DNA of 64,000 nucleotides from Azonexus sp. (GCA_030696345.1 JAUYSK010000015.1:62001-126000); one strand, 5' to 3'. Counted from the first letter of the stretch, positions 1-64,000 are shown. The notes: generated by a model from the sequence alone, not told the origin. Translations and numbers: made by a program.

Positions 1-84
1 CTTTTTGCCCACACACTCCATGCCTAGCAGCAGACAGGCCAAGAGGCCGCCAACTACAGCAAGAAACCAAGCGATTGAAATCAT
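1..84 (-). CDS. Small membrane protein, start only (partial)
   Basis: The reading frame opens with ATG at 84 and runs off the left edge, so only 28 residues are visible (MISIAWFLAVVGGLLACLL...). They form one hydrophobic segment typical of a membrane anchor, followed by a short polar stretch containing a cysteine. It lies 55 bases downstream of the bd-like cytochrome gene on the same strand, so it is probably a third gene of that operon. It may be a small accessory subunit, but nothing visible proves a function. Confidence 0.45.
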   Translation of the reverse strand, partial: MISIAWFLAVVGGLLACLLLGMECVGKK

Positions 85-139
85 GACAAGCGAGCCCTGA
101 AAAATGAAAGGGCCATAATGGCCCCTTCGGCAACACTAC

Positions 140-1480
140 TTACTTCAAGCCGTTGATCCACTTGGCGATGATCGCCGCGTCCTCCTTCGGCAACTGCGGT
201 TGCGGCGGCATCGGGATGAAGTCAGGCCAGTTTTCCGGCTTGGGCGCGTAGATCAGGGCGACAATCTGCTCATCGCTATAGCCCTTCTGCGCGACATCCT
301 TGTAGGCTGGGCCGACCAGTTTCTGATCGGCCGAGTGACAAGCCAGGCAGCCGTTCTTTTCCAGCGCGACTTCGGCCGGGCTCAGAGTGGCTACCGCGGC
401 AGCCTTCTGCGCGTTTTTGGCTTCTTCGGAAGCGGCCTTCGAGCGGGCGACAAAGTCGTCGCTCTGCGCCTTCGACTGGGCCATCGCTTCGCTGGTCAGC
501 GACAGCCGCATGCCATGGCGTAGCGTCGCCATCGACAGGACGGTGATGAAAGCCAGACCAACGATGCTCCACAGCTTGCCTTTGGAGAGATCGGGGTTGA
601 AGAAATCCTTGATCGTCAGGTAGGCAGCGCCGAGGATGCTCACCACGCCGAGGATGATCAGCCAGTACCAGCCGGCATTGAAGAAATTCTCGATGCCGTA
701 GCTCGGGAAGTGGAAGAGAACCAGCGGGCCGGCGAACAGGTTCAATACTGTCGGCAGCAGGAACCAGCTCTTGCCGGTATTGACCAGCACATCGCCGGCC
801 TGACGCGTCACTTCATCGTCGCTTTTGCGCTTGGCCGTGCCGTAGATCATCATGAACAGGCCGGTCACCGCAAACGAGGCGAGGTAGAAATGCACCAGAC
901 GGAAGAAGGTGTCGGCGCGGAACAGGGCATCCCAGAAATGGGTGTTAAGGGTCCACGTCGTCGGCGTCATGTAGAGCTGAACCGTTGCCATGAAGACCAG
1001 CGGCAGGGTCAGGAACAAGGCGACGGCAGCGGTGCCGATGGCCAGATGCAGGCTCTTGCGATGCTCCAGCTTGTGCCAGGTGTACTTGTACAGGTAGGAG
1101 AGCAGGAAGGCGGCGATATTGCCGTAGATGATGTGCAGCCACTGCGGCGAGTTCATGATCGCCGCCGCGTAAAACAGCGGCGTAAACATGACACTGATCA
1201 GCAGCAGCGGCGCGACACCCCACAACGCTCCCATGTTTTCGCAGATGGTGACTGGCGTGGTCAGCAGGTAGGCAACGCGGTCGAAGACCGGATTGTTCTC
1301 GCGGGCGCCGCGCTTGTTGAAATACACCGAACCCGTCGAAGCGCCGAGCAGGACGTTGATGAATAGGATGTGTACCAGCCAGGCAACGACCAGCAGCACG
1401 GTTAACACGACATCGACTGCTTCCAGACCGCCGGTAGGTATCGGCAATGGAAGGTCGTTGGGAATGAAATTGAATTGCAT
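140..1480 (-). CDS. Cytochrome bd-like membrane subunit with C-terminal cytochrome c domain (second gene)
   Basis: This 446-residue protein has about eight or nine hydrophobic helices followed by a linker rich in Ala, Lys and Glu. A small class I cytochrome c domain ends it, with CLACH at about residues 378-382 and a Met-Pro rich stretch that could supply the distal ligand. The membrane part resembles the N-terminal helices of CydA-type subunits (for example the MTPTTW stretch) and is a distant paralogue of the upstream gene. It follows that gene by 30 bases with AGGACA as ribosome binding site. I infer a second subunit of a membrane complex that moves electrons between quinol and c-type haems, either an unusual terminal oxidase or another reductase. 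It lacks an obvious GRQPW motif. The fold assignment is moderate and the substrate is unknown. Confidence 0.7.
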   Translation of the reverse strand: MQFNFIPNDLPLPIPTGGLEAVDVVLTVLLVVAWLVHILFINVLLGASTGSVYFNKRGARENNPVFDRVAYLLTTPVTICENMGALWGVAPLLLISVMFTPLFYAAAIMNSPQWLHIIYGNIAAFLLSYLYKYTWHKLEHRKSLHLAIGTAAVALFLTLPLVFMATVQLYMTPTTWTLNTHFWDALFRADTFFRLVHFYLASFAVTGLFMMIYGTAKRKSDDEVTRQAGDVLVNTGKSWFLLPTVLNLFAGPLVLFHFPSYGIENFFNAGWYWLIILGVVSILGAAYLTIKDFFNPDLSKGKLWSIVGLAFITVLSMATLRHGMRLSLTSEAMAQSKAQSDDFVARSKAASEEAKNAQKAAAVATLSPAEVALEKNGCLACHSADQKLVGPAYKDVAQKGYSDEQIVALIYAPKPENWPDFIPMPPQPQLPKEDAAIIAKWINGLK

Positions 1481-1510
1481 GTTGAATTGTCCTCGTGTCG
1501 ATTGGCGCGA

Positions 1511-2863
1511 TCAGTGTTTGCTGTCGGCGTTGAGGGTCACCAGATAGGCGGCCAGCGCAGCACGTTCCTCGTCGGTGCCGGCAAACGGCGGCATGTACGG
1601 CGTGGCCGGCGAGTTGAGCTGACCGATGCGGTGATAGATGGTCGCTTCATCCCAGCCCTTGACCCGCGTTTTGACCGAGTTGATGCCGTTGACCGTATGG
1701 CAATAGCGGCACTCGAACAGATAGAGTTGTTCGCCGACCTTGACCTTGTTTTCCGGCGTGATCTTGCGCAGCTCGTCGGGCAGGAAGACGGCCTGTTTCA
1801 GATAGCCTTCCTTGTTGATCAGCGGCATGTCCTGGACGCGGATACCGTTGGCGTACATGTAGCCGTAGATGATGTAAGGCTTGCGGACAAACTCGCGGAC
1901 CCGCTCGAATTCGCCGATCAGCGTGCCGCTGGCGACCAGCAGGCCAATGGCGGCCAGCATCGGTGCCTTGGTTGGTCTGAAGAACAGGTAGGCCGACGAG
2001 ACAACCGCCAGAGCAACGAGACCGAGCGTGATCTGCACAGCCAGTTGGGGATCCACGGCAAAACGACGGGTCACGGCACCGACCGAGAACAGGTCCTTCG
2101 CGGCCTGCGGGAACTGCAGGTAGTACCAGTAACCGAAGACAAGCAGCGGAATCACGCTGGCGTAGAGAAACTTGCCGAAGAAGCGGATGCCCTTTTGCCG
2201 GGTTTCCGCGTCATCTTTGGTAAAGAACCAGGTCAGCACCATGGCGCCGGCCGATGCCCAGAGAATGGCAAAGAAGGTGCGGAAGCCGAGTGACGGGATC
2301 CAGGATGGGTTCATCAGCGATGCTACATAGTCCGGCTTGGCCGGGAACTCGGAGGCCAGCCAGTTGCCCGGTGTCATCTGGAAACCGAGTATGGCGGTGA
2401 TGATCGCCATGGTCAGCCAGGAGGCGACGGCGTAGCCAACGACTAGCTTGAAATGGCCCGCCTTGGCCGGGGTACCGATCGGTTTGCTTTTCCAGGTCAG
2501 GAAGAACATCAAGAGCAGGATCATCTCGACGTTGAAGACGATCCACTCGACGAACCACTTCCAGAAGAAGACTCGCAGCAGGGCACCAATCGCCGCCGGG
2601 TTGATGATGTTGACGTGCACCCAGATACCGATCCCGGTCAGCGCGCCAACGGCCGTAGCCAGAATAAACAGTGTAAACAGTACCTTGTAGGTCAGTTCGT
2701 CGAACTTTTTGTCGTTATTCTTGATGGCGAAATACTGCGCGAATGCCAGGACGATACTGCCGCCGACAGCCGCGTGTGAAACGAAGACATGCACGATCGC
2801 GTCAAAGGCAAAGATAAACCTGTGACCGAACAGAGGCATGGAGAATATTGGAAAATCGAACAT
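1511..2863 (-). CDS. Cytochrome bd-like (CydA-related) subunit with C-terminal cytochrome c domain (first gene)
   Basis: This 450-residue protein starts at ATG 2863 behind a strong AAGGGGGG ribosome binding site; the longer tracked ORF to 3091 has no support. It has about nine hydrophobic helices, with histidines in the first helix region. A stretch around residues 324-340 reads EFVRKPYIIYGYMY and aligns with the CydA hallmark EVGRQPWAIYG, so GRQPW appears as VRKPY at 326-330. The protein then ends in a c-type haem domain with CRYCH at about 385-389. Canonical CydA has no cytochrome c domain, and no canonical CydB is visible here. The pair with the next gene suggests a heterodimer of two CydA-like halves. 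Oxygen is a possible acceptor, but nothing in the sequence fixes it. Divergent regBA and RegA-like sites point to redox control. Confidence 0.75.
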   Translation of the reverse strand: MFDFPIFSMPLFGHRFIFAFDAIVHVFVSHAAVGGSIVLAFAQYFAIKNNDKKFDELTYKVLFTLFILATAVGALTGIGIWVHVNIINPAAIGALLRVFFWKWFVEWIVFNVEMILLLMFFLTWKSKPIGTPAKAGHFKLVVGYAVASWLTMAIITAILGFQMTPGNWLASEFPAKPDYVASLMNPSWIPSLGFRTFFAILWASAGAMVLTWFFTKDDAETRQKGIRFFGKFLYASVIPLLVFGYWYYLQFPQAAKDLFSVGAVTRRFAVDPQLAVQITLGLVALAVVSSAYLFFRPTKAPMLAAIGLLVASGTLIGEFERVREFVRKPYIIYGYMYANGIRVQDMPLINKEGYLKQAVFLPDELRKITPENKVKVGEQLYLFECRYCHTVNGINSVKTRVKGWDEATIYHRIGQLNSPATPYMPPFAGTDEERAALAAYLVTLNADSKH

Positions 2864-2943
2864 TGTTCCCCCCTTGTTACTGTTGATTGAAACCCGATGG
2901 CTGGCCCGCGCCAGCCTCCTTCCCCGCCCCTCCAGCGAATGAA

Positions 2944-2965
2944 GGAACCCCGTTGCCGGGGTTCC
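2944..2965. repeat. Inverted repeat in the bd-like/regB intergenic region
   Basis: GGAACCCC and GGGGTTCC flank a six-base loop. It has no T-run in either direction, so it is not a classic terminator. It lies in the leader of the bd-like operon mRNA, 81-102 bases upstream of that operon's start codon. The rest of 2864-3036 shows nothing I recognise beyond GC-rich sequence. Confidence 0.5.
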
Positions 2966-3036
2966 AGTGGAGGTGCGCCCTGGCTTGGCAAGCTTCGGGC
3001 GCGACGGATTCTGCGCAGGCAAGGGAGCCCCGGGAA

Positions 3037-3099
3037 GTGACCAAACGCCGCGCGACAATCGGTCACTCCGTCGAAATGCCAGGCGCGACAATTGGTCAC
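3037..3099. promoter_or_regulatory. Array of three RegA/PrrA-like binding sites
   Basis: Three 15-base sites share the arrangement GCGNC-N5-GYCNC or its reverse complement: GTGACCAAACGCCGC (3037-3051), GCGACAATCGGTCAC (3052-3066) and GCGACAATTGGTCAC (3085-3099). The first two abut in opposite orientations. The half-sites fit the published RegA/RegR consensus GNGRCRTTNNGNCGC as I recall it, though the central bases fit less well. The outer sites sit inside a long inverted repeat (CCCGGGAAGTGACCAA and TTGGTCACTTCCCGGG). Placement between regBA and the bd-like operon suggests autoregulation plus control of the oxidase-like genes. Confidence 0.6.
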
Positions 3100-3167
3100 T
3101 TCCCGGGGTTGGAACTTGCCCCTATAGTCGCCACCGTTCCGTCCAGACAACGGACACCTCTCATTCA

Positions 3168-3195
3168 AAAGCCCCGTCGCCGGGGCTTCTTTTTG
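3168..3195 (+). terminator. Terminator-like hairpin directly before regB
   Basis: AAGCCCC and GGGGCTT form a GC-rich stem with a short loop, followed by TTCTTTTT on the plus strand. The minus-strand read also ends in TTTT, so it could act both ways. Its T-run touches the proposed GTG start of regB, which is odd for a simple terminator. It may be an attenuator, or it may end antisense or leader transcription. Confidence 0.55.
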
Positions 3196-4482
3196 GTGTC
3201 AGATATCGCGGTGATTGACTCACTGACTCAGGTTACCCAGCTTCGCCTCATCAACCTGCGGTGGCTTTCCGTGCTGGCGATGGCGATTGCAGCGATCATC
3301 AGCCCCAGCATTCTTGGCTCTTCCGATCTCATGCCGCGTTTGCTTGCTTTGGCCACGGTGATTGGCTGCGCCAATGTTTGCTTGTTGGTGGCAGCAATGC
3401 TTTACCGTGGAGATCCCGAAGGAATTCCCCTCTTCTCGCCAATCGTTCAGCTTACTTTTGATCTGGCTGCATGGAGCGCGTATGTCTATCTCTCTGGCGG
3501 CGCGAGCAACCCCCTAATTTCGATCCTGTTGCCACTTGTTGCCATCGGGGCAATTATTCTGAGCAATGCCCAGGCATGGCTGATTGGCATTGCCGCTATT
3601 CTTGCCTATTCCTTTCTATGGAAATTCAATCAGCCTCTAGCTATTCACGACGCCAGAACCGCCACCAATCTCCACCTGCTTGGCATGTGGCTGGTCTTTG
3701 CGGTATCGACCATTGTTGTCATCTGGTTTATAAGGCAAATGACCAACGCCATCCGCCTACGGGATATGGCTTTGGCCGAAGCTCGCGAGCAGGCGATTCG
3801 TGATGATTGGCTGATCTCACTTGGCGCTCTGGCGGCTGGTGCCGCGCATGAACTCAGCACTCCCTTGGCAACGCTCAATGTGCTGGTCGACGATCTGCTG
3901 TTTGAGGATACGCTGGCACCTTCGCTGCATCAGGATATTGAGCTGATGAAGCGTCAGATTACGCTATGCAAGCAGGCGCTGACGCAATTGACTGAGAGGG
4001 CTGGTCATTCGAGAAGCGCAGCCAGCAACTTGGTTTCGGCCGGGACGTGGCTACGGCGCGTGGTGGCTGCTTGGCATAGCCTGAATCCAGGCGCTGAGCT
4101 GACCATCCAGATTGCCGATCAATTGACCGACTACGGTTTGAGGCCGGACGTTGCTATCGAACGAGCCATCAATAACCTGCTCGACAACGCCATCAATGCT
4201 GACTCGCGCGCGATCAAGGTACACAGCGAACTCCAGAATGGCGGTTTGTGTTGCACGATTCAGGACGAGGGCTGCGGAATATCGAGTGCAGCCTTGGGTG
4301 CATTCAATCAACGGCAACCGGCTATTTCATCGAATGGCATGGGCATAGGACTGCTGCTGGCGAGGGCAGCGGTCGAGCGTCTCGGTGGCAGCCTGGCATT
4401 AAGGCCAGGAGATATTGGCGGGAGCACCGCTTGTCTTTGTCTTCCCTGTCAAAAAATGGAGGATGTTGCAGATGGATATTGA
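3196..4482 (+). CDS. regB: Redox-sensing histidine kinase, RegB/PrrB family
   Basis: Membrane sensor kinase that reports quinone-pool redox state to RegA. Counting from GTG 3196 (428 aa), it has about six membrane helices over residues 20-180. The loop GGASNPL at 101-107 matches the RegB ubiquinone-site heptapeptide GGXXNPF except for Leu at the last position. The H-box AAGAAHELSTPLATL gives H218 as the phosphorylation site. Cys258 in the LCKQAL stretch lies where RegB carries its redox-active cysteine. A degenerate ATP-binding domain with GMGIGLLLARA ends the protein. The start is uncertain: GTG 3196 or GTG 3211 fit the family length, while the tracked ATG 2887 adds 103 unrelated residues and runs through the RegA boxes. 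It overlaps regA by 11 bases. Confidence 0.88.
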   Translation: MSDIAVIDSLTQVTQLRLINLRWLSVLAMAIAAIISPSILGSSDLMPRLLALATVIGCANVCLLVAAMLYRGDPEGIPLFSPIVQLTFDLAAWSAYVYLSGGASNPLISILLPLVAIGAIILSNAQAWLIGIAAILAYSFLWKFNQPLAIHDARTATNLHLLGMWLVFAVSTIVVIWFIRQMTNAIRLRDMALAEAREQAIRDDWLISLGALAAGAAHELSTPLATLNVLVDDLLFEDTLAPSLHQDIELMKRQITLCKQALTQLTERAGHSRSAASNLVSAGTWLRRVVAAWHSLNPGAELTIQIADQLTDYGLRPDVAIERAINNLLDNAINADSRAIKVHSELQNGGLCCTIQDEGCGISSAALGAFNQRQPAISSNGMGIGLLLARAAVERLGGSLALRPGDIGGSTACLCLPCQKMEDVADGY

Positions 4483-5029
4483 AGAACGGCGCTTGCTATT
4501 GATTGATGACGACGAGAATTACCGCGAAGTGCTAGGTCGTTCGCTCAGCCGCCAGGGCTTCATTGTCAGTGCGGCAGCGACCGCTGGTGAGGCGCTACTG
4601 CTCTGTCGGATACAGGACCCGGAATATGTCATCCTCGATCTCAATCTGGCGGGACAGTCGGGACTGAATCTGATCCAGCCTTTGCTGGATATCGCACCGG
4701 GTGCCCGTATTCTGGTCCTCACCGGCTATGCCAGTATCCCGACAGCGGTTAGCGCCCTCAAGCTGGGAGCGACACAGTATTTGCCCAAACCGGCTGACGT
4801 TCGTGAGATCGTCCGTGCTTTGCTTGATCAGCAGATCGACCTGCCGGATATCATCATTGATGAGCGGATGACCGTGCAGCATCTGGAATGGGAATACATT
4901 CAGCGCACTCTTCAAGAGCACGGTGGCAACATAGCGGCGACGGCGCGTGCACTGAAAATGCATCGTCGGTCCTTGCAGCGCAAGCTGGCCAAGAAAAGAC
5001 CTCCTGAGCAGGAGTTTCAGCCCGCTTAG
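4472..5029 (+). CDS. regA: Response regulator, RegA/PrrA/ActR family
   Basis: This 185-residue DNA-binding response regulator is the partner of RegB. The receiver domain spans about residues 6-120, with acidic residues in LLLIDDDE, the phospho-acceptor Asp in VILDLNLAG and the conserved Lys in LPKPAD. The C-terminal Fis-type helix-turn-helix reads GGNIAATARALKMHRRSLQRKLAK, the strongly conserved RegA signature. ATG 4472 is chosen because GGAGG sits about nine bases upstream and the ORF then begins exactly at the family N-terminus. It ends three bases before the convergent copper ATPase gene. It probably binds the RegA-like boxes at 3037-3099 and 13138-13152. Confidence 0.92.
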   Translation: MDIEERRLLLIDDDENYREVLGRSLSRQGFIVSAAATAGEALLLCRIQDPEYVILDLNLAGQSGLNLIQPLLDIAPGARILVLTGYASIPTAVSALKLGATQYLPKPADVREIVRALLDQQIDLPDIIIDERMTVQHLEWEYIQRTLQEHGGNIAATARALKMHRRSLQRKLAKKRPPEQEFQPA

Positions 5030-5032
5030 CGC

Positions 5033-7462
5033 TCAGCTTTTTTGCAAACGCAGCGAATTGGTCACCACCGAGACTGAACTCATCGCCATTGCCGCCGCCG
5101 CGATCATTGGGTTGAGGCGGCCGGCAGCGGCAATCGGGATGGCGACGACGTTGTAGCCGAGCGCCCAGAACAGGTTCTGGCGAATGATGCTCATGGTCCG
5201 GCGGGAAAGGTCGATGCCGGCTGCAACGCGGGCAATGTCACCACCGACCAGCGTGATGTCGGCCGATTCGACGGCGATGTCGGCACCGCCGCCAATGGCG
5301 AAGCCGACGTCGGCGGCAGCCAGCGCCGGGGCGTCGTTGATGCCGTCGCCGATCATGCCAACCTTGGCACCGCTTGCCTGCAGCCTGCGGATGACCGCCA
5401 GTTTCTCGGCCGGAGTGGCGCGGGCGACCACTTCATCGATACCGACTTCGCGGGCGACGTGGCGGGCCACGGCTTCGACGTCGCCGGTGGCCATCACGGT
5501 TTTCAGGCCGAGGCGATGCAGCAGGGCAATGGCTTCGCGGGCGCCGGGGCGCGGCTGGTCGGCGATGGCGAAAATGGCCATCGGACGGCCGTCCACCGCA
5601 ACGAATACCGGTGTCTTGCCCTGTTCGGCCAGTCGTGATGCTTCATCGGCCAGCGAGCCGCCATCGATCCCCTGTTCTTCAAGCAGTGCGGCATTGCCGA
5701 CGATGACGGACTGGCCGCCAACCTCGGCCAGTACGCCACGGCCGGGCAGGGCGGAAAACGCGCTGGCAGTCAGGGTTTCCTTGAGGCGCGGCCGGCACCA
5801 GTCGGCCATGGCGCGCGCCAGGAAGTGTTCGGAGCCGGTCTCGGCGGCGGCGACCAGCGAGGCCAGTCGCGCTTCGCCCATGCCGGGCAGGATGAAGCTG
5901 TCGGTGACGACCGGCTTGCCTTCGGTGATCGTGCCGGTCTTGTCGAAAACTACGGTGGTCAGCTTGGCGGCTGTTTCCAGCGCTTCGCCGTTACGGATGT
6001 AAATGCCGCGTTTAGCCGCCTGACCGGTGCCGACCATGATCGCGGTCGGCGTTGCCAGACCTAGCGCGCAGGGGCAGGCAATAAGCAGCACGGCGACCGA
6101 GTGGGCCAAGGCGCGGGAAACCGGATGGCCGGCCAGCGCCCATCCGACGAAGGTCAGCGCGGCGACGCCACCGACGGCCGGCACGAAGCGGGCGGAAATG
6201 CGGTCGGCCAGTTTTTGCACCGGCAGTTTGCTGCCCTGCGCATGATCGACCAGCTTGACGATGCCGGCGAGCACGGTGTCGGGGCCAACGGCAGTGACGG
6301 TCATGATGAAGCTGCCATTGCCGTTCAGACAGCCGCCGATCACGTTGTCGCCAGCTACCTTGATGACCGGCAGCGATTCACCGGTAATCATCGCTTCGTC
6401 GACGGAGGAGTCGCCTTCCTGCACCCGGCCGTCAGTCGGAATCTTGTCGCCGGCACGCACCCGCAGGCGGTCGCCGAGCTGTACTTCGTCGATCGGCACT
6501 TCCCGTTCGCTGCCATCGGCCTCAAGGCGCAGCGCCGTTTCCGGTTGCAATTCGATCAGTTTGCGGATGGCTTCGCCAGCCTTGCCCTTGGCCCGCTCTT
6601 CCATGTAGCGGCCGAGCAGGACGAAAGTGCAGATGCCGGCGGCCGACTCGAAATAGACGTGGTGATGCAGCTTGAAGACGCCGGGAACACTGTAGGCCCA
6701 GGCTGCGCCGGCACCAATGGCGATCAGCGTGTCCATGTTGGCTTCGCCCTGTTTGGCCAGCATCCAGGCCTTCTTGAAAATACTGTTGCTGCTGCCGAAC
6801 AAGATGGCGGTCGACAGGCCGAATTCCATGATGCGCAGCACCGGCGAACGGTGCATCGCCATGCCGGAAATCATCACCGGCACGGTGAGAATGGCGGCTT
6901 GGATGAAGCGCTTCTTGGCTTCTTCGACGCGTTCCTTCTCGCGCTCGACGATCAGGCGGCGCTGGGCCAGGGTGTCCATCGGGCGCGGTTCGTAGCCCAG
7001 GCTGCGGACCACACCGGACACGCCATCGCGGTCGATGACGCCAAAGACGGTGACAGTCGCCGCCGCGAAATTGACCGAAGCCGAGCGCACGCGCGGGTCG
7101 CGCTTCAGCTTCATTTCAATGAGCAGGGCGCAGGAGGCGCAAGTCATGCCTTCGACGGCGACGGCGCATTCTTGAACCGGGCCGTCAATCGGTGGCTGCG
7201 GTGTGGCTGGCGCCCTGGGGGCGGCCAGCAGGTTGCCGAGCACGGCATCGAGCGTTGCCAGGAGGCGTGCTTCGGGCAGGGCCTGCGGGTCGTAATTGAT
7301 GACCAGCGACCCGATGTCAGCCACGATGCGCGCGTCTTTGACAGCCGGATGCTTGCGCAGCAGGATTTCCAGGATGTAGCACCGCTCCTGCTCCCTGATC
7401 AGCGAGGGAGCGACGACGCGGATGCGCCGCGACAGGCGATGAACGACCTGGCAATGCTTCAT
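5033..7462 (-). CDS. Copper-type heavy-metal P1B ATPase
   Basis: This 809-residue inner-membrane ATPase exports monovalent copper or a similar soft metal. An N-terminal HMA_2-like region without a metal-binding CXXC (residues 1-80) comes before a true HMA domain with GMTCASC at 105-111. The membrane CPC motif is at 463-465, the phosphorylated Asp507 lies in DKTGT, and the hinge reads [19 protein letters not shown] 7462 overlaps the upstream stop by four bases. As the last gene of the eleven-gene run with SCO and TlpA-like proteins, it fits the assembly-type exporters (FixI/CtpA/CopA2) that feed copper to oxidases, rather than pure detoxification. That specific role is inference. Confidence 0.9.
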
Positions 7463-8064
7463 TTGCCGGCGATGCTCTTGCGGTAACGAACGAGCAGGAA
7501 GACCAGATAGAAAATGGTCATCCAGGCGTTGCTGTAGGCCAGCGGCGTCTTGATCCAGCGCTTGGTGATCAGGTCCCAATGTGCCTTGACCAGATAGAAG
7601 GCGACCAGATCGTTAAGGAAATTGATGATGGCCTTCTCGGTCAGGGCGCTGGCCAATACGGGTTGCAGCCGGGCCTGCAGGGAGCCGGCCGGTGCCTCGG
7701 CAGCTGGTGTGATCAGGTTTCTGACTTTGTCGAGCAGCGGTTGGAAACCCACTTTGGCGGGTTCGCTGGCGGCCGGCTCGGTGCTGGCGGCGGGTGCAGC
7801 CTCGGTCGGTAAACCGTCGAGCAGGCCAAAGAGATGGCGGGCGGCCTGGGCGGCGGAGCAGGCCGCACTTTCATAGCGGATGGAAATTCGCTTCCAGCCG
7901 GTGTCCACCGCAGCACTGGTCAGGCCGGCCAGCGTCTGCATGCCCTGTTCGATGGCCGCACTGGCCAGCGGGCCACACAATTCGCCCGGCAGTTCCAGGC
8001 GCAGGTAGCCCGGTTCGCGGTGCAGAACGACAATGCGTTGGGCCAGTTCGGCGGCTTGCGACAT
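7459..8064 (-). CDS. HMA_2-like small protein with C-terminal membrane segment
   Basis: This protein of about 201 residues starts at ATG 8064 behind GGAGAG; ATG 8076 is also possible and would share one base with the upstream stop. Residues 5-80 resemble the degenerate HMA_2 domain at the N-terminus of the downstream ATPase and lack a CXXC pair. An Ala/Glu/Pro linker follows, then a segment ending in [17 protein letters not shown] that looks like a membrane anchor. The four-base overlap with the ATPase gene suggests coupled translation and a partner role. No enzymatic motif is visible. Confidence 0.75.
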
Positions 8065-8075
8065 GGGACTCTCCA

Positions 8076-8459
8076 TCAGGCAGCGGGCGTTTCTTCAGCG
8101 GGTGCGGCGGCTACCGTCGGGGTGGTACCTTCCATCTTTTCCTGCGCTTCGGCCATCAGGTCGTTGAGGTTTTCCTTCTGCTGCAGGGCGAAGTCCTTGC
8201 CCATGCCGCTGACCTTGGAAAGGCCTTCGATGATTTCCTTCTGATACTTGAAGGCGATGAATCCGCCTACCACCCCGGCAGCGACGCCGGCGGCCAGCAG
8301 GGTCAGCGGGTTGCGCAGCAGGCTGGCGCCGAGTAGGCTACGGCCGGCGGCGAAACCGGTCGCCGCCATCATCGCGCCCTTGGCCAGCGGCGTGCCCATG
8401 GCGTGGCCGGCACTGCTCATCATGTGGGGCATCTGCTTCATCATTTCTTCGGTCATCAT
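8076..8459 (-). CDS. Met/His-rich small membrane protein of the copper locus
   Basis: This 127-residue protein starts at the first of two ATGs behind AAAGGAAC. Its N-terminus is unusually rich in Met and His (MMTEEMMKQMPHMMSSAGHAM), which could bind soft metals. A glycine/alanine-rich hydrophobic stretch (about residues 55-78) could insert in the membrane. An amphipathic helix and a low-complexity Ala/Glu/Pro tail follow. I do not recognise the family. Its place between the TRASH-type protein and the HMA_2-like gene suggests a structural or metal-relay part. Confidence 0.7.
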   Translation of the reverse strand: MMTEEMMKQMPHMMSSAGHAMGTPLAKGAMMAATGFAAGRSLLGASLLRNPLTLLAAGVAAGVVGGFIAFKYQKEIIEGLSKVSGMGKDFALQQKENLNDLMAEAQEKMEGTTPTVAAAPAEETPAA

Positions 8460-8470
8460 GGTGGTTCCTT

Positions 8471-8653
8471 TCAGGATTTTTCGGGCTGATTGTTGCCATT
8501 CTGAACCGGGGTTTCCTTGATGTCATGCAACATCTCGTAAATTCCCCGACAGCCTTCGCAACAGAACTGAAATTGTTTGTCCGGCGTATTCAGCGTGAAG
8601 GGTTTGACCCCGACATCGAGACCGCAGAGGTCGCAGGCTTGCGGCTGGCTCAT
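8471..8653 (-). CDS. TRASH-like heavy-metal-binding protein
   Basis: A complete 60-residue protein hidden inside a longer tracked ORF. It starts at ATG 8653, overlapping the stop of the TlpA-like gene by four bases. The spacing of CDLCGLDVG and FCCEGCRGIYEML matches the cysteine layout of TRASH/YHS-type zinc-ribbon domains seen at the N-termini of copper ATPases. It probably binds copper or zinc in the cytoplasm and serves the ATPase encoded downstream. Confidence 0.8.
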   Translation of the reverse strand: MSQPQACDLCGLDVGVKPFTLNTPDKQFQFCCEGCRGIYEMLHDIKETPVQNGNNQPEKS

Positions 8654-9144
8654 TTGAGGATTTCCAGTGCGTAACGCTCGAAGGTCGCGGCGTCTGCCTC
8701 GCCAACGATCTTGCCGCGAATGATGCCTTGAGCATCGACAAAATACGTCGTGGGCAAGCCAACCACGCCGTAGCGTTTGGCGATGGCGGATTGTTCGTCG
8801 AGCAGAGCCGGGTAGGTGACGGCGATCTTCTGGATGAAGGCGGCGACCGTCGGTTTGTCCTGTCCGGTATTGACGGCGACGATGGCCAGACCTTTGTCTT
8901 TCTGGCGCTGATAGACGGCTTCGATGGCTTTCATCTCGCCTTCGCAGTACTTGCACCAGTCGGCCCAGAAGCGGATGACCAGCGGCTTGCCGGCGAAGGC
9001 AGCGGGGAATTCGTGGTTCTTGCCATCGAGCGCTGGCGCAGAAAATTTTGGGGCCGGGTCGCCGATGTTCAGCTTTACCGCCGGGTTGTCGCCGCCACAG
9101 GCGGTGAGCAGAAAGAGGCTGGCGAGGATGGCTAACAGACGCAT
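8650..9144 (-). CDS. TlpA/ResA-like thioredoxin lipoprotein
   Basis: A 164-residue periplasmic thiol-disulfide protein. The signal peptide ends in a lipobox (FLLTACGG), so it should be lipid-anchored. A thioredoxin fold follows, with the active site WCKYC (cysteines at 64 and 67) and the cis-proline loop GLPTTYFVD. In oxidase and cytochrome c maturation such proteins reduce cysteines of SCO, CuA sites or apocytochromes. The SCO gene of the same run and the c-type haem domains of the neighbouring bd-like proteins make that the likely job here. Confidence 0.88.
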   Translation of the reverse strand: MRLLAILASLFLLTACGGDNPAVKLNIGDPAPKFSAPALDGKNHEFPAAFAGKPLVIRFWADWCKYCEGEMKAIEAVYQRQKDKGLAIVAVNTGQDKPTVAAFIQKIAVTYPALLDEQSAIAKRYGVVGLPTTYFVDAQGIIRGKIVGEADAATFERYALEILK

Positions 9145-9145
9145 T

Positions 9146-10153
9146 TCAGTGTTCGATCAAGATCAGGTTGGAAGTCAGCACGAACCAGGTAGCCAGTGCC
9201 GTAAAGAGAATATAACCGGCGGCGCTCAAACCGGCCAGACGGGCAGATACGCGTGGTACGACAGTGGCGAGGCTGGGCACCCGGGCGAAGGCCTGCAGCG
9301 CCCCGGCACCGAGTCCGGCGGCGGTGGCGGCAAAGAGCGGCACGTAAAGCCAGTAGCCCTGATAGTCGTATTCCGGCTTGAGAATGCAGAAGGGGCAGTG
9401 GTGGTGCGGGTGTTCGTAGATATACAGCGAAATGAAGGACAGCACACCGATGATCGCGGCGATAAAACCCGCCGCACTGGCCCCGGCCAGCAGCGTGCCA
9501 CTGGCCCGACCGCCGGATCGCCAGTGCCAGAGCGCGCTGACGATTGCTGCGGTCAACGTGCCGTAGAACAGAAAAATGGCCGGCTGCGGTGCCATGCCTG
9601 AAGCCTCGCTGGCGATGGTCTTGGCATCACCGGAAAACAGGCTGCCGCAGCATGAGGTAATGACGTTGGCCTTGAGGCCGAGGAAGTACTGCAACTCCAG
9701 CCAGAAACTGAGGACCAGCACCGGCAGCAGCAGGAGCAGCAGGCCGTACTTCAGGCGAACCAGCGGGTAATCCGGGGCGCGGGTATCGACGTGATTGATC
9801 GCCAGCCACATGGCAGCGAGAAAGAAGAGGGCGATCTGGGTAATCAGCGAGGGAAAGCCGTAGCCATTGACGTTGAGGGTGCCGACCGCGCACATGGCGC
9901 CGACGAACATCGCCGACAGCCGGTCGGCGTTGAAAACGAAGAGCAACAGCGCCGCCAGCTGGACGACGAAGACGAAACTGAGCAGCGTCGAAAACAGGTA
10001 GGTGCGCCGCTCCAGCGCCAGTTGCAGCTCCGAGCCGCTACCGATGTCCCAGCGCCGGATGACCTGAATGGCAAAGGGCGCGGCGACAGCCAGCATCAGC
10101 ACGGCGATGCCGGCGGCCAGCAGGAGGGCGATGATTGCGGGCTGGAAAAGCAT
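9146..10153 (-). CDS. Polytopic membrane protein with HPHHHCPFC motif
   Basis: This 335-residue protein has about eight to nine hydrophobic helices and no domain I can name. Two striking cysteine sites are visible: ITSCCGSLF in a central loop and EHPHHHCPFCILKPEYDYQGY in a later one. The His/Cys cluster looks like a metal or haem site, or a redox pair, facing one side of the membrane. It sits between the ABC transporter pair and the TlpA-like gene, two and six bases away. A role in metal or thiol delivery during respiratory complex assembly is plausible but unproven. Confidence 0.75.
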   Translation of the reverse strand: MLFQPAIIALLLAAGIAVLMLAVAAPFAIQVIRRWDIGSGSELQLALERRTYLFSTLLSFVFVVQLAALLLFVFNADRLSAMFVGAMCAVGTLNVNGYGFPSLITQIALFFLAAMWLAINHVDTRAPDYPLVRLKYGLLLLLLPVLVLSFWLELQYFLGLKANVITSCCGSLFSGDAKTIASEASGMAPQPAIFLFYGTLTAAIVSALWHWRSGGRASGTLLAGASAAGFIAAIIGVLSFISLYIYEHPHHHCPFCILKPEYDYQGYWLYVPLFAATAAGLGAGALQAFARVPSLATVVPRVSARLAGLSAAGYILFTALATWFVLTSNLILIEH

Positions 10154-10159
10154 CGTGAC

Positions 10160-10834
10160 CTACTGATCAACCAGTTTGCCGTCGCGCATTCCAACTACCC
10201 GATGCACGGCGCTCGATTCCACCACCAGCGGATCGTGGCTGGTCAGCAGCACCGTTTTGCCCGCTGCCGTGAAGCCTTCGAGGATGGTCATGAATTCGCG
10301 GGAGAGGGCAGTATCGAGATTGGCGGTCGGTTCGTCAGCGATGATGACTTCCGGATCGTTGATCAGGGCGCGGGCGATGGCGACCCGCTGCTGTTCACCG
10401 CCGGACAGCCATTCGACCTTGGCCTGGCGGCGATGGCTGAGCTTCAGTTGCTCAAACAGTCCTTCGGCCGCATCAATCAACTCAGCCCGCGGGCGGCCGG
10501 TCGGAAAGCCTGGCAGGATGACGTTCTCCAAAGCCGACAAACCCTTGATCAGGTTGAACTGCTGGAAGACAAAGCCGAAACTCTGCCGGCGGATCTCGGT
10601 CAGGAAACGCTCCGGCAGGCCGGATATGTCCTGACCCTTGAAGCGCACACGGCCACTGGTTGGTCGCGCCAGACAACCGACCAGGGTCAGCAGCGTGGTC
10701 TTGCCCGAACCGCTCGGGCCGCGAAAAGCAGTGACCTTGCCGGCTTCCAGCGTCAGGTCGATGCCGCTCAAGGCCCAGTATTCGTTGGGCCGGCCCTGAT
10801 TGAAGGCCTTCTTGATTTCGGAAAGTTCGATCAT
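10160..10834 (-). CDS. ABC transporter ATP-binding protein, MacB/LolD type
   Basis: This 224-residue ATPase shows Walker A GPSGSGKTT, the Q-loop FVFQQFNLIKG, the signature [15 protein letters not shown], Walker B VIIADEPTANLD and the H-loop SHD. Sequence style places it with the MacB/LolD/FtsE branch, which drives mechanotransmission rather than classic substrate transport. It overlaps the permease gene by four bases, so the two are translationally coupled and form one transporter. Confidence 0.9.
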   Translation of the reverse strand: MIELSEIKKAFNQGRPNEYWALSGIDLTLEAGKVTAFRGPSGSGKTTLLTLVGCLARPTSGRVRFKGQDISGLPERFLTEIRRQSFGFVFQQFNLIKGLSALENVILPGFPTGRPRAELIDAAEGLFEQLKLSHRRQAKVEWLSGGEQQRVAIARALINDPEVIIADEPTANLDTALSREFMTILEGFTAAGKTVLLTSHDPLVVESSAVHRVVGMRDGKLVDQ

Positions 10835-11964
10835 CGCATCACCGCATCCGGGTCGGTGATCGCCGCCCGCCAGATCGGGACCAGCACGGCTGCCGTATAG
10901 GGGAAAACCGTGAAGAAGAACAGCGTGGCGACCTGCAGCCCGTCGATGGCTGGCAGTAGCGTGAAGCGCGGGTAGAGCACGGCCCAGCCCTTGAGCACCG
11001 GTTCGAAAACCGCCGCGCCAAAATGGAAGACATGCACATAGGCGCCGATGAAACCGAGCAGGAAGGCGGTCAGCGAAATGAGCAGGCCTTCCCAGAGCTT
11101 CATGCGCAGCACGTCGCCGGTTTCCCAGCCAATGGCTTTCAGAATGCCGATTTCGCGCTTTTCCTCGGCGGAAAGGCCGGAAGCCTTTTCCCAGGCGAGG
11201 ATGGCAAAGGCGAGGATGGCGCCGGCCAGCACGGTCAGGACAATGCCTTCGCGCCAGTCGAAAACGCTCTGGTAGGTGCGCAGCACTTCCTCGCGCAGGA
11301 TGGGGCGTGAGTCGGGCAGGGCGCTGGAAAGTTTGGCGGCGATGTTGCGTACTTCCTGTGGGTTGGCCACCGACAGCGCAATGTCGGTGAAATGGCCGGC
11401 CGGATATTCGAAGAAAGAACGGAAATCTTCTTCCGAAAGCAGGATGAGGTCCGCCGACAGCAATTCCGAATCTGGCGACAAGACGCTGGCGACTTCGAAG
11501 GTGAACAGCTTGCCCGAATAGGAGCGGAAGGAAATGGTGTTGTGGGCATCGAGGCCGCGCTCACGGGCCAGTGCCGCGCCGACCATGATGGTGCCGCTGG
11601 CGACCTCTTCGGCCGGGCGGGCCATGAAGGTGTAGTTGGCGTTGAGCACCGGGTCGTAGTAATAGCCCCAGAGCCGGCCTTCCATCTTCTGGACGCCACG
11701 GATACGGCCGATTTTGTCCAGATAGCCGGGCGGAATCAGATCGTGCCGGCCGGCGACCATGCGCTGCACGATCACTTCCGGCGAGCCGGCCAGGACGAAA
11801 GTCGCCTCGGTGCGCAGGGCGTTGGTGAACAGTGTTAGCGAAGCCAGCACGAAGACAAGCAGCGTGTAGGCAACGAGCAGGCCGATGTTCTTGGTTTTGC
11901 GCCGGGCCAGCGAGGCCAGCGTGAAATCAATCAGGTGACGTTGTTTTTCCAGCCAGATTCGCAT
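10831..11964 (-). CDS. ABC transporter permease, MacB/FtsX type
   Basis: This 377-residue permease has the FtsX-type layout. One helix lies near residues 25-50 (LLVAYTLLVFVLASLTLF), then a large periplasmic domain of about 200 residues, then three C-terminal helices with REIGILKAIGWETGDVLRMKL between them. It pairs with the ATPase downstream. Because it is bracketed by SCO and TlpA-like genes, it probably works in respiratory-complex or metal-site biogenesis rather than lipoprotein sorting or drug efflux. It overlaps the next upstream gene by 38 bases. Confidence 0.85.
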   Translation of the reverse strand: MRIWLEKQRHLIDFTLASLARRKTKNIGLLVAYTLLVFVLASLTLFTNALRTEATFVLAGSPEVIVQRMVAGRHDLIPPGYLDKIGRIRGVQKMEGRLWGYYYDPVLNANYTFMARPAEEVASGTIMVGAALARERGLDAHNTISFRSYSGKLFTFEVASVLSPDSELLSADLILLSEEDFRSFFEYPAGHFTDIALSVANPQEVRNIAAKLSSALPDSRPILREEVLRTYQSVFDWREGIVLTVLAGAILAFAILAWEKASGLSAEEKREIGILKAIGWETGDVLRMKLWEGLLISLTAFLLGFIGAYVHVFHFGAAVFEPVLKGWAVLYPRFTLLPAIDGLQVATLFFFTVFPYTAAVLVPIWRAAITDPDAVMR

Positions 11965-12259
11965 GGGGTCTTTTCAGCAGTGCAGGAGGCGGCAGCAATG
12001 AGCCGGTCGGGAAATGATCGAAGGCGCCCGGGTGATCCTGGAGCGCTGAATGCAGGTCGGCCTGCGAGGGGTGGCGGGTGTAGCGGGCCTCGGTGAATAG
12101 CGCCAGATCGGTCAGGCCGAGCCGGACGACCAGATCCCGGTTGGCGAGCAGGCGCGGCGTATGTGCTGCGGTGGACTGCCCGGAATGGGCAAAAATCAGA
12201 ACGACGGCGAGGAATAATGTTGCTAGAAGCAAGAAGGCGACGTTCGACGGGCGGCGCAC
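11927..12259 (-). CDS. Small membrane-anchored periplasmic protein
   Basis: A 110-residue protein with an N-terminal hydrophobic anchor (NVAFLLLATLFLAVVLIFAH) and a soluble remainder containing RDLVVRLGLTDLALFTEARYTRHPS. It shares one base with the SCO stop and its 3' end overlaps the permease gene by 38 bases, which supports real translation. I do not recognise the family. Start and reading frame are supported by operon fit only. Confidence 0.6.
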   Translation of the reverse strand: MRRPSNVAFLLLATLFLAVVLIFAHSGQSTAAHTPRLLANRDLVVRLGLTDLALFTEARYTRHPSQADLHSALQDHPGAFDHFPTGSLLPPPALLKRPHANLAGKTTSPD

Positions 12260-12837
12260 TACAGGTATTTCCGGATGGTGGACAGCAGCTTGTCGTTCGG
12301 TGTGCCGAGATCGAGCACGGCCACCAGTCGACCTTCACGGTCGACGACATAGGTTGATACGGTGTGATCGACGGCGTAGCTGCCATCGGCCTTGGCGGCT
12401 TGTTTGATATAGCCGGCACCAAAGGCCTTGGCCAAGGTGGCAATCTGCTCAGCGGTACCGGTGATGCCGGTCATCTCGGGATGGAAGAAGGCGGTGTATT
12501 CCTTCAAATGCTTGACCGTATCGCGCTCAGGATCGACCGAAACCATCAGCAGCTTGACCCGGCTGCGCTCTTCCGGTGCCAACGCCTTCAGCACCTGGCC
12601 ACCGGCCGCCAGCGAAGCCGGGCAGATATCGGGGCAGTTGGTGTAGCCAAAATAGACGAGCAGCACTTTGCCGCGCAGGGCCTTGGAGTCGACCGGGCCG
12701 TCGGCTGATTGCAGTACGAAGTCGGCGCCTGTCGGCAACTTGTTGTTGGGCGCAGGTTCGCCCCCGCGCAGCAGCAGGGCGAGGCCGAGCAGCAAGGCCA
12801 GGCCAAGCGCGATGCCGATCAAGGCGAATTTTTTCAT
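12259..12837 (-). CDS. SCO1/SenC/PrrC family copper chaperone
   Basis: This 192-residue membrane-anchored thioredoxin-fold protein has one N-terminal helix, then the copper site CPDIC in YFGYTNCPDICP and the distal histidine in DHTVSTYVVD. These are the three expected SCO copper ligands. SCO proteins deliver copper to CuA sites or act as thiol reductases. In Rhodobacter a SCO homologue (PrrC) is encoded with prrBA, a parallel to regBA lying nearby here. No CuA oxidase gene is visible in the window, so its client is unknown. Confidence 0.92.
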   Translation of the reverse strand: MKKFALIGIALGLALLLGLALLLRGGEPAPNNKLPTGADFVLQSADGPVDSKALRGKVLLVYFGYTNCPDICPASLAAGGQVLKALAPEERSRVKLLMVSVDPERDTVKHLKEYTAFFHPEMTGITGTAEQIATLAKAFGAGYIKQAAKADGSYAVDHTVSTYVVDREGRLVAVLDLGTPNDKLLSTIRKYL

Positions 12838-12845
12838 GTTTCGGA

Positions 12846-12873
12846 AAACAAAAAGGCAGACCCGAAGTCTGCC
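12846..12873 (-). terminator. Intrinsic terminator inside the eleven-gene run
   Basis: On the minus strand GGCAGAC-TTCGG-GTCTGCC is followed by TTTTTGTTTT, a textbook intrinsic terminator with a TTCG-type loop. It lies between the 58-residue first gene and the SCO gene. Full transcription of the run therefore needs read-through, antitermination or a second promoter. It would also release a short abundant transcript for the 58-residue peptide. Confidence 0.85.
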
Positions 12874-12903
12874 TCTGAATTTGCAGATTGGGTAGGGTTC
12901 AGA

Positions 12904-13080
12904 TCAAAAACGGTTGGCTGCCCGCATCAGTGCGCCACGCAGGACGATGGTCAAACTGGAACCGAGACCGACGCGTTGTGCCACGGCCGGCAGGATGATC
13001 AGCGAAGCCAGCGCAAAACCCGCGCCAAGCAGCAAGGACGCCATTTCCGGCTGATTTTGATTGACTTGATTCTGGTTCAT
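12904..13080 (-). CDS. 58-residue membrane peptide, first gene of the run
   Basis: Too short for the ORF track. ATG 13080 follows GGGAGAG with a four-base spacer and the frame ends at TGA 12904. The protein begins with a Gln/Asn-rich head (MNQNQVNQNQPEM), continues with a single hydrophobic helix (ASLLLGAGFALASLIILPAVA) and ends with a basic tail containing RGALMRAANRF. I know no family for it. A RegA-like box lies 58 bases upstream and a strong terminator follows 31 bases after the stop, so it may be made in larger amounts than the rest of the run. Confidence 0.7.
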   Translation of the reverse strand: MNQNQVNQNQPEMASLLLGAGFALASLIILPAVAQRVGLGSSLTIVLRGALMRAANRF

Positions 13081-13133
13081 GGCGCTCTCCCCCGATGCAG
13101 TGCTGCCATGCTAACCAGTTTGCGCTGCGCGCG

Positions 13134-13156
13134 GTATGCGACAAATTGCCGCATAC
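13134..13156. promoter_or_regulatory. RegA-like box inside an inverted repeat, upstream of the 58-aa/SCO run
   Basis: GTATGCG and CGCATAC form a perfect seven-base inverted repeat with a nine-base centre. Nested in it (13138-13152) is GCGACAAATTGCCGC; the minus-strand read GCGGCAATTTGTCGC fits the RegA consensus GNGRC-N5-GNCGC, with one central mismatch. It sits 58 bases before the 58-residue gene, where an activator or repressor site would be expected. Confidence 0.6.
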
Positions 13157-13175
13157 GACCAAATGACTAGGATAG

Positions 13176-14531
13176 CTACGCCTGATCTTCGGTGAAAGAC
13201 TTGAAGGGCAGGGTGAAACAAAAGTTGCTGCCGACGCCGACCTGGCTGTCAATTTCAAGCTCGCCGCCAAGTATTTCGATCAGTTTGCGCGCGATCGGCA
13301 GGCCGACGCCGATACCCCCATGGCGCCTGGCGCTGGAGCCATCGGCCTGGACCATCAGGCCGCCAAGCAGCTTGAGCTTGTCTGCCGGAATGCCGGGGCC
13401 GGTATCCTTGATACAGAAGCGGACCAAAATCTGCTCCGGCGAAGAGGCTGTGACGGTGGCCGAAACGTCGATGCTGCCTTGATCGGTGAACTTGATCGCA
13501 TTGCCGATCAGGTGGGCGAATACGTGGCGCAGGCGCTCAATGTCGCCGACCAAGACCTTGGGCAGCGCCGGGTCGATTTCGCTGGTCAGCGCCAGCCCCT
13601 TGATGGTTGCAGCCTTGCGATGGGTGAGCAGCAGGATGTCGAGCAATTCCGACGCCATGAATGGCGACGGGGTTGCCGTGATATGGCCTGCTTCAAGTCC
13701 CGAAAGCTCGATCAGGTTGGTGATGATCTGCATCAGTTCATCAGCAGACTGGCGCAGGGGTGCCAGCAGTTGCTGCTGATCCGTGGTCAGTTCTTCGAGG
13801 CTGAGCAATTCGCCGAGGCCGACGATACCGTTCAGCGGCGTGCGCAACTCGTGACTGATGTTGGCGAGAAATTCGGTCTTGGCGCGGTTCGATTGCTCCG
13901 CAACCTCGCGGGCAAGATCGAGTTTGGTGACCAGCGCATCCTTTTCCTGTTCCAGCCGCAGTGTTTCCTGAAGGGCATTGTAGAAATAGTCAGCGCTGCG
14001 CGTCGAAATCAGCAGGAAGAGCAGGGACATGACGCTGAAGGCAATATGCAAGGGATCCGGCCCGAATGTGCCCAGCGCCACGGCGAGCACGATGGGCCAG
14101 GCATAAACGCGGAATATCAGGCGGTCGGCGGCGAGTACCGGGACGGCACCCGCCACCATGCCGGCCATGACAAAGGCGGTGAATAGCTGCAGCGTGGTTT
14201 CGCCGGAGACCATCAGCAATAACGCGCCACCGGCCCAGATCAGACTGCTGGCGGCGGCGCCAAGGAGCGCCCGTTGTCGCCAGAGACCTGCCTGTTGCTG
14301 ACGCTCTTCAACGGGGCAACGATAAAACCTTGCGGCCGTGGTCATCCGGATACCGGCCGCCATAGTCGCCAGTACCCACCAGGACCCCAGTGAGGTCGGC
14401 GCAACCTGGGCATGGGCGATCCACACCATCAAGCTGGCGTTGAGCACCGAAACGATTTGCCCTAGCCGCAAATTGCGGTAGAGCAGGTCGACCTGGCGAG
14501 CGAGGATGAATGGCGCGTTGGGCTGGATCAA
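13176..14531 (-). CDS. Membrane sensor histidine kinase (orphan)
   Basis: This 451-residue kinase uses a TTG start that overlaps the hslO stop (TTGA). Residues 20-190 hold about five or six hydrophobic helices with no recognised ligand domain. A short coiled coil follows, then the HisKA H-box FLANISHELRTPLNGI and an ATPase domain with IKDTGPGIPADKLKLLGGL and GGIGVGLPIARKLIEILGGEL. It has no receiver domain and no adjacent response regulator. Co-expression with yffB and hslO suggests a link to thiol or oxidative stress, which is only context. Confidence 0.85.
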   Translation of the reverse strand: MIQPNAPFILARQVDLLYRNLRLGQIVSVLNASLMVWIAHAQVAPTSLGSWWVLATMAAGIRMTTAARFYRCPVEERQQQAGLWRQRALLGAAASSLIWAGGALLLMVSGETTLQLFTAFVMAGMVAGAVPVLAADRLIFRVYAWPIVLAVALGTFGPDPLHIAFSVMSLLFLLISTRSADYFYNALQETLRLEQEKDALVTKLDLAREVAEQSNRAKTEFLANISHELRTPLNGIVGLGELLSLEELTTDQQQLLAPLRQSADELMQIITNLIELSGLEAGHITATPSPFMASELLDILLLTHRKAATIKGLALTSEIDPALPKVLVGDIERLRHVFAHLIGNAIKFTDQGSIDVSATVTASSPEQILVRFCIKDTGPGIPADKLKLLGGLMVQADGSSARRHGGIGVGLPIARKLIEILGGELEIDSQVGVGSNFCFTLPFKSFTEDQA

Positions 14532-15409
14532 TGCAGCGCCTTGCCGGTAGAGGACTCGAACAGTGCTGCGACCTCGGCTGCCGAGAAATGGTAGTCGTGG
14601 TTGCAGATATCGTCGCGGATCAGGATTTCGCCATGCTCGGCGAGAATGGTTTCGGCATCCTGCCGGCCGAGGCCACGGATCATGTCGCTCACCTTGGCAC
14701 GGTCTTCCGGGCAGTGATAGACCACCGGCAGGGCGTCATAGATGCGGATGCCGTGCTGGTCCATATCCTCGTGGAAGAGGCGGGTGAGCAGGGTTTCGGC
14801 ATCAAGTTCGAGCAGTTCGGCCGGCTTCACGGTGCTGGCCAGTTGGCTGATGCGCTGCCAGCCATCCTGGTCGTGCTTGTCAGCTTCCGGCATTTTCTGC
14901 AGGAACAGGCAGGCCGCCGCTTTCGGTGCGGCGGTGGCAAACAGGCGCGAGGGCTGTTGTTCGGATTGTTCGAGATAGTGCTCAAAGATGGCAGCGATGC
15001 TGTCGCCGACCATCGGCACGAAGCTTTGGTAAGGCTGGCGGGCATCCGGCATATCGAGGCTCATCATCAACTGGCCGCCTTGTTGGGCGCCGAGCAGGTC
15101 CTGGACCGGTGCTGGCAGCACGACCGGGTTACTGCGTGCCATGCCGCGCATCTGGAGTTGTTCGTTGCAGTCCATGACCAGCAACTGGATCGGGCCATTG
15201 CCGCGCAGTTGCAGGGTCAGGCGGCCAGGCTGTTTGAGCTGGCCGGCGATCAGCGCGGTGACGGCGGCCGTTTCGCCAAGCAGTTGGGCAACGGTGGGCT
15301 GGTAATTGCGGTCGGCCTGCATTTGTTGCCAGGCATCGCCGAGATGCACCAGGGCTCCGCGGATATCGAGGCCTTCGAAGAGAAAACGCTGGACAAAGCT
15401 GCCGCTCAT
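14528..15409 (-). CDS. hslO: Hsp33-family chaperone with an incomplete zinc/redox switch
   Basis: This 293-residue protein is full length for Hsp33, a holdase activated by oxidation. The N-terminal domain is well kept. The C-terminal zinc centre normally has four cysteines as CXC and CXXC. Here the first pair reads YHCPED and the second DDICNHDYHF, so one cysteine of each pair is missing (replaced by Glu and Asp by alignment with the family). Two cysteines remain, plus nearby histidines. Classic zinc release and disulfide unfolding may therefore be altered. It overlaps yffB by four bases and the kinase gene by four bases. Confidence 0.92.
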   Translation of the reverse strand: MSGSFVQRFLFEGLDIRGALVHLGDAWQQMQADRNYQPTVAQLLGETAAVTALIAGQLKQPGRLTLQLRGNGPIQLLVMDCNEQLQMRGMARSNPVVLPAPVQDLLGAQQGGQLMMSLDMPDARQPYQSFVPMVGDSIAAIFEHYLEQSEQQPSRLFATAAPKAAACLFLQKMPEADKHDQDGWQRISQLASTVKPAELLELDAETLLTRLFHEDMDQHGIRIYDALPVVYHCPEDRAKVSDMIRGLGRQDAETILAEHGEILIRDDICNHDYHFSAAEVAALFESSTGKALH

Positions 15410-15750
15410 TTGAGCTGTTCCGCGTAGCTTTCCGGGGAGAAACCGACCAGCAACAACTTGCCGGTGTCGAGCACCGGGCGCTTGATCAGGCTGGGGTACT
15501 GCGCCATCAATTTAAGGGCTTTTTGCTCGTCCACCGCAGCACGCTCGTCTTCGCTCAGTTTTTTCCACATCAGGCCGCGTGTATTGAGCAGCTTCTGCCA
15601 ACCAGCGCGGGCATTCCAGTCCGACAGGTGGGCTTCGGCGACCCCAGTCTTCTTGTAATCGATGAATTCATAGGCAACGCCATTCGCTTCCAGCCAGGCG
15701 AAAGCTTTTTTCATGGTGTCGCAATTCTTGATGCCAAAGACCTTGTTCAT
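15406..15750 (-). CDS. yffB: ArsC-family thioredoxin-fold protein, YffB/Spx type
   Basis: A 114-residue protein starting at ATG 15750; the tracked start adds seven residues upstream. The N-terminus VFGIKNCDTMKKAFAWL carries the single ArsC-type cysteine, and LNTRGLMWKKL and IKRPVLDTG are family landmarks. The Arg of the last motif is the family anion ligand. YffB proteins resemble glutathione-dependent arsenate reductases, but their physiological substrate is not settled. The gene heads an overlapping yffB-hslO-kinase operon. Confidence 0.85.
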   Translation of the reverse strand: MNKVFGIKNCDTMKKAFAWLEANGVAYEFIDYKKTGVAEAHLSDWNARAGWQKLLNTRGLMWKKLSEDERAAVDEQKALKLMAQYPSLIKRPVLDTGKLLLVGFSPESYAEQLK

Positions 15751-15800
15751 GGCTGCCGATACTCGTTGCAAAACTGAATAATAACAGCGCCTGCCGAGGT

Positions 15801-16445
15801 CTACCCGGATGCCGTCGGCGGATCGCTGCCAAGCAGGGCAAGGCGCTGCAGGATGACCGTTGCCACGAGCTGGCTGGAGGGCAAGAAGGTATGGACGACC
15901 GGGAGGTGAAACTCATCGCTTGCCCAGCTAGCGGAGACTTCCGAGGCAGCCACCACGCCGTCGTTTGCTTCGCCGCTAAATGGCCCATGCCTGGCAGATA
16001 TGCCGCGCGTGCCGATGATCACGGTGGTTGGTACCGATAACGGAGCAACGCCCTGCATACGTTCCTCGGAGCCAAGAAGCCGGCCACAATCGCGGGTGGC
16101 CAGGCGGTAAAGCAGCCGCTGCTGTAGCCGCTGCGCCAGGCGGGACGGCCGCATCGGGGAGCCGAGAAGAAAGACATGTTGCGGTTGCCTGATACCGGGC
16201 GCTAGGGCATTGACGGCGGCGCGCAACAGCACGCCCCCGAGCGAGTGGCCGATCAGGACGTAATCCCCCTGAGCGGCGAGCCGGGTGATTTTTGCCACCA
16301 GGCGGGCGGTGATCGTGGCGAAATCGTCAAGGCTGACGATGTAGCCGAAGCTGGACGTTACCAATCCGGCTGCCTTCAGTCGGCGCAGCAGAGGCCACCC
16401 CGAAAGCGGCGAGCGGCCCATGCCGTGGATGAAGAGGGCTTGCAC
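15801..16445 (-). CDS. Alpha/beta hydrolase (lipase/esterase-like)
   Basis: This 214-residue cytoplasmic hydrolase has the oxyanion stretch ALFIHGMGRSP at the very N-terminus, the nucleophile elbow GHSLGG, and a likely catalytic His near DEFHLPVVHTFLP. It resembles PGAP1/lecithin acyltransferase-like small esterases. Its stop lies 50 bases from the start of yffB on the same strand, and its start is six bases from the ferric-reductase-like gene upstream. The substrate cannot be told from sequence. Confidence 0.78.
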   Translation of the reverse strand: MQALFIHGMGRSPLSGWPLLRRLKAAGLVTSSFGYIVSLDDFATITARLVAKITRLAAQGDYVLIGHSLGGVLLRAAVNALAPGIRQPQHVFLLGSPMRPSRLAQRLQQRLLYRLATRDCGRLLGSEERMQGVAPLSVPTTVIIGTRGISARHGPFSGEANDGVVAASEVSASWASDEFHLPVVHTFLPSSQLVATVILQRLALLGSDPPTASG

Positions 16446-16451
16446 GTGGGC

Positions 16452-17765
16452 TTAGCGGAACTCGAAGATTTCCCGGTGGAACGCCGTCGCTGGCAAACCG
16501 TTGCCGGTCAGGGTTTGGGCCAGGGCGCTACCCCAGGCGGCCGGGCCGCAGAACCAGACACTGCTGCCGGGTTTCAGGCAGGCGGCGACTTCGGCCGGAT
16601 TGAGCGGGCCTTCGCTATCGGTCTGGCGGTGGTGCAGGCGGACGCCAGCCGCGTGGCAGAGTTCGGCCAGTTGGTCGGGGAAGCCGGTGGCTGAACGGGT
16701 GCAGTAGAAAAGGTCGGTGTCGGCTGCGGCCGATGGCTGGCCTGCCCGTTCGTTTAGTTTTGCGAGGAAAGGCGTGATACCGATGCCGCCGGCGATCCAG
16801 ACTTGCGGGGCGTTAGTGGCGCCGGCCGCGAAGTCGAAACTGCCGTAAGGGCCTTCGAGCACGACTTGCTGGCCGGTTTGCAGGCGGCCAGCCAGTGTCG
16901 CCGTAAAGTCGCCGAGCGCCTTGATCGCCAGGGTCAGTGTGCCATCCTTGGCATTCCAGGCGGAGGCAATGGTGAAGGGGTGAGCGCCTTCGCCGCGTTG
17001 GCCAAAGTCGGCAAACAGAAACTGGCCGGCGCGATGGCCGGGCCAACCGGCTTGCGGGCGGCAGACGATTTCCAGCACCTGATCATCCCGTTGGCGAATG
17101 GTTTCAAGGCTTGCCTGGTGTTGCCGGCTGCGGCCAATGCGGTTGGAGAGTGAGAGCAGGGCCGGTACGACACCGGCAGCAGCCAGCGCAGCAGTCAGCC
17201 AGCCGAGCGGGCTTTGCCAGAAAGTGTTCGGCATCAGGATCAGGCCATGGAAAACGCCGGCCAGGAAAACCAGCCCGAAAGCCTTGTGCACCCAGCGGAA
17301 ATAGCGGTAAGGAATACGTTTGATCAGCGCAATGACGACCAGCCCGAGCAGGATATAGCCAGCCCATTCGCCGACATCCTTGGCCAGATCGATCCAGAAT
17401 TCGGGTTCGCCGCGCGGTCCGCGCGGACGGTTTGGGGCGGTAATCAGGCCGGCCTTGGCCAGGTTCTTGGGCAGCCATTCGATCATCCAGTGGGTGAAAA
17501 CGAGGAGGCCGGCGCCGATGCCGATGTTTTTGTGCAGACGATAGAGCTTGTCCAGCCCGCCAAAACGCTGTTCCAGCCAGCTCGGCCGGGTCGCCAGCAG
17601 CATCCCGGTGCTCATCCACCAGAGGGCGAGCAGGCCGGAAAGCATGATCAGCGGCCGGCGCCATTCCCAGAAGTTGGCCGGGTTGGCAGCGAGGATATCG
17701 GGCAGGGCGAAAATACCCCAAAGTCCGAGCGGAATCAGGGCCAGTAGCAGCAGGGCGCGTTTCAT
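16452..17765 (-). CDS. Ferric-reductase-like transmembrane flavocytochrome
   Basis: This 437-residue protein combines a haem-binding membrane domain with an FNR-type flavin/NAD(P)H module. The first half has about six helices with histidine pairs (YRLHKNIGIGAG and FTHWMIEWL; WVHKAFGLVFL and FHGLI). The second half shows the FAD-binding HPFTIAS stretch, VVLEGPYGSF, the nucleotide motif IAGGIGITPFLAKL and a C-terminal FHREIFEFR typical of this superfamily. It should pass electrons from NAD(P)H through FAD and haem to a periplasmic acceptor such as ferric iron or oxygen. The acceptor is unknown. Confidence 0.85.
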   Translation of the reverse strand: MKRALLLLALIPLGLWGIFALPDILAANPANFWEWRRPLIMLSGLLALWWMSTGMLLATRPSWLEQRFGGLDKLYRLHKNIGIGAGLLVFTHWMIEWLPKNLAKAGLITAPNRPRGPRGEPEFWIDLAKDVGEWAGYILLGLVVIALIKRIPYRYFRWVHKAFGLVFLAGVFHGLILMPNTFWQSPLGWLTAALAAAGVVPALLSLSNRIGRSRQHQASLETIRQRDDQVLEIVCRPQAGWPGHRAGQFLFADFGQRGEGAHPFTIASAWNAKDGTLTLAIKALGDFTATLAGRLQTGQQVVLEGPYGSFDFAAGATNAPQVWIAGGIGITPFLAKLNERAGQPSAAADTDLFYCTRSATGFPDQLAELCHAAGVRLHHRQTDSEGPLNPAEVAACLKPGSSVWFCGPAAWGSALAQTLTGNGLPATAFHREIFEFR

Positions 17766-17874
17766 GGTGCGGTCTCGTTTGTCATCGATGACGACAGTCT
17801 ACGCCGTCACGGCGTAAAGATATGTGCGCCGGGTGTTGCCAAATGTAAGTGAATGAAACTGGCCGAGCCGTCGT

Positions 17875-19392
17875 TCAGCGCTTGCTTTGCGTGCTGACGG
17901 CGCCCAGATCGGCGGCGACCAGTTCACCGATGTCGGCATCGATCAGCGACCAGAATGGATTGCTGCGCAGACGGGTCAGAGCACTCAAGGAAATACTTAC
18001 CGCACCGCTTTCACCGCGCAGCAGCCAGGAACCGATGCTGGGGATGCCATTGTGGCCGCTGCCGGGGATGAAACCGTAGACCGGGTCATCCGGGGCGAAA
18101 GGCAACGCGACGTGGCCGAGCGAAACCAGACTGGCCGGCCAGGCCAGTCCGCTGTCTCGCACGCTGAGTGCGCCGTCGGGTGCATGGTGATAAATGCTGA
18201 CATTGGCGCTGTCAGCCTCGGGGCTGGAATTGCCGACTATTTCGAGCGTGTAGGCGCGAGGGCTGCCTTTCAGACGCTCGACCAGTGCGGCAGTTTGCGG
18301 CAGCAGCACGCCGGCAAGTTCTCGTGCCCGATTGACATCGAACAGGACAAGGCGGTGCTTGGCACCCGGCAGTTTTGCATAGAGCCGGTCGGCGACACCG
18401 ATAGCGCCGACGGTTGAGTCAACGACGGATTGCCAGGTTACAACCGGCGGCATTTGCGCCAGACGGCCTGCTTCGCTGGCGTGCTGCAGGGATTTCTGAA
18501 GCTCCTTGGTGGCGCGATTGATCTGGCGTGAGGCATTGACCGGAAAGGAGTTGAACTTATAGGGGTCGTACTCCTGGGAGATTTCCTGCCAGCGGACCTT
18601 TTCCAGCACGGGTATGGGCAAGATGCTCAGCGCATCGATGATCGAGGCCAGCGCCGCAACCTTGGTCAGTTCGATGGCGGGGGAGAGCAGCAGAACACGG
18701 TCGGGGCGCCGCAAGGAGGCATCTTCGAGGGCATCCAGCGTGTATTGCAGAGACAAGGTACCGCCGGTCGAGTAGCCGCCGATGTAGAAAGGCTGGCCGC
18801 CGGTGGCGCGTCCGGCAACGTCGTGGGCGGCAATGCTGACGGCAGCGCTCCAGTCGCGGACGCTCATTTCAGTCAGCATCGACGGCAGGGTGCCGTGGCC
18901 CGGCAGGCGCAGCACCGTGACCTCAAAGCCGCGGGTATGCAGCGAACTGGCCAGAGCCTTCATCGAATAGGGCGAATCGGTCAGGCCGTGGATGAGCAGC
19001 GCCTGCCCCCTGGGCTTGGCCTGCGTCAGGCGGAAGGAGCGGTTATATGGGGACCCATCAACCAGTCGGCTGGACATGCTTGACGGGTTGAAACGGCTCG
19101 TCCGAAAAAGCTCGTTCGCGCTGTCCCAACACGCCACCGTTTCGCGCAGTTCGGCGAACAGCTTGTCCTCACGCTGCAGGTAGCCTGCAAAGTCGAGGTC
19201 GCCATGGCGTAGCGCCGAGAATTCCTCGTGCAGGCGGTCGGTATGCCAAGGCTGCAGTGGCGGCAGCATACTCACCGCGTACGTCGTGAAGCCAAGCACG
19301 ATTGCCAGGGTGGCGACGGCCAGTAGCGTGGTGATGCGCTTGCCAAGGAGCCAGGTTTTACGGCTTACCGCCTTGGTCAAGCGCATTAGCAT
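17875..19392 (-). CDS. Membrane-anchored alpha/beta hydrolase
   Basis: This 505-residue protein has an N-terminal membrane helix (ITTLLAVATLAIVLGFTTYAVSML) and a periplasmic hydrolase domain. The stretch ALLIHGLTDSPYSMKALA is the oxyanion loop, GGYSTGGTLSLQYTL the nucleophile elbow with a serine, and SGHNGIPSIG near the C-terminus may hold the catalytic His. It resembles monoacylglycerol lipase-like serine hydrolases but is longer than usual. It starts four bases after the tex stop and probably shares its transcript. The substrate is unknown. The 109 bases after it (17766-17874) show nothing I recognise. Confidence 0.75.
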   Translation of the reverse strand: MLMRLTKAVSRKTWLLGKRITTLLAVATLAIVLGFTTYAVSMLPPLQPWHTDRLHEEFSALRHGDLDFAGYLQREDKLFAELRETVACWDSANELFRTSRFNPSSMSSRLVDGSPYNRSFRLTQAKPRGQALLIHGLTDSPYSMKALASSLHTRGFEVTVLRLPGHGTLPSMLTEMSVRDWSAAVSIAAHDVAGRATGGQPFYIGGYSTGGTLSLQYTLDALEDASLRRPDRVLLLSPAIELTKVAALASIIDALSILPIPVLEKVRWQEISQEYDPYKFNSFPVNASRQINRATKELQKSLQHASEAGRLAQMPPVVTWQSVVDSTVGAIGVADRLYAKLPGAKHRLVLFDVNRARELAGVLLPQTAALVERLKGSPRAYTLEIVGNSSPEADSANVSIYHHAPDGALSVRDSGLAWPASLVSLGHVALPFAPDDPVYGFIPGSGHNGIPSIGSWLLRGESGAVSISLSALTRLRSNPFWSLIDADIGELVAADLGAVSTQSKR

Positions 19393-19396
19393 GGGA

Positions 19397-21742
19397 TCAG
19401 CGCTTCAGCTTGGCGAAGGCCGAGGCCATCGCACTGCCGGCCGGAGCAGGGCCGCTGCTACGCTGTTGTACGCCAGGGCTGCCGCCGGGGCGCGAGCGGC
19501 TTTGGGTATTGCCGCGCCCGGCCGGGGCGTTGTCGTGCTGGCCTGCTTTTGGCGGTTCGTCGCCCATCCGCATGGTCAGCGCGATGCGCTGGCGCTGCAG
19601 ATCAACTTCCAGCACCTTGACCTTGACGATCTGGCCGGCCTTGACGATGGTGTGCGGGTCTTTGACGAAGGTGGTGGACAGGGCCGAGACATGCACCAGA
19701 CCATCCTGATGAACGCCAATATCGACAAAGGCGCCAAAGGCGGCGACGTTGGTGACGACGCCTTCGAGGATCATGCCCGGCCGCAGGTCGCCGACCTTTT
19801 CGACACCGTCAGCGAAGGTCGCCGTCTTGAACTCTGGGCGCGGGTCGCGCCCGGGTTTTTCCAGTTCCTTGAAGATGTCCTGGACGGTTGGCAGGCCGAA
19901 ACGCTCATCGGTGTATTTCGACGGATTCAAGCCTTTAAGGGCACGGCTGTCGCCAAGGATTTCCTTGATCGACTTGTTGAGGTCGACAATGATCTTCTCG
20001 ACCACCGGATAGGCTTCCGGGTGCACTGACGAGCTGTCGAGCGGGTTGTCGCCGTTCGGGACGCGCAGGAATCCTGCCGCTTGTTCGAAGGTCTTGTCGC
20101 CGAGGCGCGGAACTTTCTTCAGCGCATCGCGGCTTTTGAAGGCACCGTTGGCGTCGCGGTAGCTCACGATGTTGGCGGCCAGCCCGGCCGTCAGGCCGGA
20201 AATGCGCGCGAGCAGGGGCACCGAGGCAGTATTGACGTCGACCCCGACGGCATTGACGCAGTCCTCGACGACGGCATCAAGGTTACGCGCCAGCTTGGTT
20301 TGCGACACGTCGTGCTGATACTGGCCGACGCCGATGGATTTCGGGTCGATCTTGACCAGTTCGGCTAGCGGGTCCTGCAGGCGGCGGGCGATGGAAACAG
20401 CGCCGCGAATCGAGACATCGAGATCGGGAAATTCCTTGGCGGCAAATTCCGAGGCGGAATAAACCGAGGCACCGGCTTCCGAAACGACAATTTTCGTTAG
20501 CCGCGCTTCCGGGTAGCGCTTCATGACGTCCTGCACCAGCTTGTCGGTTTCGCGGCTGGCCGTGCCGTTGCCGATGGCGACCAGGCTGACCTGGTGCTTG
20601 GCCGCCAGGCGGGCAATGGTTGAAATCGAGCCGTTCCAGTCGCAGCGCGGTTCGTGCGGGTAGATGGTGGCGTGGTCGAGCATCTTGCCGGTGGCGTCGA
20701 CGATGGCGATCTTGCAGCCGGTGCGGATGCCGGGGTCGACGCCCATCGTGACGTGCTGGCCGGCCGGGGCGGCGAGCAGCAGGTCCTTGAGGTTACGGCC
20801 AAAGACGCGGATGGCTTCTTCCTCGGCACGTTCGCGTAGCTCGTTCATCAGTTCGAGTTCGAGGTGGGTGTAAACCTTGACCTTCCAGGTCCACCGAACG
20901 GTGTCGGCCAGCCATTTGTCGGCCGGGCGGTTTTGCGGCTTGATGCCGAAGCGGACGGCGATGCGCTGCTCGCAGGGGTTTTGCGTGCCGGGCTTGACGG
21001 CTTCCGGATCGAGTTCCGAATCAAGGACCAGCGCCACTTGCAGCATGCCTTCGTTGCGGCCGCGGAGCAGGGCCAGGGCGCGGTGCGAAGGCATTGTGGC
21101 AATCGGCTCGGCGAAGTCGAACCAGTCGCGGAACTTGGCGCCTTCGGTTTCCTTGCCTTCGACGACGGTCGAGCGGACATGGCCGTGTTCGCTGAGGTAG
21201 GCGCGCAGCCCGCCGAGCAGTTCGGCATCCTCGGCGAACTTTTCCATGAGGATCTGGCGGGCACCGTCGAGTACGGCTTTGGTATCCGCGAAACCAGCTT
21301 CGGCGTTGAGGTATTTATCGGCTTCTTCTTCCGGTGTCAGGTTCGGGTCGGCCAGCAGGCCTATGGCGAGCGGCTCGATGCCTGCTTCGCGGGCGATCTG
21401 CGCCTTGGTGCGGCGTTTCTGCTTGTAGGGCAAGTACAAGTCTTCGAGGCGTTGTTTGGTTTCGGCATCGCTGATCTCAGCCTTCAATTCAGGTGTCAGT
21501 TTGCCTTGTTCATCGATGCTGGAAAGGATGGCGCTGCGGCGCTCTTCCAGATCGCGCAGATAGGTCAGGCGCTCTTCCAGATTACGCAGCTGGGTGTCAT
21601 CGAGGCCATCGGTGGCTTCCTTGCGATAGCGCGAGATGAAAGGCACGGTGGCACCTTCGTCAAGGAGGGCGATGGCGGCGTTGACCTGGGCCGGGCGGAC
21701 GCCCAGCTCGGTGGCGATACGGTGTTCAATAGGTGGCAGCAT
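19397..21742 (-). CDS. tex: Tex-family transcription accessory protein
   Basis: This 781-residue RNA-binding protein is full length for Tex. It begins [13 protein letters not shown] at ATG 21742; the tracked start adds 14 unlikely residues. Visible parts are the helical N-terminus with [19 protein letters not shown], the YqgF/RNaseH-like core with [17 protein letters not shown], the helix-hairpin-helix section ([22 protein letters not shown]) and the S1 domain ([34 protein letters not shown]). A Gly/Arg/Ser-rich low-complexity tail of about 50 residues follows. It probably acts at the transcription elongation complex. Confidence 0.95.
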
Positions 21743-21860
21743 GGGTGCGGCAGTGCAGCAAAAATGGGGGTGCACTATGCGCAATCCGGACGGAAATTAC
21801 AACCGCGTTTATGTGGTGTAGTATCAAGCGATAAACAATCAAAACGAGGAGAAGATACCT

Positions 21861-22304
21861 ATGAAAGCTGAAACCTATCTGTTTGGTTCTGTTGAAGTAA
21901 GCCCGGAAAAAGTGATTACTTTCCCGAATGGTCTGGTCGGTTTTGAAAGCAGCAAGCGCTACATGCTGGCCCATGAAAATACTGACGGTCAGCCGCAGAG
22001 CTACACACTTCAATCGCTGGATGATCCGATGCTGGCCTTCCAGATCGTTGATCCGACAACGCTGGGCTTCAACTATGAGCTGGAACTGAGTGATGCCGAA
22101 ACGGCGCTGCTGCAGTCGCCGGCCCCTGAAGATGTTGCCGTGATGCAGGTGTTGTTCAAGAGCGAAGGCGAGGGCAAGGCTGCGATCAGCCCGAACCTGC
22201 GCGCACCGCTGATCATCAATACCAAGGCGCGTCTCGGCATGCAGAAAATCATGGAAAAATTCCTGCCGAATATCACGCTTTCCAATCTGGCGAGCGCGGT
22301 TTAA
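21861..22304 (+). CDS. fliW: Flagellar assembly factor FliW
   Basis: This 147-residue protein shows the FliW hallmarks [21 protein letters not shown] and [14 protein letters not shown], with C-terminal [17 protein letters not shown]. FliW binds flagellin and the RNA regulator CsrA, and so ties flagellin level to translation. ATG 21861 follows GAGGAGA. No csrA or flagellin gene is adjacent; it sits alone, divergent from tex, and is followed by a hairpin terminator. It implies a flagellate host cell. Confidence 0.93.
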
Positions 22305-22356
22305 CGAGTTCAGGGAGTAGGGGAAGCCAACCCGGTTTACTCTTGGGTTGGTATGA

Positions 22357-22390
22357 GAAAAGCCACCGTCAAGCGACCGTGGCTTTTTTC
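22357..22390. terminator. Bidirectional terminator between fliW and the convergent gene
   Basis: AAAAGCCACCGTC and GACCGTGGCTTTTTT pair with a single internal mismatch around a short loop. A T6 run follows on the plus strand and T4 on the minus strand. It can serve both fliW and the leftward gene ending at 22426. Confidence 0.8.
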
Positions 22391-22425
22391 TTGGAAGTGA
22401 AAGGGAGGCCTGAGGCGCTTTCGGC

Positions 22426-23088
22426 TTATTTCTGGCGGAGCCGGTTCTTGATCTCACCGGCGCAGGAATTGGCGACGCGCTCGTATTCTTCCGTTGTGTC
22501 GATCAGTGCTTGCGCTTCATCAACCCGCTTGATTTCGCGCTGAACGTAGGGAACCCAGCGCTGATCCAGTTCCCGCTGAAGTTTGCCGGCAGTTTGCCCG
22601 GCGGCACCGCGCCAGGGGGCTCCCGAGGCGAAGCGCTCGGTCAATGTGCTGGTCAAGTCCTTTTCGATGCGGGCGATGTGCTCCTGATAGGTCTTTACGT
22701 GACGCATTTCGTGCTCGAGAATCTCCTTGTAGGCGCAAGTGCCCGGGGGGAACTCCCTGGCGACATAGACCGTCATCGGGCTGAAGCCGAATGTCAGCGT
22801 GATCTGGGGGCTGGCGCATTCCCAGCGGCCGGATGGATCGGTGAAGGATGGCGTGTTTGTCGCGAACTGCACCGAGGCAGTGCCCCGGGTCAGCCCCAAC
22901 ACCTGTTTGCCAGGTCGAGCCAGCGCTGCGCCAATGTTGGTGAGAGAGCGGTAGCTGTACTCTGTGTTGTAGGTGAGGCGCTCTTCAAGGCGTTTGACCG
23001 TGACCGAAGGTTTCGGCAATTGGTCGCACTGATCCGCCCAGCCCAAGGGGGCGAAGGCGATCAACGTTAGACAGAAAAGGAAGCGCAT
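22426..23088 (-). CDS. Secreted protein with HEXXH-like zinc motif (DUF922-like)
   Basis: A 220-residue protein with a clear signal peptide (MRFLFCLTLIAFAPLGWA). The segment AYKEILEHEMRHVKTYQEH carries HEMRH, an HEXXH zincin motif, so it may be a periplasmic metallopeptidase. Four mature cysteines (DQCDQ, WECAS, GTCAY, NSCAG) could form two disulfides. The layout recalls DUF922-type proteins, but the family match is tentative. It starts seven bases after the upstream carbonic anhydrase gene ends. Confidence 0.7.
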   Translation of the reverse strand: MRFLFCLTLIAFAPLGWADQCDQLPKPSVTVKRLEERLTYNTEYSYRSLTNIGAALARPGKQVLGLTRGTASVQFATNTPSFTDPSGRWECASPQITLTFGFSPMTVYVAREFPPGTCAYKEILEHEMRHVKTYQEHIARIEKDLTSTLTERFASGAPWRGAAGQTAGKLQRELDQRWVPYVQREIKRVDEAQALIDTTEEYERVANSCAGEIKNRLRQK

Positions 23089-23094
23089 TGGCGA

Positions 23095-23616
23095 CTAAAG
23101 CGGCACCAGCGTCTCGCGGTAGCGGCGCGCGTTATCAACATAATGGGCGGCCGATTTCTGCAGATTGGCGACATCATGATCGCTCAGTTCGCGTACCACC
23201 TTGCCGGGCGAGCCGACGATCAGCACGCGGTCAGGAAAGACCTTGCCTTCGGGGATCAGTGTATTGGCACCGACGATGCAGCCCTTGCCGATCACCGCAC
23301 GGTTGAGGATGACCGAGCCGATGCCGATCAGGCTGCCGTCGCCGACGGTGCAACCGTGCAGCATGACCAGATGACCGACGGTGACGTTGTTGCCGATATG
23401 CATCGGCACACCTTCGTCGGTATGCAGCACCGAGCCGTCCTGGATATTGGTGTTGTCGCCAATGTGGATCGGGTCGTTATCGCCGCGCAGGGTCGCGCTC
23501 CACCAGATTGAGGCATTCTCGCCGAGTCGGACATCGCCGATCACCGTGGCATTGGGGGCGATCCAGGCGTTGTTGCCGAGTTGCGGCTTCTTGTCGCCGA
23601 GCTGAAAGAGGGGCAT
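23095..23616 (-). CDS. Gamma-class carbonic anhydrase-like hexapeptide protein (YrdA type)
   Basis: This 173-residue left-handed beta-helix protein is built of hexapeptide repeats ([43 protein letters not shown]). Three zinc-ligand histidines are recognisable, in [18 protein letters not shown] and again MLHGC. YrdA-type members bind zinc, but carbonic anhydrase activity is often undetected. It seems to be co-transcribed with the zincin-like gene downstream. Confidence 0.9.
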
Positions 23617-23744
23617 TGCGTCTCCTTGGAATTTGAAAAATGGTCGTTTTTGGCCGTCGACCGTAGCAGTGCCGCCAATGTTACGCTGAGAGCCGCTTCG
23701 AGGGCAGCAGTCCTGCGGTCCTTGGGTTAGCGATGGGAGTCAGC

Positions 23745-24179
23745 ATGAATTTTCGGCAAGTAAAATCCTGGCAATGGGTGTTGGTTGTCATTGCCCTGCT
23801 GGTCGCGCTCGATTGGGCCATCCGCAGGCCGGATAGCCGGACGCGGGAATTGAACGACATCATCGCAACGCAGGCCAGCCCGCAACTAAAAAACTATCCC
23901 TACAAGTTTTACGTCCTGCGCGTCGAAGGCAAGACAGCGGTGATGTCGACGCCGCGCAATTTCGATGCGCCGGCCTTCCGTATGCTTGGTGTTCTCTACC
24001 CGGACATCAACGTCAAGGACAACAATAACCCGGCCTTCATCGCTGTCGAGCGCCTGCTCGGGCAGGTGCAGGATGAGGTCAAGGCGATAGTTCTTGCCCA
24101 GCCCGAAATCAGTGACGTGCGTTGGGAGCTGGACCGTGCCTGGCTACGCCGTCAAGGCATCGAGATCCTCGACAAGTAG
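23745..24179 (+). CDS. Membrane-anchored hypothetical protein
   Basis: This protein of 144 residues starts at ATG 23745, with GGGAG about five bases upstream (the tracked ATG 23733 lacks one). A single hydrophobic helix (WQWVLVVIALLVALDWAI) is followed by a soluble domain with YKFYVLRVEGKTAVMSTPRNFDAPAFRMLGVLYP. I do not recognise the family. It ends three bases before the convergent symporter gene. Confidence 0.7.
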   Translation: MNFRQVKSWQWVLVVIALLVALDWAIRRPDSRTRELNDIIATQASPQLKNYPYKFYVLRVEGKTAVMSTPRNFDAPAFRMLGVLYPDINVKDNNNPAFIAVERLLGQVQDEVKAIVLAQPEISDVRWELDRAWLRRQGIEILDK

Positions 24180-24182
24180 GCG

Positions 24183-25430
24183 TCAGGCAGCCGGTTTCGT
24201 CCCGCCGGCCAGTTTCTGGACGATCAGACTGCCGATCATGTCGCCCTCGACATTGACAGCGGTACGCACGGTGTCGAGGATGCGGTCGATCGGCAGCAGA
24301 ATTGCGATAGCTTCGGTGGGCAGGCCGACCGATTCGAGCACCAACACCATGCTCAGCATGCCGACGCTGGGAATGCCTGGGGCGCCAATTGCTCCCAGCA
24401 TGGCAACGAAAAAGATGATCAACTGGCTGGCAATATCCAGTTCGATACCGGCCAGACGGGCGATGAAGAGCGCTGCTGCCGCTTCGTAAAGCGCTGTGCC
24501 ATCCATGTTCACCGTCGCTCCGAGCGGCACGACAAAATTGGCGATGTCTTTCTTGACATGCAGGTGCTGCTCGGTGCAACGCAGCGTAATCGGCAGCGTG
24601 GCGGCGCTGGAGCTGGTGACGAAAGCGGTGACCAGCGCCTCGCGGGCGCCTTTGAAAAAAACCAGCGGCGACTTGCGGGTGAATAGCCAGAGGATCAGTG
24701 GCAGGACGATGACGCCGTGGAATAGCGTGCTGCCGATAACGACAAGGATGAAGTGGCCAAGGCTCGCCAGCAACGCGGCGTTTTGTGTCGCAACCAGTTG
24801 CAGTAGCAGCGCTGCCAGACCGAACGGCGCCAGGTGCATGATCCAGCCGACAACGCGCAGGCAGAGTTCCTGCAATTCCTCGATCAGCGTTCGCAGGTTG
24901 CGGTAGCGCTCGCCACCGACGACCAGCGCAATACCAAGGAACAGCGCAATCATCACAATGGCCAGAATGTCGCCCTGGGCAAGCGCCTTGAACGGATTCT
25001 GGAACAGGCCACGCAGGAACTGGGCGATATAGTCGGGCAGCGGCATCTGGCGTGCCTGATAGTTTTTCGTCGCCTCGGCGAACATCTCCAGGTGCAGCCC
25101 CTCGCCGGGCCGGAATATGTGGGCCGCGCCAAAGCCGATGATGATCGCCAGCCCCATGGTGCCGAAAAAGAAGGCCATGGTTGTCGTCCAGACGCGATGC
25201 ATCTGGTCATGTGCCCGCAGATTGGCCACACCCACGACAATCGATGAAAAGACCAGCGGCACCAGAACCATGCGAAGCAGGTCAAGAAACAGGTTGCCGA
25301 GCATTTTTGCGCCGTAAAGCGTGTCCTGCGCCAGCGCGGTTTGTCCCTGTCCCTGCAGGGCGAGCCCTGCCGCAAGACCGACTGCGCAGCCGATCAGTAT
25401 CTGGGTGTTGAGTGATATTTTGTGAGCCAT
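24183..25430 (-). CDS. Dicarboxylate/amino acid:cation symporter (DAACS family)
   Basis: This 415-residue inner-membrane symporter has about eight helices plus two re-entrant loops. Family signatures are the serine-rich stretch AFVTSSSAATLPITLRC and GATVNMDGTALYEAAAALFIA; the latter is the sodium/substrate site NMDGT. GAIGAPGIPSVGMLSM marks the second loop. It should import glutamate, aspartate or C4-dicarboxylates with sodium or protons. ATG 25430 (MAHKISL) fits the family N-terminus better than the tracked 25547 start. Confidence 0.92.
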   Translation of the reverse strand: MAHKISLNTQILIGCAVGLAAGLALQGQGQTALAQDTLYGAKMLGNLFLDLLRMVLVPLVFSSIVVGVANLRAHDQMHRVWTTTMAFFFGTMGLAIIIGFGAAHIFRPGEGLHLEMFAEATKNYQARQMPLPDYIAQFLRGLFQNPFKALAQGDILAIVMIALFLGIALVVGGERYRNLRTLIEELQELCLRVVGWIMHLAPFGLAALLLQLVATQNAALLASLGHFILVVIGSTLFHGVIVLPLILWLFTRKSPLVFFKGAREALVTAFVTSSSAATLPITLRCTEQHLHVKKDIANFVVPLGATVNMDGTALYEAAAALFIARLAGIELDIASQLIIFFVAMLGAIGAPGIPSVGMLSMVLVLESVGLPTEAIAILLPIDRILDTVRTAVNVEGDMIGSLIVQKLAGGTKPAA

Positions 25431-25533
25431 GGGTGGGACGATTAGAGACTCTTCGATGAATTGGCGGACGATGCTATCAGTTTTTGCCAGCGACTTTCCC
25501 CGGTGCCGCTTGCTGCCGCTCAAATGGGTTAAT

Positions 25534-25547
25534 TTGACCTGTGTCAA
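25534..25547. promoter_or_regulatory. Palindrome TTGAC-N4-GTCAA upstream of the B12/MerR gene
   Basis: TTGACCTGTGTCAA is a perfect palindrome with a four-base centre, 57 bases before the TTG start of the MerR-type regulator and about 104 bases from the divergent symporter start. A possible -10 (TAAAAT, 25569-25574) lies downstream. The spacing is like CRP/FNR-superfamily sites (TTGAT-N4-ATCAA) with changed bases, or it could be the autoregulatory operator of the MerR protein. Confidence 0.45.
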
Positions 25548-25603
25548 TTGTCTAGGTTTGTGCTGGACTAAAATGCACCGGTTCTATTGCTAAGGTAATA
25601 ACG

Positions 25604-26515
25604 TTGCTTTCAATTGGTGCCGTTGCCAGAGAAACAGGGATTCAAATAGCGACCCTGCGAAAGTGGGAAGCCAGGTATGGCTACCCGGTGCCGTTGCGGA
25701 CTGAGGGCGGACAGCGCCTGTATCGGCAGCAGGACGTCGATGAATTACTCGAAATAGGCCGTCAGATAGCGGCGGGGGAACGCCCCGGCAAGATTATTGC
25801 CGCCAGGCACGAATGGCGCGTGGCTGGCAAGTCTGTCGATTTGCCGCCCGTCGAAGTCGGGGGGCTGGTCGGTCGGGCGCTGGAGGTGCTGAAGACAAAT
25901 GATCTCAGGCGATTCCGCGAGCTGATTGAAGGCGCCAGACTTTCCTGCCGGGCCGAAGTTTTCATCGAGCATCTGGCCGCACCCTTGACGACTGCCATCG
26001 GTGATGCCTGGCAACGCGGCGAACTGCCAGTGTTTGCCGAGCACTATTTCGCGCGTTTCCTGCGCGAGCAACTGGGGCGCTATTGCCCGCCTGACCGGGC
26101 AGAACGTGACGAACCGATGGTTCTGCTGGCGAATCCATCCGGCGAGCACCACACCCTTGGCCTGGCCATGCTGGATGCCGCCTTGCAGGCCCAGGGCATC
26201 GAAACCGTGATGCTGGACGGCGACCTGCCGGTTGGTGAACTGGTATCAGCGGCCGTGGTCTACAAGGTTCAAGTGGTCGCCCTCTCGGCGAGTCTCGCTT
26301 TTCCGCCAAAAATGTTGCTTACATGGCTGGCAAGTTTGCGCCGTGATATGCCGGCAACGATTCCCATCTGGATCGGTGGCATGGGAAGCCGTAAACTGTC
26401 TTCCCTGCCGCCAGGCGTTATTGGAATGTCGAGCATCCAGGAGGCAGTTGCCGCCTGCAAGCTCATGTTGGGTGAGTCTTCGCCACCAAGTATTCAGGAG
26501 CCGTACCGGTCATGA
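25604..26515 (+). CDS. MerR-type regulator with B12-binding domain (CarH/LitR-like)
   Basis: A 303-residue protein with a TTG start behind AAGGT. Residues 1-70 are a MerR helix-turn-helix (SIGAVARETGIQIATLRKWEARYG). Residues 85-160 form the four-helix cap and 170-290 the Rossmann-type cobalamin domain. The light-sensing signature W-x9-EH is present (W136, E146, H147), as is E-x-H-x-x-G (E181-H183-G186), whose His is the lower cobalt ligand in CarH. The residue after W136 is Gln; Thermus CarH has His132 there, the upper ligand of its light state. It may thus sense B12 or light by a modified route. It overlaps the next gene by four bases. Confidence 0.88.
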   Translation: MLSIGAVARETGIQIATLRKWEARYGYPVPLRTEGGQRLYRQQDVDELLEIGRQIAAGERPGKIIAARHEWRVAGKSVDLPPVEVGGLVGRALEVLKTNDLRRFRELIEGARLSCRAEVFIEHLAAPLTTAIGDAWQRGELPVFAEHYFARFLREQLGRYCPPDRAERDEPMVLLANPSGEHHTLGLAMLDAALQAQGIETVMLDGDLPVGELVSAAVVYKVQVVALSASLAFPPKMLLTWLASLRRDMPATIPIWIGGMGSRKLSSLPPGVIGMSSIQEAVAACKLMLGESSPPSIQEPYRS

Positions 26516-29448
26516 CCAAGGTCAGCAAGAAAAAATCTGCAGAGCCCACCGTTGAACCCAAAAGCTTCAACGGCTACGTGGTCTGTATTGGTGCTTCAGC
26601 CGGCGGCCTTGAGGCGCTGGAGAAATTCTTTACCGCCTGTCCGCCCGAGACCGATTCAGCCTTTGTAGTCGTCCAGCATCTCTCGCCGGATCACAAGAGC
26701 ATGATGAGCAATCTGCTCGCCCGGCATACCACCATGCCGGTCATCATCGTTGAAGATGAAATGCCGATTGAAGGCAATCATGTCTACCTGATTCCGCCCG
26801 GCGCCATCATGCACGTCACGGCCGGACACCTTCACCTGACACCGAAGAATCCACGCGGACTGACCCTTCCCATCGACATTTTCTTTAGCTCGCTGGCGGA
26901 AATCTATGGCCGGCATGCGGTCGGGGTGATTCTCTCGGGTACGGGAACCGATGGCACGCGCGGTTCCGTCGCGATCAACGCCGCCGGTGGTTTCCTGATG
27001 GTGCAGGAGCCGGAGTCATCGAAGTTTGATGGCATGCCACGCAGCGCCATTGCCACGGGCCTGGTCGATGCCATTCTGCCGGCCGAAGATCTGCCCGAGC
27101 GCCTGCTCGCCCATATCAACAATCTGCCCTATAACGAGCCGGAGGCGCCGCAAGAGATTCCGCATGCGACGATGACCAGCGAAGAGATCGTTACGGCCAT
27201 CCTGCAACTGCTCTTCCAGATCGGCGGCATTGATTTTCAGGAGTACAAGCCGGCAACCATCATGCGCCGCCTTGAGCGTCGCATGCAGGTCCGCCACACG
27301 CCGGAACTGTATCGCTACCTTGACCTGCTGGAGCATGACCGCTCTGAAGTAATTACCCTGCGCCGCGAATTGCTGATTTCCGTGACCAGTTTCTTCCGCG
27401 ATCCGGAAACGTTTTCGACGCTTTACGAGAAGGTCATCGTGCCCATGGTCGCCGACAAGCAGGCCGGCGATACGGTGCGGGTGTGGACGGCGGGTACCGC
27501 CACCGGCGAAGAAGCATACACCATTGGCATGCTCTTCATTGAAGCCTTTGAGCGCGAACGGCGCTGGCCCAACCTGAAGATTTTTGCCACCGATGTGGAT
27601 CAACAATGCGTTGAGACCGCTGGCTTTGGCCAATACCCGGAGTCGGCCGCCGCTGAGCTGTCGCCGGAGCGTCTGGAGCGTTTCTTCGTCAAGAAGGGTG
27701 ACCGCTTCATCATCAAGAATGACCTGCGCCAGTGCATCGTTTTTGCCCGGCACAACCTGCTGGCCGACCCGCCATTTACCAAGATGGATCTGGTGATTTG
27801 CCGCAATACGCTGATCTACTTCAAGTCGGTGGCTCAGGAGCGCGCCTTGCGTTCGCTGCAGTACGCCATCAATCAGGGTGGTGCCTTGCTGCTCGGTTCG
27901 AGCGAGTCGCTTTCGGCGGTGACCGAAGGGCTGCAGACAATCAGTGCCAAGCACAAGATTTTTCGCCGTACCGGTGCCATGGCCTTGCCCTTGCTCGACC
28001 GCAATGGCCGCTATGCCCACTTGCAGCCCGTGCATGGCAAGGGGCGACCACCGAGTCGGAGTCAGCGGGCACAAAGCAATGATCCCAATGTCTCCGATCT
28101 GGGCATTGCGACCCTGCTGGGCAAGTTCTCCCCGCCTGCGCTAGTGGTCAATACGTCGCATGAAGCAGTTCATATCTTCGGCGCCGTCAGCGATTATTTG
28201 CGCCCCAGAGAAGGCGCGGCCAGTCTGGAACTTAACCGCATCCTGCCGGACCGCCTGGTGCCGGTGGCGGCGGCTTTGCTTCACAAGGCCACGCGGGAAC
28301 AGAGTTCGATGGTGTCTGACATCGTTGAGGTGACGTTGCATGATGGCGCGCGCAAACTGCTGCGCCTTTCCGCTCACCCGCTGAACAAGGATGCCGACCC
28401 CCAGGAACGCATGACCTTGCTGTGTTTTGAGGCAGAAACCGCCAAGATGGCGCCCAGCGAACTCACGCCCTTGAATGTCGGGGCCGAAACCTTCGAGCGG
28501 ATTGGTGTCCTCGAGCGCGAACTGGCCGCGACACGGGAGAGCCTGCAGGCAACCATTGAGGAACTCGAAACCTCGAATGAAGAATTGCAGGCGACCAATG
28601 AAGAAATGATGGCTGCCAACGAGGAACTGCAAAGTTCGAACGAGGAGCTGCAATCGGTCAATGAGGAACTGAATACGGTCAACGCCGAATTTCAGGAAAA
28701 AATGCACATCCTCAACCGGGTTAATGCCGACCTCGACAGCATGGCCAAGGCGGCTGCCGTGGCCACCGTATTTGTTGATTCGACGCTGGCCATCACCCGC
28801 TTCAGTCCGGATGCAACACAGATTTTCAAATTGCGTGACACCGATGTCGGACGTCGACTTGATGACATTACCCATGTGCTGGATTACCCGGGTCTGATTG
28901 AAGATATCGAAAAGACACTCAAGACCGAACGCATGACCGAGCGGGAAGTCTCGAGTGCCGACAAGAAGAAAACCTTCCTGGTCCGCATGTTGCCTTACCA
29001 GGTCCCATCGACAACCATGCGTGGTGCCGTCGCGACTTTTGTCGATGTCACGGCCTTCCGCGATGCCGAACATTTGCAGGCCATCGTCGATGCTTTGCCG
29101 GAGCACGTTGCCGTGGTCAATGTCTCCGGAACTATTCGTTTGATCAACGCCGCCTGGCGTCGCTTTGCCCGGGCCAATGGCGATCCCGATCTCAAGCATT
29201 CGGGCATTGGTGCCAACTATCTTGATGCCTGTCTGGCCAGCAACAGCGAGGATGGCGAGGTGGCCAGCGCAGCGGCCAGAGGGTTGCGCGGTGTTCTTGA
29301 GGGCTCACTGCCATCATTCGCGATGGAATATCCCTGCCATTCTCCGACCGAGCAGCGCTGGTTTCTGATGAGTGTGGCGCCGGTGCTGGACAAGGACGGC
29401 GGTGCGGTGGTCAGTCACGTCAATATATCCGAGTGGTATGGGAAATAA
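26512..29448 (+). CDS. CheB-CheR-PAS fusion protein
   Basis: This 978-residue cytoplasmic signalling protein joins a CheB methylesterase domain without a receiver (residues about 20-210: [34 protein letters not shown]) to a CheR methyltransferase domain (about 225-490: [30 protein letters not shown]). PAS-like regions, a coiled coil of NEEL heptads (about 683-726) and further PAS segments follow. Such fusions often feed hybrid kinases and need not act in chemotaxis. ATG 26512 overlaps the MerR stop (ATGA), which couples translation to the B12 regulator. The hybrid kinase follows at once. Confidence 0.9.
28558..28686 (+). repeat. Heptad-coding imperfect tandem repeat inside the CheB-CheR fusion
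   Basis: About six 21-base units encode [35 protein letters not shown] and NTVNAEF. This is a coiled-coil signalling helix between PAS domains. The DNA repeats are imperfect and are explained by the protein. Confidence 0.85.
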
Positions 29449-29452
29449 TTTC

Positions 29453-32011
29453 ATGATGCAGCAAAGCGAAAACAACCTGGTCGCGCTCCGGGAGCGGGCG
29501 GAAAAGGCAATAAAGCGTAGCGAAGACGGGTTGCCCGGTTTTGCCGGAACCCCGGCAGAAGTGGAAGTGCGGACGCTGGTTGAAGAACTGCGGGTGTACC
29601 AGACTGAACTGGAATTGCAGAATCAGGAGCTGATTCAGGCCCAGACCAATATTCATTGGGCACTTGGCAAATATCGGGCCTTATTCGAAACCCTGCCGTT
29701 GCCGGCACTGATCGTCGATGACCGTGGTGTGGTACAGGAGGCCAACCATCTCGGTAGTGAACTGCTTGGCCTGCGCAAGCACATGGCTTTGCAGAAGCGT
29801 TCAATCTACCCGCTGTTTGACACCGATGCCCGCGCCGAAATCTATCGCCTGCTCAGGGAATCCAAGGGCAGTGGCCCCAAATGTCTGGCATTTGTCGGAC
29901 TTAATATCGGTGGCGAAGCGCCGGTGCCGTTTGATGTTCACATCATTTATCTTGATGATGAATCTTCCGTCATGGAGCGTGCCCTGCTCGTTCTGGTTAA
30001 CCAGAGTTCCGAAGTGGCGCTACGTGAGAGTCAGCACAGTTTCCATGCGCTGGCCGACAGCAGCATGGCGCTGATCTGGACCGCCGGTACCGACAAGTTG
30101 TGCAACTATTTCAATCAGGGCTGGCTGGATTTTACCGGGCGTGATCTTGAGCAAGAGCTTGGTAATGGCTGGACTGAAGGCGTGCACCCGGAGGATTTCG
30201 AGCGTTGTGTAGATATCTATGTCACGCACTTCGAATTGCATCAGCCGTTTTCCATGGATTATCGCCTGCGCCGCCGTGACGGCGAATTCCGCTGGATCAG
30301 GGATAGCGGCACGCCGCGCTATGACAGCACCGGCCGCTTCGTGGGTTATATCGGCTACTGCACCGACATCACCGACCGGGTTGAAACCGAGCAGCAACTC
30401 CGCAAGCTGACACTGGCCGTCGAACAAAGTCCTGAGAGCATCATCATTACGGACAAGGAGGCGCGTATTGAATACGTTAATGCCGCCTGCCTGGCATCGA
30501 CCGGATATGACGAGGCAGAACTGATTGGCCAAAATCCACGGATATTCAACTCCGGACTGACGCCGAGGGAAACCTATAAAAGCCTTTGGGGCAACCTGAC
30601 TCAGGGCCGGTCGTGGTCCGGGCAGTTCAGTAACCGGCGCAAAACTGGTGAAATCTATTACGAGTATTTGCATGTCTCGCCTTTGCGCGATGAGGCGGGC
30701 AATACGACCCATTACCTGGCAGTAAAGGAAGATGTTTCGGAGAAAAAACGGGTAGCGGAAGAGCTTGGCCATTACCGCCAACACCTCGAGGAAATGGTGG
30801 CTGAACGTACAGTGGAGCTGGCGCGGGCCAGGGACGCTGCCGAAGTTGCCAGCATTGCGAAAAGCACCTTTCTGGCCAATATGAGCCATGAAATCAGGAC
30901 GCCGATGAATGCCGTGATGATGCTGACGCATTTGCTTCGGCAGACATCACTTGATGCCAACCAGCAGGACAAGTTGTCAAAAATTGCATCATCGGCCGAA
31001 CACCTGCTGGTGGTCCTTAACGACATTCTCGATATTTCGAAAATCGAGGCGGGCAAGCTGGTTCTTGAAGCTACTGATTTCTCAGTGAGCGACGTGATGG
31101 ACAAGGCGCTGGCGCTGATCCGCGACAAGGCCAGCGCCAAGGGTCTTGAGCTTAACTGCACGATTGACGCAAAGCTGCCCTCGGAACTGCATGGTGATCC
31201 GACCCGGCTGGCTCAGGCGTTGCTGAACTATCTGGCCAATGCGGTCAAATTTACCGATTCTGGTTCAGTCAGCTTGACCGCCTCGCTGCTTGAGCAGGAC
31301 AGTGATCATGTCCGCGTGCGCTTTGAGGTGGCTGACACCGGTCCTGGTATTGCGCCGGAAGTTGCGGCCCGCCTGTTCCAGAATTTTGAACAGGCCGATG
31401 GCTCGACCACCCGTCGTTTTGGCGGAACGGGCCTGGGTCTGGCGATAACCAAGCGTCTGGTGGAGATGATGGACGGCGATGTCGGGCTGGAAAGTGCGTC
31501 TGATGCCGGCAGTGTTTTCTGGTTTACTGCCAGGCTGAAGCGCCCGATCAGTCGCATGACTTTGCCCGCCAATGCGGTTTCGGCCGGTGCAGATGAAGAC
31601 TCGGCAGAGATGGCCTTGCGGCGCGACTTTTCGGGAATCCGTGTTCTGCTCTGCGAAGATGAAGTCATCAATCAGGAAGTCATGCTTGAGGTACTGCAGG
31701 AGCTTGGTTTCAAGGTGGATATTGCAGAAAACGGTGCGGTTGCACTGGGCCTGGCGCTACATACTTGCTATGGCCTGGTATTGATGGATATGCAGATGCC
31801 TGTTTTGGGTGGTCTTGACGCAACCCGGGGGCTGCGCGAGATGCCGGCTTATGCCGATGTGCCGATCATCGCGATGACGGCGAATGCTTTTGAAGAGGAC
31901 CGCCGGGATTGCTACGAAGCCGGGATGAATGATTTCCTGGCCAAGCCGGTGGACACCGATATTCTCTTCGCGACACTATTGCGCTGGCTGAATGCCGGGC
32001 GAAAGCACTGA
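29453..32011 (+). CDS. PAS-containing hybrid histidine kinase
   Basis: A protein of about 852 residues with no clear membrane helix. Three PAS regions occupy about residues 60-180, 190-315 and 320-440 (for example WIRDSGTPRYDSTGRFVGYIGYCTDIT and FNSGLTPRETYKSLWGNL). HisKA with FLANMSHEIRTPMNAV gives a phosphorylated His near residue 479. The ATPase domain has GTGLGLAITKRLVEMMDG, and a C-terminal receiver has LLCEDEVINQ, VLMDMQMPVLGG and FLAKPVD. ATG 29453 has GGGAA at good spacing; ATG 29438, overlapping the fusion gene, is an alternative. No HPt domain or output regulator lies nearby. Confidence 0.9.
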   Translation: MMQQSENNLVALRERAEKAIKRSEDGLPGFAGTPAEVEVRTLVEELRVYQTELELQNQELIQAQTNIHWALGKYRALFETLPLPALIVDDRGVVQEANHLGSELLGLRKHMALQKRSIYPLFDTDARAEIYRLLRESKGSGPKCLAFVGLNIGGEAPVPFDVHIIYLDDESSVMERALLVLVNQSSEVALRESQHSFHALADSSMALIWTAGTDKLCNYFNQGWLDFTGRDLEQELGNGWTEGVHPEDFERCVDIYVTHFELHQPFSMDYRLRRRDGEFRWIRDSGTPRYDSTGRFVGYIGYCTDITDRVETEQQLRKLTLAVEQSPESIIITDKEARIEYVNAACLASTGYDEAELIGQNPRIFNSGLTPRETYKSLWGNLTQGRSWSGQFSNRRKTGEIYYEYLHVSPLRDEAGNTTHYLAVKEDVSEKKRVAEELGHYRQHLEEMVAERTVELARARDAAEVASIAKSTFLANMSHEIRTPMNAVMMLTHLLRQTSLDANQQDKLSKIASSAEHLLVVLNDILDISKIEAGKLVLEATDFSVSDVMDKALALIRDKASAKGLELNCTIDAKLPSELHGDPTRLAQALLNYLANAVKFTDSGSVSLTASLLEQDSDHVRVRFEVADTGPGIAPEVAARLFQNFEQADGSTTRRFGGTGLGLAITKRLVEMMDGDVGLESASDAGSVFWFTARLKRPISRMTLPANAVSAGADEDSAEMALRRDFSGIRVLLCEDEVINQEVMLEVLQELGFKVDIAENGAVALGLALHTCYGLVLMDMQMPVLGGLDATRGLREMPAYADVPIIAMTANAFEEDRRDCYEAGMNDFLAKPVDTDILFATLLRWLNAGRKH

Positions 32012-32034
32012 TAGGAAGGTTAGGGAGAACGGAA

Positions 32035-32391
32035 TTGGGTGATTTTCAGGCGTTGACCGCAGCACTGCTCGAATTCCGTGACGCCCGTGACTGGAAGCAG
32101 TTCCATTCGCTGCGCAACCTGATTACCTCGCTCAATCTTGAAGCGGCGGAGTTGCTGGAGCTGACGCAATGGCAGAGCGATGCAGAGGTCGAGGCGCTAC
32201 CGACCCGGCCGCAAGCCGCCGAGGCGCTGAGTGACGAGTGCGCCGACATCCTGCTCTATCTGCTGCTGATTGCCGACACGGCCGGTATTGACCTGGCCGA
32301 GGCGGCTCGCCTCAAGCTGCTCAAGAATGCCGAAAAATATCCGGTGGACAAGGCCTACGGTTCGCGGGCCAAGTATTCCGAACTAGGCTGA
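32035..32391 (+). CDS. MazG-like nucleotide pyrophosphohydrolase
   Basis: This 118-residue all-alpha protein starts at TTG 32035 behind AGGGAGA. The sequences LNLEAAELLEL and LSDECADILLYLLLIAD give the EXXE and EXXD magnesium sites of the MazG/iMazG (RS21-C6, dCTP pyrophosphatase) fold. It probably hydrolyses non-canonical or excess (d)NTPs. It ends in a nine-base overlap with convergent rlmJ. Confidence 0.85.
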   Translation: MGDFQALTAALLEFRDARDWKQFHSLRNLITSLNLEAAELLELTQWQSDAEVEALPTRPQAAEALSDECADILLYLLLIADTAGIDLAEAARLKLLKNAEKYPVDKAYGSRAKYSELG

Positions 32392-33228
32392 CTGGCTTTC
32401 CAGAACGTATTTCGCCCCTTCGCCCTGAGCCAGAAGTTCGGTCAGCTTGGGCAGGGTTTCGTGAAGTTTCTTTTCCAGCGTCCACGGCGGGTTGATGATG
32501 AACATGCCGCTGCCGTGCATGCCATAGCCATCCTTGGCAGGCGTGCTGACTTCGAGCGAGACGCGCAGCCAGTTGTCGGCCCCGAGCCCCTTCAGTTTGT
32601 CCGGCAGCTTGCGCGACTCCGGCTTTGACAGCATCGGGTACCACAGGGCATAGGTGCCGGTCGGGAAGCGCTTCAAGGCTTCCTGCAGGCCCTTGACGAC
32701 ATTGCTGTAGTCGTCCCGGGTTTCATAGGAAGGATCGATCAGGACCAGCGCCCGGCGGGGTGGTGGTGGCAGGATGGCTTTCAGGCCCGCAAAGCCGTCA
32801 CCCGCGGTGACAGTGATCTGGCGACCGGCAGACTTGAAGCATTCCTGCAACAGTTTGACGTCGGTGCTGTGCAGTTCGTACAGGCGCAGACGGTCGCTCT
32901 CGCGCAGCATCTGGCTGGCCAGCCAGGGAGAGCCCGGGTAGTGGCGCAGCTTGCCGTCCGGGTTGAGCATTTTGACGAATTCAAGGTAGTCCACCGCAGC
33001 AGGCGGCAGTCCCTTCTTCTCCCAGAGGCGACCCACGCCATCCTGGAACTCGGCCAGCTTGCTGGCGTGTGCGGACTCCAGCGAGTAGCGCCCGGCACCG
33101 GCGTGGGTATCGATGATCCAGAATGGCGCCGGCTTTTCGCTCATGTATTCGGCGATCTGGAGCAGGATGATGTGTTTCAGCACGTCGGCATGATTGCCGG
33201 CGTGGAAAGCGTGGCGGTAGCTGAGCAT
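32383..33228 (-). CDS. rlmJ: 23S rRNA (adenine-2030-N6)-methyltransferase
   Basis: A 281-residue SAM-dependent methyltransferase. The N-terminus LSYRHAFHAGNHADVLKH is the strongly conserved RlmJ opening, followed by the SAM-binding stretch IDTHAGAGRYSLE. The catalytic motif reads LIDPSYE where the classic motif is DPPY. The length fits the family. The gene lies nine bases after the stop of the upstream gene and converges on the mazG-like gene. Confidence 0.93.
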   Translation of the reverse strand: MLSYRHAFHAGNHADVLKHIILLQIAEYMSEKPAPFWIIDTHAGAGRYSLESAHASKLAEFQDGVGRLWEKKGLPPAAVDYLEFVKMLNPDGKLRHYPGSPWLASQMLRESDRLRLYELHSTDVKLLQECFKSAGRQITVTAGDGFAGLKAILPPPPRRALVLIDPSYETRDDYSNVVKGLQEALKRFPTGTYALWYPMLSKPESRKLPDKLKGLGADNWLRVSLEVSTPAKDGYGMHGSGMFIINPPWTLEKKLHETLPKLTELLAQGEGAKYVLESQSA

Positions 33229-33237
33229 TGAGGGGGA

Positions 33238-34764
33238 TTATTCCGGAAGCTGGTCGAGGGCGACGAATTCTAGCCCTTCGTTGGCTTCTATGCATTTGCC
33301 GATTTGGCGGCTGAGGGTTCGACCCAGCGTATTGAAGGTGATCTGCTGATTGGCGGCGAGGCGACCAGGCGGCACGATCAGGCCGGAAAACTTGCCGTAG
33401 GCGGGCAGGCTGTGCAGGAAGATGGCGCGCAGGCTGGCGGCATCCTGCACCGGGATTTCAACCAGGCTGACCTGCGGCGAGAGCAGTTGCAGGCCGAGTT
33501 CCAGCCGGTTTCGTGTCGTCGCGATACGGCGAACCAGGCAGACATGAATCTTGCTGGATTCGCGGGGCTGCAAGGCGACGATATCGCCGGCACCAATGTT
33601 CCATTTTTCGCCCTTGATGAAGCGAATAAGAAATCCGTCAGGACTTTCATCGACCAGCGACCATTCGCTGGGATTGAGCTCCTGGGCGTCACCACGGCCA
33701 ATGGCATCCAGCGAACGCCGCGAAAAGGCATTGCCGTCCAGAAAGGTGATGACCTGTGACAGCCCGCCGACCAGGTCGGCACGCGGCTTGAAGCGGTTGC
33801 GACTGAAGCGGCGTGCCGTCTTGCCACCGATGGCGACCCGCAGGCTCTGTAGCAGTACCGGCGAGGCATCCAGCGGCGGTTGCACTGTCTGGCCAGGCTG
33901 TCGGGATAAATTTCGATCAAGCGCCGCGAGTACCGGTGTGCAGTCGATGATCAGGCCCGTTTCGGCGGAAGTGCCGGCTGGAAGACGCGTCAGCGGGTAG
34001 CCGGGGCTGCCACGGTCAGGGCGGGCGAGGAAACATGACTCGGCGCTGTGTCGGCTTTGGGCACCGGGCGAGGCATCTCCGACGATGGCATAAGCGGCCA
34101 GTTGCAGTGTGCAGGCATGAACCTGGTCAAGCTCGGCGCGGGGCAGCTTGTTGGGTTCGAGGTAGGCAAAGAGCAGCGCCCCGAGGTATTCATGTTCAAT
34201 CGGTGCGGTCTCGCCATTCAAAGGCTTGATGCGAGGGTCGCATGCCATCTGATAGAGCTCGTGCAGCGCCAGCCAAGAGGCGGGCGACGGTGCAGCGTAG
34301 GCGCGGTAGGCCAGCAACTGGCGTCGGGCGAGCGTGGATATGGCTCGCTCGATGGCGCGATGCAACAGGTGGCTGAGGGCGGAATTGTGGTGGTTGTTGA
34401 GAATGCTGCGGGCAATGCCGGTGTAGGCATTGACCATGCCTTTCAATAGATTATCGGCATGAATGGCCGCGTTCGTCGCCTCTCTGGGCAGTGGCAGGAC
34501 AGCCTTGGCAATGTGTCCTTCGAGAACCGGCAGGGCGTTTTCGGCTTCGTGCCTGACGTCTTCCAGCAGCTTGAAGCGCATGTGGAGGTTGGTCTGACTG
34601 CTGATCCTGGGCAGAAATTCAGTGGTCAATCGGCCGACAATTTCCAGCGGCGAAAGACCGGTGGTGGTCATCAATCGTCCCTGAAAAGCTTCCGCTGCCT
34701 TGTTTTCGGCTTGCGGCTGGCTGAAGGGGAAGAGGTCGCGCAGCAGTCTTAGCGGGGAGTTCAT
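33238..34764 (-). CDS. Hypothetical protein, possibly PilZ-like C-terminus
   Basis: A protein of about 508 residues; ATG 34764 (MNSPLRLLRDLFPF) is preferred over the tracked TTG 34803. The N-terminal two thirds are helical, with no motif I recognise (HADNLLKGMVNAYTGIARSILNNHH). The C-terminal part contains DESPDGFLIRF, WNIGAGDIVALQPR and RNRLELGLQLLSPQ, a pattern that recalls PilZ-type beta barrels, but the usual RXXXR and D/NXSXXG motifs are not clean. No signal peptide or membrane helix is seen. The function is unknown. Confidence 0.65.
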   Translation of the reverse strand: MNSPLRLLRDLFPFSQPQAENKAAEAFQGRLMTTTGLSPLEIVGRLTTEFLPRISSQTNLHMRFKLLEDVRHEAENALPVLEGHIAKAVLPLPREATNAAIHADNLLKGMVNAYTGIARSILNNHHNSALSHLLHRAIERAISTLARRQLLAYRAYAAPSPASWLALHELYQMACDPRIKPLNGETAPIEHEYLGALLFAYLEPNKLPRAELDQVHACTLQLAAYAIVGDASPGAQSRHSAESCFLARPDRGSPGYPLTRLPAGTSAETGLIIDCTPVLAALDRNLSRQPGQTVQPPLDASPVLLQSLRVAIGGKTARRFSRNRFKPRADLVGGLSQVITFLDGNAFSRRSLDAIGRGDAQELNPSEWSLVDESPDGFLIRFIKGEKWNIGAGDIVALQPRESSKIHVCLVRRIATTRNRLELGLQLLSPQVSLVEIPVQDAASLRAIFLHSLPAYGKFSGLIVPPGRLAANQQITFNTLGRTLSRQIGKCIEANEGLEFVALDQLPE

Positions 34765-34853
34765 TGTCTTGGCGGAAAAGTTGACGTTCGCATTATCCTG
34801 CAATTTCTTTGAACCTACTGTGGCGTATTACCGCTATTCCGTATACTTGCGCC

Positions 34854-35204
34854 ATGGATCTGTATGAATTACTGACTCTCGTCCTGATGGCGAGCGGCAT
34901 CTGGCTCTGGCTCGACACCCTGAAGGCGCGGGAAGTCGGGGTGCGGGCCGCCCAGTTGGCATGTGCGGAAGACGGCTTGCAGTTTCTTGACGAAACCGTT
35001 GTCGGGCGCTCGTTCCGCCTGGCCCGTGACGATGACGGGCAACTTAAACTGCGTCGCGTCTACGGCTTTGAATACAGTGATACCGGCGACAATCGCTGTT
35101 CGGGCAGCGTTACGCTGCTCGGTAGCGAAGTCGAGTTCCTGCACATTCGCCCCCAACTCTATGTGGTGCCCAAGGCACCGGAAAAAAATGACACCTTCCA
35201 TTGA
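34854..35204 (+). CDS. DUF3301 family protein
   Basis: This 116-residue protein starts at ATG 34854 (MDLYELLTLVLMASGIWLWLD); the tracked start adds 15 residues. One N-terminal membrane helix precedes a soluble domain with AAQLACAEDGLQFLDETVV and LRRVYGFEYSDTGDNR, which match my memory of DUF3301. It overlaps the mutarotase gene by 17 bases, so they are co-transcribed. The function is unknown. Confidence 0.8.
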   Translation: MDLYELLTLVLMASGIWLWLDTLKAREVGVRAAQLACAEDGLQFLDETVVGRSFRLARDDDGQLKLRRVYGFEYSDTGDNRCSGSVTLLGSEVEFLHIRPQLYVVPKAPEKNDTFH

Positions 35205-36036
35205 AAATATCGAATTCCATGGCATCGAAGCGCTGCGCCTGAATGGCCCGCGTGGTTCGAGTGCCGTTATCAGCAAGCTCGGTGCCCAGGTGTTGTCCTG
35301 GATTACACCGGATGGCCGCGAGCACCTTTTTCTTTCCGACAAGGCAGTTTTCGACGGCAGTGTAGCGATTCGCGGCGGTATCCCGGTCTGCTTTCCACAA
35401 TTTGCCGGGCTGGGTGATTTGCCCAAGCATGGCTTTGTCCGCACGCTTCCCTGGGCGGTCAGCACCGAGCGTTGCGCCGATGATTTCGCGCTGGTTACGC
35501 TGGAAATTTCTGACGATGAGGCGACACGGGCGCTCTGGCCGCACTCTTTCACCGCCGAAATTACCCTGATGCTGGAAGCTGATCGTATCGATGTCGAGTT
35601 CTGCGTCACCAATAACGGGGGCGCGCCATTTTCCTTCACCGCTGCCCTGCATACCTACCTGCGGCTGGTCCAGGTCGAGGATGCCGCGATCGAGGGGCTC
35701 TATGGTCACGAATACCGTGATGCCGCCAATGGCGATCGCATCGTCCGTGACTCGGGCACCGAACTGATTATCGAGGATGTCGTAGATCGTGTTTATCACG
35801 ACATCAAGCGGCCGCAAGTGCTCAAGGCCGGGAATCTGAGTCTGAATATCCAGAGCCAGGGCTTTCCCGATGTCGTGGTCTGGAATCCGTGGGTCGATCT
35901 CTGTGCCGGTATGAAGGACATGCCGGCGGATGGCTGGAAGCAGATGCTCTGCATCGAGGCTGCTGTCGCCCAGCAACCCGTAACGCTACCAGCGGGCGAA
36001 GAGTGGTATGGACGGCAAACGCTGGTTGCAGTTTGA
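35188..36036 (+). CDS. D-hexose-6-phosphate mutarotase (YeaD type)
   Basis: A 282-residue aldose-1-epimerase-fold enzyme that interconverts anomers of glucose-6-phosphate and similar sugars. ATG 35188 gives the family N-terminus. Landmarks are GGIPVCFPQFA, LPKHGFVRTLPW with the likely catalytic His, ALHTYLRL and the late VVWNPW and CIEAA. It overlaps the DUF3301 gene by 17 bases. Confidence 0.9.
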   Translation: MTPSIENIEFHGIEALRLNGPRGSSAVISKLGAQVLSWITPDGREHLFLSDKAVFDGSVAIRGGIPVCFPQFAGLGDLPKHGFVRTLPWAVSTERCADDFALVTLEISDDEATRALWPHSFTAEITLMLEADRIDVEFCVTNNGGAPFSFTAALHTYLRLVQVEDAAIEGLYGHEYRDAANGDRIVRDSGTELIIEDVVDRVYHDIKRPQVLKAGNLSLNIQSQGFPDVVVWNPWVDLCAGMKDMPADGWKQMLCIEAAVAQQPVTLPAGEEWYGRQTLVAV

Positions 36037-36108
36037 TCTAGGTTAGAGCGGACGCCGGGCGGGCGTCGTTAGACTACAGCGCTTGCCTCAAGCTGCCCGG
36101 AGTCTGCC

Positions 36109-36840
36109 ATGACCATTATTCCCCTTACCCCATCCGGCTTGCGTCTGGCGCTTGCCCAAGGGTGGGCGACCGCCAGCGCGACGCGGGGTGTCAGCCTTGC
36201 CTACGCTGCGATCTTTACCGCTGCTGGCGGCATCATCATGGGAATCCTGCTGTTTCAAGGGCTGACGCCATTTGTTGTCGCGGCGGCGGGGGCTTTCATG
36301 CTGATCGGTCCGGCCATTCTTGCCGGCTTTTTCGGTATTGCGGCAGCACATGAGGCGGGGAAACCGCTTGGCCTGGCCGCAATTGTTTCGGGTTTTCGCG
36401 ACGCGGCTGGCGTCGTCTGGGCCTTGGCGCTGGTATGTGCCCTGCTGTTCATGATTTTTTTGACCGATGCGGCGATTCTCTACAGCTACCTGATCGGCGG
36501 CACCCCCGTATGGCTGACTGATCTGCTGCCAAGTTCGGCCGGCGTGGTCAGTTTCCTGAAGTGGGGCGCTGTTTCCGGCGCCGTTGTCGCGGCCCTGCTT
36601 TTTTCCGTCTCGGCATTTTCGGTTCCCTTGTTGTGCGAACGCCGCACCGGGCTGGTTGATGCCGTGGTGACCAGCGTTCGGGTGGTGTTCAGCAGTTTTC
36701 TGCCGGCCATGCTCTGGGCGGTGCTGCTGTCGACGGTAATCATCGGTAGTGTCCTGCTCCTGCCGCTGCTGCCGCTCACCTTGCCCTGGCTGGCTTACGC
36801 CAGCCGGGCGCTCTACCGGCAGGCGCTGCCGAACGACTGA
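36109..36840 (+). CDS. DUF2189 family membrane protein
   Basis: A 243-residue protein with about six hydrophobic helices, including GVSLAYAAIFTAAGGIIMGILLF and the DUF2189 stretch AFMLIGPAILAGFFGIAAAHEAG. The family is common in Proteobacteria and has no assigned function. It lies 72 bases after the mutarotase gene and before prfC. Confidence 0.82.
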   Translation: MTIIPLTPSGLRLALAQGWATASATRGVSLAYAAIFTAAGGIIMGILLFQGLTPFVVAAAGAFMLIGPAILAGFFGIAAAHEAGKPLGLAAIVSGFRDAAGVVWALALVCALLFMIFLTDAAILYSYLIGGTPVWLTDLLPSSAGVVSFLKWGAVSGAVVAALLFSVSAFSVPLLCERRTGLVDAVVTSVRVVFSSFLPAMLWAVLLSTVIIGSVLLLPLLPLTLPWLAYASRALYRQALPND

Positions 36841-36867
36841 GCGCCGGTTGTTGCATTGCGGCAAAGG

Positions 36868-36873
36868 TATAAT
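36868..36873 (+). promoter_or_regulatory. Likely -10 element for prfC-moaE
   Basis: TATAAT, a perfect -10 hexamer, lies 29 bases before the prfC start. A -35 is less clear; GGTTGT lies about 16 bases upstream. Confidence 0.5.
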
Positions 36874-36902
36874 CGCGCCTTTCCCGAATTCCGAAGCCTG
36901 CC

Positions 36903-38477
36903 GTGACTGCTCTTGATACCGAAATCGCCCGTCGGCGTACCTTTGCCATCATTTCCCACCCCGACGCGGGTAAGACGACGCTGACCGAAAAGCTGCTGTG
37001 GTTCGGCGGCGCCATCCAGGTAGCCGGCGAAGTGCGGGCCCGCAAGGCTTCGCGCCACGCTACGTCGGACTGGATGGAACTGGAAAAGCAGCGCGGCATC
37101 TCGGTGACCTCGTCGGTCATGCAGTTCCCCTACCGCGAATGCATGATCAATCTGCTCGACACGCCGGGCCACGAGGATTTTTCGGAAGACACGTACCGCA
37201 CGCTGACCGCTGTCGACTCGGCGGTGATGGTGATCGACTCGGTGAATGGCGTCGAGGCGCAGACCATCAAGCTGTTGAACGTTTGCCGCATGCGCGACAC
37301 GCCGATCCTGACTTTCATCAACAAGCTCGACCGCGAAGGCAAGGAGCCGATCGACCTGCTCGACGAAATCGAGTCGGTGCTCGGCATCCAGTGCGCGCCG
37401 ATGACCTGGCCGATCGGCATGGGCAAGCGTTTCCGCGGCGTCTATCACCTCTACGACGATGCCATCGCCTTCTTCGATCCGCAGGCCGAGAAGGGTACGG
37501 CCGAGATTATTCAGGGCCTCGACAACCCGCGTCTTGACGAGCTGATCGGCACGCAGGCTGACGAACTGCGTACTGACATCGAACTGGTCCGCGGCGCCTC
37601 GCACGCCTTCGATGCCGAGGCCTACCTTAACGGCAAGCAGTCGCCAGTCTTCTTTGGTTCGGCGGTCAACAACTTCGGTGTGCAGAGTCTGCTCGATGCC
37701 GTGGTTGACCTGTCGCCACCGCCGATTGCCCGGCCATCCACGACGCGCGAAGTGCTGCCGAATGAGCCGAAATTCTCCGGTTTCGTGTTCAAGATCCAGG
37801 CCAATATGGATCCCAAGCACCGTGACCGCATCGCGTTTTTGCGCGTCTGTTCCGGCCGCTTTGAACGGGGCATGAAGGTCAAGCAAGGAACCGGCGGCAA
37901 GTTTCTCGCGGTCAATAACGCCATCACCTTCATGGCGCGGGACCGCAGCACGACTGATGAAGCCTATCCCGGCGACATTATCGGCATCCCCAATCACGGC
38001 ACCATCCGTCTCGGCGAAACCTTCACCGAGGGCGAAGACCTGCGTTTCACCGGTATCCCGTCCTTTGCGCCGGAGCACTTCCGCTTGGCCCGCATCGCTA
38101 ATCCGCTGAAGATCAAGCAATTGCAAAAGGGCCTGCAGCAGTTGGCGGAGGAGGGGGCAACCCAGCTTTTCCGGCCGCTCTCCGGCAACGATCTGATTCT
38201 TGGTGCGGTTGGTACATTGCAGTTTGACGTCGTCGCCAGCCGTCTGGAATTTGAATATGGTGTGCAGGTGATCTTCGAGAGCTACAACTGCTCGACGGCG
38301 CGCTGGATTCATGGCGACCCGGTCGAACTACGTCAACTCTCCGACCGCTACAGCGCCAACGTGGCGCTCGATGGTGCGGAAGATCCGGTCTATCTGGCAC
38401 CGAACAATGTCTATCTGAACATGGTCAAAGAGAAGTATCCCAATTTGCGTTTCCTTGAGGCGCGCGAGGTAATCTGA
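36903..38477 (+). CDS. prfC: Peptide chain release factor 3
   Basis: A 524-residue translational GTPase that recycles RF1/RF2 from the ribosome. The GTP motifs are [15 protein letters not shown] (G1), [14 protein letters not shown] (G3) and FINKLDR (G4). [12 protein letters not shown] is the RF3 version of switch 1. The length is typical. The start is GTG 36903. moaE begins two bases after the stop. Confidence 0.96.
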
Positions 38478-38479
38478 TC

Positions 38480-38935
38480 ATGACGGTGCGGGTGCAGGAA
38501 GCTGATTTTGACCTTGGGGCGGAGTTGACCGCAGCAAGAGCGGGCGACAGCCGCGTTGGCGCACAGGTCAGTTTTCTTGGCCTGGTGCGCGACCTCAATG
38601 AAGGCGCCAGTGTTTCGGAAATGACGCTGGAACACTATCCGGGCATGACCGAAAAGGCACTTGAAGAGATTGTTGCCGAGGCCAAAGGGCGTTGGGATAT
38701 CTACGACGCGCTGGTCATTCACCGGGTCGGCCCGCTCAAGCCTTGTGACCAGATCGTGCTGGTAGCGGTGAACAGCGCCCATCGCGGTGAGGCGTTCGCC
38801 GCCTGCGAATTCATCATGGATTACCTGAAAACCCGTGCCCCGTTCTGGAAGCGGGAAGCGACTCCGGAAGGCGGACGCTGGGTTGATGCGCGAGAAACGG
38901 ACGATACAGCCGCGGCACGCTGGGACAAGCCGTAA
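38480..38935 (+). CDS. moaE: Molybdopterin synthase catalytic subunit
   Basis: A 151-residue large subunit of molybdopterin synthase, which moves sulfur from MoaD to cPMP. Family motifs are GAQVSFLGLVRD, LEHYPGMTEKALEEI, HRVGPLKPCD, HRGEAFAACEFIMDYLKTRAPFWKRE (with the catalytic lysines) and GGRWVDA. No moaD is adjacent. The pairing with prfC looks like simple co-transcription. Confidence 0.95.
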   Translation: MTVRVQEADFDLGAELTAARAGDSRVGAQVSFLGLVRDLNEGASVSEMTLEHYPGMTEKALEEIVAEAKGRWDIYDALVIHRVGPLKPCDQIVLVAVNSAHRGEAFAACEFIMDYLKTRAPFWKREATPEGGRWVDARETDDTAAARWDKP

Positions 38936-38961
38936 ACGAAAAAGGGAGGCCGCAGCCTCCC
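38936..38961 (-). terminator. Intrinsic terminator for the chemoreceptor gene
   Basis: Minus strand: GGGAGGC-TGCG-GCCTCCC followed by TTTTTCG, 19 bases after the chemoreceptor stop. The plus-strand read lacks a T-run, so it mainly serves the leftward gene. Confidence 0.8.
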
Positions 38962-38979
38962 GGTTGGTAGCGCGACTGA

Positions 38980-40686
38980 TCAGGTCTTGAACTGGCCGAC
39001 TGCCTGATGCAGTGAATCGGCCAAGGATTGCAGATGGCGCGCCGCATCGGCGGTATGTTTGACCGCGATGGCGCTTTCTTCCGACATCTGGGCAATGGTT
39101 TCGAGCTGATGGGCAATCTGGTTGCCGGCCTGGCTCTGTTCCTTGATCGAGTCGGAAATCCCGTTGACCACCTGAGTTACCCGCTCCGAGCCATCGCGAA
39201 TCCGGTTGATCGAATCGCCTGCCCGGTTGGCCAACTGGACGCCGTTGCTGACTTGCGTGACGCCGGCCTGCATGCTGCTGACGGCGCTGCGCGTGCCATT
39301 CTGGATTTTTGCCACCATGCCGGCGATTTCGGTAGTTGAAAGGCTGGTTCGTTCGGCCAGCTTGCGCACTTCGTCGGCAACTACGGCAAAGCCCCTACCT
39401 TGCTCACCAGCACGGGCCGCTTCGATGGCAGCATTGAGGGCCAGCAGGTTGGTCTGGTCGGCAATTTCCTTGATCGTGTTAACGATGGAGGTGATCTGGT
39501 CGGATTGTCGGCCAAGGTCTTCGACGATTTCAGACGATGATTGCACCGCTTCGGAAATCTTGCGCATTTCAGTTGCTGCACCGTGGATGATCTCGGCGCC
39601 TTCCCGGGAAATGGCACCGGCTTCCTGCGAAATGCCGTGCGCTTCCTGAGCGTTATCGCGAACCTGATCGATACTGACCGCCATTTCTTCGACGGAGGCA
39701 GCCATCGAGGATGCCGCATCGCTTTGCTGGCTGGCGCGGTCGGCAACTTCGTCGGATGCTTTCATCAATTGCCGGGCTGCGCTGGCGACCTGTTCGGCAT
39801 GGCCGGTGATGGTGGCGATCATTTGCCGCAGGGTGTTCTGCATGGTGCCAAGGTTGGAGAGCAGGCTGTCGGGGTTGCTCATCGAACATGTTACCGATGT
39901 CGCCAGATCTCCCGCTGCGATGCGACGGGTAATTGCTGTTGCTTCAGTCGGGTCGCCACCCAGCGTGTTGATGATGTTACGCGAGAGCAGCAGCAGCGAA
40001 ATGCCGACAAAACCGCCGATGCCCAGGCCCCAGAGCAGCAGCTTGATGGCATCGCTGCGGAATTTGGCATCGACGTCATCGATATAGATGCCGGAGCCGA
40101 TCACCCAGCCCCAGGGCTCAAATTTCTTGACATAGGAAAGCTTGGTGTACAGCTCACTGGTCGTGCCACCCGCGGCTAGCGGCTTTGGCCACTGGTATTC
40201 GACATAACCTTCGCTGGCACGCTCGACAACCTCAACAAAGGAAACGAAGAGGTTCCTGTTGTCCAGTTTGGTTTCGGCACCATTGATGCCGTCGCGGGCG
40301 AGCGTTGCCTTGTTGAATTTTGCGTCGTCAAGCACCTTGCCATCGAGGGATGGAACGGTTGGGTGCATGACCATTTTGGGTGCCGGTTTTTCCAGATTAT
40401 TTATCCAGAAATATTCAACCTTGTCATAGCGCATCGCCCGAACATCATCAATGGCGGCCTTCTTTGCATCCTCGACCGACATGCGACCATCGCGGGCCTC
40501 TTTTTCGTATCGGGAAACGGTGGCGTGGACAACTTCAACCAGATTGCGGAGCTTGTCCTGACGATCACCCATCATCTGGCTCTTGCCATTGATCAACAAG
40601 ACGGCAAATAACACGATCAGCGCTGCAATTGTTGCCAATGTCATTGCAGCGAGTTTGCCTCGCAACGTAAATCCGCTTGATGCCAT
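38980..40686 (-). CDS. Methyl-accepting chemotaxis protein with single Cache domain
   Basis: A 568-residue receptor with ATG 40686 behind GGGGGG. It has one N-terminal membrane helix, a periplasmic sCache_2-type sensor (about residues 35-195: KVEYFWINNLEKPAPKMVMHP, WGWVIGSGIYIDDVD), a second helix, a HAMP region and a long signalling coiled coil. The hairpin tip reads EIADQTNLLALNAAIEAARAGEQGRGFAVVADEVRKLAERT. Cache receptors of this type often sense short organic acids; the ligand is not visible from sequence. Confidence 0.93.
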   Translation of the reverse strand: MASSGFTLRGKLAAMTLATIAALIVLFAVLLINGKSQMMGDRQDKLRNLVEVVHATVSRYEKEARDGRMSVEDAKKAAIDDVRAMRYDKVEYFWINNLEKPAPKMVMHPTVPSLDGKVLDDAKFNKATLARDGINGAETKLDNRNLFVSFVEVVERASEGYVEYQWPKPLAAGGTTSELYTKLSYVKKFEPWGWVIGSGIYIDDVDAKFRSDAIKLLLWGLGIGGFVGISLLLLSRNIINTLGGDPTEATAITRRIAAGDLATSVTCSMSNPDSLLSNLGTMQNTLRQMIATITGHAEQVASAARQLMKASDEVADRASQQSDAASSMAASVEEMAVSIDQVRDNAQEAHGISQEAGAISREGAEIIHGAATEMRKISEAVQSSSEIVEDLGRQSDQITSIVNTIKEIADQTNLLALNAAIEAARAGEQGRGFAVVADEVRKLAERTSLSTTEIAGMVAKIQNGTRSAVSSMQAGVTQVSNGVQLANRAGDSINRIRDGSERVTQVVNGISDSIKEQSQAGNQIAHQLETIAQMSEESAIAVKHTADAARHLQSLADSLHQAVGQFKT

Positions 40687-40803
40687 GATTGCCCCCCGAT
40701 GAAGCGTTGTATGACTAAAGGACTATCTCTGCAATTTTTGTTTTTTCAAGAATACTATTTTTCTGAACAGTGTTTCCAGAAATTGTCGTCGAATAGCGCA
40801 ATG

Positions 40804-40832
40804 GTTGAAATTCGTCGAGTTGTCCTCATCTA
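40804..40832 (+). promoter_or_regulatory. Sigma-32 heat-shock promoter for clpB
   Basis: A -35 GTTGAAA (40804-40810) and a -10 CCTCATCTA (40824-40832) are separated by 13 bases. They match the heat-shock consensus CTTGAAA and CCCCATNT with few changes, 36 bases before the clpB ATG. Confidence 0.75.
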
Positions 40833-40867
40833 CTACCCATTCGAATTATTAGTTTCTGGAGAACTTC

Positions 40868-43459
<2,592 letters not shown>

Positions 43460-43482
43460 TAGGTTGATTGCCTGATGAAACG

Positions 43483-43512
43483 AGGCGGGGCCTTCATGGT
43501 CCCGCCTTTTTT
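43483..43512 (+). terminator. Intrinsic terminator after clpB
   Basis: AGGCGGGGCC and GGTCCCGCCT pair (one G-U) around TTCAT, followed by a T6 run, 24 bases past the clpB stop. Confidence 0.88.
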
Positions 43513-43529
43513 GCTTCTGTCAGCTCGGA

Positions 43530-43829
43530 CTAGCAGTTGCCTTTCTTTGCCTGGCCGGGTGGGCAGTGTCCGCCGCCCTGATGGGGGGCGCCTTTGTTCC
43601 CGCGGCCGGTGTAATATTTTTCGCCGCGCGGACCATTATGTTTTTTCCAGTAGTCCGGTTCGCGCCAATCGTAACCATCCCAGTAATAGCCGCGGTCGTT
43701 GCGGTTGCCGAACGTAATGCTGACACCGGGAGCGTCGACACGTACGTTACCCAGGTTGATGTTGACGTCCGCCGCGTTAGCCATCAACGGGGAGGCAGCG
43801 ATCAACGCTGCAAGCAGGACTTTTTTCAT
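43530..43829 (-). CDS. Small secreted protein, DUF2502/YpeC-like
   Basis: A protein of 99 residues with a clear signal peptide (MKKVLLAALIAASPLMANA), starting at ATG 43829 rather than the tracked 43844. The mature part has VSITFGNRNDRGYYWDGYDWREPDYWKKH, which recalls DUF2502 proteins, and a basic Gly/His/Lys tail with two cysteines. It is periplasmic or secreted and of unknown role. The 168 bases upstream (43830-43997), shared with the divergent DUF1684 gene, show no clear element. Confidence 0.72.
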   Translation of the reverse strand: MKKVLLAALIAASPLMANAADVNINLGNVRVDAPGVSITFGNRNDRGYYWDGYDWREPDYWKKHNGPRGEKYYTGRGNKGAPHQGGGHCPPGQAKKGNC

Positions 43830-43997
43830 TCGTAATTTCCTCAAAGAACACCTGGACAGAAAAAATCACAGGCTTGTTGGCGATTATCGGCCAAGTGGTG
43901 AATGAGCGGATAGCGAATCTTCAATGGCCTGAATGCCAGTCTTGCCGACACCCGGAGCTCCGGTAAGATGCTGGCCATCAGCGGGAAAGGAAATGCA

Positions 43998-44774
43998 TTG
44001 AGCGATATAGAGGAATGGCAACAGCGACGGCATGACGAACTGGCTGGGCCGGATAGCTGGCTGGGGATGCTCGGCCTGTTCTGGCTGGAACCCGGGCGCA
44101 ATGCGGTGGGCCATGCCGCTGATGCAGTGGTTCATTTGCCATCCGGGCCAGCGCATCTTGGCGATTTGCTGTGGGAGCAGGGGCGAGTTTTCTGGCAGCC
44201 AGCCGAAGGTGTTCGCCTTGAGCTGGAAACCGACCGGGCAGGAAAGCCTTCCTCGGTCGACCATGAAAACCTCTCATTTTTTATCGTTGACCGCGACAAT
44301 CGCCTTGCCGCCCGCTTGCGCGACCGAAATTGGGCGAGCAGCAAGCCTTTTGCGGGCCTTGAATACTTTCCCGATGATCCAGCGTGGTGTATCGAGGCGG
44401 CTTGGCAGGCGCTGACGCCGCCGCTCGCCTTGGAGGTGCCAAATGTCGCCGGTGACCTGAAAACTGTTCTGGTCTGCCATCAGGCGGTGTTTGAGGTGGG
44501 TGGAGAGTCAGTCACGCTGTTGCCAATGTCGGTGACCAACGATGAAGTGTTCTTTGTCTTTCGTGACCGTACCAGCGGCAAGGAAAGCTATGGCGCCGGG
44601 CGTTTCCTGAAAGCGACTGCTGCGGTCAACGGCAAAATTACCCTCAATTTCAATTTCGCCTATAACCCGCCCTGCGCCTTCACGCCGTTCGCTACCTGTC
44701 CGCTGCCACCGCCGGAAAACTGGCTGCCGTTCCCGGTTCCGGCCGGTGAAAAGCAGCCGCTCGGCAAACCATGA
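43998..44774 (+). CDS. DUF1684 family protein
   Basis: A protein of 258 residues. TTG 43998 has GGAAAGGA seven bases upstream and gives the family N-terminus (SDIEEWQQRRHDELAGPDSWLGMLGLFWLEPG); the tracked ATG 43968 is an alternative. DUF1684 landmarks also include FFVFRDRTSGKESYGAGRFL and LNFNFAYNPPCAFTPFATCPLPPPEN. It overlaps the exporter gene by four bases. The biochemical role is unknown. Confidence 0.85.
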   Translation: MSDIEEWQQRRHDELAGPDSWLGMLGLFWLEPGRNAVGHAADAVVHLPSGPAHLGDLLWEQGRVFWQPAEGVRLELETDRAGKPSSVDHENLSFFIVDRDNRLAARLRDRNWASSKPFAGLEYFPDDPAWCIEAAWQALTPPLALEVPNVAGDLKTVLVCHQAVFEVGGESVTLLPMSVTNDEVFFVFRDRTSGKESYGAGRFLKATAAVNGKITLNFNFAYNPPCAFTPFATCPLPPPENWLPFPVPAGEKQPLGKP

Positions 44775-46003
44775 ACAGCCAGCTCAACCAGCTGTCCGGC
44801 TTCCTGCGCAATCTGGCCGAAGCACTTCACATCAGCGGCATGCCGGCACAGGACCTTGAGCGGCATCTGAACGAGATCGGCAAGCGGCTTGGTGTCCATG
44901 TTGACAGTTTTGCCGTGCTCACCATGCTGACCCTGAACATCGTTGATGGCGCGGGAAATCAGCGCGTTGAAATGCTGCGCCTGCCTTCCTACGACTACAA
45001 CATGGCGCGCCTGATTGCCTTGGAGAGCCTGATCCGTGAGCTGGCAGACGTTGCCGCACTGGAGCGCTACGCCGGCAAGCTGAAGGCGATCATGTGCACG
45101 CCACCGTTGTGGAATGGCTGGAAATTCATGGTTTTTGGCTTCCTGCTTTCGGCCTCGGTGGCCGTTCTGCTACGCGGCGGCTGGGTCGAAATGTTCTGCG
45201 GCGGGCTGGTGGGCATGGCATTTGTCGGTGCGGCCCAGCATTTGGCCAATATTCCCCGACTCGGACCGGCGATCCCGGTGCTTCTGTGCACGGCGGCAGC
45301 GATTGCGGCGCATGCGCTGAGCCTGGTGTTTCCCGGCCAGGTCGCTTTCCTGACGGCAGTGGCCGGTGTGGTTTTGTTGTTGCCTGGCTTTACGCTGACC
45401 GTCGCCATGTCCGAACTCGCCACACAAAATCTGCTGGCTGGCACCGGGCGCCTGGTTGGCGCCTTCGTCCTGCTCTTCATGATGGGGGCCGGGCTGCTCA
45501 TCGGCAGCCAGATCAGCCAGCAAATTTTTCCTGGGTATCCGGTGCATATTCCTGAACCCTTGCCGGCCTGGGCGATCTGGCTGGCAATCGCCGCCCTCGG
45601 CGTCTCGCTGCTGGGTGTCTTGCAGGCGCCGCTACGTGCCGTGCATGTGCTGGTTGGTGGTTGCCTGCTGGCCTGGGCAGTCTATTCGGTGGTCAGCGTC
45701 GTGTTGGGTAGCGTCGTCGGCGCCTTCGCCGGGGCGCTCGCCGTCGCCAGTGCCGGACATCTTTATCACCATCTCACCGGCCAGCCCGATGTGCTGGTCA
45801 AAATCCCCGGGCTGATTACCCTGGTTCCCGGCAGCATGGGCTTTCGCGGGTTATATGCGCTGATGGAAAAGGACAGCGCCATCGGTATTGGTCTGCTGAC
45901 TGACATGCTGCTGATCGGCGCCGTGCTGGCGGTCGGACTGTTGCTGGCCGACAATCTTTCGCCGTTGCTGTTCGCCAAACTGGGGCGAAAGAAGGCAAGT
46001 TAG
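44771..46003 (+). CDS. Threonine/serine exporter family protein (ThrE type, fused YjjP-YjjB)
   Basis: A 410-residue inner-membrane protein with a cytoplasmic N-terminal part (residues 1-115, a YjjP-like DUF1212 domain) and about ten helices. PGFTLTVAMSELATQNLLAG lies in the first helical half, and KIPGLITLVPGSMGFRGLYAL is the second-half (YjjB/ThrE_2) signature. It is one polypeptide where E. coli uses two. It should export small amino acids or organic acids such as succinate. The start overlaps the DUF1684 stop (ATGA). Confidence 0.87.
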   Translation: MNSQLNQLSGFLRNLAEALHISGMPAQDLERHLNEIGKRLGVHVDSFAVLTMLTLNIVDGAGNQRVEMLRLPSYDYNMARLIALESLIRELADVAALERYAGKLKAIMCTPPLWNGWKFMVFGFLLSASVAVLLRGGWVEMFCGGLVGMAFVGAAQHLANIPRLGPAIPVLLCTAAAIAAHALSLVFPGQVAFLTAVAGVVLLLPGFTLTVAMSELATQNLLAGTGRLVGAFVLLFMMGAGLLIGSQISQQIFPGYPVHIPEPLPAWAIWLAIAALGVSLLGVLQAPLRAVHVLVGGCLLAWAVYSVVSVVLGSVVGAFAGALAVASAGHLYHHLTGQPDVLVKIPGLITLVPGSMGFRGLYALMEKDSAIGIGLLTDMLLIGAVLAVGLLLADNLSPLLFAKLGRKKAS

Positions 46004-46009
46004 TGCCGA

Positions 46010-46043
46010 GGCGGGGGCAGCCCATGCATGGGCTGCCCCCGCC
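46010..46043. terminator. Perfect 16-bp inverted repeat between convergent genes
   Basis: GGCGGGGGCAGCCCAT and its exact reverse complement flank a two-base centre. It lies between the exporter and the convergent aminotransferase. It should form a very stable RNA hairpin both ways; T-runs are short (a TTTT after ten bases on the plus strand), so it may stabilise 3' ends or form a cruciform as well as terminate. Confidence 0.7.
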
Positions 46044-46051
46044 GGTAGCTT

Positions 46052-47188
46052 TTACCCTGCGGCCTGAACCGCTTCCAGCGCCTTGGCCAGCGTGTTAACC
46101 GTGCGTTCCGGATTGTGCAGTTTTTCCAGCCCGAACAGCCCGATGCGGAAGCTGCGGAAGTCGGCCGGTTCGTCGCACTGCAGTGGCACGCCGGAGGCGG
46201 ACTGGACGCCGGCGGCGAGGAATTTTTTGCACGACTGAATATCCGGGTCGCTGGTGTAGCTGACAACGACACCGGGAGCCTGGAAGCCTTCTGCAGCAAC
46301 ACTCTTGAAGCTTTTTCCAACGAGCAGTTCGCGGACTTGGCGGCCAAGTTCATATTGTTCCTGGCAAACCTTGTCGAAACCGTAGGCTTCGGTTTCCAGC
46401 ATGACGTCGCGCATCGTTGCCAGCGCATCAGTCGGCATCGTCGCGTGATAGGCATGGCCCCCGTTTTCGAAGGCTTCCATGATCTGCAGCCACTTCTTCA
46501 GGTCGCAGGCAAAGCTGGTGCTGGTCGTCGCATCAATGCGCGCCCGAGCCCGTTCGCCGAGCATGACCAGAGCACAACAGGGCGAACCGCTCCAGCCTTT
46601 TTGCGGGGCGCTGATCAGGACGTCGATACCGCTTGCCGCCATATCGACCCAGACTGTGCCGGAAGCGATGCAATCGAGGACAAAAAGGCCGTCGACCGCG
46701 CGCACTGCCTCGCCAACGGCTTTCAGGTAGTCGTCCGGCAGGATCATTCCGGAGGAAGTTTCAACGTGCGGGGCAAAGACCACCGCCGGCTTGTGTTCGA
46801 GAATGGCGGCAACCACCTCTTCAATCGGTGCCGGCGCAAACGGAGCCTGGGTGCCACTGCCAATCTGGCGCGCCTTGAGCACGATGCTTTCGGCAGGAAT
46901 ACGGCCCATGTCGAAAATCTGGGTCCAGCGGAAGCTGAACCAGCCGTTGCGGATGACCAGAACTTTCTGGTCGCTGGCGAACTGGCGGGCGACTGCTTCC
47001 ATGCCGAAGGTGCCGCTGCCCGGAACGACGATGGCGGCTTTGGCGTTGTAGACCGTTTTCAGAATCCGCGAAATGTCCTTCATCACGCCCTGGAAGCGTT
47101 GCGACATGTGGTTCAGGGCGCGGTCGGTATAGACCACCGAGTATTCGAGCAGGCCTTGGGGATCGGGTTGGGGTAGCAGGGCGGGCAT
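46052..47188 (-). CDS. Class V aminotransferase (alanine/serine-glyoxylate type)
   Basis: A PLP enzyme of 378 residues starting at ATG 47188 behind GGAGAG. VVPGSGTFGMEAVARQF binds the cofactor phosphate, LDCIASGTVWVDMAASGIDVLIS carries the Asp region, and ISAPQKGWSGSPCCALVML gives the Schiff-base Lys. It is closest in style to alanine-glyoxylate and serine-pyruvate aminotransferases. The exact donor and acceptor are not determinable by eye. Confidence 0.87.
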   Translation of the reverse strand: MPALLPQPDPQGLLEYSVVYTDRALNHMSQRFQGVMKDISRILKTVYNAKAAIVVPGSGTFGMEAVARQFASDQKVLVIRNGWFSFRWTQIFDMGRIPAESIVLKARQIGSGTQAPFAPAPIEEVVAAILEHKPAVVFAPHVETSSGMILPDDYLKAVGEAVRAVDGLFVLDCIASGTVWVDMAASGIDVLISAPQKGWSGSPCCALVMLGERARARIDATTSTSFACDLKKWLQIMEAFENGGHAYHATMPTDALATMRDVMLETEAYGFDKVCQEQYELGRQVRELLVGKSFKSVAAEGFQAPGVVVSYTSDPDIQSCKKFLAAGVQSASGVPLQCDEPADFRSFRIGLFGLEKLHNPERTVNTLAKALEAVQAAG

Positions 47189-47262
47189 GGGGTCTCTCCA
47201 GATATTTTTAGGGGGTAGCAAATACGTAAACCGGCAGGATAACCGGAAGCCTTGAGGGTGCG

Positions 47263-48012
47263 CTAGTCAGGGTGCTGCTGGGGCATTTCCTGTTTTCGCA
47301 CCTCGGCAACATGGTCAGAGACAATCGTTCCGTCGACCAGTTCGATGATTCGGTCACAGCGCGCGGCAAGGCGCGGGTCGTGGGTGACGATGAGGAAGGT
47401 TGTCTGCTGGGAAACATTGACCTCGCGCATCAGCGCAAAGACGCTGTCGGCTGATTTGGTGTCGAGATTACCCGTCGGTTCATCGGCCAGCACCAGGGAT
47501 GGCTGCATGGTCAGGGCGCGGGCAATGGCAACGCGCTGTTGCTGGCCGCCGGACATCTGGTTAGCCTGGTGATTGGCCTGGGCGGTCAGGCCCACCTGAT
47601 CGAGCAATTTGGCCGCCCTCTGGCGCATTTCATCATCGGGGCGGCCGCGTTCAACCAGCAGCGGCATCATGACGTTTTCCAGTGCGGTAAAGGCTGGAAT
47701 CAGGTGGTGATGCTGGAAGACGAAGCCGATACTGCGTCCGCGCAATCGGGTCAGGGCGCCGTCGTCGAGGCTGCCGGTTTCCTGGCCGTCAATCAGCAAT
47801 CGGCCGCTGCTTGGACGGTCGAGCAGACCGATCAGGTTGAGCAGGGTGCTCTTGCCTGAACCGGAGGGGCCGATCAGGGCGGCGAATTCGCCCCGTTGCA
47901 AGCGTAGATTGATGCCGTGCAGCACCTCGGTTTCGACTTCGGAGCCGGTGGCATAGGATTTGTGGATGTCCTCCAGTTCGAGAACTGGTCCATCGAATTT
48001 TGCCTCAGCCAC
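47263..48012 (-). CDS. ABC transporter ATPase, MacB/LolD type
   Basis: A 249-residue ATPase with Walker [17 protein letters not shown]-loop [11 protein letters not shown], signature [15 protein letters not shown], Walker [13 protein letters not shown] and H-loop THD. It overlaps the permease gene by eight bases and completes a fusion protein-permease-ATPase set read leftward from 50462. Confidence 0.92.
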
Positions 48013-49222
48013 GAATCGCCACCACTGGGTCTAAGCTGGCCGCCCGCCGGGCCGGTATCAGGGCAGAAAAAATGCCGACCAGCGTGGCGCCGGCGGCGGA
48101 AATGGCAAACAGTTCGGGCTCGACGGTAATCATGAACATCGGCGTGCCATCCGGATTCAGCGCCAGTGCCCGCCAAAGCGCCAGGAAGACCCAGGCAAGG
48201 CTGGAGCCGAGGACCGAGCCCAGCAGGCCGACGATGCCGCCCTGGATCAGGAAAGTGCGCAGCATCTGACCACGGGTGGCGCCCATGGCGCGCAGGATGC
48301 CGATTTCTTTCGAGCGCTGCACTACCGAAACGACCAGCACACTGGCGATGCCGAAGGCCACCGAAAGGCCGATGAAAAAGCGGATGACGTTGCTGGAGAT
48401 CTTTTGTGAGGTCAGGGCCGTGAAAAACTGGGCATTGGTCTTGATCCAGCTATCTGCCTGCAGGCCGGTTTCGCGGGCAATGCGCAGGGCGATGGCATCG
48501 GCGGCGTACATGTCGCGCAGGCCGAGGTCGATGCTCGAAACGCCACCGACGAGGTCAAGCAGGGTTTGCGCGCTGCGCAGACCGACATAGACATTGCGCG
48601 CATTGACGCCCTTGTTGCCAAGGTCGAAGAGGCCAGTGATGGTCAGGGTGTCGGTGGTGCCGTTGCTGCTGTTGATTCTCAGCTTGTCGCCAACGCTGGC
48701 GCCGAGATCCTTGGCCAGTTCGATGCCGATCACCGTTTCGCCGGCATTCAGGCGCAGCCGGCCGGCGACCATTTTTTCATCGAGCGCGATGATCCGGTTG
48801 TAGTTGTCTGGCTCAATGCCGATCAGCGTCACCGATTTGTTGGCATTACCGCGCACGGCAAAGGCTGGCCCGGAGGCAATGGGGGAAACCGCGGCAATTT
48901 CAGGCATTTCTGCCAGTCGACCGCGCAATTTTTGCCACTGGTCAATCGATCGTAGCCGCTGGGCCTGCTTTTGCAGGATCGGGCCAAGCGTGCTGTCGCG
49001 CTGCGGACGGGCGACTTCCTCGGGGGGCAGGATGACGACATGGGCCTGCGAACTCAGGGTTCGGCGAACCAGGTTGGACTGCAGGCCGGAGAGCAGGGCT
49101 GACATGAAGACGATGACCGAGACGCCCACACCGACGCCGACAATGATCAGCAGGCTCTGCATTCGTCCTTCGCGCAGGAAGCGGGTCGCCGCGATCCATT
49201 CAAACGGTAGCCAAGGATACAT
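48005..49222 (-). CDS. ABC transporter permease, MacB/FtsX type
   Basis: A 405-residue permease from ATG 49222 ([34 protein letters not shown]); the tracked start two codons earlier is TTG. It has one N-terminal helix, a large periplasmic domain (about residues 45-275) and three C-terminal helices with [19 protein letters not shown]. It works with the adjacent ATPase and HlyD-type protein, probably exporting a small molecule, peptide or lipid. Confidence 0.9.
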
Positions 49223-49229
49223 TGGCAAC

Positions 49230-50462
49230 TTACTGGCTGTTGGCGCGAACGCGGCTGCCGTCGCGCACCGACAGGATGCTGGCTGGAACTAACTGTTCTC
49301 CCACCGCAATGCCTTGCAGAATTTCCACCTTGCCATCACTGCGCACGCCCGTCTTCAGTTCCTGGCGCTCGGCCTTGCCGTCACGAACGACGAGGGCCCA
49401 GGGTTTGGGACTGCCGGCGTCGCGGATCACTTCATTCGGGACGATGATGGCATCGCTGCGCTTTGCCGTTTCAATGTCGATCGAAATGGTCATTTCCTGA
49501 CGCAGATAGTCGGGCGGGCTGGGTACCCGCAGGCGTATTTCCACCGAGCCACGCAATGGGTCGACAGCCGGGCTGATGAAGGTGATTTCCGCTGCGAACC
49601 GTTGGTCAGGATAGGCATCGGCCGACGCCATGGCTTTTTGCCCCAGACTGAGCAGGCGCAGGTTCTTTTCGTCGATCTGGACGATCATTTCCGTGTCACC
49701 GGCCGGTGAGAGTGTCATCAGCACCTTGCCGGGCTGGACGGTATCGCCCGGCTCCGTGCTGCGCGTCAGCACCGTGCCGGCGAGTGGCGCCTTGATCGTG
49801 GCGTAGGCCAGCCGCGATTGCGCTACCTCTAGGCTGGCGCGGGCCTGATCGATGGCGCTCTGGGCGAGGCGGAAATCGCTGCCCCCGCTTTGGGCGCTAA
49901 GCGTCTGTAGCTGGGTTGCCTGCGACTGGCTTTCGGCAATCGCCAGATTGCGCTGCGCATCGTCCAGTTGGGTCTTGCTGTAGAAGCCCTTGGCTGCCAG
50001 ATCACGGGTCCGCTCGAAGTGCTGGCGGGCCTGAGTCAGGTTGGCTTCGGCTTGGCGCTGCGATTGCTGCGCCAGCGGCAAGGACAATTGCTTCATCTGG
50101 GTAAGGCGTGTCTCGCTTTGCGCCAGGCTTGCCTTGGCCTGCGCCACTGCAGCGCGCCATTCCGTATCGTCGAGTTGAATCAGCAAATCACCGGGTTCGA
50201 CTTTGTTGCCTTCACGAACCGGAATCTGCACGACGCGTCCGGTAATCTGGCTGGCCAACTCGACGCGTTGCGGCGAACGGACTTTGCCGCTGGCGACGAC
50301 GGATTGAGTGATATCCCCCTGAGTTGCAGTCAGGACATTAACTTTTTCACCGAACAGTCTGGGCAATCCGAAGAAGGCGAGAAGACAGCAGGCAAGAACC
50401 GCCAGTACAGCGAACCGGCGAGTTTTTGGTGGCAAGAGTTTCAGGCGTTGAATGAGTGGCAT
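49230..50462 (-). CDS. HlyD/MacA-type membrane fusion protein
   Basis: A 410-residue periplasmic adaptor with an N-terminal membrane anchor (FAVLAVLACCLLAFFGLP). Lipoyl-like halves (ELASQITGRVVQIPVREGNKVEPGDLLIQLDD and YATIKAPLAGTVLTRSTEPGDTV) flank a long coiled-coil hairpin, followed by beta-barrel and membrane-proximal domains. It is the first gene of a MacAB-like tripartite export set. No outer-membrane channel gene is adjacent. Confidence 0.9.
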   Translation of the reverse strand: MPLIQRLKLLPPKTRRFAVLAVLACCLLAFFGLPRLFGEKVNVLTATQGDITQSVVASGKVRSPQRVELASQITGRVVQIPVREGNKVEPGDLLIQLDDTEWRAAVAQAKASLAQSETRLTQMKQLSLPLAQQSQRQAEANLTQARQHFERTRDLAAKGFYSKTQLDDAQRNLAIAESQSQATQLQTLSAQSGGSDFRLAQSAIDQARASLEVAQSRLAYATIKAPLAGTVLTRSTEPGDTVQPGKVLMTLSPAGDTEMIVQIDEKNLRLLSLGQKAMASADAYPDQRFAAEITFISPAVDPLRGSVEIRLRVPSPPDYLRQEMTISIDIETAKRSDAIIVPNEVIRDAGSPKPWALVVRDGKAERQELKTGVRSDGKVEILQGIAVGEQLVPASILSVRDGSRVRANSQ

Positions 50463-50559
50463 CTTGTAGCGATATTAACCGGTTACGGCAATATATTAGT
50501 TTGTGCTAATTCGTGATCCTGCTTTTTGCCTGTTTTTGCCCGTTGACCGCAGCATCATG

Positions 50560-50590
50560 AAAAAGCCCCGGCGGTTTCCTGTCGGGGCTA
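50560..50590 (-). terminator. Intrinsic terminator after the DsrE-like gene
   Basis: Minus strand: TAGCCCCGAC and the complementary GCCGGGGCT form a stem around a GGAAACC-containing loop, followed by TTTTTCATG. It ends the leftward transcripts coming from the respiratory island. The rest of 50463-50639 shows nothing else I recognise. Confidence 0.75.
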
Positions 50591-50639
50591 CTGCGATACC
50601 TTTCCTGGCGCAGCGACCATTCAAAGGTCGCTTCAGCGC

Positions 50640-51056
50640 TCAGAAAACAAAGACTTTACGTTGCGGTTCCATAAGGCTGCGGGCCATGGCATCCGGTTTG
50701 GCCGCGACAATGCCGTCCTTGAGCATTTCCGGTGTGTTGCCGGAGTTCGGCAGATAGAGGGCACAAACCGAAGCGGTGGCGCCTTTTTTCATGGCGCCGT
50801 CGAGCAACTGGGCCGGGGTGACATCCTGCGGCTTGAGCTTTTCACCGCCGGCACCTTTCAGTGCCAGATCTCCAGCCTTGTCGCACAGCAGAATCTGAAC
50901 CTGTCCACCCTGCGCCTGGATCTGGTTGGTAAGCACCATGGCGATGCCCTGGGTCATCGTGCTGGCGGAGTTGAGGATGACTGTCACTGGCAGGGCATCG
51001 GCGTAAGCGACAGAAATGCTGGAAGCCAGGGTCAATGCAATAAGGGCTTTTTTCAT
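50640..51056 (-). CDS. Periplasmic DsrE-like protein
   Basis: A 138-residue protein with a signal peptide (MKKALIALTLASSISVAYA). The mature domain has the DsrE/F-like fold pattern (VTVILNSASTMTQGIAMVLTNQIQAQGGQVQILLC, ATASVCALYLPNSG), with cysteines that could carry sulfane sulfur. Most DsrE proteins are cytoplasmic, so export is noteworthy and fits the sulfur theme of the island. It is the last gene before a terminator. Confidence 0.78.
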   Translation of the reverse strand: MKKALIALTLASSISVAYADALPVTVILNSASTMTQGIAMVLTNQIQAQGGQVQILLCDKAGDLALKGAGGEKLKPQDVTPAQLLDGAMKKGATASVCALYLPNSGNTPEMLKDGIVAAKPDAMARSLMEPQRKVFVF

Positions 51057-51091
51057 GAGTCAGGTACTCCGGTGAGGTCGGTTGGAAGGAT

Positions 51092-51514
51092 TTAATAAGT
51101 AAGTCGAATGTCGATGGTCGTTTCTGGCTCGACAACATCGAAGGCGCTGTCTACAAATTTCGGCGGCCCCATGACTTTCGTGTTGTTGGAAAGCCCATAG
51201 CCTTCGACCGGGAACATGCCGAAGCGCAGGTTCAGTTTTTCGTCAGAGTTTTCGTCATGGTAAGCCATGATGGCGTAACGGCCTGGCGGCAAACCATTAA
51301 AAACGAGTTTCGTGTCTCCTTTTGCTGCTGGGATGGAGAGTGTCTTCAGCGCCTTGTTTTCCTTGCGGAAGGTTTCCTGGTCTTGATAGAGCGAAGCGCG
51401 AATGTTGCCGACATCGTTGCTGATACCCTGCAGCGTAATGACGAGGCGAGACTCTGCAGCCTGAAGTTGGCCTGATGCGAGCAGGCAACACAGTAGCAAG
51501 CCAAAATTGGGCAT
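51092..51514 (-). CDS. DUF2141 family secreted protein
   Basis: A protein of 140 residues with a signal peptide (MPNFGLLLCCLLASGQLQA) from ATG 51514; the tracked start adds 33 residues that overlap the neighbouring gene. The mature part (GISNDVGNIRASLYQDQETF, NGLPPGRYAIMAYHDENSDEKLNLRFGMFPVEGYGLSNN) is characteristic of DUF2141, a predicted beta-sandwich of unknown function. It is 35 bases upstream of the DsrE-like gene. Confidence 0.85.
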   Translation of the reverse strand: MPNFGLLLCCLLASGQLQAAESRLVITLQGISNDVGNIRASLYQDQETFRKENKALKTLSIPAAKGDTKLVFNGLPPGRYAIMAYHDENSDEKLNLRFGMFPVEGYGLSNNTKVMGPPKFVDSAFDVVEPETTIDIRLTY

Positions 51515-51560
51515 GCGTGGGACCTGTCGCCCAATTAATTTTGAGAGAACGGTTTTCAAT

Positions 51561-51923
51561 TTAGTGATGATGCGCATGGCAATGGTTGCTTTGGACGATG
51601 CTCTGCACATCAAGGTTGTTTTTCAGAAACGCCAAGACTGCGGCATCGGGGTTTTCCTCCAGGGTAATGACAGAAAGAATACCGTTCTGCATTAGTCGCT
51701 GATGAAGCCCGTTACCCATGCTACCGGTGATCAGCACATTGATGTTGACCAGTGCTTTCGGGAGATCGTGATGATTGTTGTGGAAACTTTGCTCGAGGGG
51801 CAACTCAACCATAAATTTGTTTGCTACCGCACCCTCGTCAATCTGGAAAATCCAGAAATTTCGGCACTTGCCGGCGTGCTCTGAGATATTCCGGCGGTTC
51901 TGGCTGGTGACGGCGATTTGCAT
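51561..51923 (-). CDS. NifX/NafY-like (dinitrogenase FeMo-cofactor family) protein with His-rich tail
   Basis: A 120-residue protein starting at ATG 51923, one base after the Rieske stop. MQIAVTSQNRRNISEHAGKCRNFWIF and VNVLITGSMGNGLHQRLMQNGI match the small NifX/NafY/NifB C-terminal fold that binds iron-sulfur or molybdenum-iron clusters. No nif gene is near, so a general metal- or cluster-carrier role is likelier. The HNNHHD stretch and the C-terminal CHAHHH are unusual and could bind metal. ATG 51944 is an alternative start. Confidence 0.82.
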   Translation of the reverse strand: MQIAVTSQNRRNISEHAGKCRNFWIFQIDEGAVANKFMVELPLEQSFHNNHHDLPKALVNINVLITGSMGNGLHQRLMQNGILSVITLEENPDAAVLAFLKNNLDVQSIVQSNHCHAHHH

Positions 51924-51924
51924 A

Positions 51925-52545
51925 TCAAGCTTTCTCGGTTTCATCGCTACCGATGATGAGGTGTGTATCGGTGAGATATTGGTGAGGCGGGACTTCAAGA
52001 TTGGTGGGGGCTGGCTTGTTCTTGAATACCCTGCCGGCAAAATCAAAGGTTGAACCATGACAGGGGCAGAGGAAGCCGCCAGGCCAATCGGCGCCGAGTA
52101 CCGGGTCGCCGGGCGTGAAAGCTTGCGAAGGCGAGCATCCAAGGTGGGTGCAGATTCCAACGGCAATCAAAATTTCAGGTTTGCGCGAGCGTGTTTCGTT
52201 GGCAGCATAGGCTGGCTGTTGTTGCCGTTCCGAAAACGGATCGACCAACATGGGTTCGGCCTTTTTCAGTGCAGTCATCATTTCAGTTGTGCGGTTCAGT
52301 ATCCAAACAGGTTTGCCGCGCCATTCGACGATCATCATGTTGCCGGGGGGCAGCTTGCCGATATCGATCTCAACCGGTGCGCCGGCTGCTTTTGCCCTTT
52401 CGGAAGGCAACAGGCTGGACACAAACGGGGTGATTGCGGTCAGTGCCAACGCGCTACCGGCACCGAGCGTGGCGATCATCCATTGTCGACGGCTTGGACT
52501 GTCACTGATGGAGAAGGAATCGCCGTGGCAGAGACATTCGCTCAT
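51925..52545 (-). CDS. Rieske [2Fe-2S] protein, PetA-like, standing alone
   Basis: A 206-residue protein from ATG 52545. A Tat-type signal (SRRQWMIATLGAGSALALTAI) acts as membrane anchor. The cluster motifs are CTHLGC and CPCHGS, with the final GPAP-like loop reading NKPAPTNLEVPP. It resembles the bc1 iron-sulfur subunit, but no cytochrome b or c1 gene follows. The N-terminus before the signal contains an extra SECLCHGD, not usual for PetA. It may serve an alternative quinol complex together with the NifX-like protein. Confidence 0.9.
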   Translation of the reverse strand: MSECLCHGDSFSISDSPSRRQWMIATLGAGSALALTAITPFVSSLLPSERAKAAGAPVEIDIGKLPPGNMMIVEWRGKPVWILNRTTEMMTALKKAEPMLVDPFSERQQQPAYAANETRSRKPEILIAVGICTHLGCSPSQAFTPGDPVLGADWPGGFLCPCHGSTFDFAGRVFKNKPAPTNLEVPPHQYLTDTHLIIGSDETEKA

Positions 52546-52880
52546 AATTTTTTCCTGAAATATGGGGGATTGGGACGACAGCAAATATTTGTATATTCGC
52601 TAATGCTTATCAATAGTCGTGCCAGCCGTGGTTTTGCCAAATTAATCGGCCAAAACAACATGTTGCAGGATTGGAATCAAAAGGCCTCCCTTTGTTTCGG
52701 GAGTGATTGACAAAATTGACGGTCAATATTGTCAATTGGCACGGTCGCTAAAGGACCGCGCTAAATTTGAGTATGCTGCGTTTGCCCAGAAAAATTAATT
52801 GATTTTCACGAGCAATTTTCGGGCAGTAGTGAGTGGCGCGGTCAACCGGATAAAAGAGCAAAATCCGGCGCTTTGACGAT
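52546..52880. other. 335-base non-coding stretch between rquA and the Rieske gene
   Basis: No ORF with coding character is seen. It is more AT-rich than its surroundings and holds several dyads: CTCCC/GGGAG (52686-52703), CGGTC/GACCG (about 52743-52759), CCGGAT/ATCCGG (about 52850-52872) and the long TTGAC/GTCAA element listed separately. A partial FNR-like TTGATAAGCATTAG lies on the minus strand near 52610. It most likely holds the promoter of the Rieske-NifX-like-DUF2141-DsrE unit. Confidence 0.55.
52707..52735. promoter_or_regulatory. 29-base dyad built of four TTGAC/GTCAA half-sites
   Basis: TTGACAAAATTGAC, one central G, then GTCAATATTGTCAA: the arms are reverse complements with one mismatch. 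Each arm contains two half-sites separated by four bases. It lies 162 bases upstream of the Rieske start and 146 bases after the rquA stop, which suggests a regulator site. The half-sites equal those of the palindrome at 25534-25547. Confidence 0.55.
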
Positions 52881-53618
52881 TCAGCGAATAATCACGATTT
52901 CCTGGTAAAGATCACCGAAGCAGGTGGATTTGACCAGGCTCTCCGGTTTGAATGAACTGGGCAGATAGCTGGCGATTTCCTTTTGCCAGAGATCGCAGGC
53001 GAACGGTTCGAGTGCTTTCAGTATGCCTTTCATCACATAGCGCAACGGATTGCTGCGTTTCGGCGAGTGGTAATCGACGATGACAATTTTTCCGCCCGGG
53101 CGAGTTACTCGTATTGCTTCGGCCAGCGTGGCGCGACGAACCGCCTCCGGTTGCTCGTGCAAGAGGAAGAAGAGCAAGGTGGAGTCGAAACTGGCGTCGG
53201 CAAAATGCAGCGCACTGGAATCCTGCCGATGCAGCCTGATTCGATCATCACTGGCAAGTTTGCGGCGAAGGTTGTCGATCTGGATTGGCGCCACATCGAC
53301 GACATCAAGTCTTCCCTGAGCTCCCAGACGGGCGGCGATACGTTGAGTGAAATCGCCGTAAACGCAGGCTACCTGAAGAACACGCTGATCAATGGTATCG
53401 CCGAGTTCAGCCAGAGCAAGATCACGCAGGCGACTGAAGTTTCCCCAGAGAATCAGGTTGACCAGCCACTCGCGCTCAAAGAGGCGGACTGCATTCGGAT
53501 GCAGGTAGGCCCACCAGTAAACTTTCTGGAGATACTCGGGAATCGCGGGGTCGATTTTGGAGTGGGGCGGGTTTGCCGGCGGGTAAAGAGCGGCGACGCT
53601 TTCAGCGCTTTGCTTCAT
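52881..53618 (-). CDS. rquA: Rhodoquinone biosynthesis methyltransferase-like protein RquA
   Basis: A 245-residue protein starting at ATG 53618. RquA converts ubiquinone to rhodoquinone by replacing a methoxy group with an amino group; rhodoquinone carries electrons at low potential under anoxia. The sequence shows the RquA-like run YLQKVYWWAYLHPNAVRLFE and EWLVNLILWGNFSRLRD. The modified SAM motif LQVACVYGDFTQRIAARL comes next, then LDVVDVAPIQIDNLRRKL and LLFFLLHEQPEAVRRATL. These are the traits that separate RquA from UbiE/UbiG methyltransferases, as I remember them. It is 79 bases from the cytochrome b gene and on the same strand. Confidence 0.87.
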   Translation of the reverse strand: MKQSAESVAALYPPANPPHSKIDPAIPEYLQKVYWWAYLHPNAVRLFEREWLVNLILWGNFSRLRDLALAELGDTIDQRVLQVACVYGDFTQRIAARLGAQGRLDVVDVAPIQIDNLRRKLASDDRIRLHRQDSSALHFADASFDSTLLFFLLHEQPEAVRRATLAEAIRVTRPGGKIVIVDYHSPKRSNPLRYVMKGILKALEPFACDLWQKEIASYLPSSFKPESLVKSTCFGDLYQEIVIIR

Positions 53619-53697
53619 CAATGGTTTTCTCTTGTTGTTCTAAATCCGGGCAGGACAAAACGGCTCGTGCCGCCCAGGGGTGTTTCAATCAGTCTGA

Positions 53698-54303
53698 CTA
53701 CTTGGTATTTTTTTCGTCGCCGTGTTCCCAGCCGGTGATCATGGCCCGAAGTTGTTCGGTGACGGTGTCGCCGGTGGTGATCAAGTACAGGTGCGAGATT
53801 AGGAAGGCTAGCATCAGGAAGGCACCGATGGTGTGCGCCAGCGCGATGGTGCCCAGATCGAGGCCATAGCCCAGCGCCGCCAGCTCGTTGTAGTACAGGT
53901 AGAGCAGGCCGGAGATCCAGATCAGCGGATTGAGCAGCACCTTGATAGCCAGATAGGTTTGCGCCTGCATAGGGTTGTGCTTGCGGGCGCGGGTGATTTT
54001 GAATGGATGCGGTTCCCCTTGGAAGATGCCCCAGGCGTAGTGACGGATGATCTTGTCTACGCCCTGCATGGTCGGGATGTACTGCCGCCACTCGCCGGTG
54101 GTGAAGTGCCAGAAAATGGCGAACACCCAGAGGATGATCAGCGCCCAGGCGGCGACGGTGTGCACCTGATGTGCCAGCGTGAAGCCGAGCAGGCGGTAGC
54201 TGCCGTGGATTTCGAAACCGGTCACCAGCATGCCGATGACCAGCAGCGCCTGCATCCAGTGCCAGAAGCGTTCGAAGCGGGAGAAAATGTAGATGCGTTC
54301 CAT
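53698..54303 (-). CDS. Membrane cytochrome b, thiosulfate reductase/formate dehydrogenase type
   Basis: A 201-residue di-haem-type cytochrome b (PF01292-like) with four main helices. Haem-ligand candidates are the histidines in FERFWHWMQALL, HQVHTVAAW, AIFWHFTTGEW and AHTIGAFLMLAFLISHLYL. Such proteins link the quinol pool to periplasmic reductases. The gene lies 12 bases after the octahaem cytochrome gene, so it is the probable quinol dehydrogenase for it. Confidence 0.9.
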   Translation of the reverse strand: MERIYIFSRFERFWHWMQALLVIGMLVTGFEIHGSYRLLGFTLAHQVHTVAAWALIILWVFAIFWHFTTGEWRQYIPTMQGVDKIIRHYAWGIFQGEPHPFKITRARKHNPMQAQTYLAIKVLLNPLIWISGLLYLYYNELAALGYGLDLGTIALAHTIGAFLMLAFLISHLYLITTGDTVTEQLRAMITGWEHGDEKNTK

Positions 54304-54315
54304 GATGGTTTCCGA

Positions 54316-55905
54316 TTATTGCTTGCGACGCAGGAAGCGAATCAGGCCGTGTAACGACACACCGCAGAGGACACCGCCGGCGGCCAGCCAGCCCAGCGTA
54401 TTGACCAGCGGGTTGCCGTCGCGGCCCGGGATGTAGATGCCCTTGACCTGATCGAGGCGGCCGCCCTTGGCATGGCAGGATTCGCAATCCAGCGCCTTTT
54501 CCTTGGGGGCAACCATGTGTGTGATCGGCCAGTACATTTCCGTCTTCACGAAATCAACCTTGCCGGAGAAAGGTGCGTTGGCGGCCTTCATGCCGGTCTC
54601 AATGGCCTTTTCCCAGTTGAAGTTCTTCCAGTAGGCGGTATCGTCGTTGCCGGCGAGGTGCGGTTTGACCAGCGTCTTGTTTTCCGGGTCGTAGGGCTGG
54701 CTGCCGCGCATGACCTTCATCGGCCAGATCAGTGAGCGGCCATCGCTGGCGTTGCCGCCGAGCGCGTTGATCAGCGTCACGCCGTTGGCCTTGTCGACCG
54801 TGTCGCCGAGCAGGGTGTAGGTGACTTCACCATTGAACCAGGCGTATTCCGGCTTGACGTTCTCGGCGACAACGAAATCGCCCTTGCGTGAGTCATAGAC
54901 GATATGGCCCTTGTCATCCTTTTTCAGGATGGGCTTGCCTTCCGGGCTCAGCTTGCCGGCGGTCGACCAGTCCCAATGCATCTTGGTCGGCACGCCGCCG
55001 CGGGCGAATTCCGGGATATGGCAGGTCTGGCAGGCGACCTTGTCGCTGTGGTGATTCAACTTGGCTGCATGCGAACCGGCCTTGTGCGGTGACTGGCCGT
55101 GGCAGGACTGGCAGGTAGCCGGATTCGATTTGCTCTGCTGGCCGCGCATGTGTGCATCGCCGGTATCCTTGCCGGTGGCTGCGTAGCGGCTGCCGACAAC
55201 TTCATGTGCCGGCGCCTTGTGGCAAGTGGCACAGCTGAAGTCGAGGCCGGTGGCATCCATGTGTACGTCGACTTCCTTGTCTGGCGCGGCCAGTGAGGAG
55301 TCCATGTCGCCATGCTTCACACCGTCGCCGCCGCCGCCGAAGAAGTGGCAGGCACCACAAGTGTCGCGGCTGGTTTTGCCAACTTTTTGCGCGACTTTGG
55401 TGAGGTCAATTGCCTTGACGAACTTGCCCGATCCCGGCGGGTTTTCAGTGTCCTTGATCGGCGGCTGGCCGCCGCCAGGCATCTTCTTATAGGTGCCGGT
55501 ACTATCGTGACAGACGAGACAATCGACGTTTTCCTGCGAGCTAAAATCAAAACTGGAATTTACCCAGCCGTAACCAACGTGACAGGTAGCGCAGGCGCCG
55601 AGATTGCTCGCGGTAGAGGTGCAGTAGTTGTTGATGACGTTCTTTTTGCCCAGGCGCTGCTGGTTCACCGGATTGATGACTTCCCAGGTCCAGTGTTTGG
55701 TGCGATGAACCTGCATCGCGGCCTCGGTATGGCAACCGAGGCAGGCCTTGGTTACCTCCGGACCTGAGTTGAATTGACGTTGCAACTCCTTGAACTTGCC
55801 ATGGTCTGCGGTCGTGTTCAGCTTGACTGCAGGGGATGCACCGCTAAATCCGGGCAAGACAAGGACAATGGCGGCCAGCACCGCAAAAAATCTTGATTTC
55901 AGCAT
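54316..55905 (-). CDS. Octahaem c-type cytochrome, tetrathionate reductase (OTR) family
   Basis: A 529-residue protein with a signal peptide (RFFAVLAAIVLVLPGFSGA). It has eight CXXCH haem sites (CLGCH, CATCH, CLVCH, CGACH, CATCH, CQSCH, CQTCH, CESCH). NNYCTSTASNLGACATCHVGYGW and NVDCLVCHDSTGTYKKMPGGG match the Shewanella OTR family. A C-terminal helix (LGWLAAGGVLCGVSLHGLIRFLRR) anchors it to the membrane, which the Shewanella soluble form lacks. OTR reduces tetrathionate, nitrite and hydroxylamine in vitro; the physiological substrate is unsettled. The rhodanese next door favours a sulfur compound. Confidence 0.92.
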   Translation of the reverse strand: MLKSRFFAVLAAIVLVLPGFSGASPAVKLNTTADHGKFKELQRQFNSGPEVTKACLGCHTEAAMQVHRTKHWTWEVINPVNQQRLGKKNVINNYCTSTASNLGACATCHVGYGWVNSSFDFSSQENVDCLVCHDSTGTYKKMPGGGQPPIKDTENPPGSGKFVKAIDLTKVAQKVGKTSRDTCGACHFFGGGGDGVKHGDMDSSLAAPDKEVDVHMDATGLDFSCATCHKAPAHEVVGSRYAATGKDTGDAHMRGQQSKSNPATCQSCHGQSPHKAGSHAAKLNHHSDKVACQTCHIPEFARGGVPTKMHWDWSTAGKLSPEGKPILKKDDKGHIVYDSRKGDFVVAENVKPEYAWFNGEVTYTLLGDTVDKANGVTLINALGGNASDGRSLIWPMKVMRGSQPYDPENKTLVKPHLAGNDDTAYWKNFNWEKAIETGMKAANAPFSGKVDFVKTEMYWPITHMVAPKEKALDCESCHAKGGRLDQVKGIYIPGRDGNPLVNTLGWLAAGGVLCGVSLHGLIRFLRRKQ

Positions 55906-55917
55906 GGCAAGCTCCGC

Positions 55918-57066
55918 TTATTTCTTCTCGACGATGGTGTAATTGCCGTCCTTCGTCCACTTGATGTCGGCGTCCATGAAGAAAGTCTTCAGTGCCGGCT
56001 TGTATAGCTTCACCATGTCGACCGCCTCGCCGCTGCGCCCGCCGGCGCCGCAGACGAAGACGATGGGCTTGTCGGTCGGGAGCTCGTCGATACGCTTCTC
56101 AAGCGCATTGATCGGAATGTTGCGGGCCCCCTTGAAGGTGCCGGTCTCGACTTCCTTGGCATCGCGGACATCGATGATGTAGATGCTGTCCGGTGATTCC
56201 TTGTATATCTTCTCAAAGGAGGCGGTGGTTATCGTGCCGCTTTCCTTGCCTTGCTGGATGGCCGGTGCGGCTGCCGCAGGGGCGGCGCTGCCGACAGTCG
56301 GGCCGGGACCATAGAGCTTGGCCCACAGCGGGTAGCCTTCAGGAACGACCATGACTTTCTTGTAGCCGAGTTTGACAGCCTTTTCGGCCGAATCCGAACT
56401 GAGCTTGCAGCTCAGGCCTTCGCAGTAAAAGTACAGGGGTGTGGCCTTGTCGGCCGGCAGGCGTTCGGCGGCAAGCTTTTCGAACTGGGAATCGGGCAGA
56501 TTGATCGCGCCGGGGATATGGCCCTTGTCGAACTTGCGCTCCTTTGGGCGCGAGTCGATCAGAAGCAGCGGTGATTTTTCATCGAGCAGCTTCTTGATGT
56601 AGGGCACGCTGACGGCGCCGATATGCCCCTTCTGGATCCACTCCGGATAGCCTTCGGCATAGACGCGAATATTGTTGTAGCCAAGTTTTTCGGCCTTGAA
56701 GGCGGAGTTGTGGCTGAGCATGCACTCATGACCTTCGCAGTAGAAAATCAGCAGCGTGTTTTTGTCTGCCGGCAACTGGTCTACCAGCTTCTCGAACTGG
56801 GTATCCGGGATGTTGATCGAAGTCGGGATGTGGCCCGGATCGAACTTGCGTCCGGTCGGGCGAGAATCGATGAGTTGCACGCCGTCCGGCTTGGGCAGGA
56901 TGGCGTAGCGGGCGACAAAGGCGTTATCGACGAGCTTGGTGTACCAGCCTTCTTTCACCTGGACGGTTGCTGCATCGGCAGCAAGTGCGACGGAGACATT
57001 GGGCAACGGGGCGACAAACAGCGCGGCCAAAAGGCTCGCGACAGCGATCATGCGTACGGATTTCAT
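55918..57066 (-). CDS. Exported protein with three rhodanese domains
   Basis: A 382-residue protein with a signal peptide (MIAVASLLAALFVAPLPNVSVALA). Three rhodanese-like domains lie at about residues 45-150, 155-250 and 275-375. Their active-site loops read YCEGHECMLSHNSA, YCEGLSCKLSSDSA and VCGAGGRSGEAV, so all three keep the first cysteine. The first two are close duplicates; the third is the canonical loop. It could move sulfane sulfur in the periplasm to or from the octahaem cytochrome, whose gene lies 12 bases downstream. Confidence 0.9.
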   Translation of the reverse strand: MKSVRMIAVASLLAALFVAPLPNVSVALAADAATVQVKEGWYTKLVDNAFVARYAILPKPDGVQLIDSRPTGRKFDPGHIPTSINIPDTQFEKLVDQLPADKNTLLIFYCEGHECMLSHNSAFKAEKLGYNNIRVYAEGYPEWIQKGHIGAVSVPYIKKLLDEKSPLLLIDSRPKERKFDKGHIPGAINLPDSQFEKLAAERLPADKATPLYFYCEGLSCKLSSDSAEKAVKLGYKKVMVVPEGYPLWAKLYGPGPTVGSAAPAAAAPAIQQGKESGTITTASFEKIYKESPDSIYIIDVRDAKEVETGTFKGARNIPINALEKRIDELPTDKPIVFVCGAGGRSGEAVDMVKLYKPALKTFFMDADIKWTKDGNYTIVEKK

Positions 57067-57131
57067 GGTGAGCTCCTGAATTCAGCGCGGGTTACGGTTA
57101 ACCCGGAACAATGAAGAAAAGTCGGGTCGGG

Positions 57132-57524
57132 TCAGCTGCAGCTGGCCGGCGAATCGCCATCCTTCGCGCCCTTGATGACGAAGGCCTTGATGTCTTCGAA
57201 CAGTTCGTCTTCAGGAACGTCGGCGAATTTCTCGGCCGCCTTGTTCTGTGATTTGATACTGGCTCGGTAGGCCTTGCTGACGTACTGCTTCATTGAGTCC
57301 TTGCCCTTGGCGTGCTTGTCTGCCTGCAGGTAAGTGCCCCACTGGCTTTTGCTCATCGTGCTTGGGGCGATCGACCCACCCGCCTGGGCGGCGTGGCAGG
57401 CCGTACAAACGCTACGGTAATAGACGCGACCGCGTTTCCAGTCGGCATCGTAGGCACTGGCCAGTGTCGAAACACACAAAAGACCCGTGGTAATTACTGT
57501 GGCAAAGATGTGACTTTTTTCCAT
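57132..57524 (-). CDS. Class I cytochrome c (monohaem)
   Basis: A 130-residue periplasmic cytochrome with a signal peptide (IFATVITTGLLCVSTLASA). One haem site, VCTACHAAQAGG, lies at about residues 40-44, and a Met for distal ligation may be in TMSKSQW. It leads the cytochrome c-rhodanese-OTR-cytochrome b series, 65 bases before the rhodanese gene. It probably shuttles electrons for the octahaem protein. Confidence 0.88.
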   Translation of the reverse strand: MEKSHIFATVITTGLLCVSTLASAYDADWKRGRVYYRSVCTACHAAQAGGSIAPSTMSKSQWGTYLQADKHAKGKDSMKQYVSKAYRASIKSQNKAAEKFADVPEDELFEDIKAFVIKGAKDGDSPASCS

Positions 57525-57730
57525 GACAGACTCCGGTAGAACTGTTGTAATTTTTTTCGCGGTTGCCGTCTGAGCGGAAATCCACGTTGAAAATATCTTA
57601 CTGCTGATGCATTAGTAAATCATTAGATTCATATGATATGCGTCAACAATCGTTTTAATTTCGCACTGTCTTCAGAATATCCTGAAAGTGCCGTGAACAG
57701 GCTTGAATCGGTAGTTATTGGAGGTGTGCA

Positions 57731-57964
57731 ATGAACGTGATCTACAGTAGTGAGCACTTCTGGATTTTTGCTTATCCAGCCGAACAGGGCTTCGAGTTGC
57801 TGGACAAGGAAACACTGCGCACACTGTTTCTGCAGGGGCCGTCTGCCCGGCATTTCAGCGACGCCATGGAGGAAATTCCGGAAGACATGCGTGACGAAGA
57901 AAACATTGACGCCTTCCTGGATGACTACTGTACCGGTACCGCCCGACCCATCGTCTTCCACTGA
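57731..57964 (+). CDS. DUF3567-like small protein
   Basis: A 77-residue cytoplasmic protein with ATG behind TTGGAGG. MNVIYSSEHFWIFAYPAEQGFELLDKE and the ending RPIVFH match the betaproteobacterial DUF3567 pattern as I recall it. The function is unknown. The 206-base divergent region before it (57525-57730) is AT-rich and may hold promoters both ways, but I see no clear operator. Confidence 0.8.
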   Translation: MNVIYSSEHFWIFAYPAEQGFELLDKETLRTLFLQGPSARHFSDAMEEIPEDMRDEENIDAFLDDYCTGTARPIVFH

Positions 57965-58013
57965 CGTGCTAGAATCACGGAATTGTCTTGATTAGCCTGG
58001 GGAATTTAGCCAA

Positions 58014-58223
58014 ATGGGTGATGTAAATACGAGCTATGTATCCGACCACACGAAGTGGATGGATGAGCTACTGGAAAAGAACCCGGCATGGGTTGAAGAT
58101 CAAAAAGCCGGTCGTGCCCTTTGGTGGGACAAGAAACAGACTGTCGACAGTACGGTTCGCAATGCCGAATCCAATGTGTCGCAAAAGCCTTATCCCTACG
58201 ACGTCCATTTCTACGGCGAATAG
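58014..58223 (+). CDS. DUF3460-like small protein
   Basis: A 69-residue protein with YVSDHTKWMDELLEKNP, the stretch QKAGRALWWDKK and the ending QKPYPYDVHFYG, the recognisable DUF3460 pattern of Betaproteobacteria. It follows the DUF3567-like gene by 49 bases and precedes a strong terminator, so the two may share a transcript. The function is unknown. Confidence 0.82.
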   Translation: MGDVNTSYVSDHTKWMDELLEKNPAWVEDQKAGRALWWDKKQTVDSTVRNAESNVSQKPYPYDVHFYGE

Positions 58224-58240
58224 TTTTCGATAGGTTTACC

Positions 58241-58275
58241 CAATAAAAAACCGGTCTTTGACCGGTTTTTTATTG
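58241..58275. terminator. Bidirectional terminator, perfect 16-bp stem
   Basis: CAATAAAAAACCGGTC and its exact reverse complement flank TTT, giving T6 on both strands. It serves the DUF3460-like gene and the convergent acyl-CoA synthetase gene. A second hairpin, CTTCGCCAGGC-TGA-GCCTGGCGAAG, lies just right of it (about 58278-58302). Confidence 0.92.
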
Positions 58276-58309
58276 TCTTCGCCAGGCTGAGCCTGGCGAA
58301 GAAGGGTGC

Positions 58310-61006
58310 TCAGGAACCTGTCAGTGGCTTGACGACGCGTTTGACGGCGGTGTCTTCCGGGTGCGGGTGGATGGTAAAGCCGAGGCTGGTCATCAGGCGG
58401 AACATCTTGCTGTTGGTCGAAAGCACATCACCGACTACTGCGCGGTAACCCTTTGTGCGGGCGCAATCGATCAGCGCCGACATCAGCTTGCGGCCGACGC
58501 CACACTTCTGGAAGTTATCGCCAACGGCCAGCGCAAATTCCACCGACTCGCCATCCGGATTGCCGACGTAGCGCGCAACGCCAATCTGCAACTCCTTGCC
58601 TTCATCGTCCGTCATCACGGCGACCAGTGCCATTTCGCGGTCATAGTCGATCTGGGTGAAACGGACCAGCATGGTCTGGGTCAATTCGCGCAGCGTGTCC
58701 ATGAAGCGGTAGTAACGCGACTCGTCGGACATGGCCTTGACGAATTCCTGCTCCAGTTCGGCATCTTCCGGACGGATCGGGCGAATGATGACGACCTTGC
58801 CGTCGTTCATCTGCCATTCCTGGATCAAATGCACCGGGTAGGGATAGATCGCCATGTGGGCATAACGGTCACCACTGGCATTCGTTGCATGGTCGATGAC
58901 GATGCGGGCATCGGCAGCGATTGCGCCATTCTCGTCAACGATCAACGGATTTAGGTCCATTTCCATGATCCATGGCAGTTCGCAGACCATTTCGGAGATG
59001 CAGAGCAGCACCTCCTTGATTGCTTCGCGGTCAGCCGGCGGCATGTTGTGGAACTGGTCGAGAATCTTCGAGGCGCGGGTTGATTCGATCAGATCCTTGG
59101 CAAGGAATTTGTTCAGCGGTGGCAGGGCAACCGAGCGGTCGCTGAAGATTTCGACATCAAAGCCGCCAGCCCCGAAGGTGATCACCGGCCCGAAGATCGG
59201 ATCGCGGAAGACACCGATCATCAGTTCTCGACCGTTCGGACGGGACAGGAATGGCTCAATCGAAACGCCGTTGATCTTGGCGTTCGGATGCCGCTTATGC
59301 ACGGTGTCGATGATGTCGTGATAGGCATTGCGCACGGCCGGCGCATTGACGATGTTGAGACGCACGCCGCCGGCATCAGACTTGTGCGGCAGTTCCGGCG
59401 AATCGACCTTCATGGCGATCGGGAATCCGATCTGCTCGGCCAGGAGCAGCGCTTCGGTGGCGGTACGGGCGACCATGGTCTGGGCGACCGGCACCTTGAA
59501 AGCGCGCAGGATGGCCTTGGATTCCATTTCGGAGAGCACCTTGCGGCGTTCGGCGAGCAGGGCCTCGATCAGCATCTTCGCGCCTTCGGCTTCCGGGCGG
59601 CCGTGCTGGCGGGTTGGTTCCGGTGTTTGCAGCAGCAGCTTCTGGTTGCGGTAATACTTGGAAATATGGTGGAACAGTTCGATCGCGGTTTCCGGCATGC
59701 GGAAGGCCGGAATCCCCGATGCCTCGAGCAGTTTGCGGGCTTCCGCGACCTGTTCTTCGCCCATCCAGCAGCAGATGATGGAGCGATTCAGCTTGTCGGC
59801 AACCTCGATGATCGCCTTGGCTACACCCATCGGGTCGGTCATCGCCTGCGGCGAGAGCATGACCAGCGTGCTGTCGACGTTGGGGTCGTGCGTCACGGCC
59901 ATGATGGCTTCGCGATACCGCTCCGGTGTCGCATCACCAGCAATGTCGATCGGGTTGTTGTGCGACCAGTTGGTGGGCATCGTCTTGTTGAGGATGGCCA
60001 TGGTTTCGTTGGACAGTTCGGCCAGCGGGATGCCCAGATCGCCGGCACGGTCGGCTGCCATGGCGCCGGGGCCGCCACCGTTGGTGATGATGGCCAGACG
60101 ATTGCCAAGCGGACGGAATTTTGAGGCCAGTGCCTTGGCGGCATAGAACAGTTGGCCAACGTTCTGGACGCGGACAACGCCGGCACGACGGACGGCAGCA
60201 TCAAACACGATGTCGGAAACAGCGGCCATGCCGGAGTGGGTTGCAGTTGCCATGGCGCCAGCCTCATGACGGCCAGCTTTGAGCAGGATGATCGGCTTGA
60301 TGCGGGCGGCGGAGCGCAGGGCACTCATGAAACGGCGGGCGTTACGGATGCCCTCGACGTACATCAGGATGTAGTGGGTGCGGCTGTCGTAGATCAGGTA
60401 GTCGAGGATCTCACCAAAATCGACGTCGGCCGTCATGCCGAGCGAAATCACTGAAGAGAAGCCGACCTGGTTGGACTTGGCCCAGTCGAGTACGGCCGAA
60501 CACATGGCGCCGGACTGGGAGACGAGGGCGAGGTTGCCCGGGGCGGCGGTGATCTTGGTAAAAGTGGCGTTGAGGCCAAGTTCGGGGCGGATGATGCCGA
60601 GGCAGTTGGGGCCAAGGATGCGCACATTGTAGGAGCGGGCAATTTCAAGCACCTTGCGCTCAAGCGCAGCGCCGATGTGGCCGGCCTCGGAGAAGCCTGC
60701 GGAGATAACGATGACGTTGCGGACGCCGCTGCGGCCGCATTGTTCGATCAGTTGCGGTACGGTCTGCGGGCGGGTGGCGATGACCGCCATTTCAACGCGC
60801 GCACCGATTTCCTCGATCGACTTGTAGGCTGGCTGGCCGAGAATTGTCTCGTGCTTGGGGTTGATGGCGTAGAGCCGTCCCTTGTAGCCGGAGCCGAGGA
60901 TGTTCCGGAAAATAACGTTGCCAACCGAGTTCTCGCGGTCGGAGGCACCAATGACCGCGACTGATTTCGGTTCAAAAAGTGAGGTTAGATAGTGCTGTTC
61001 CAACAT
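58310..61006 (-). CDS. Acyl-CoA synthetase (ADP-forming type) fused to GNAT acetyltransferase (Pat-like)
   Basis: An 898-residue fusion of the PatZ/YfiQ architecture. Residues about 1-460 are the CoA-binding and ligase-CoA domains (SVAVIGASDRENSVGNVIFRN, LGPNCLGIIRP, SQSGAMCSAVLDWA, TNGGGPGAMAADRA). Residues 490-710 are an ATP-grasp domain (KSDAGGVRLN, FGAGGFDVEIFSD) and about 735-890 a GNAT domain (VGDNFQKCGVGRKLMSALIDCARTKGY). The His of the phosphoryl-transfer loop is replaced in PatZ; by eye I see THSGMAAV, which keeps a His. It probably acetylates lysines of metabolic enzymes, or activates acids, or both. Confidence 0.92.
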   Translation of the reverse strand: MLEQHYLTSLFEPKSVAVIGASDRENSVGNVIFRNILGSGYKGRLYAINPKHETILGQPAYKSIEEIGARVEMAVIATRPQTVPQLIEQCGRSGVRNVIVISAGFSEAGHIGAALERKVLEIARSYNVRILGPNCLGIIRPELGLNATFTKITAAPGNLALVSQSGAMCSAVLDWAKSNQVGFSSVISLGMTADVDFGEILDYLIYDSRTHYILMYVEGIRNARRFMSALRSAARIKPIILLKAGRHEAGAMATATHSGMAAVSDIVFDAAVRRAGVVRVQNVGQLFYAAKALASKFRPLGNRLAIITNGGGPGAMAADRAGDLGIPLAELSNETMAILNKTMPTNWSHNNPIDIAGDATPERYREAIMAVTHDPNVDSTLVMLSPQAMTDPMGVAKAIIEVADKLNRSIICCWMGEEQVAEARKLLEASGIPAFRMPETAIELFHHISKYYRNQKLLLQTPEPTRQHGRPEAEGAKMLIEALLAERRKVLSEMESKAILRAFKVPVAQTMVARTATEALLLAEQIGFPIAMKVDSPELPHKSDAGGVRLNIVNAPAVRNAYHDIIDTVHKRHPNAKINGVSIEPFLSRPNGRELMIGVFRDPIFGPVITFGAGGFDVEIFSDRSVALPPLNKFLAKDLIESTRASKILDQFHNMPPADREAIKEVLLCISEMVCELPWIMEMDLNPLIVDENGAIAADARIVIDHATNASGDRYAHMAIYPYPVHLIQEWQMNDGKVVIIRPIRPEDAELEQEFVKAMSDESRYYRFMDTLRELTQTMLVRFTQIDYDREMALVAVMTDDEGKELQIGVARYVGNPDGESVEFALAVGDNFQKCGVGRKLMSALIDCARTKGYRAVVGDVLSTNSKMFRLMTSLGFTIHPHPEDTAVKRVVKPLTGS

Positions 61007-61096
61007 GACGAGCCTCTTTTTAGAAAATCATTGTGCATCGCACAATTTTAACACGAATAGCCGGTGGTATTCCTTACGAAACGTAGGGATAAGGCC

Positions 61097-61504
61097 TCAG
61101 TTCGCCAGTGCGCTGGCAATCAGCAGAGGCTGGCCAAGGGCGCGATGAATTGGGCATTTATTGGCAATTTCGAGCAAGCGCTGGCGCTGATCGGCGGTCA
61201 GTTCGCCTTCCAGCATGATCGTGCGATTGATGCGGTCACGCAGGCTGCCTTCAATCTCGACTTTTTCGTGCATCAATGAAACGCTGACCCGGGTCAGCGC
61301 CAGGTTTTTGCGCTCGGCGTACATGCGCAAGGTCATCGAGGTGCAGGCGCCGAGGGCCGCCATCAGAAAATCAAAGGGGGCCGGTCCGGCATCGGCTCCG
61401 CCAACACTTGCTGGTTCATCGGCAATCAGGCTGTGTTCGCCGACCGTGACTGCTTGCTGGTATCTTCCTTGTCCACTCTCTGCAACGACGACAACACCTG
61501 ACAT
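61097..61504 (-). CDS. OsmC/Ohr-family protein
   Basis: A 135-residue protein with FLMAALGACTSMTLRMYAERK, holding the first redox cysteine, and LLEIANKCPIHRALGQP, holding the second. This is the OsmC arrangement for thiol-dependent reduction of organic hydroperoxides. Its start is 28 bases from the start of the divergent methyltransferase gene. Confidence 0.9.
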   Translation of the reverse strand: MSGVVVVAESGQGRYQQAVTVGEHSLIADEPASVGGADAGPAPFDFLMAALGACTSMTLRMYAERKNLALTRVSVSLMHEKVEIEGSLRDRINRTIMLEGELTADQRQRLLEIANKCPIHRALGQPLLIASALAN

Positions 61505-61532
61505 GACCGGCTCCGTGAAAGAAACGAACCAA

Positions 61533-62042
61533 ATGATACCTGCTTCGCCCTGGGTCGAGCGTTACATAGGACACATTCAGCGTACTGGAAGCGTGCTTGA
61601 TCTGGCCTGTGGCAACGGCCGTCACACGCGGCTTCTCGCCGATCGCGGTTATCCGGTTCTGGCGGTGGACCGGGATGCTCAGGGGTTGGCTGGTTTGCGG
61701 GGTATCCCTGGCGTAACTACCGCCAAGCTCGATCTTGAAGGTGATGACTGGCCACTGGTAGGGCAAAGCTTTGCTGGCATCGTCGTGACCAACTATCTCT
61801 GGCGGCCGCGCCTTGCTGATTTGTTGGCCTTGCTGGCGCCGGGCGGAGTGTTGATCTACGAAACCTTCATGGTCGGCAACGAGTCCTATGGCAAGCCGTC
61901 CAATCCGGATTTTCTTCTTCGCTCAGGAGAGTTGCGCACCGTGGCTGCTCTTGCCGGGTTGCGTGAAATCGCCTTCGAGGAAGGCTACACAGCCAGCCCG
62001 AAGCCGGCCATGCGTCAGGCAATCTGCGCCGTGCGGGACTGA
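61533..62042 (+). CDS. Class I SAM-dependent methyltransferase (TehB/UbiE-like fold)
   Basis: A protein of 169 residues. ATG 61533 (MIPASPWVERY) avoids overlap with OsmC; ATG 61503 in the same frame would overlap it by two bases. VLDLACGNGRHTRLLADRGY is motif I, AVDRDAQGL the acidic motif II, and LLALLAPGGVLIYETF the post-III loop. GNESYGKPSNPDFLLRSGEL is typical of the small TehB-like group. The substrate is unknown. It overlaps convergent selU by 28 bases. Confidence 0.82.
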   Translation: MIPASPWVERYIGHIQRTGSVLDLACGNGRHTRLLADRGYPVLAVDRDAQGLAGLRGIPGVTTAKLDLEGDDWPLVGQSFAGIVVTNYLWRPRLADLLALLAPGGVLIYETFMVGNESYGKPSNPDFLLRSGELRTVAALAGLREIAFEEGYTASPKPAMRQAICAVRD

Positions 62043-63076
62043 GCGATGGTGTTGGCCAGTTGGTTGATGCCGGCTGGTGACAGATCGTCGGTCGTGAAGT
62101 TTTGCAGTTGCTGCATGCCGGTGAAATTGCGGTTTTGCGAACGCTGGTAAAGCGGGTCGTAATGCAGTTCCAGCAGTTCACGGACCAGCGTTGGCCATTG
62201 AGCATCGCGGATCATTTGTTGCCAGCGGCTTAAGGTTTCCCGGCTTTGCAGGCTGTGCAGGGCTTCCAGGCGGTTGATCAGGAACTCCGGCAGGGTCAGG
62301 AAATAGTCGTAGTCCTTGAGCAGGAATTCGACGCGGGCTTCGGTCGTGGCGTCGACATTGAGGCATTCGCCGTTGCGGATGCATTCGATCAAGGCGTCTG
62401 GAACATGCAGATTGCCGATCTTGCGACTTTCCGCCTCGACATAGAGTGGGCGTGCCGGATCGAGGGTCAGCAGCTTTGCCAGCAGTGCAGTTTCAAAGCT
62501 TTTCTGCGAGGGCTGCGGTTCACCGGGTAGCACGCCCAAAACCGAACCCTTGTGACTGGCCATGGACTCAAGATCGATTATCTGTTCGCCCAATTCGCCG
62601 ATGGCTTGCAGGACGCGGGTCTTGGCATTGCCGGTGGCGCCCGAGATAACCTTGAATTGAAATTGTCCGGGCAATTCCTGCAGGCGCGCGATGACGTGGG
62701 TGCGCCAGGCCTTGTATCCGCCATCCAACTGGCCAGCGTGCCAGCCGATGGCGCGAAAGACGGTAGTCATTGAGCCGCTGCGGTCGCCGCCGCGCCAGCA
62801 ATAAATTAGCGGCTTCCAGGTTTTTGGGCGGTCGAGAAAGCGCTCGCGCAGGTGACGGGCAATGTTTTCCGAAACCATCGCGGCACCGATTTTCTTGGCC
62901 TCGAACGGTGAAACCTGTTTGTAAATCGTGCCGACTTCGGCGCGCTGGGCATCGTCCAGTACCGGACAGTTGATCGCCCCCGGGATGTGGTCTTCAGCAA
63001 ATTCGGCCGGGGAGCGGACGTCGATGATTTCGTCATAGGTGGCGAGATCGGCAATGGTGGGGCGGCTTTGCTTCAT
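62015..63076 (-). CDS. selU: tRNA 2-selenouridine synthase
   Basis: A 353-residue enzyme that changes 2-thiouridine to 2-selenouridine in tRNA wobble positions via geranylated intermediates. The N-terminal rhodanese domain has DEIIDVRSPAEFAEDHIPGAINCPV and the active loop YCWRGGDRSGSM. The C-terminal P-loop domain reads SGATGNAKTRVL, where the usual Walker A would have Gly before Lys. No selD gene is in the window. Confidence 0.93.
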   Translation of the reverse strand: MKQSRPTIADLATYDEIIDVRSPAEFAEDHIPGAINCPVLDDAQRAEVGTIYKQVSPFEAKKIGAAMVSENIARHLRERFLDRPKTWKPLIYCWRGGDRSGSMTTVFRAIGWHAGQLDGGYKAWRTHVIARLQELPGQFQFKVISGATGNAKTRVLQAIGELGEQIIDLESMASHKGSVLGVLPGEPQPSQKSFETALLAKLLTLDPARPLYVEAESRKIGNLHVPDALIECIRNGECLNVDATTEARVEFLLKDYDYFLTLPEFLINRLEALHSLQSRETLSRWQQMIRDAQWPTLVRELLELHYDPLYQRSQNRNFTGMQQLQNFTTDDLSPAGINQLANTIAQSRTAQIA

Positions 63077-63080
63077 TGCG

Positions 63081-63683
63081 TCATTTTAGCAGTGGCGCGA
63101 GGGCCGGCCAGACATGGTCGAGGATCAGCGGCTGGGCTTCGGCAGTCGGATGCAGGTTGTCGGCCTGGAAAAGTTCGGGTCGAATGGCGACGGGTTCGAG
63201 CAGGAATTCAAGCAGCGCCGTCTTTTTGCTGCGGGAAATATTGGCAAAGCTGGCTTGAAATTCTGTCGCGTAGGGGCCGTAATTGGGCGGCAGGCGCATG
63301 CCGGCGAGCAGCACGCTGGCGCCGGCCGCACGTGCAGCATCGACCATGACATTCAGGTTGTCACGCATCTGGGTAAGTGGCAGCCCGCGCAAACCATCAT
63401 TGGCACCGAGTGCGATGATGACGACACTGGGTTTCTGCTGCTTGATTGCCTGAGCAAAGCGGGCGCGTCCGCCGGCGGTGGTTTCGCCGGAAATCGACAG
63501 GTTGGCGACGCTATAATCAAGGCGCTTTTCGGCCAGGCGCTTGCCGAGCAGCGATGGCCAGGCCTGCTCCAGGCGAATGCCGTAGCCGGCCGAGAGCGAG
63601 TCGCCCATGACCAGAATGGTTTTGGCGGCCCAGGCCGAGGAGTTGAAGACAAGCAGGGCAAACAGGAAGAGAGCAAGCCGCAT
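63081..63683 (-). CDS. tesA: Periplasmic SGNH esterase/thioesterase (TesA type)
   Basis: A 200-residue protein starting at ATG 63683. The signal peptide MRLALFLFALLVFNSSAWA precedes the SGNH blocks: GDSLSAGYG (Ser nucleophile), NLSISGETTAGG, LGANDGLRG and the catalytic DNLHPTAEAQ. It corresponds to E. coli TesA (thioesterase I/lysophospholipase L1). Its start codon overlaps the start codon of the divergent ABC gene. Confidence 0.92.
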   Translation of the reverse strand: MRLALFLFALLVFNSSAWAAKTILVMGDSLSAGYGIRLEQAWPSLLGKRLAEKRLDYSVANLSISGETTAGGRARFAQAIKQQKPSVVIIALGANDGLRGLPLTQMRDNLNVMVDAARAAGASVLLAGMRLPPNYGPYATEFQASFANISRSKKTALLEFLLEPVAIRPELFQADNLHPTAEAQPLILDHVWPALAPLLK

Positions 63684-64000
63684 GGCAGATGTACCGGTTG
63701 TTGATGTAATGAATCTGGGCAAGACTGTTGATAACGGTGGCGAGCCGCTGACAATTCTGCAGGATATTTCTTTCTCGGTCAGGTCGGGTGAAACCGTGGC
63801 GATTGTCGGTGCCTCCGGCTCCGGTAAATCGACGCTGCTCGGACTGCTGGCCGGGCTGGATGTTCCCACAGCGGGTGAAATCCGGCTCGACGGTGTGTCA
63901 CTGGCGGCGCTTGATGAGGATGATCGGGCCCGGCAGCGCGGCAAACTGCTTGGGTTCGTCTTTCAGTCTTTTCAATTACTGCCTTCATTGAATGCGCTGG
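63682..64000 (+). CDS. ybbA: ABC transporter ATPase, YbbA type (partial, cut by window end)
   Basis: The first 106 codons are visible. Walker A reads [15 protein letters not shown] and the Q-loop FVFQSFQLLPSLNA. Divergent pairing with tesA matches the E. coli ybbA-tesA arrangement, so a YbbP-like permease gene is expected next. ATG 63682 shares two bases with the tesA ATG, with GGAAGAG upstream as ribosome site; a later ATG at the MNLGK position is possible. Confidence 0.88.
   Translation, partial: MADVPVVDVMNLGKTVDNGGEPLTILQDISFSVRSGETVAIVGASGSGKSTLLGLLAGLDVPTAGEIRLDGVSLAALDEDDRARQRGKLLGFVFQSFQLLPSLNAL

Follow-up and report, generated by a model that had tools for sequence, protein, structure and literature searches.

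A recurring sulfur-linked form of the octahaem tetrathionate reductase family, encoded with a triple rhodanese and a cytochrome b in Azonexus sp.

The window analysed in this study is a 64,000-nucleotide stretch of an Azonexus sp. genome (GCA_030696345.1, JAUYSK010000015.1:62001-126000). On its minus strand, we found four genes arranged head to tail at positions 53698-57524: those for a cytochrome c, a triple rhodanese, an octahaem cytochrome and a cytochrome b come one after another, separated by 65, 12 and 12 bp. Each of the four lies where a preliminary description of this DNA had placed it, and the view that they form one operon-like unit held up. GGAG-like sequences precede the genes for the cytochrome c, the rhodanese and the octahaem cytochrome, and CGGAAA precedes that for the cytochrome b. 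Our scan for promoters and terminators yielded nothing above the chance level; matches in the window to the sigma-54 promoter TGGCAC-N5-TTGC with two or fewer mismatches did not outnumber those in shuffled sequences, and none occurred within 200 bp upstream of the operon.

The first gene (57132..57524) encodes a small monohaem cytochrome c of 130 amino acids, with a signal-like N-terminus and one CXXCH motif, at position 40; the protein matched Cytochrome_CBB3 just short of the Pfam cut-off (E=1.5e-5). The second (55918..57066) encodes a sulfurtransferase of 382 amino acids, which also begins with a signal-like N-terminus and matched the Pfam Rhodanese family PF00581 in three stretches (154.9 bits against a cut-off of 22.2; E=9.3e-46), so that its earlier description as a triple rhodanese is borne out. 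Its active-site loops read CEGHEC, CEGLSC and CGAGGRS, and Cys 110, 215 and 339 lie within them. We also obtained a partial match to the TsoB rhodanese/DsbD selenoprotein (NF045694), which was so far under the cut-off (117.7 against 805 bits) that the rhodanese was not assigned to TsoB.

The third gene (54316..55905) encodes a protein of 529 amino acids with a signal-like N-terminus and eight CXXCH motifs. As proposed previously, this protein clearly belongs, as judged from its sequence, to an established family, that of octahaem tetrathionate reductases (OTR; TIGR04315): it scored 625.1 bits against a cut-off of 375 and covered model positions 1-440 of 440, and its sole strong relative in the PDB was the Shewanella enzyme 1SP3 (E=8.8e-114). 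No NrfA (TIGR03152) was among the NCBIfam matches of the protein, nor was any NrfA match found elsewhere in the Azonexus genome. We collected 120 distinct members of the OTR family for comparison, 112 of which carry exactly eight CXXCH motifs. A hydrophobic C-terminal segment lies at residues 504-522 of the window OTR, and the AlphaFold model, poor overall (mean pLDDT 63) and too poor for active-site geometry, predicted a C-terminal helix at 499-527 well. The fourth gene (53698..54303) encodes a cytochrome b561-type quinone-reactive subunit of 201 amino acids (PF01292, Cytochrome b561 / Ni_hydr_CYTB; 76.5 bits against a cut-off of 30.1; E=2.8e-21), and its haem-ligand His 15, 48, 157 and 171 are kept in 84-85 of 85 homologues. 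The preliminary description took the anchor and the accompanying cytochrome b as what sets this enzyme apart from the Shewanella form. Both are indeed present at the locus, but they are no departure from the family: the hydrophobic C-terminal segment is detectable in 105 of the 120 members and a cytochrome b adjoins the OTR in 107, so that both are the norm among OTR proteins, from which the soluble Shewanella enzyme deviates.

Downstream of the cytochrome b gene, at a distance of 76 bp, lies rquA (52881..53621, minus strand), which encodes a rhodoquinone biosynthesis methyltransferase (NF038261; 305 bits against a cut-off of 175). We considered whether rquA belongs to the unit and rejected this, as across 151 genomes from the bacterial family it showed no association with OTR and was, if anything, depleted: it was detected in 43 genomes, of which only 6 carried OTR where 12 were expected. 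Hence, rquA is probably an incidental neighbour. It is followed by a Rieske gene, such as a few other OTR loci also have nearby, and by a DUF2141 gene. Beyond these, 2.6 kb downstream of the cytochrome b gene, a gene on the same strand (50640..51056) encodes a protein of 138 amino acids with a signal-like N-terminus, which is probably a further partner of the OTR unit. This protein had no Pfam match. Its structure model (pLDDT 78.6, from five sequences) matched DsrE (3pnx, E=1.7e-6), YchN (1jx7, E=2.3e-6) and 2hy5 in Foldseek, so that the DsrE assignment is by fold only; the PDB sequence matches of a DsrE-like profile were designed repeat proteins and were judged spurious. Cys58 and Cys98 are invariant across seven aligned sequences. 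In three other loci (L176, L183 and L039) the rhodanese gene is directly followed by a homologue, and Marinobacter has one next to OTR. The interval 53698-57524 thus omits one gene that probably belongs to the same system, in addition to rquA, which probably does not.

In the OTR tree, the window protein fell in a clade of 34 members (support 91). Of these 34 loci, 30 have the cytochrome c within 8 kb of the OTR gene, 23 have the rhodanese and 21 a Sulf_transp (YeeE/YedE-type) transporter, against 2, 7 and 5, respectively, of the 86 outside the clade, a contrast which is only descriptive because the clade was chosen after the labels had been seen. A DsrE-fold protein that begins with a signal-like segment likewise occurs elsewhere in the clade. 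The co-occurrence test in the 151 genomes was made independently of that choice. Rhodanese homologues were found in 22 genomes, all of which carried OTR (6.1 expected), and cytochrome c homologues in 20, again all with OTR (5.6 expected). Counted by genus, rhodanese and OTR coincided in 16 of 16 genera (P=5e-8). These Fisher tests correct only incompletely for shared ancestry. Paired contrasts on the OTR tree pointed in the same direction for the rhodanese and the cytochrome c, below significance, and the paired association between the rhodanese and YeeE across the tree was not significant. The transporter is absent from the window locus; the Azonexus genome has Sulf_transp genes elsewhere, including one partial match ~2.5 kb from soxB. 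Genomes bearing the rhodanese are enriched in soxB (18/22) and dsrB (15/22); the Azonexus genome itself contains soxB and no dsrB over the cut-off. The hosts of the clade include the named sulfur oxidisers Sulfurisoma, Sulfurimicrobium and Thiobacillus. The distinctive part of the locus is the sulfur-transfer set common to its OTR clade, and the sulfur link suspected earlier is supported both by this set and by the rhodanese never occurring without OTR in the 151 genomes. As the gene set recurs in sulfur bacteria together with more sulfur-carrier genes, it most likely acts on sulfur-sulfur bonds.

A second line of evidence comes from a single residue of the octahaem protein. Cys95 of the window OTR, ten residues upstream of the haem-2 CXXCH, corresponds to Cys64 of the Shewanella enzyme, and this column is kept in 119 of the 120 family members when UGA is counted as Cys. 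Lys197 corresponds to Shewanella Lys153, which we take, from the 2004 structure paper, to be the unusual ligand of haem 2, and is kept in all 120. Among 80 loci, seven OTR genes (L073, L080, L084, L096, L099, L101 and L104) have an in-frame TGA at precisely the Cys64 column, and the reading frame continues open before and after it; these form one clade, to which the window protein, having Cys, does not belong. An invariant SECIS-like hairpin, CTGGTGC-AGGT-GCACCAG (CUGGUGC-AGGU-GCACCAG in the RNA), lies 17 nt past the TGA in all seven; bacterial SECIS elements typically have such a GGU in their apical loop. tRNA-Sec was detected over the family cut-off in the genomes of all seven (marginally in one, 48 against 47 bits), and a full SelB in five. 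The UGA in these relatives is thus predicted, very probably correctly, to encode selenocysteine. Catalytic residues that act as nucleophiles commonly show Cys/Sec exchange, and this favours a thiolate that acts on sulfur. The catalytic haem is haem II (PMC4484225). A 2026 review names the OTR family among GenBank-annotated selenoproteins, giving no motif (PMC13188914), so the Sec form is already known as an annotation; our literature search found no paper discussing the position of Sec in the family.

Tetrathionate, nitrite or something else may be what octahaem tetrathionate reductases act on in vivo; in vitro, enzymes of this type can reduce tetrathionate (PMC4484225; PMC6449678), and nitrite and hydroxylamine as well (PMC4484225). 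We propose, with a probability of about 0.5, that the window locus encodes an OTR-family enzyme which is anchored in the membrane, linked to quinone and active in the periplasm, where it breaks sulfur-sulfur bonds. The best reading is a quinol-linked reduction of tetrathionate, polysulfide or persulfide, of which we infer the substrate and the direction, as well as the contacts between partners. The sequences themselves show the gene order, the family, the anchor, the haem motifs, the conserved Cys and Lys, the Cys-to-UGA exchange in relatives and the co-occurrence with sulfur-transfer genes. The dihaem cytochrome b would oxidise quinol, and the octahaem chain would carry the electrons to haem 2, where the Cys95 thiolate may attack a sulfane sulfur, whether in tetrathionate, in polysulfide or in a protein persulfide. 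The S-thiosulfonate intermediate of TsdA serves as the model for this step, after which the reduced product would be released. The triple rhodanese and the DsrE-fold protein would take up or hand over sulfane sulfur, which the YeeE/YedE-type transporter of relatives may carry into the cytoplasm, and the small cytochrome c could serve as an extra electron shuttle. It is tempting to go further and to see in the clade of the window OTR the catalytic core of a separate periplasmic machine for sulfane sulfur, different from Sox, Psr and TsdA. In such a machine, rhodanese and DsrE-fold proteins would pass persulfide sulfur to the Cys (Sec in relatives) beside the octahaem active site, and sulfane sulfur bound to protein would thereby be connected directly with the quinone pool and, in relatives, with the import of sulfur via the YeeE/YedE-type transporter; this extension is speculative and on present evidence rather unlikely.

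The electrons may also flow the other way, since most hosts are sulfur oxidisers and the extra cytochrome c might accept electrons. The same machine might be run oxidatively: the octahaem enzyme would oxidise periplasmic thiosulfate, polysulfide or protein persulfide and donate electrons to the small cytochrome c, to quinone or to both, and the rhodanese, the DsrE-fold protein and the transporter would feed sulfane sulfur to Sox or reverse Dsr. We regard this as possible but doubtful. The lifestyle of Sulfurisoma, Sulfurimicrobium and Thiobacillus, the enrichment of soxB and dsrB, and a class I-like cytochrome c able to take electrons all accord with oxidation, yet the membrane partner conserved throughout the family is a quinone-type cytochrome b, the characterised enzymes of the family were assayed as reductases, and the thiosulfate/tetrathionate couple, put at +198 mV in PMC9562282, makes quinone reduction by thiosulfate uphill.

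If the enzyme were instead a nitrite or hydroxylamine reductase serving ammonification or detoxification, its sulfur neighbours would be coincidental or protective against sulfur stress. Nitrite reduction leaves unexplained why sulfur-transfer partners recur in many lineages, and it offers no obvious role for a near-invariant Cys replaced by probable Sec; the probable Sec at this position favours nucleophilic chemistry on sulfur-sulfur bonds over nitrite reduction. A Beggiatoaceae relative reduces nitrite, as the Shewanella enzyme reduces nitrite and hydroxylamine in vitro (PMC4484225), but is more active on tetrathionate (PMC6449678). Even with the lack of an NrfA match in the Azonexus genome in its favour, a nitrogenous substrate appears improbable. 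It is very improbable that the enzyme is a selenite or tellurite reductase helped by rhodaneses, an idea suggested by the presence of OTR in Sedimenticola selenatireducens (L106) and by the Geobacter ext cluster, which includes cytochromes and has been linked to selenite and tellurite reduction (PMC5877670), since the Sulf_transp transporter, the DsrE fold and the Sox/Dsr co-occurrence account for the locus without it. Sulfur chemistry is indicated by the partner set of one OTR clade as well as by the probable Sec of another; together they name the residue to mutate, which makes the question of the substrate directly testable.

The locus is a real and recurring sulfur-linked form of a known family, and its relation to described systems is of two kinds. 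By descent, it belongs with the Shewanella oneidensis OTR (1SP3), to which the window OTR is homologous over the full length, with eight CXXCH motifs and the residues equivalent to Cys64 and Lys153 conserved; the Shewanella protein is soluble (PMC6449678), whereas the window OTR is anchored at its C-terminus and comes with a cytochrome b of its own. Other anchored OTR and cytochrome b pairs share the family, the anchor and the cytochrome b, including a second pair on another contig of the Azonexus genome, located between sigma-54 regulators (L001/L174). The two OTR copies of this genome, however, belong to different clades on the tree (FastTree, local support only), and no rhodanese, cytochrome c or transporter lies near the second one. 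Other likenesses are of working principle. The thiosulfate dehydrogenase/tetrathionate reductase TsdA works through an S-thiosulfonate intermediate on a cysteine that sits at the active haem (PMC4423706); this is a dihaem enzyme of the SoxA family, in which the Cys is a haem ligand, and we claim no relation of it to OTR. The Psr operon of Desulfurivibrio dismutans places a secreted three-rhodanese sulfurtransferase, for which its authors proposed a role in sulfur delivery, beside a quinone-linked sulfur reductase (PMC12142623), but the catalytic subunit there is a molybdoenzyme, whereas that of the window locus is an octahaem cytochrome.

At the position of the near-invariant active-site cysteine of OTR, the octahaem tetrathionate reductase family, an in-frame TGA codon was found in seven loci from other genomes (L073:6417-6419, L080:2923-2925, L084:850-852, L096:471-473, L099:821-823, L101:8190-8192 and L104:2973-2975). 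The TGA codon is followed by a SECIS-like hairpin, which is identical across all seven loci. Judging from these sequences, the TGA-bearing OTR genes are probably selenocysteine forms of the enzyme. We also noticed, immediately upstream of the OTR gene in four of these loci, a small gene that by eye appeared to encode a putative ArsR-type regulator (L080:2208-2594, L084:212-544, L099:183-518 and L101:7531-7866).

Behind the operon of the window, at a distance of 76 bp, lies rquA for rhodoquinone biosynthesis (52881-53621); none of the related loci examined carries rquA as an operon neighbour. The window also contains a gene for a Rieske protein (51925-52584), which no cytochrome b/c1 genes adjoin there, and a few other loci also have Rieske genes in the vicinity of OTR (L046, L199 and L210). 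In several relatives, a DUF3373 porin-like gene follows either the OTR and cytochrome b genes or the rhodanese gene (L054:11855-13672, L173, L178 and L198).

Five records of large plasmids also carry OTR-family genes (NZ_CP038196.1, CP038202.1, NZ_CP035287.1, NZ_CP038206.1 and NZ_CP119424.1); four of them come from Paracoccus and the remaining one from Photobacterium. The genome that contains the window itself possesses a second OTR with cytochrome b (L174, G000:C2:19000-36000), which is flanked by two sigma-54-dependent regulators, and this OTR belongs to a different OTR clade from the window copy.
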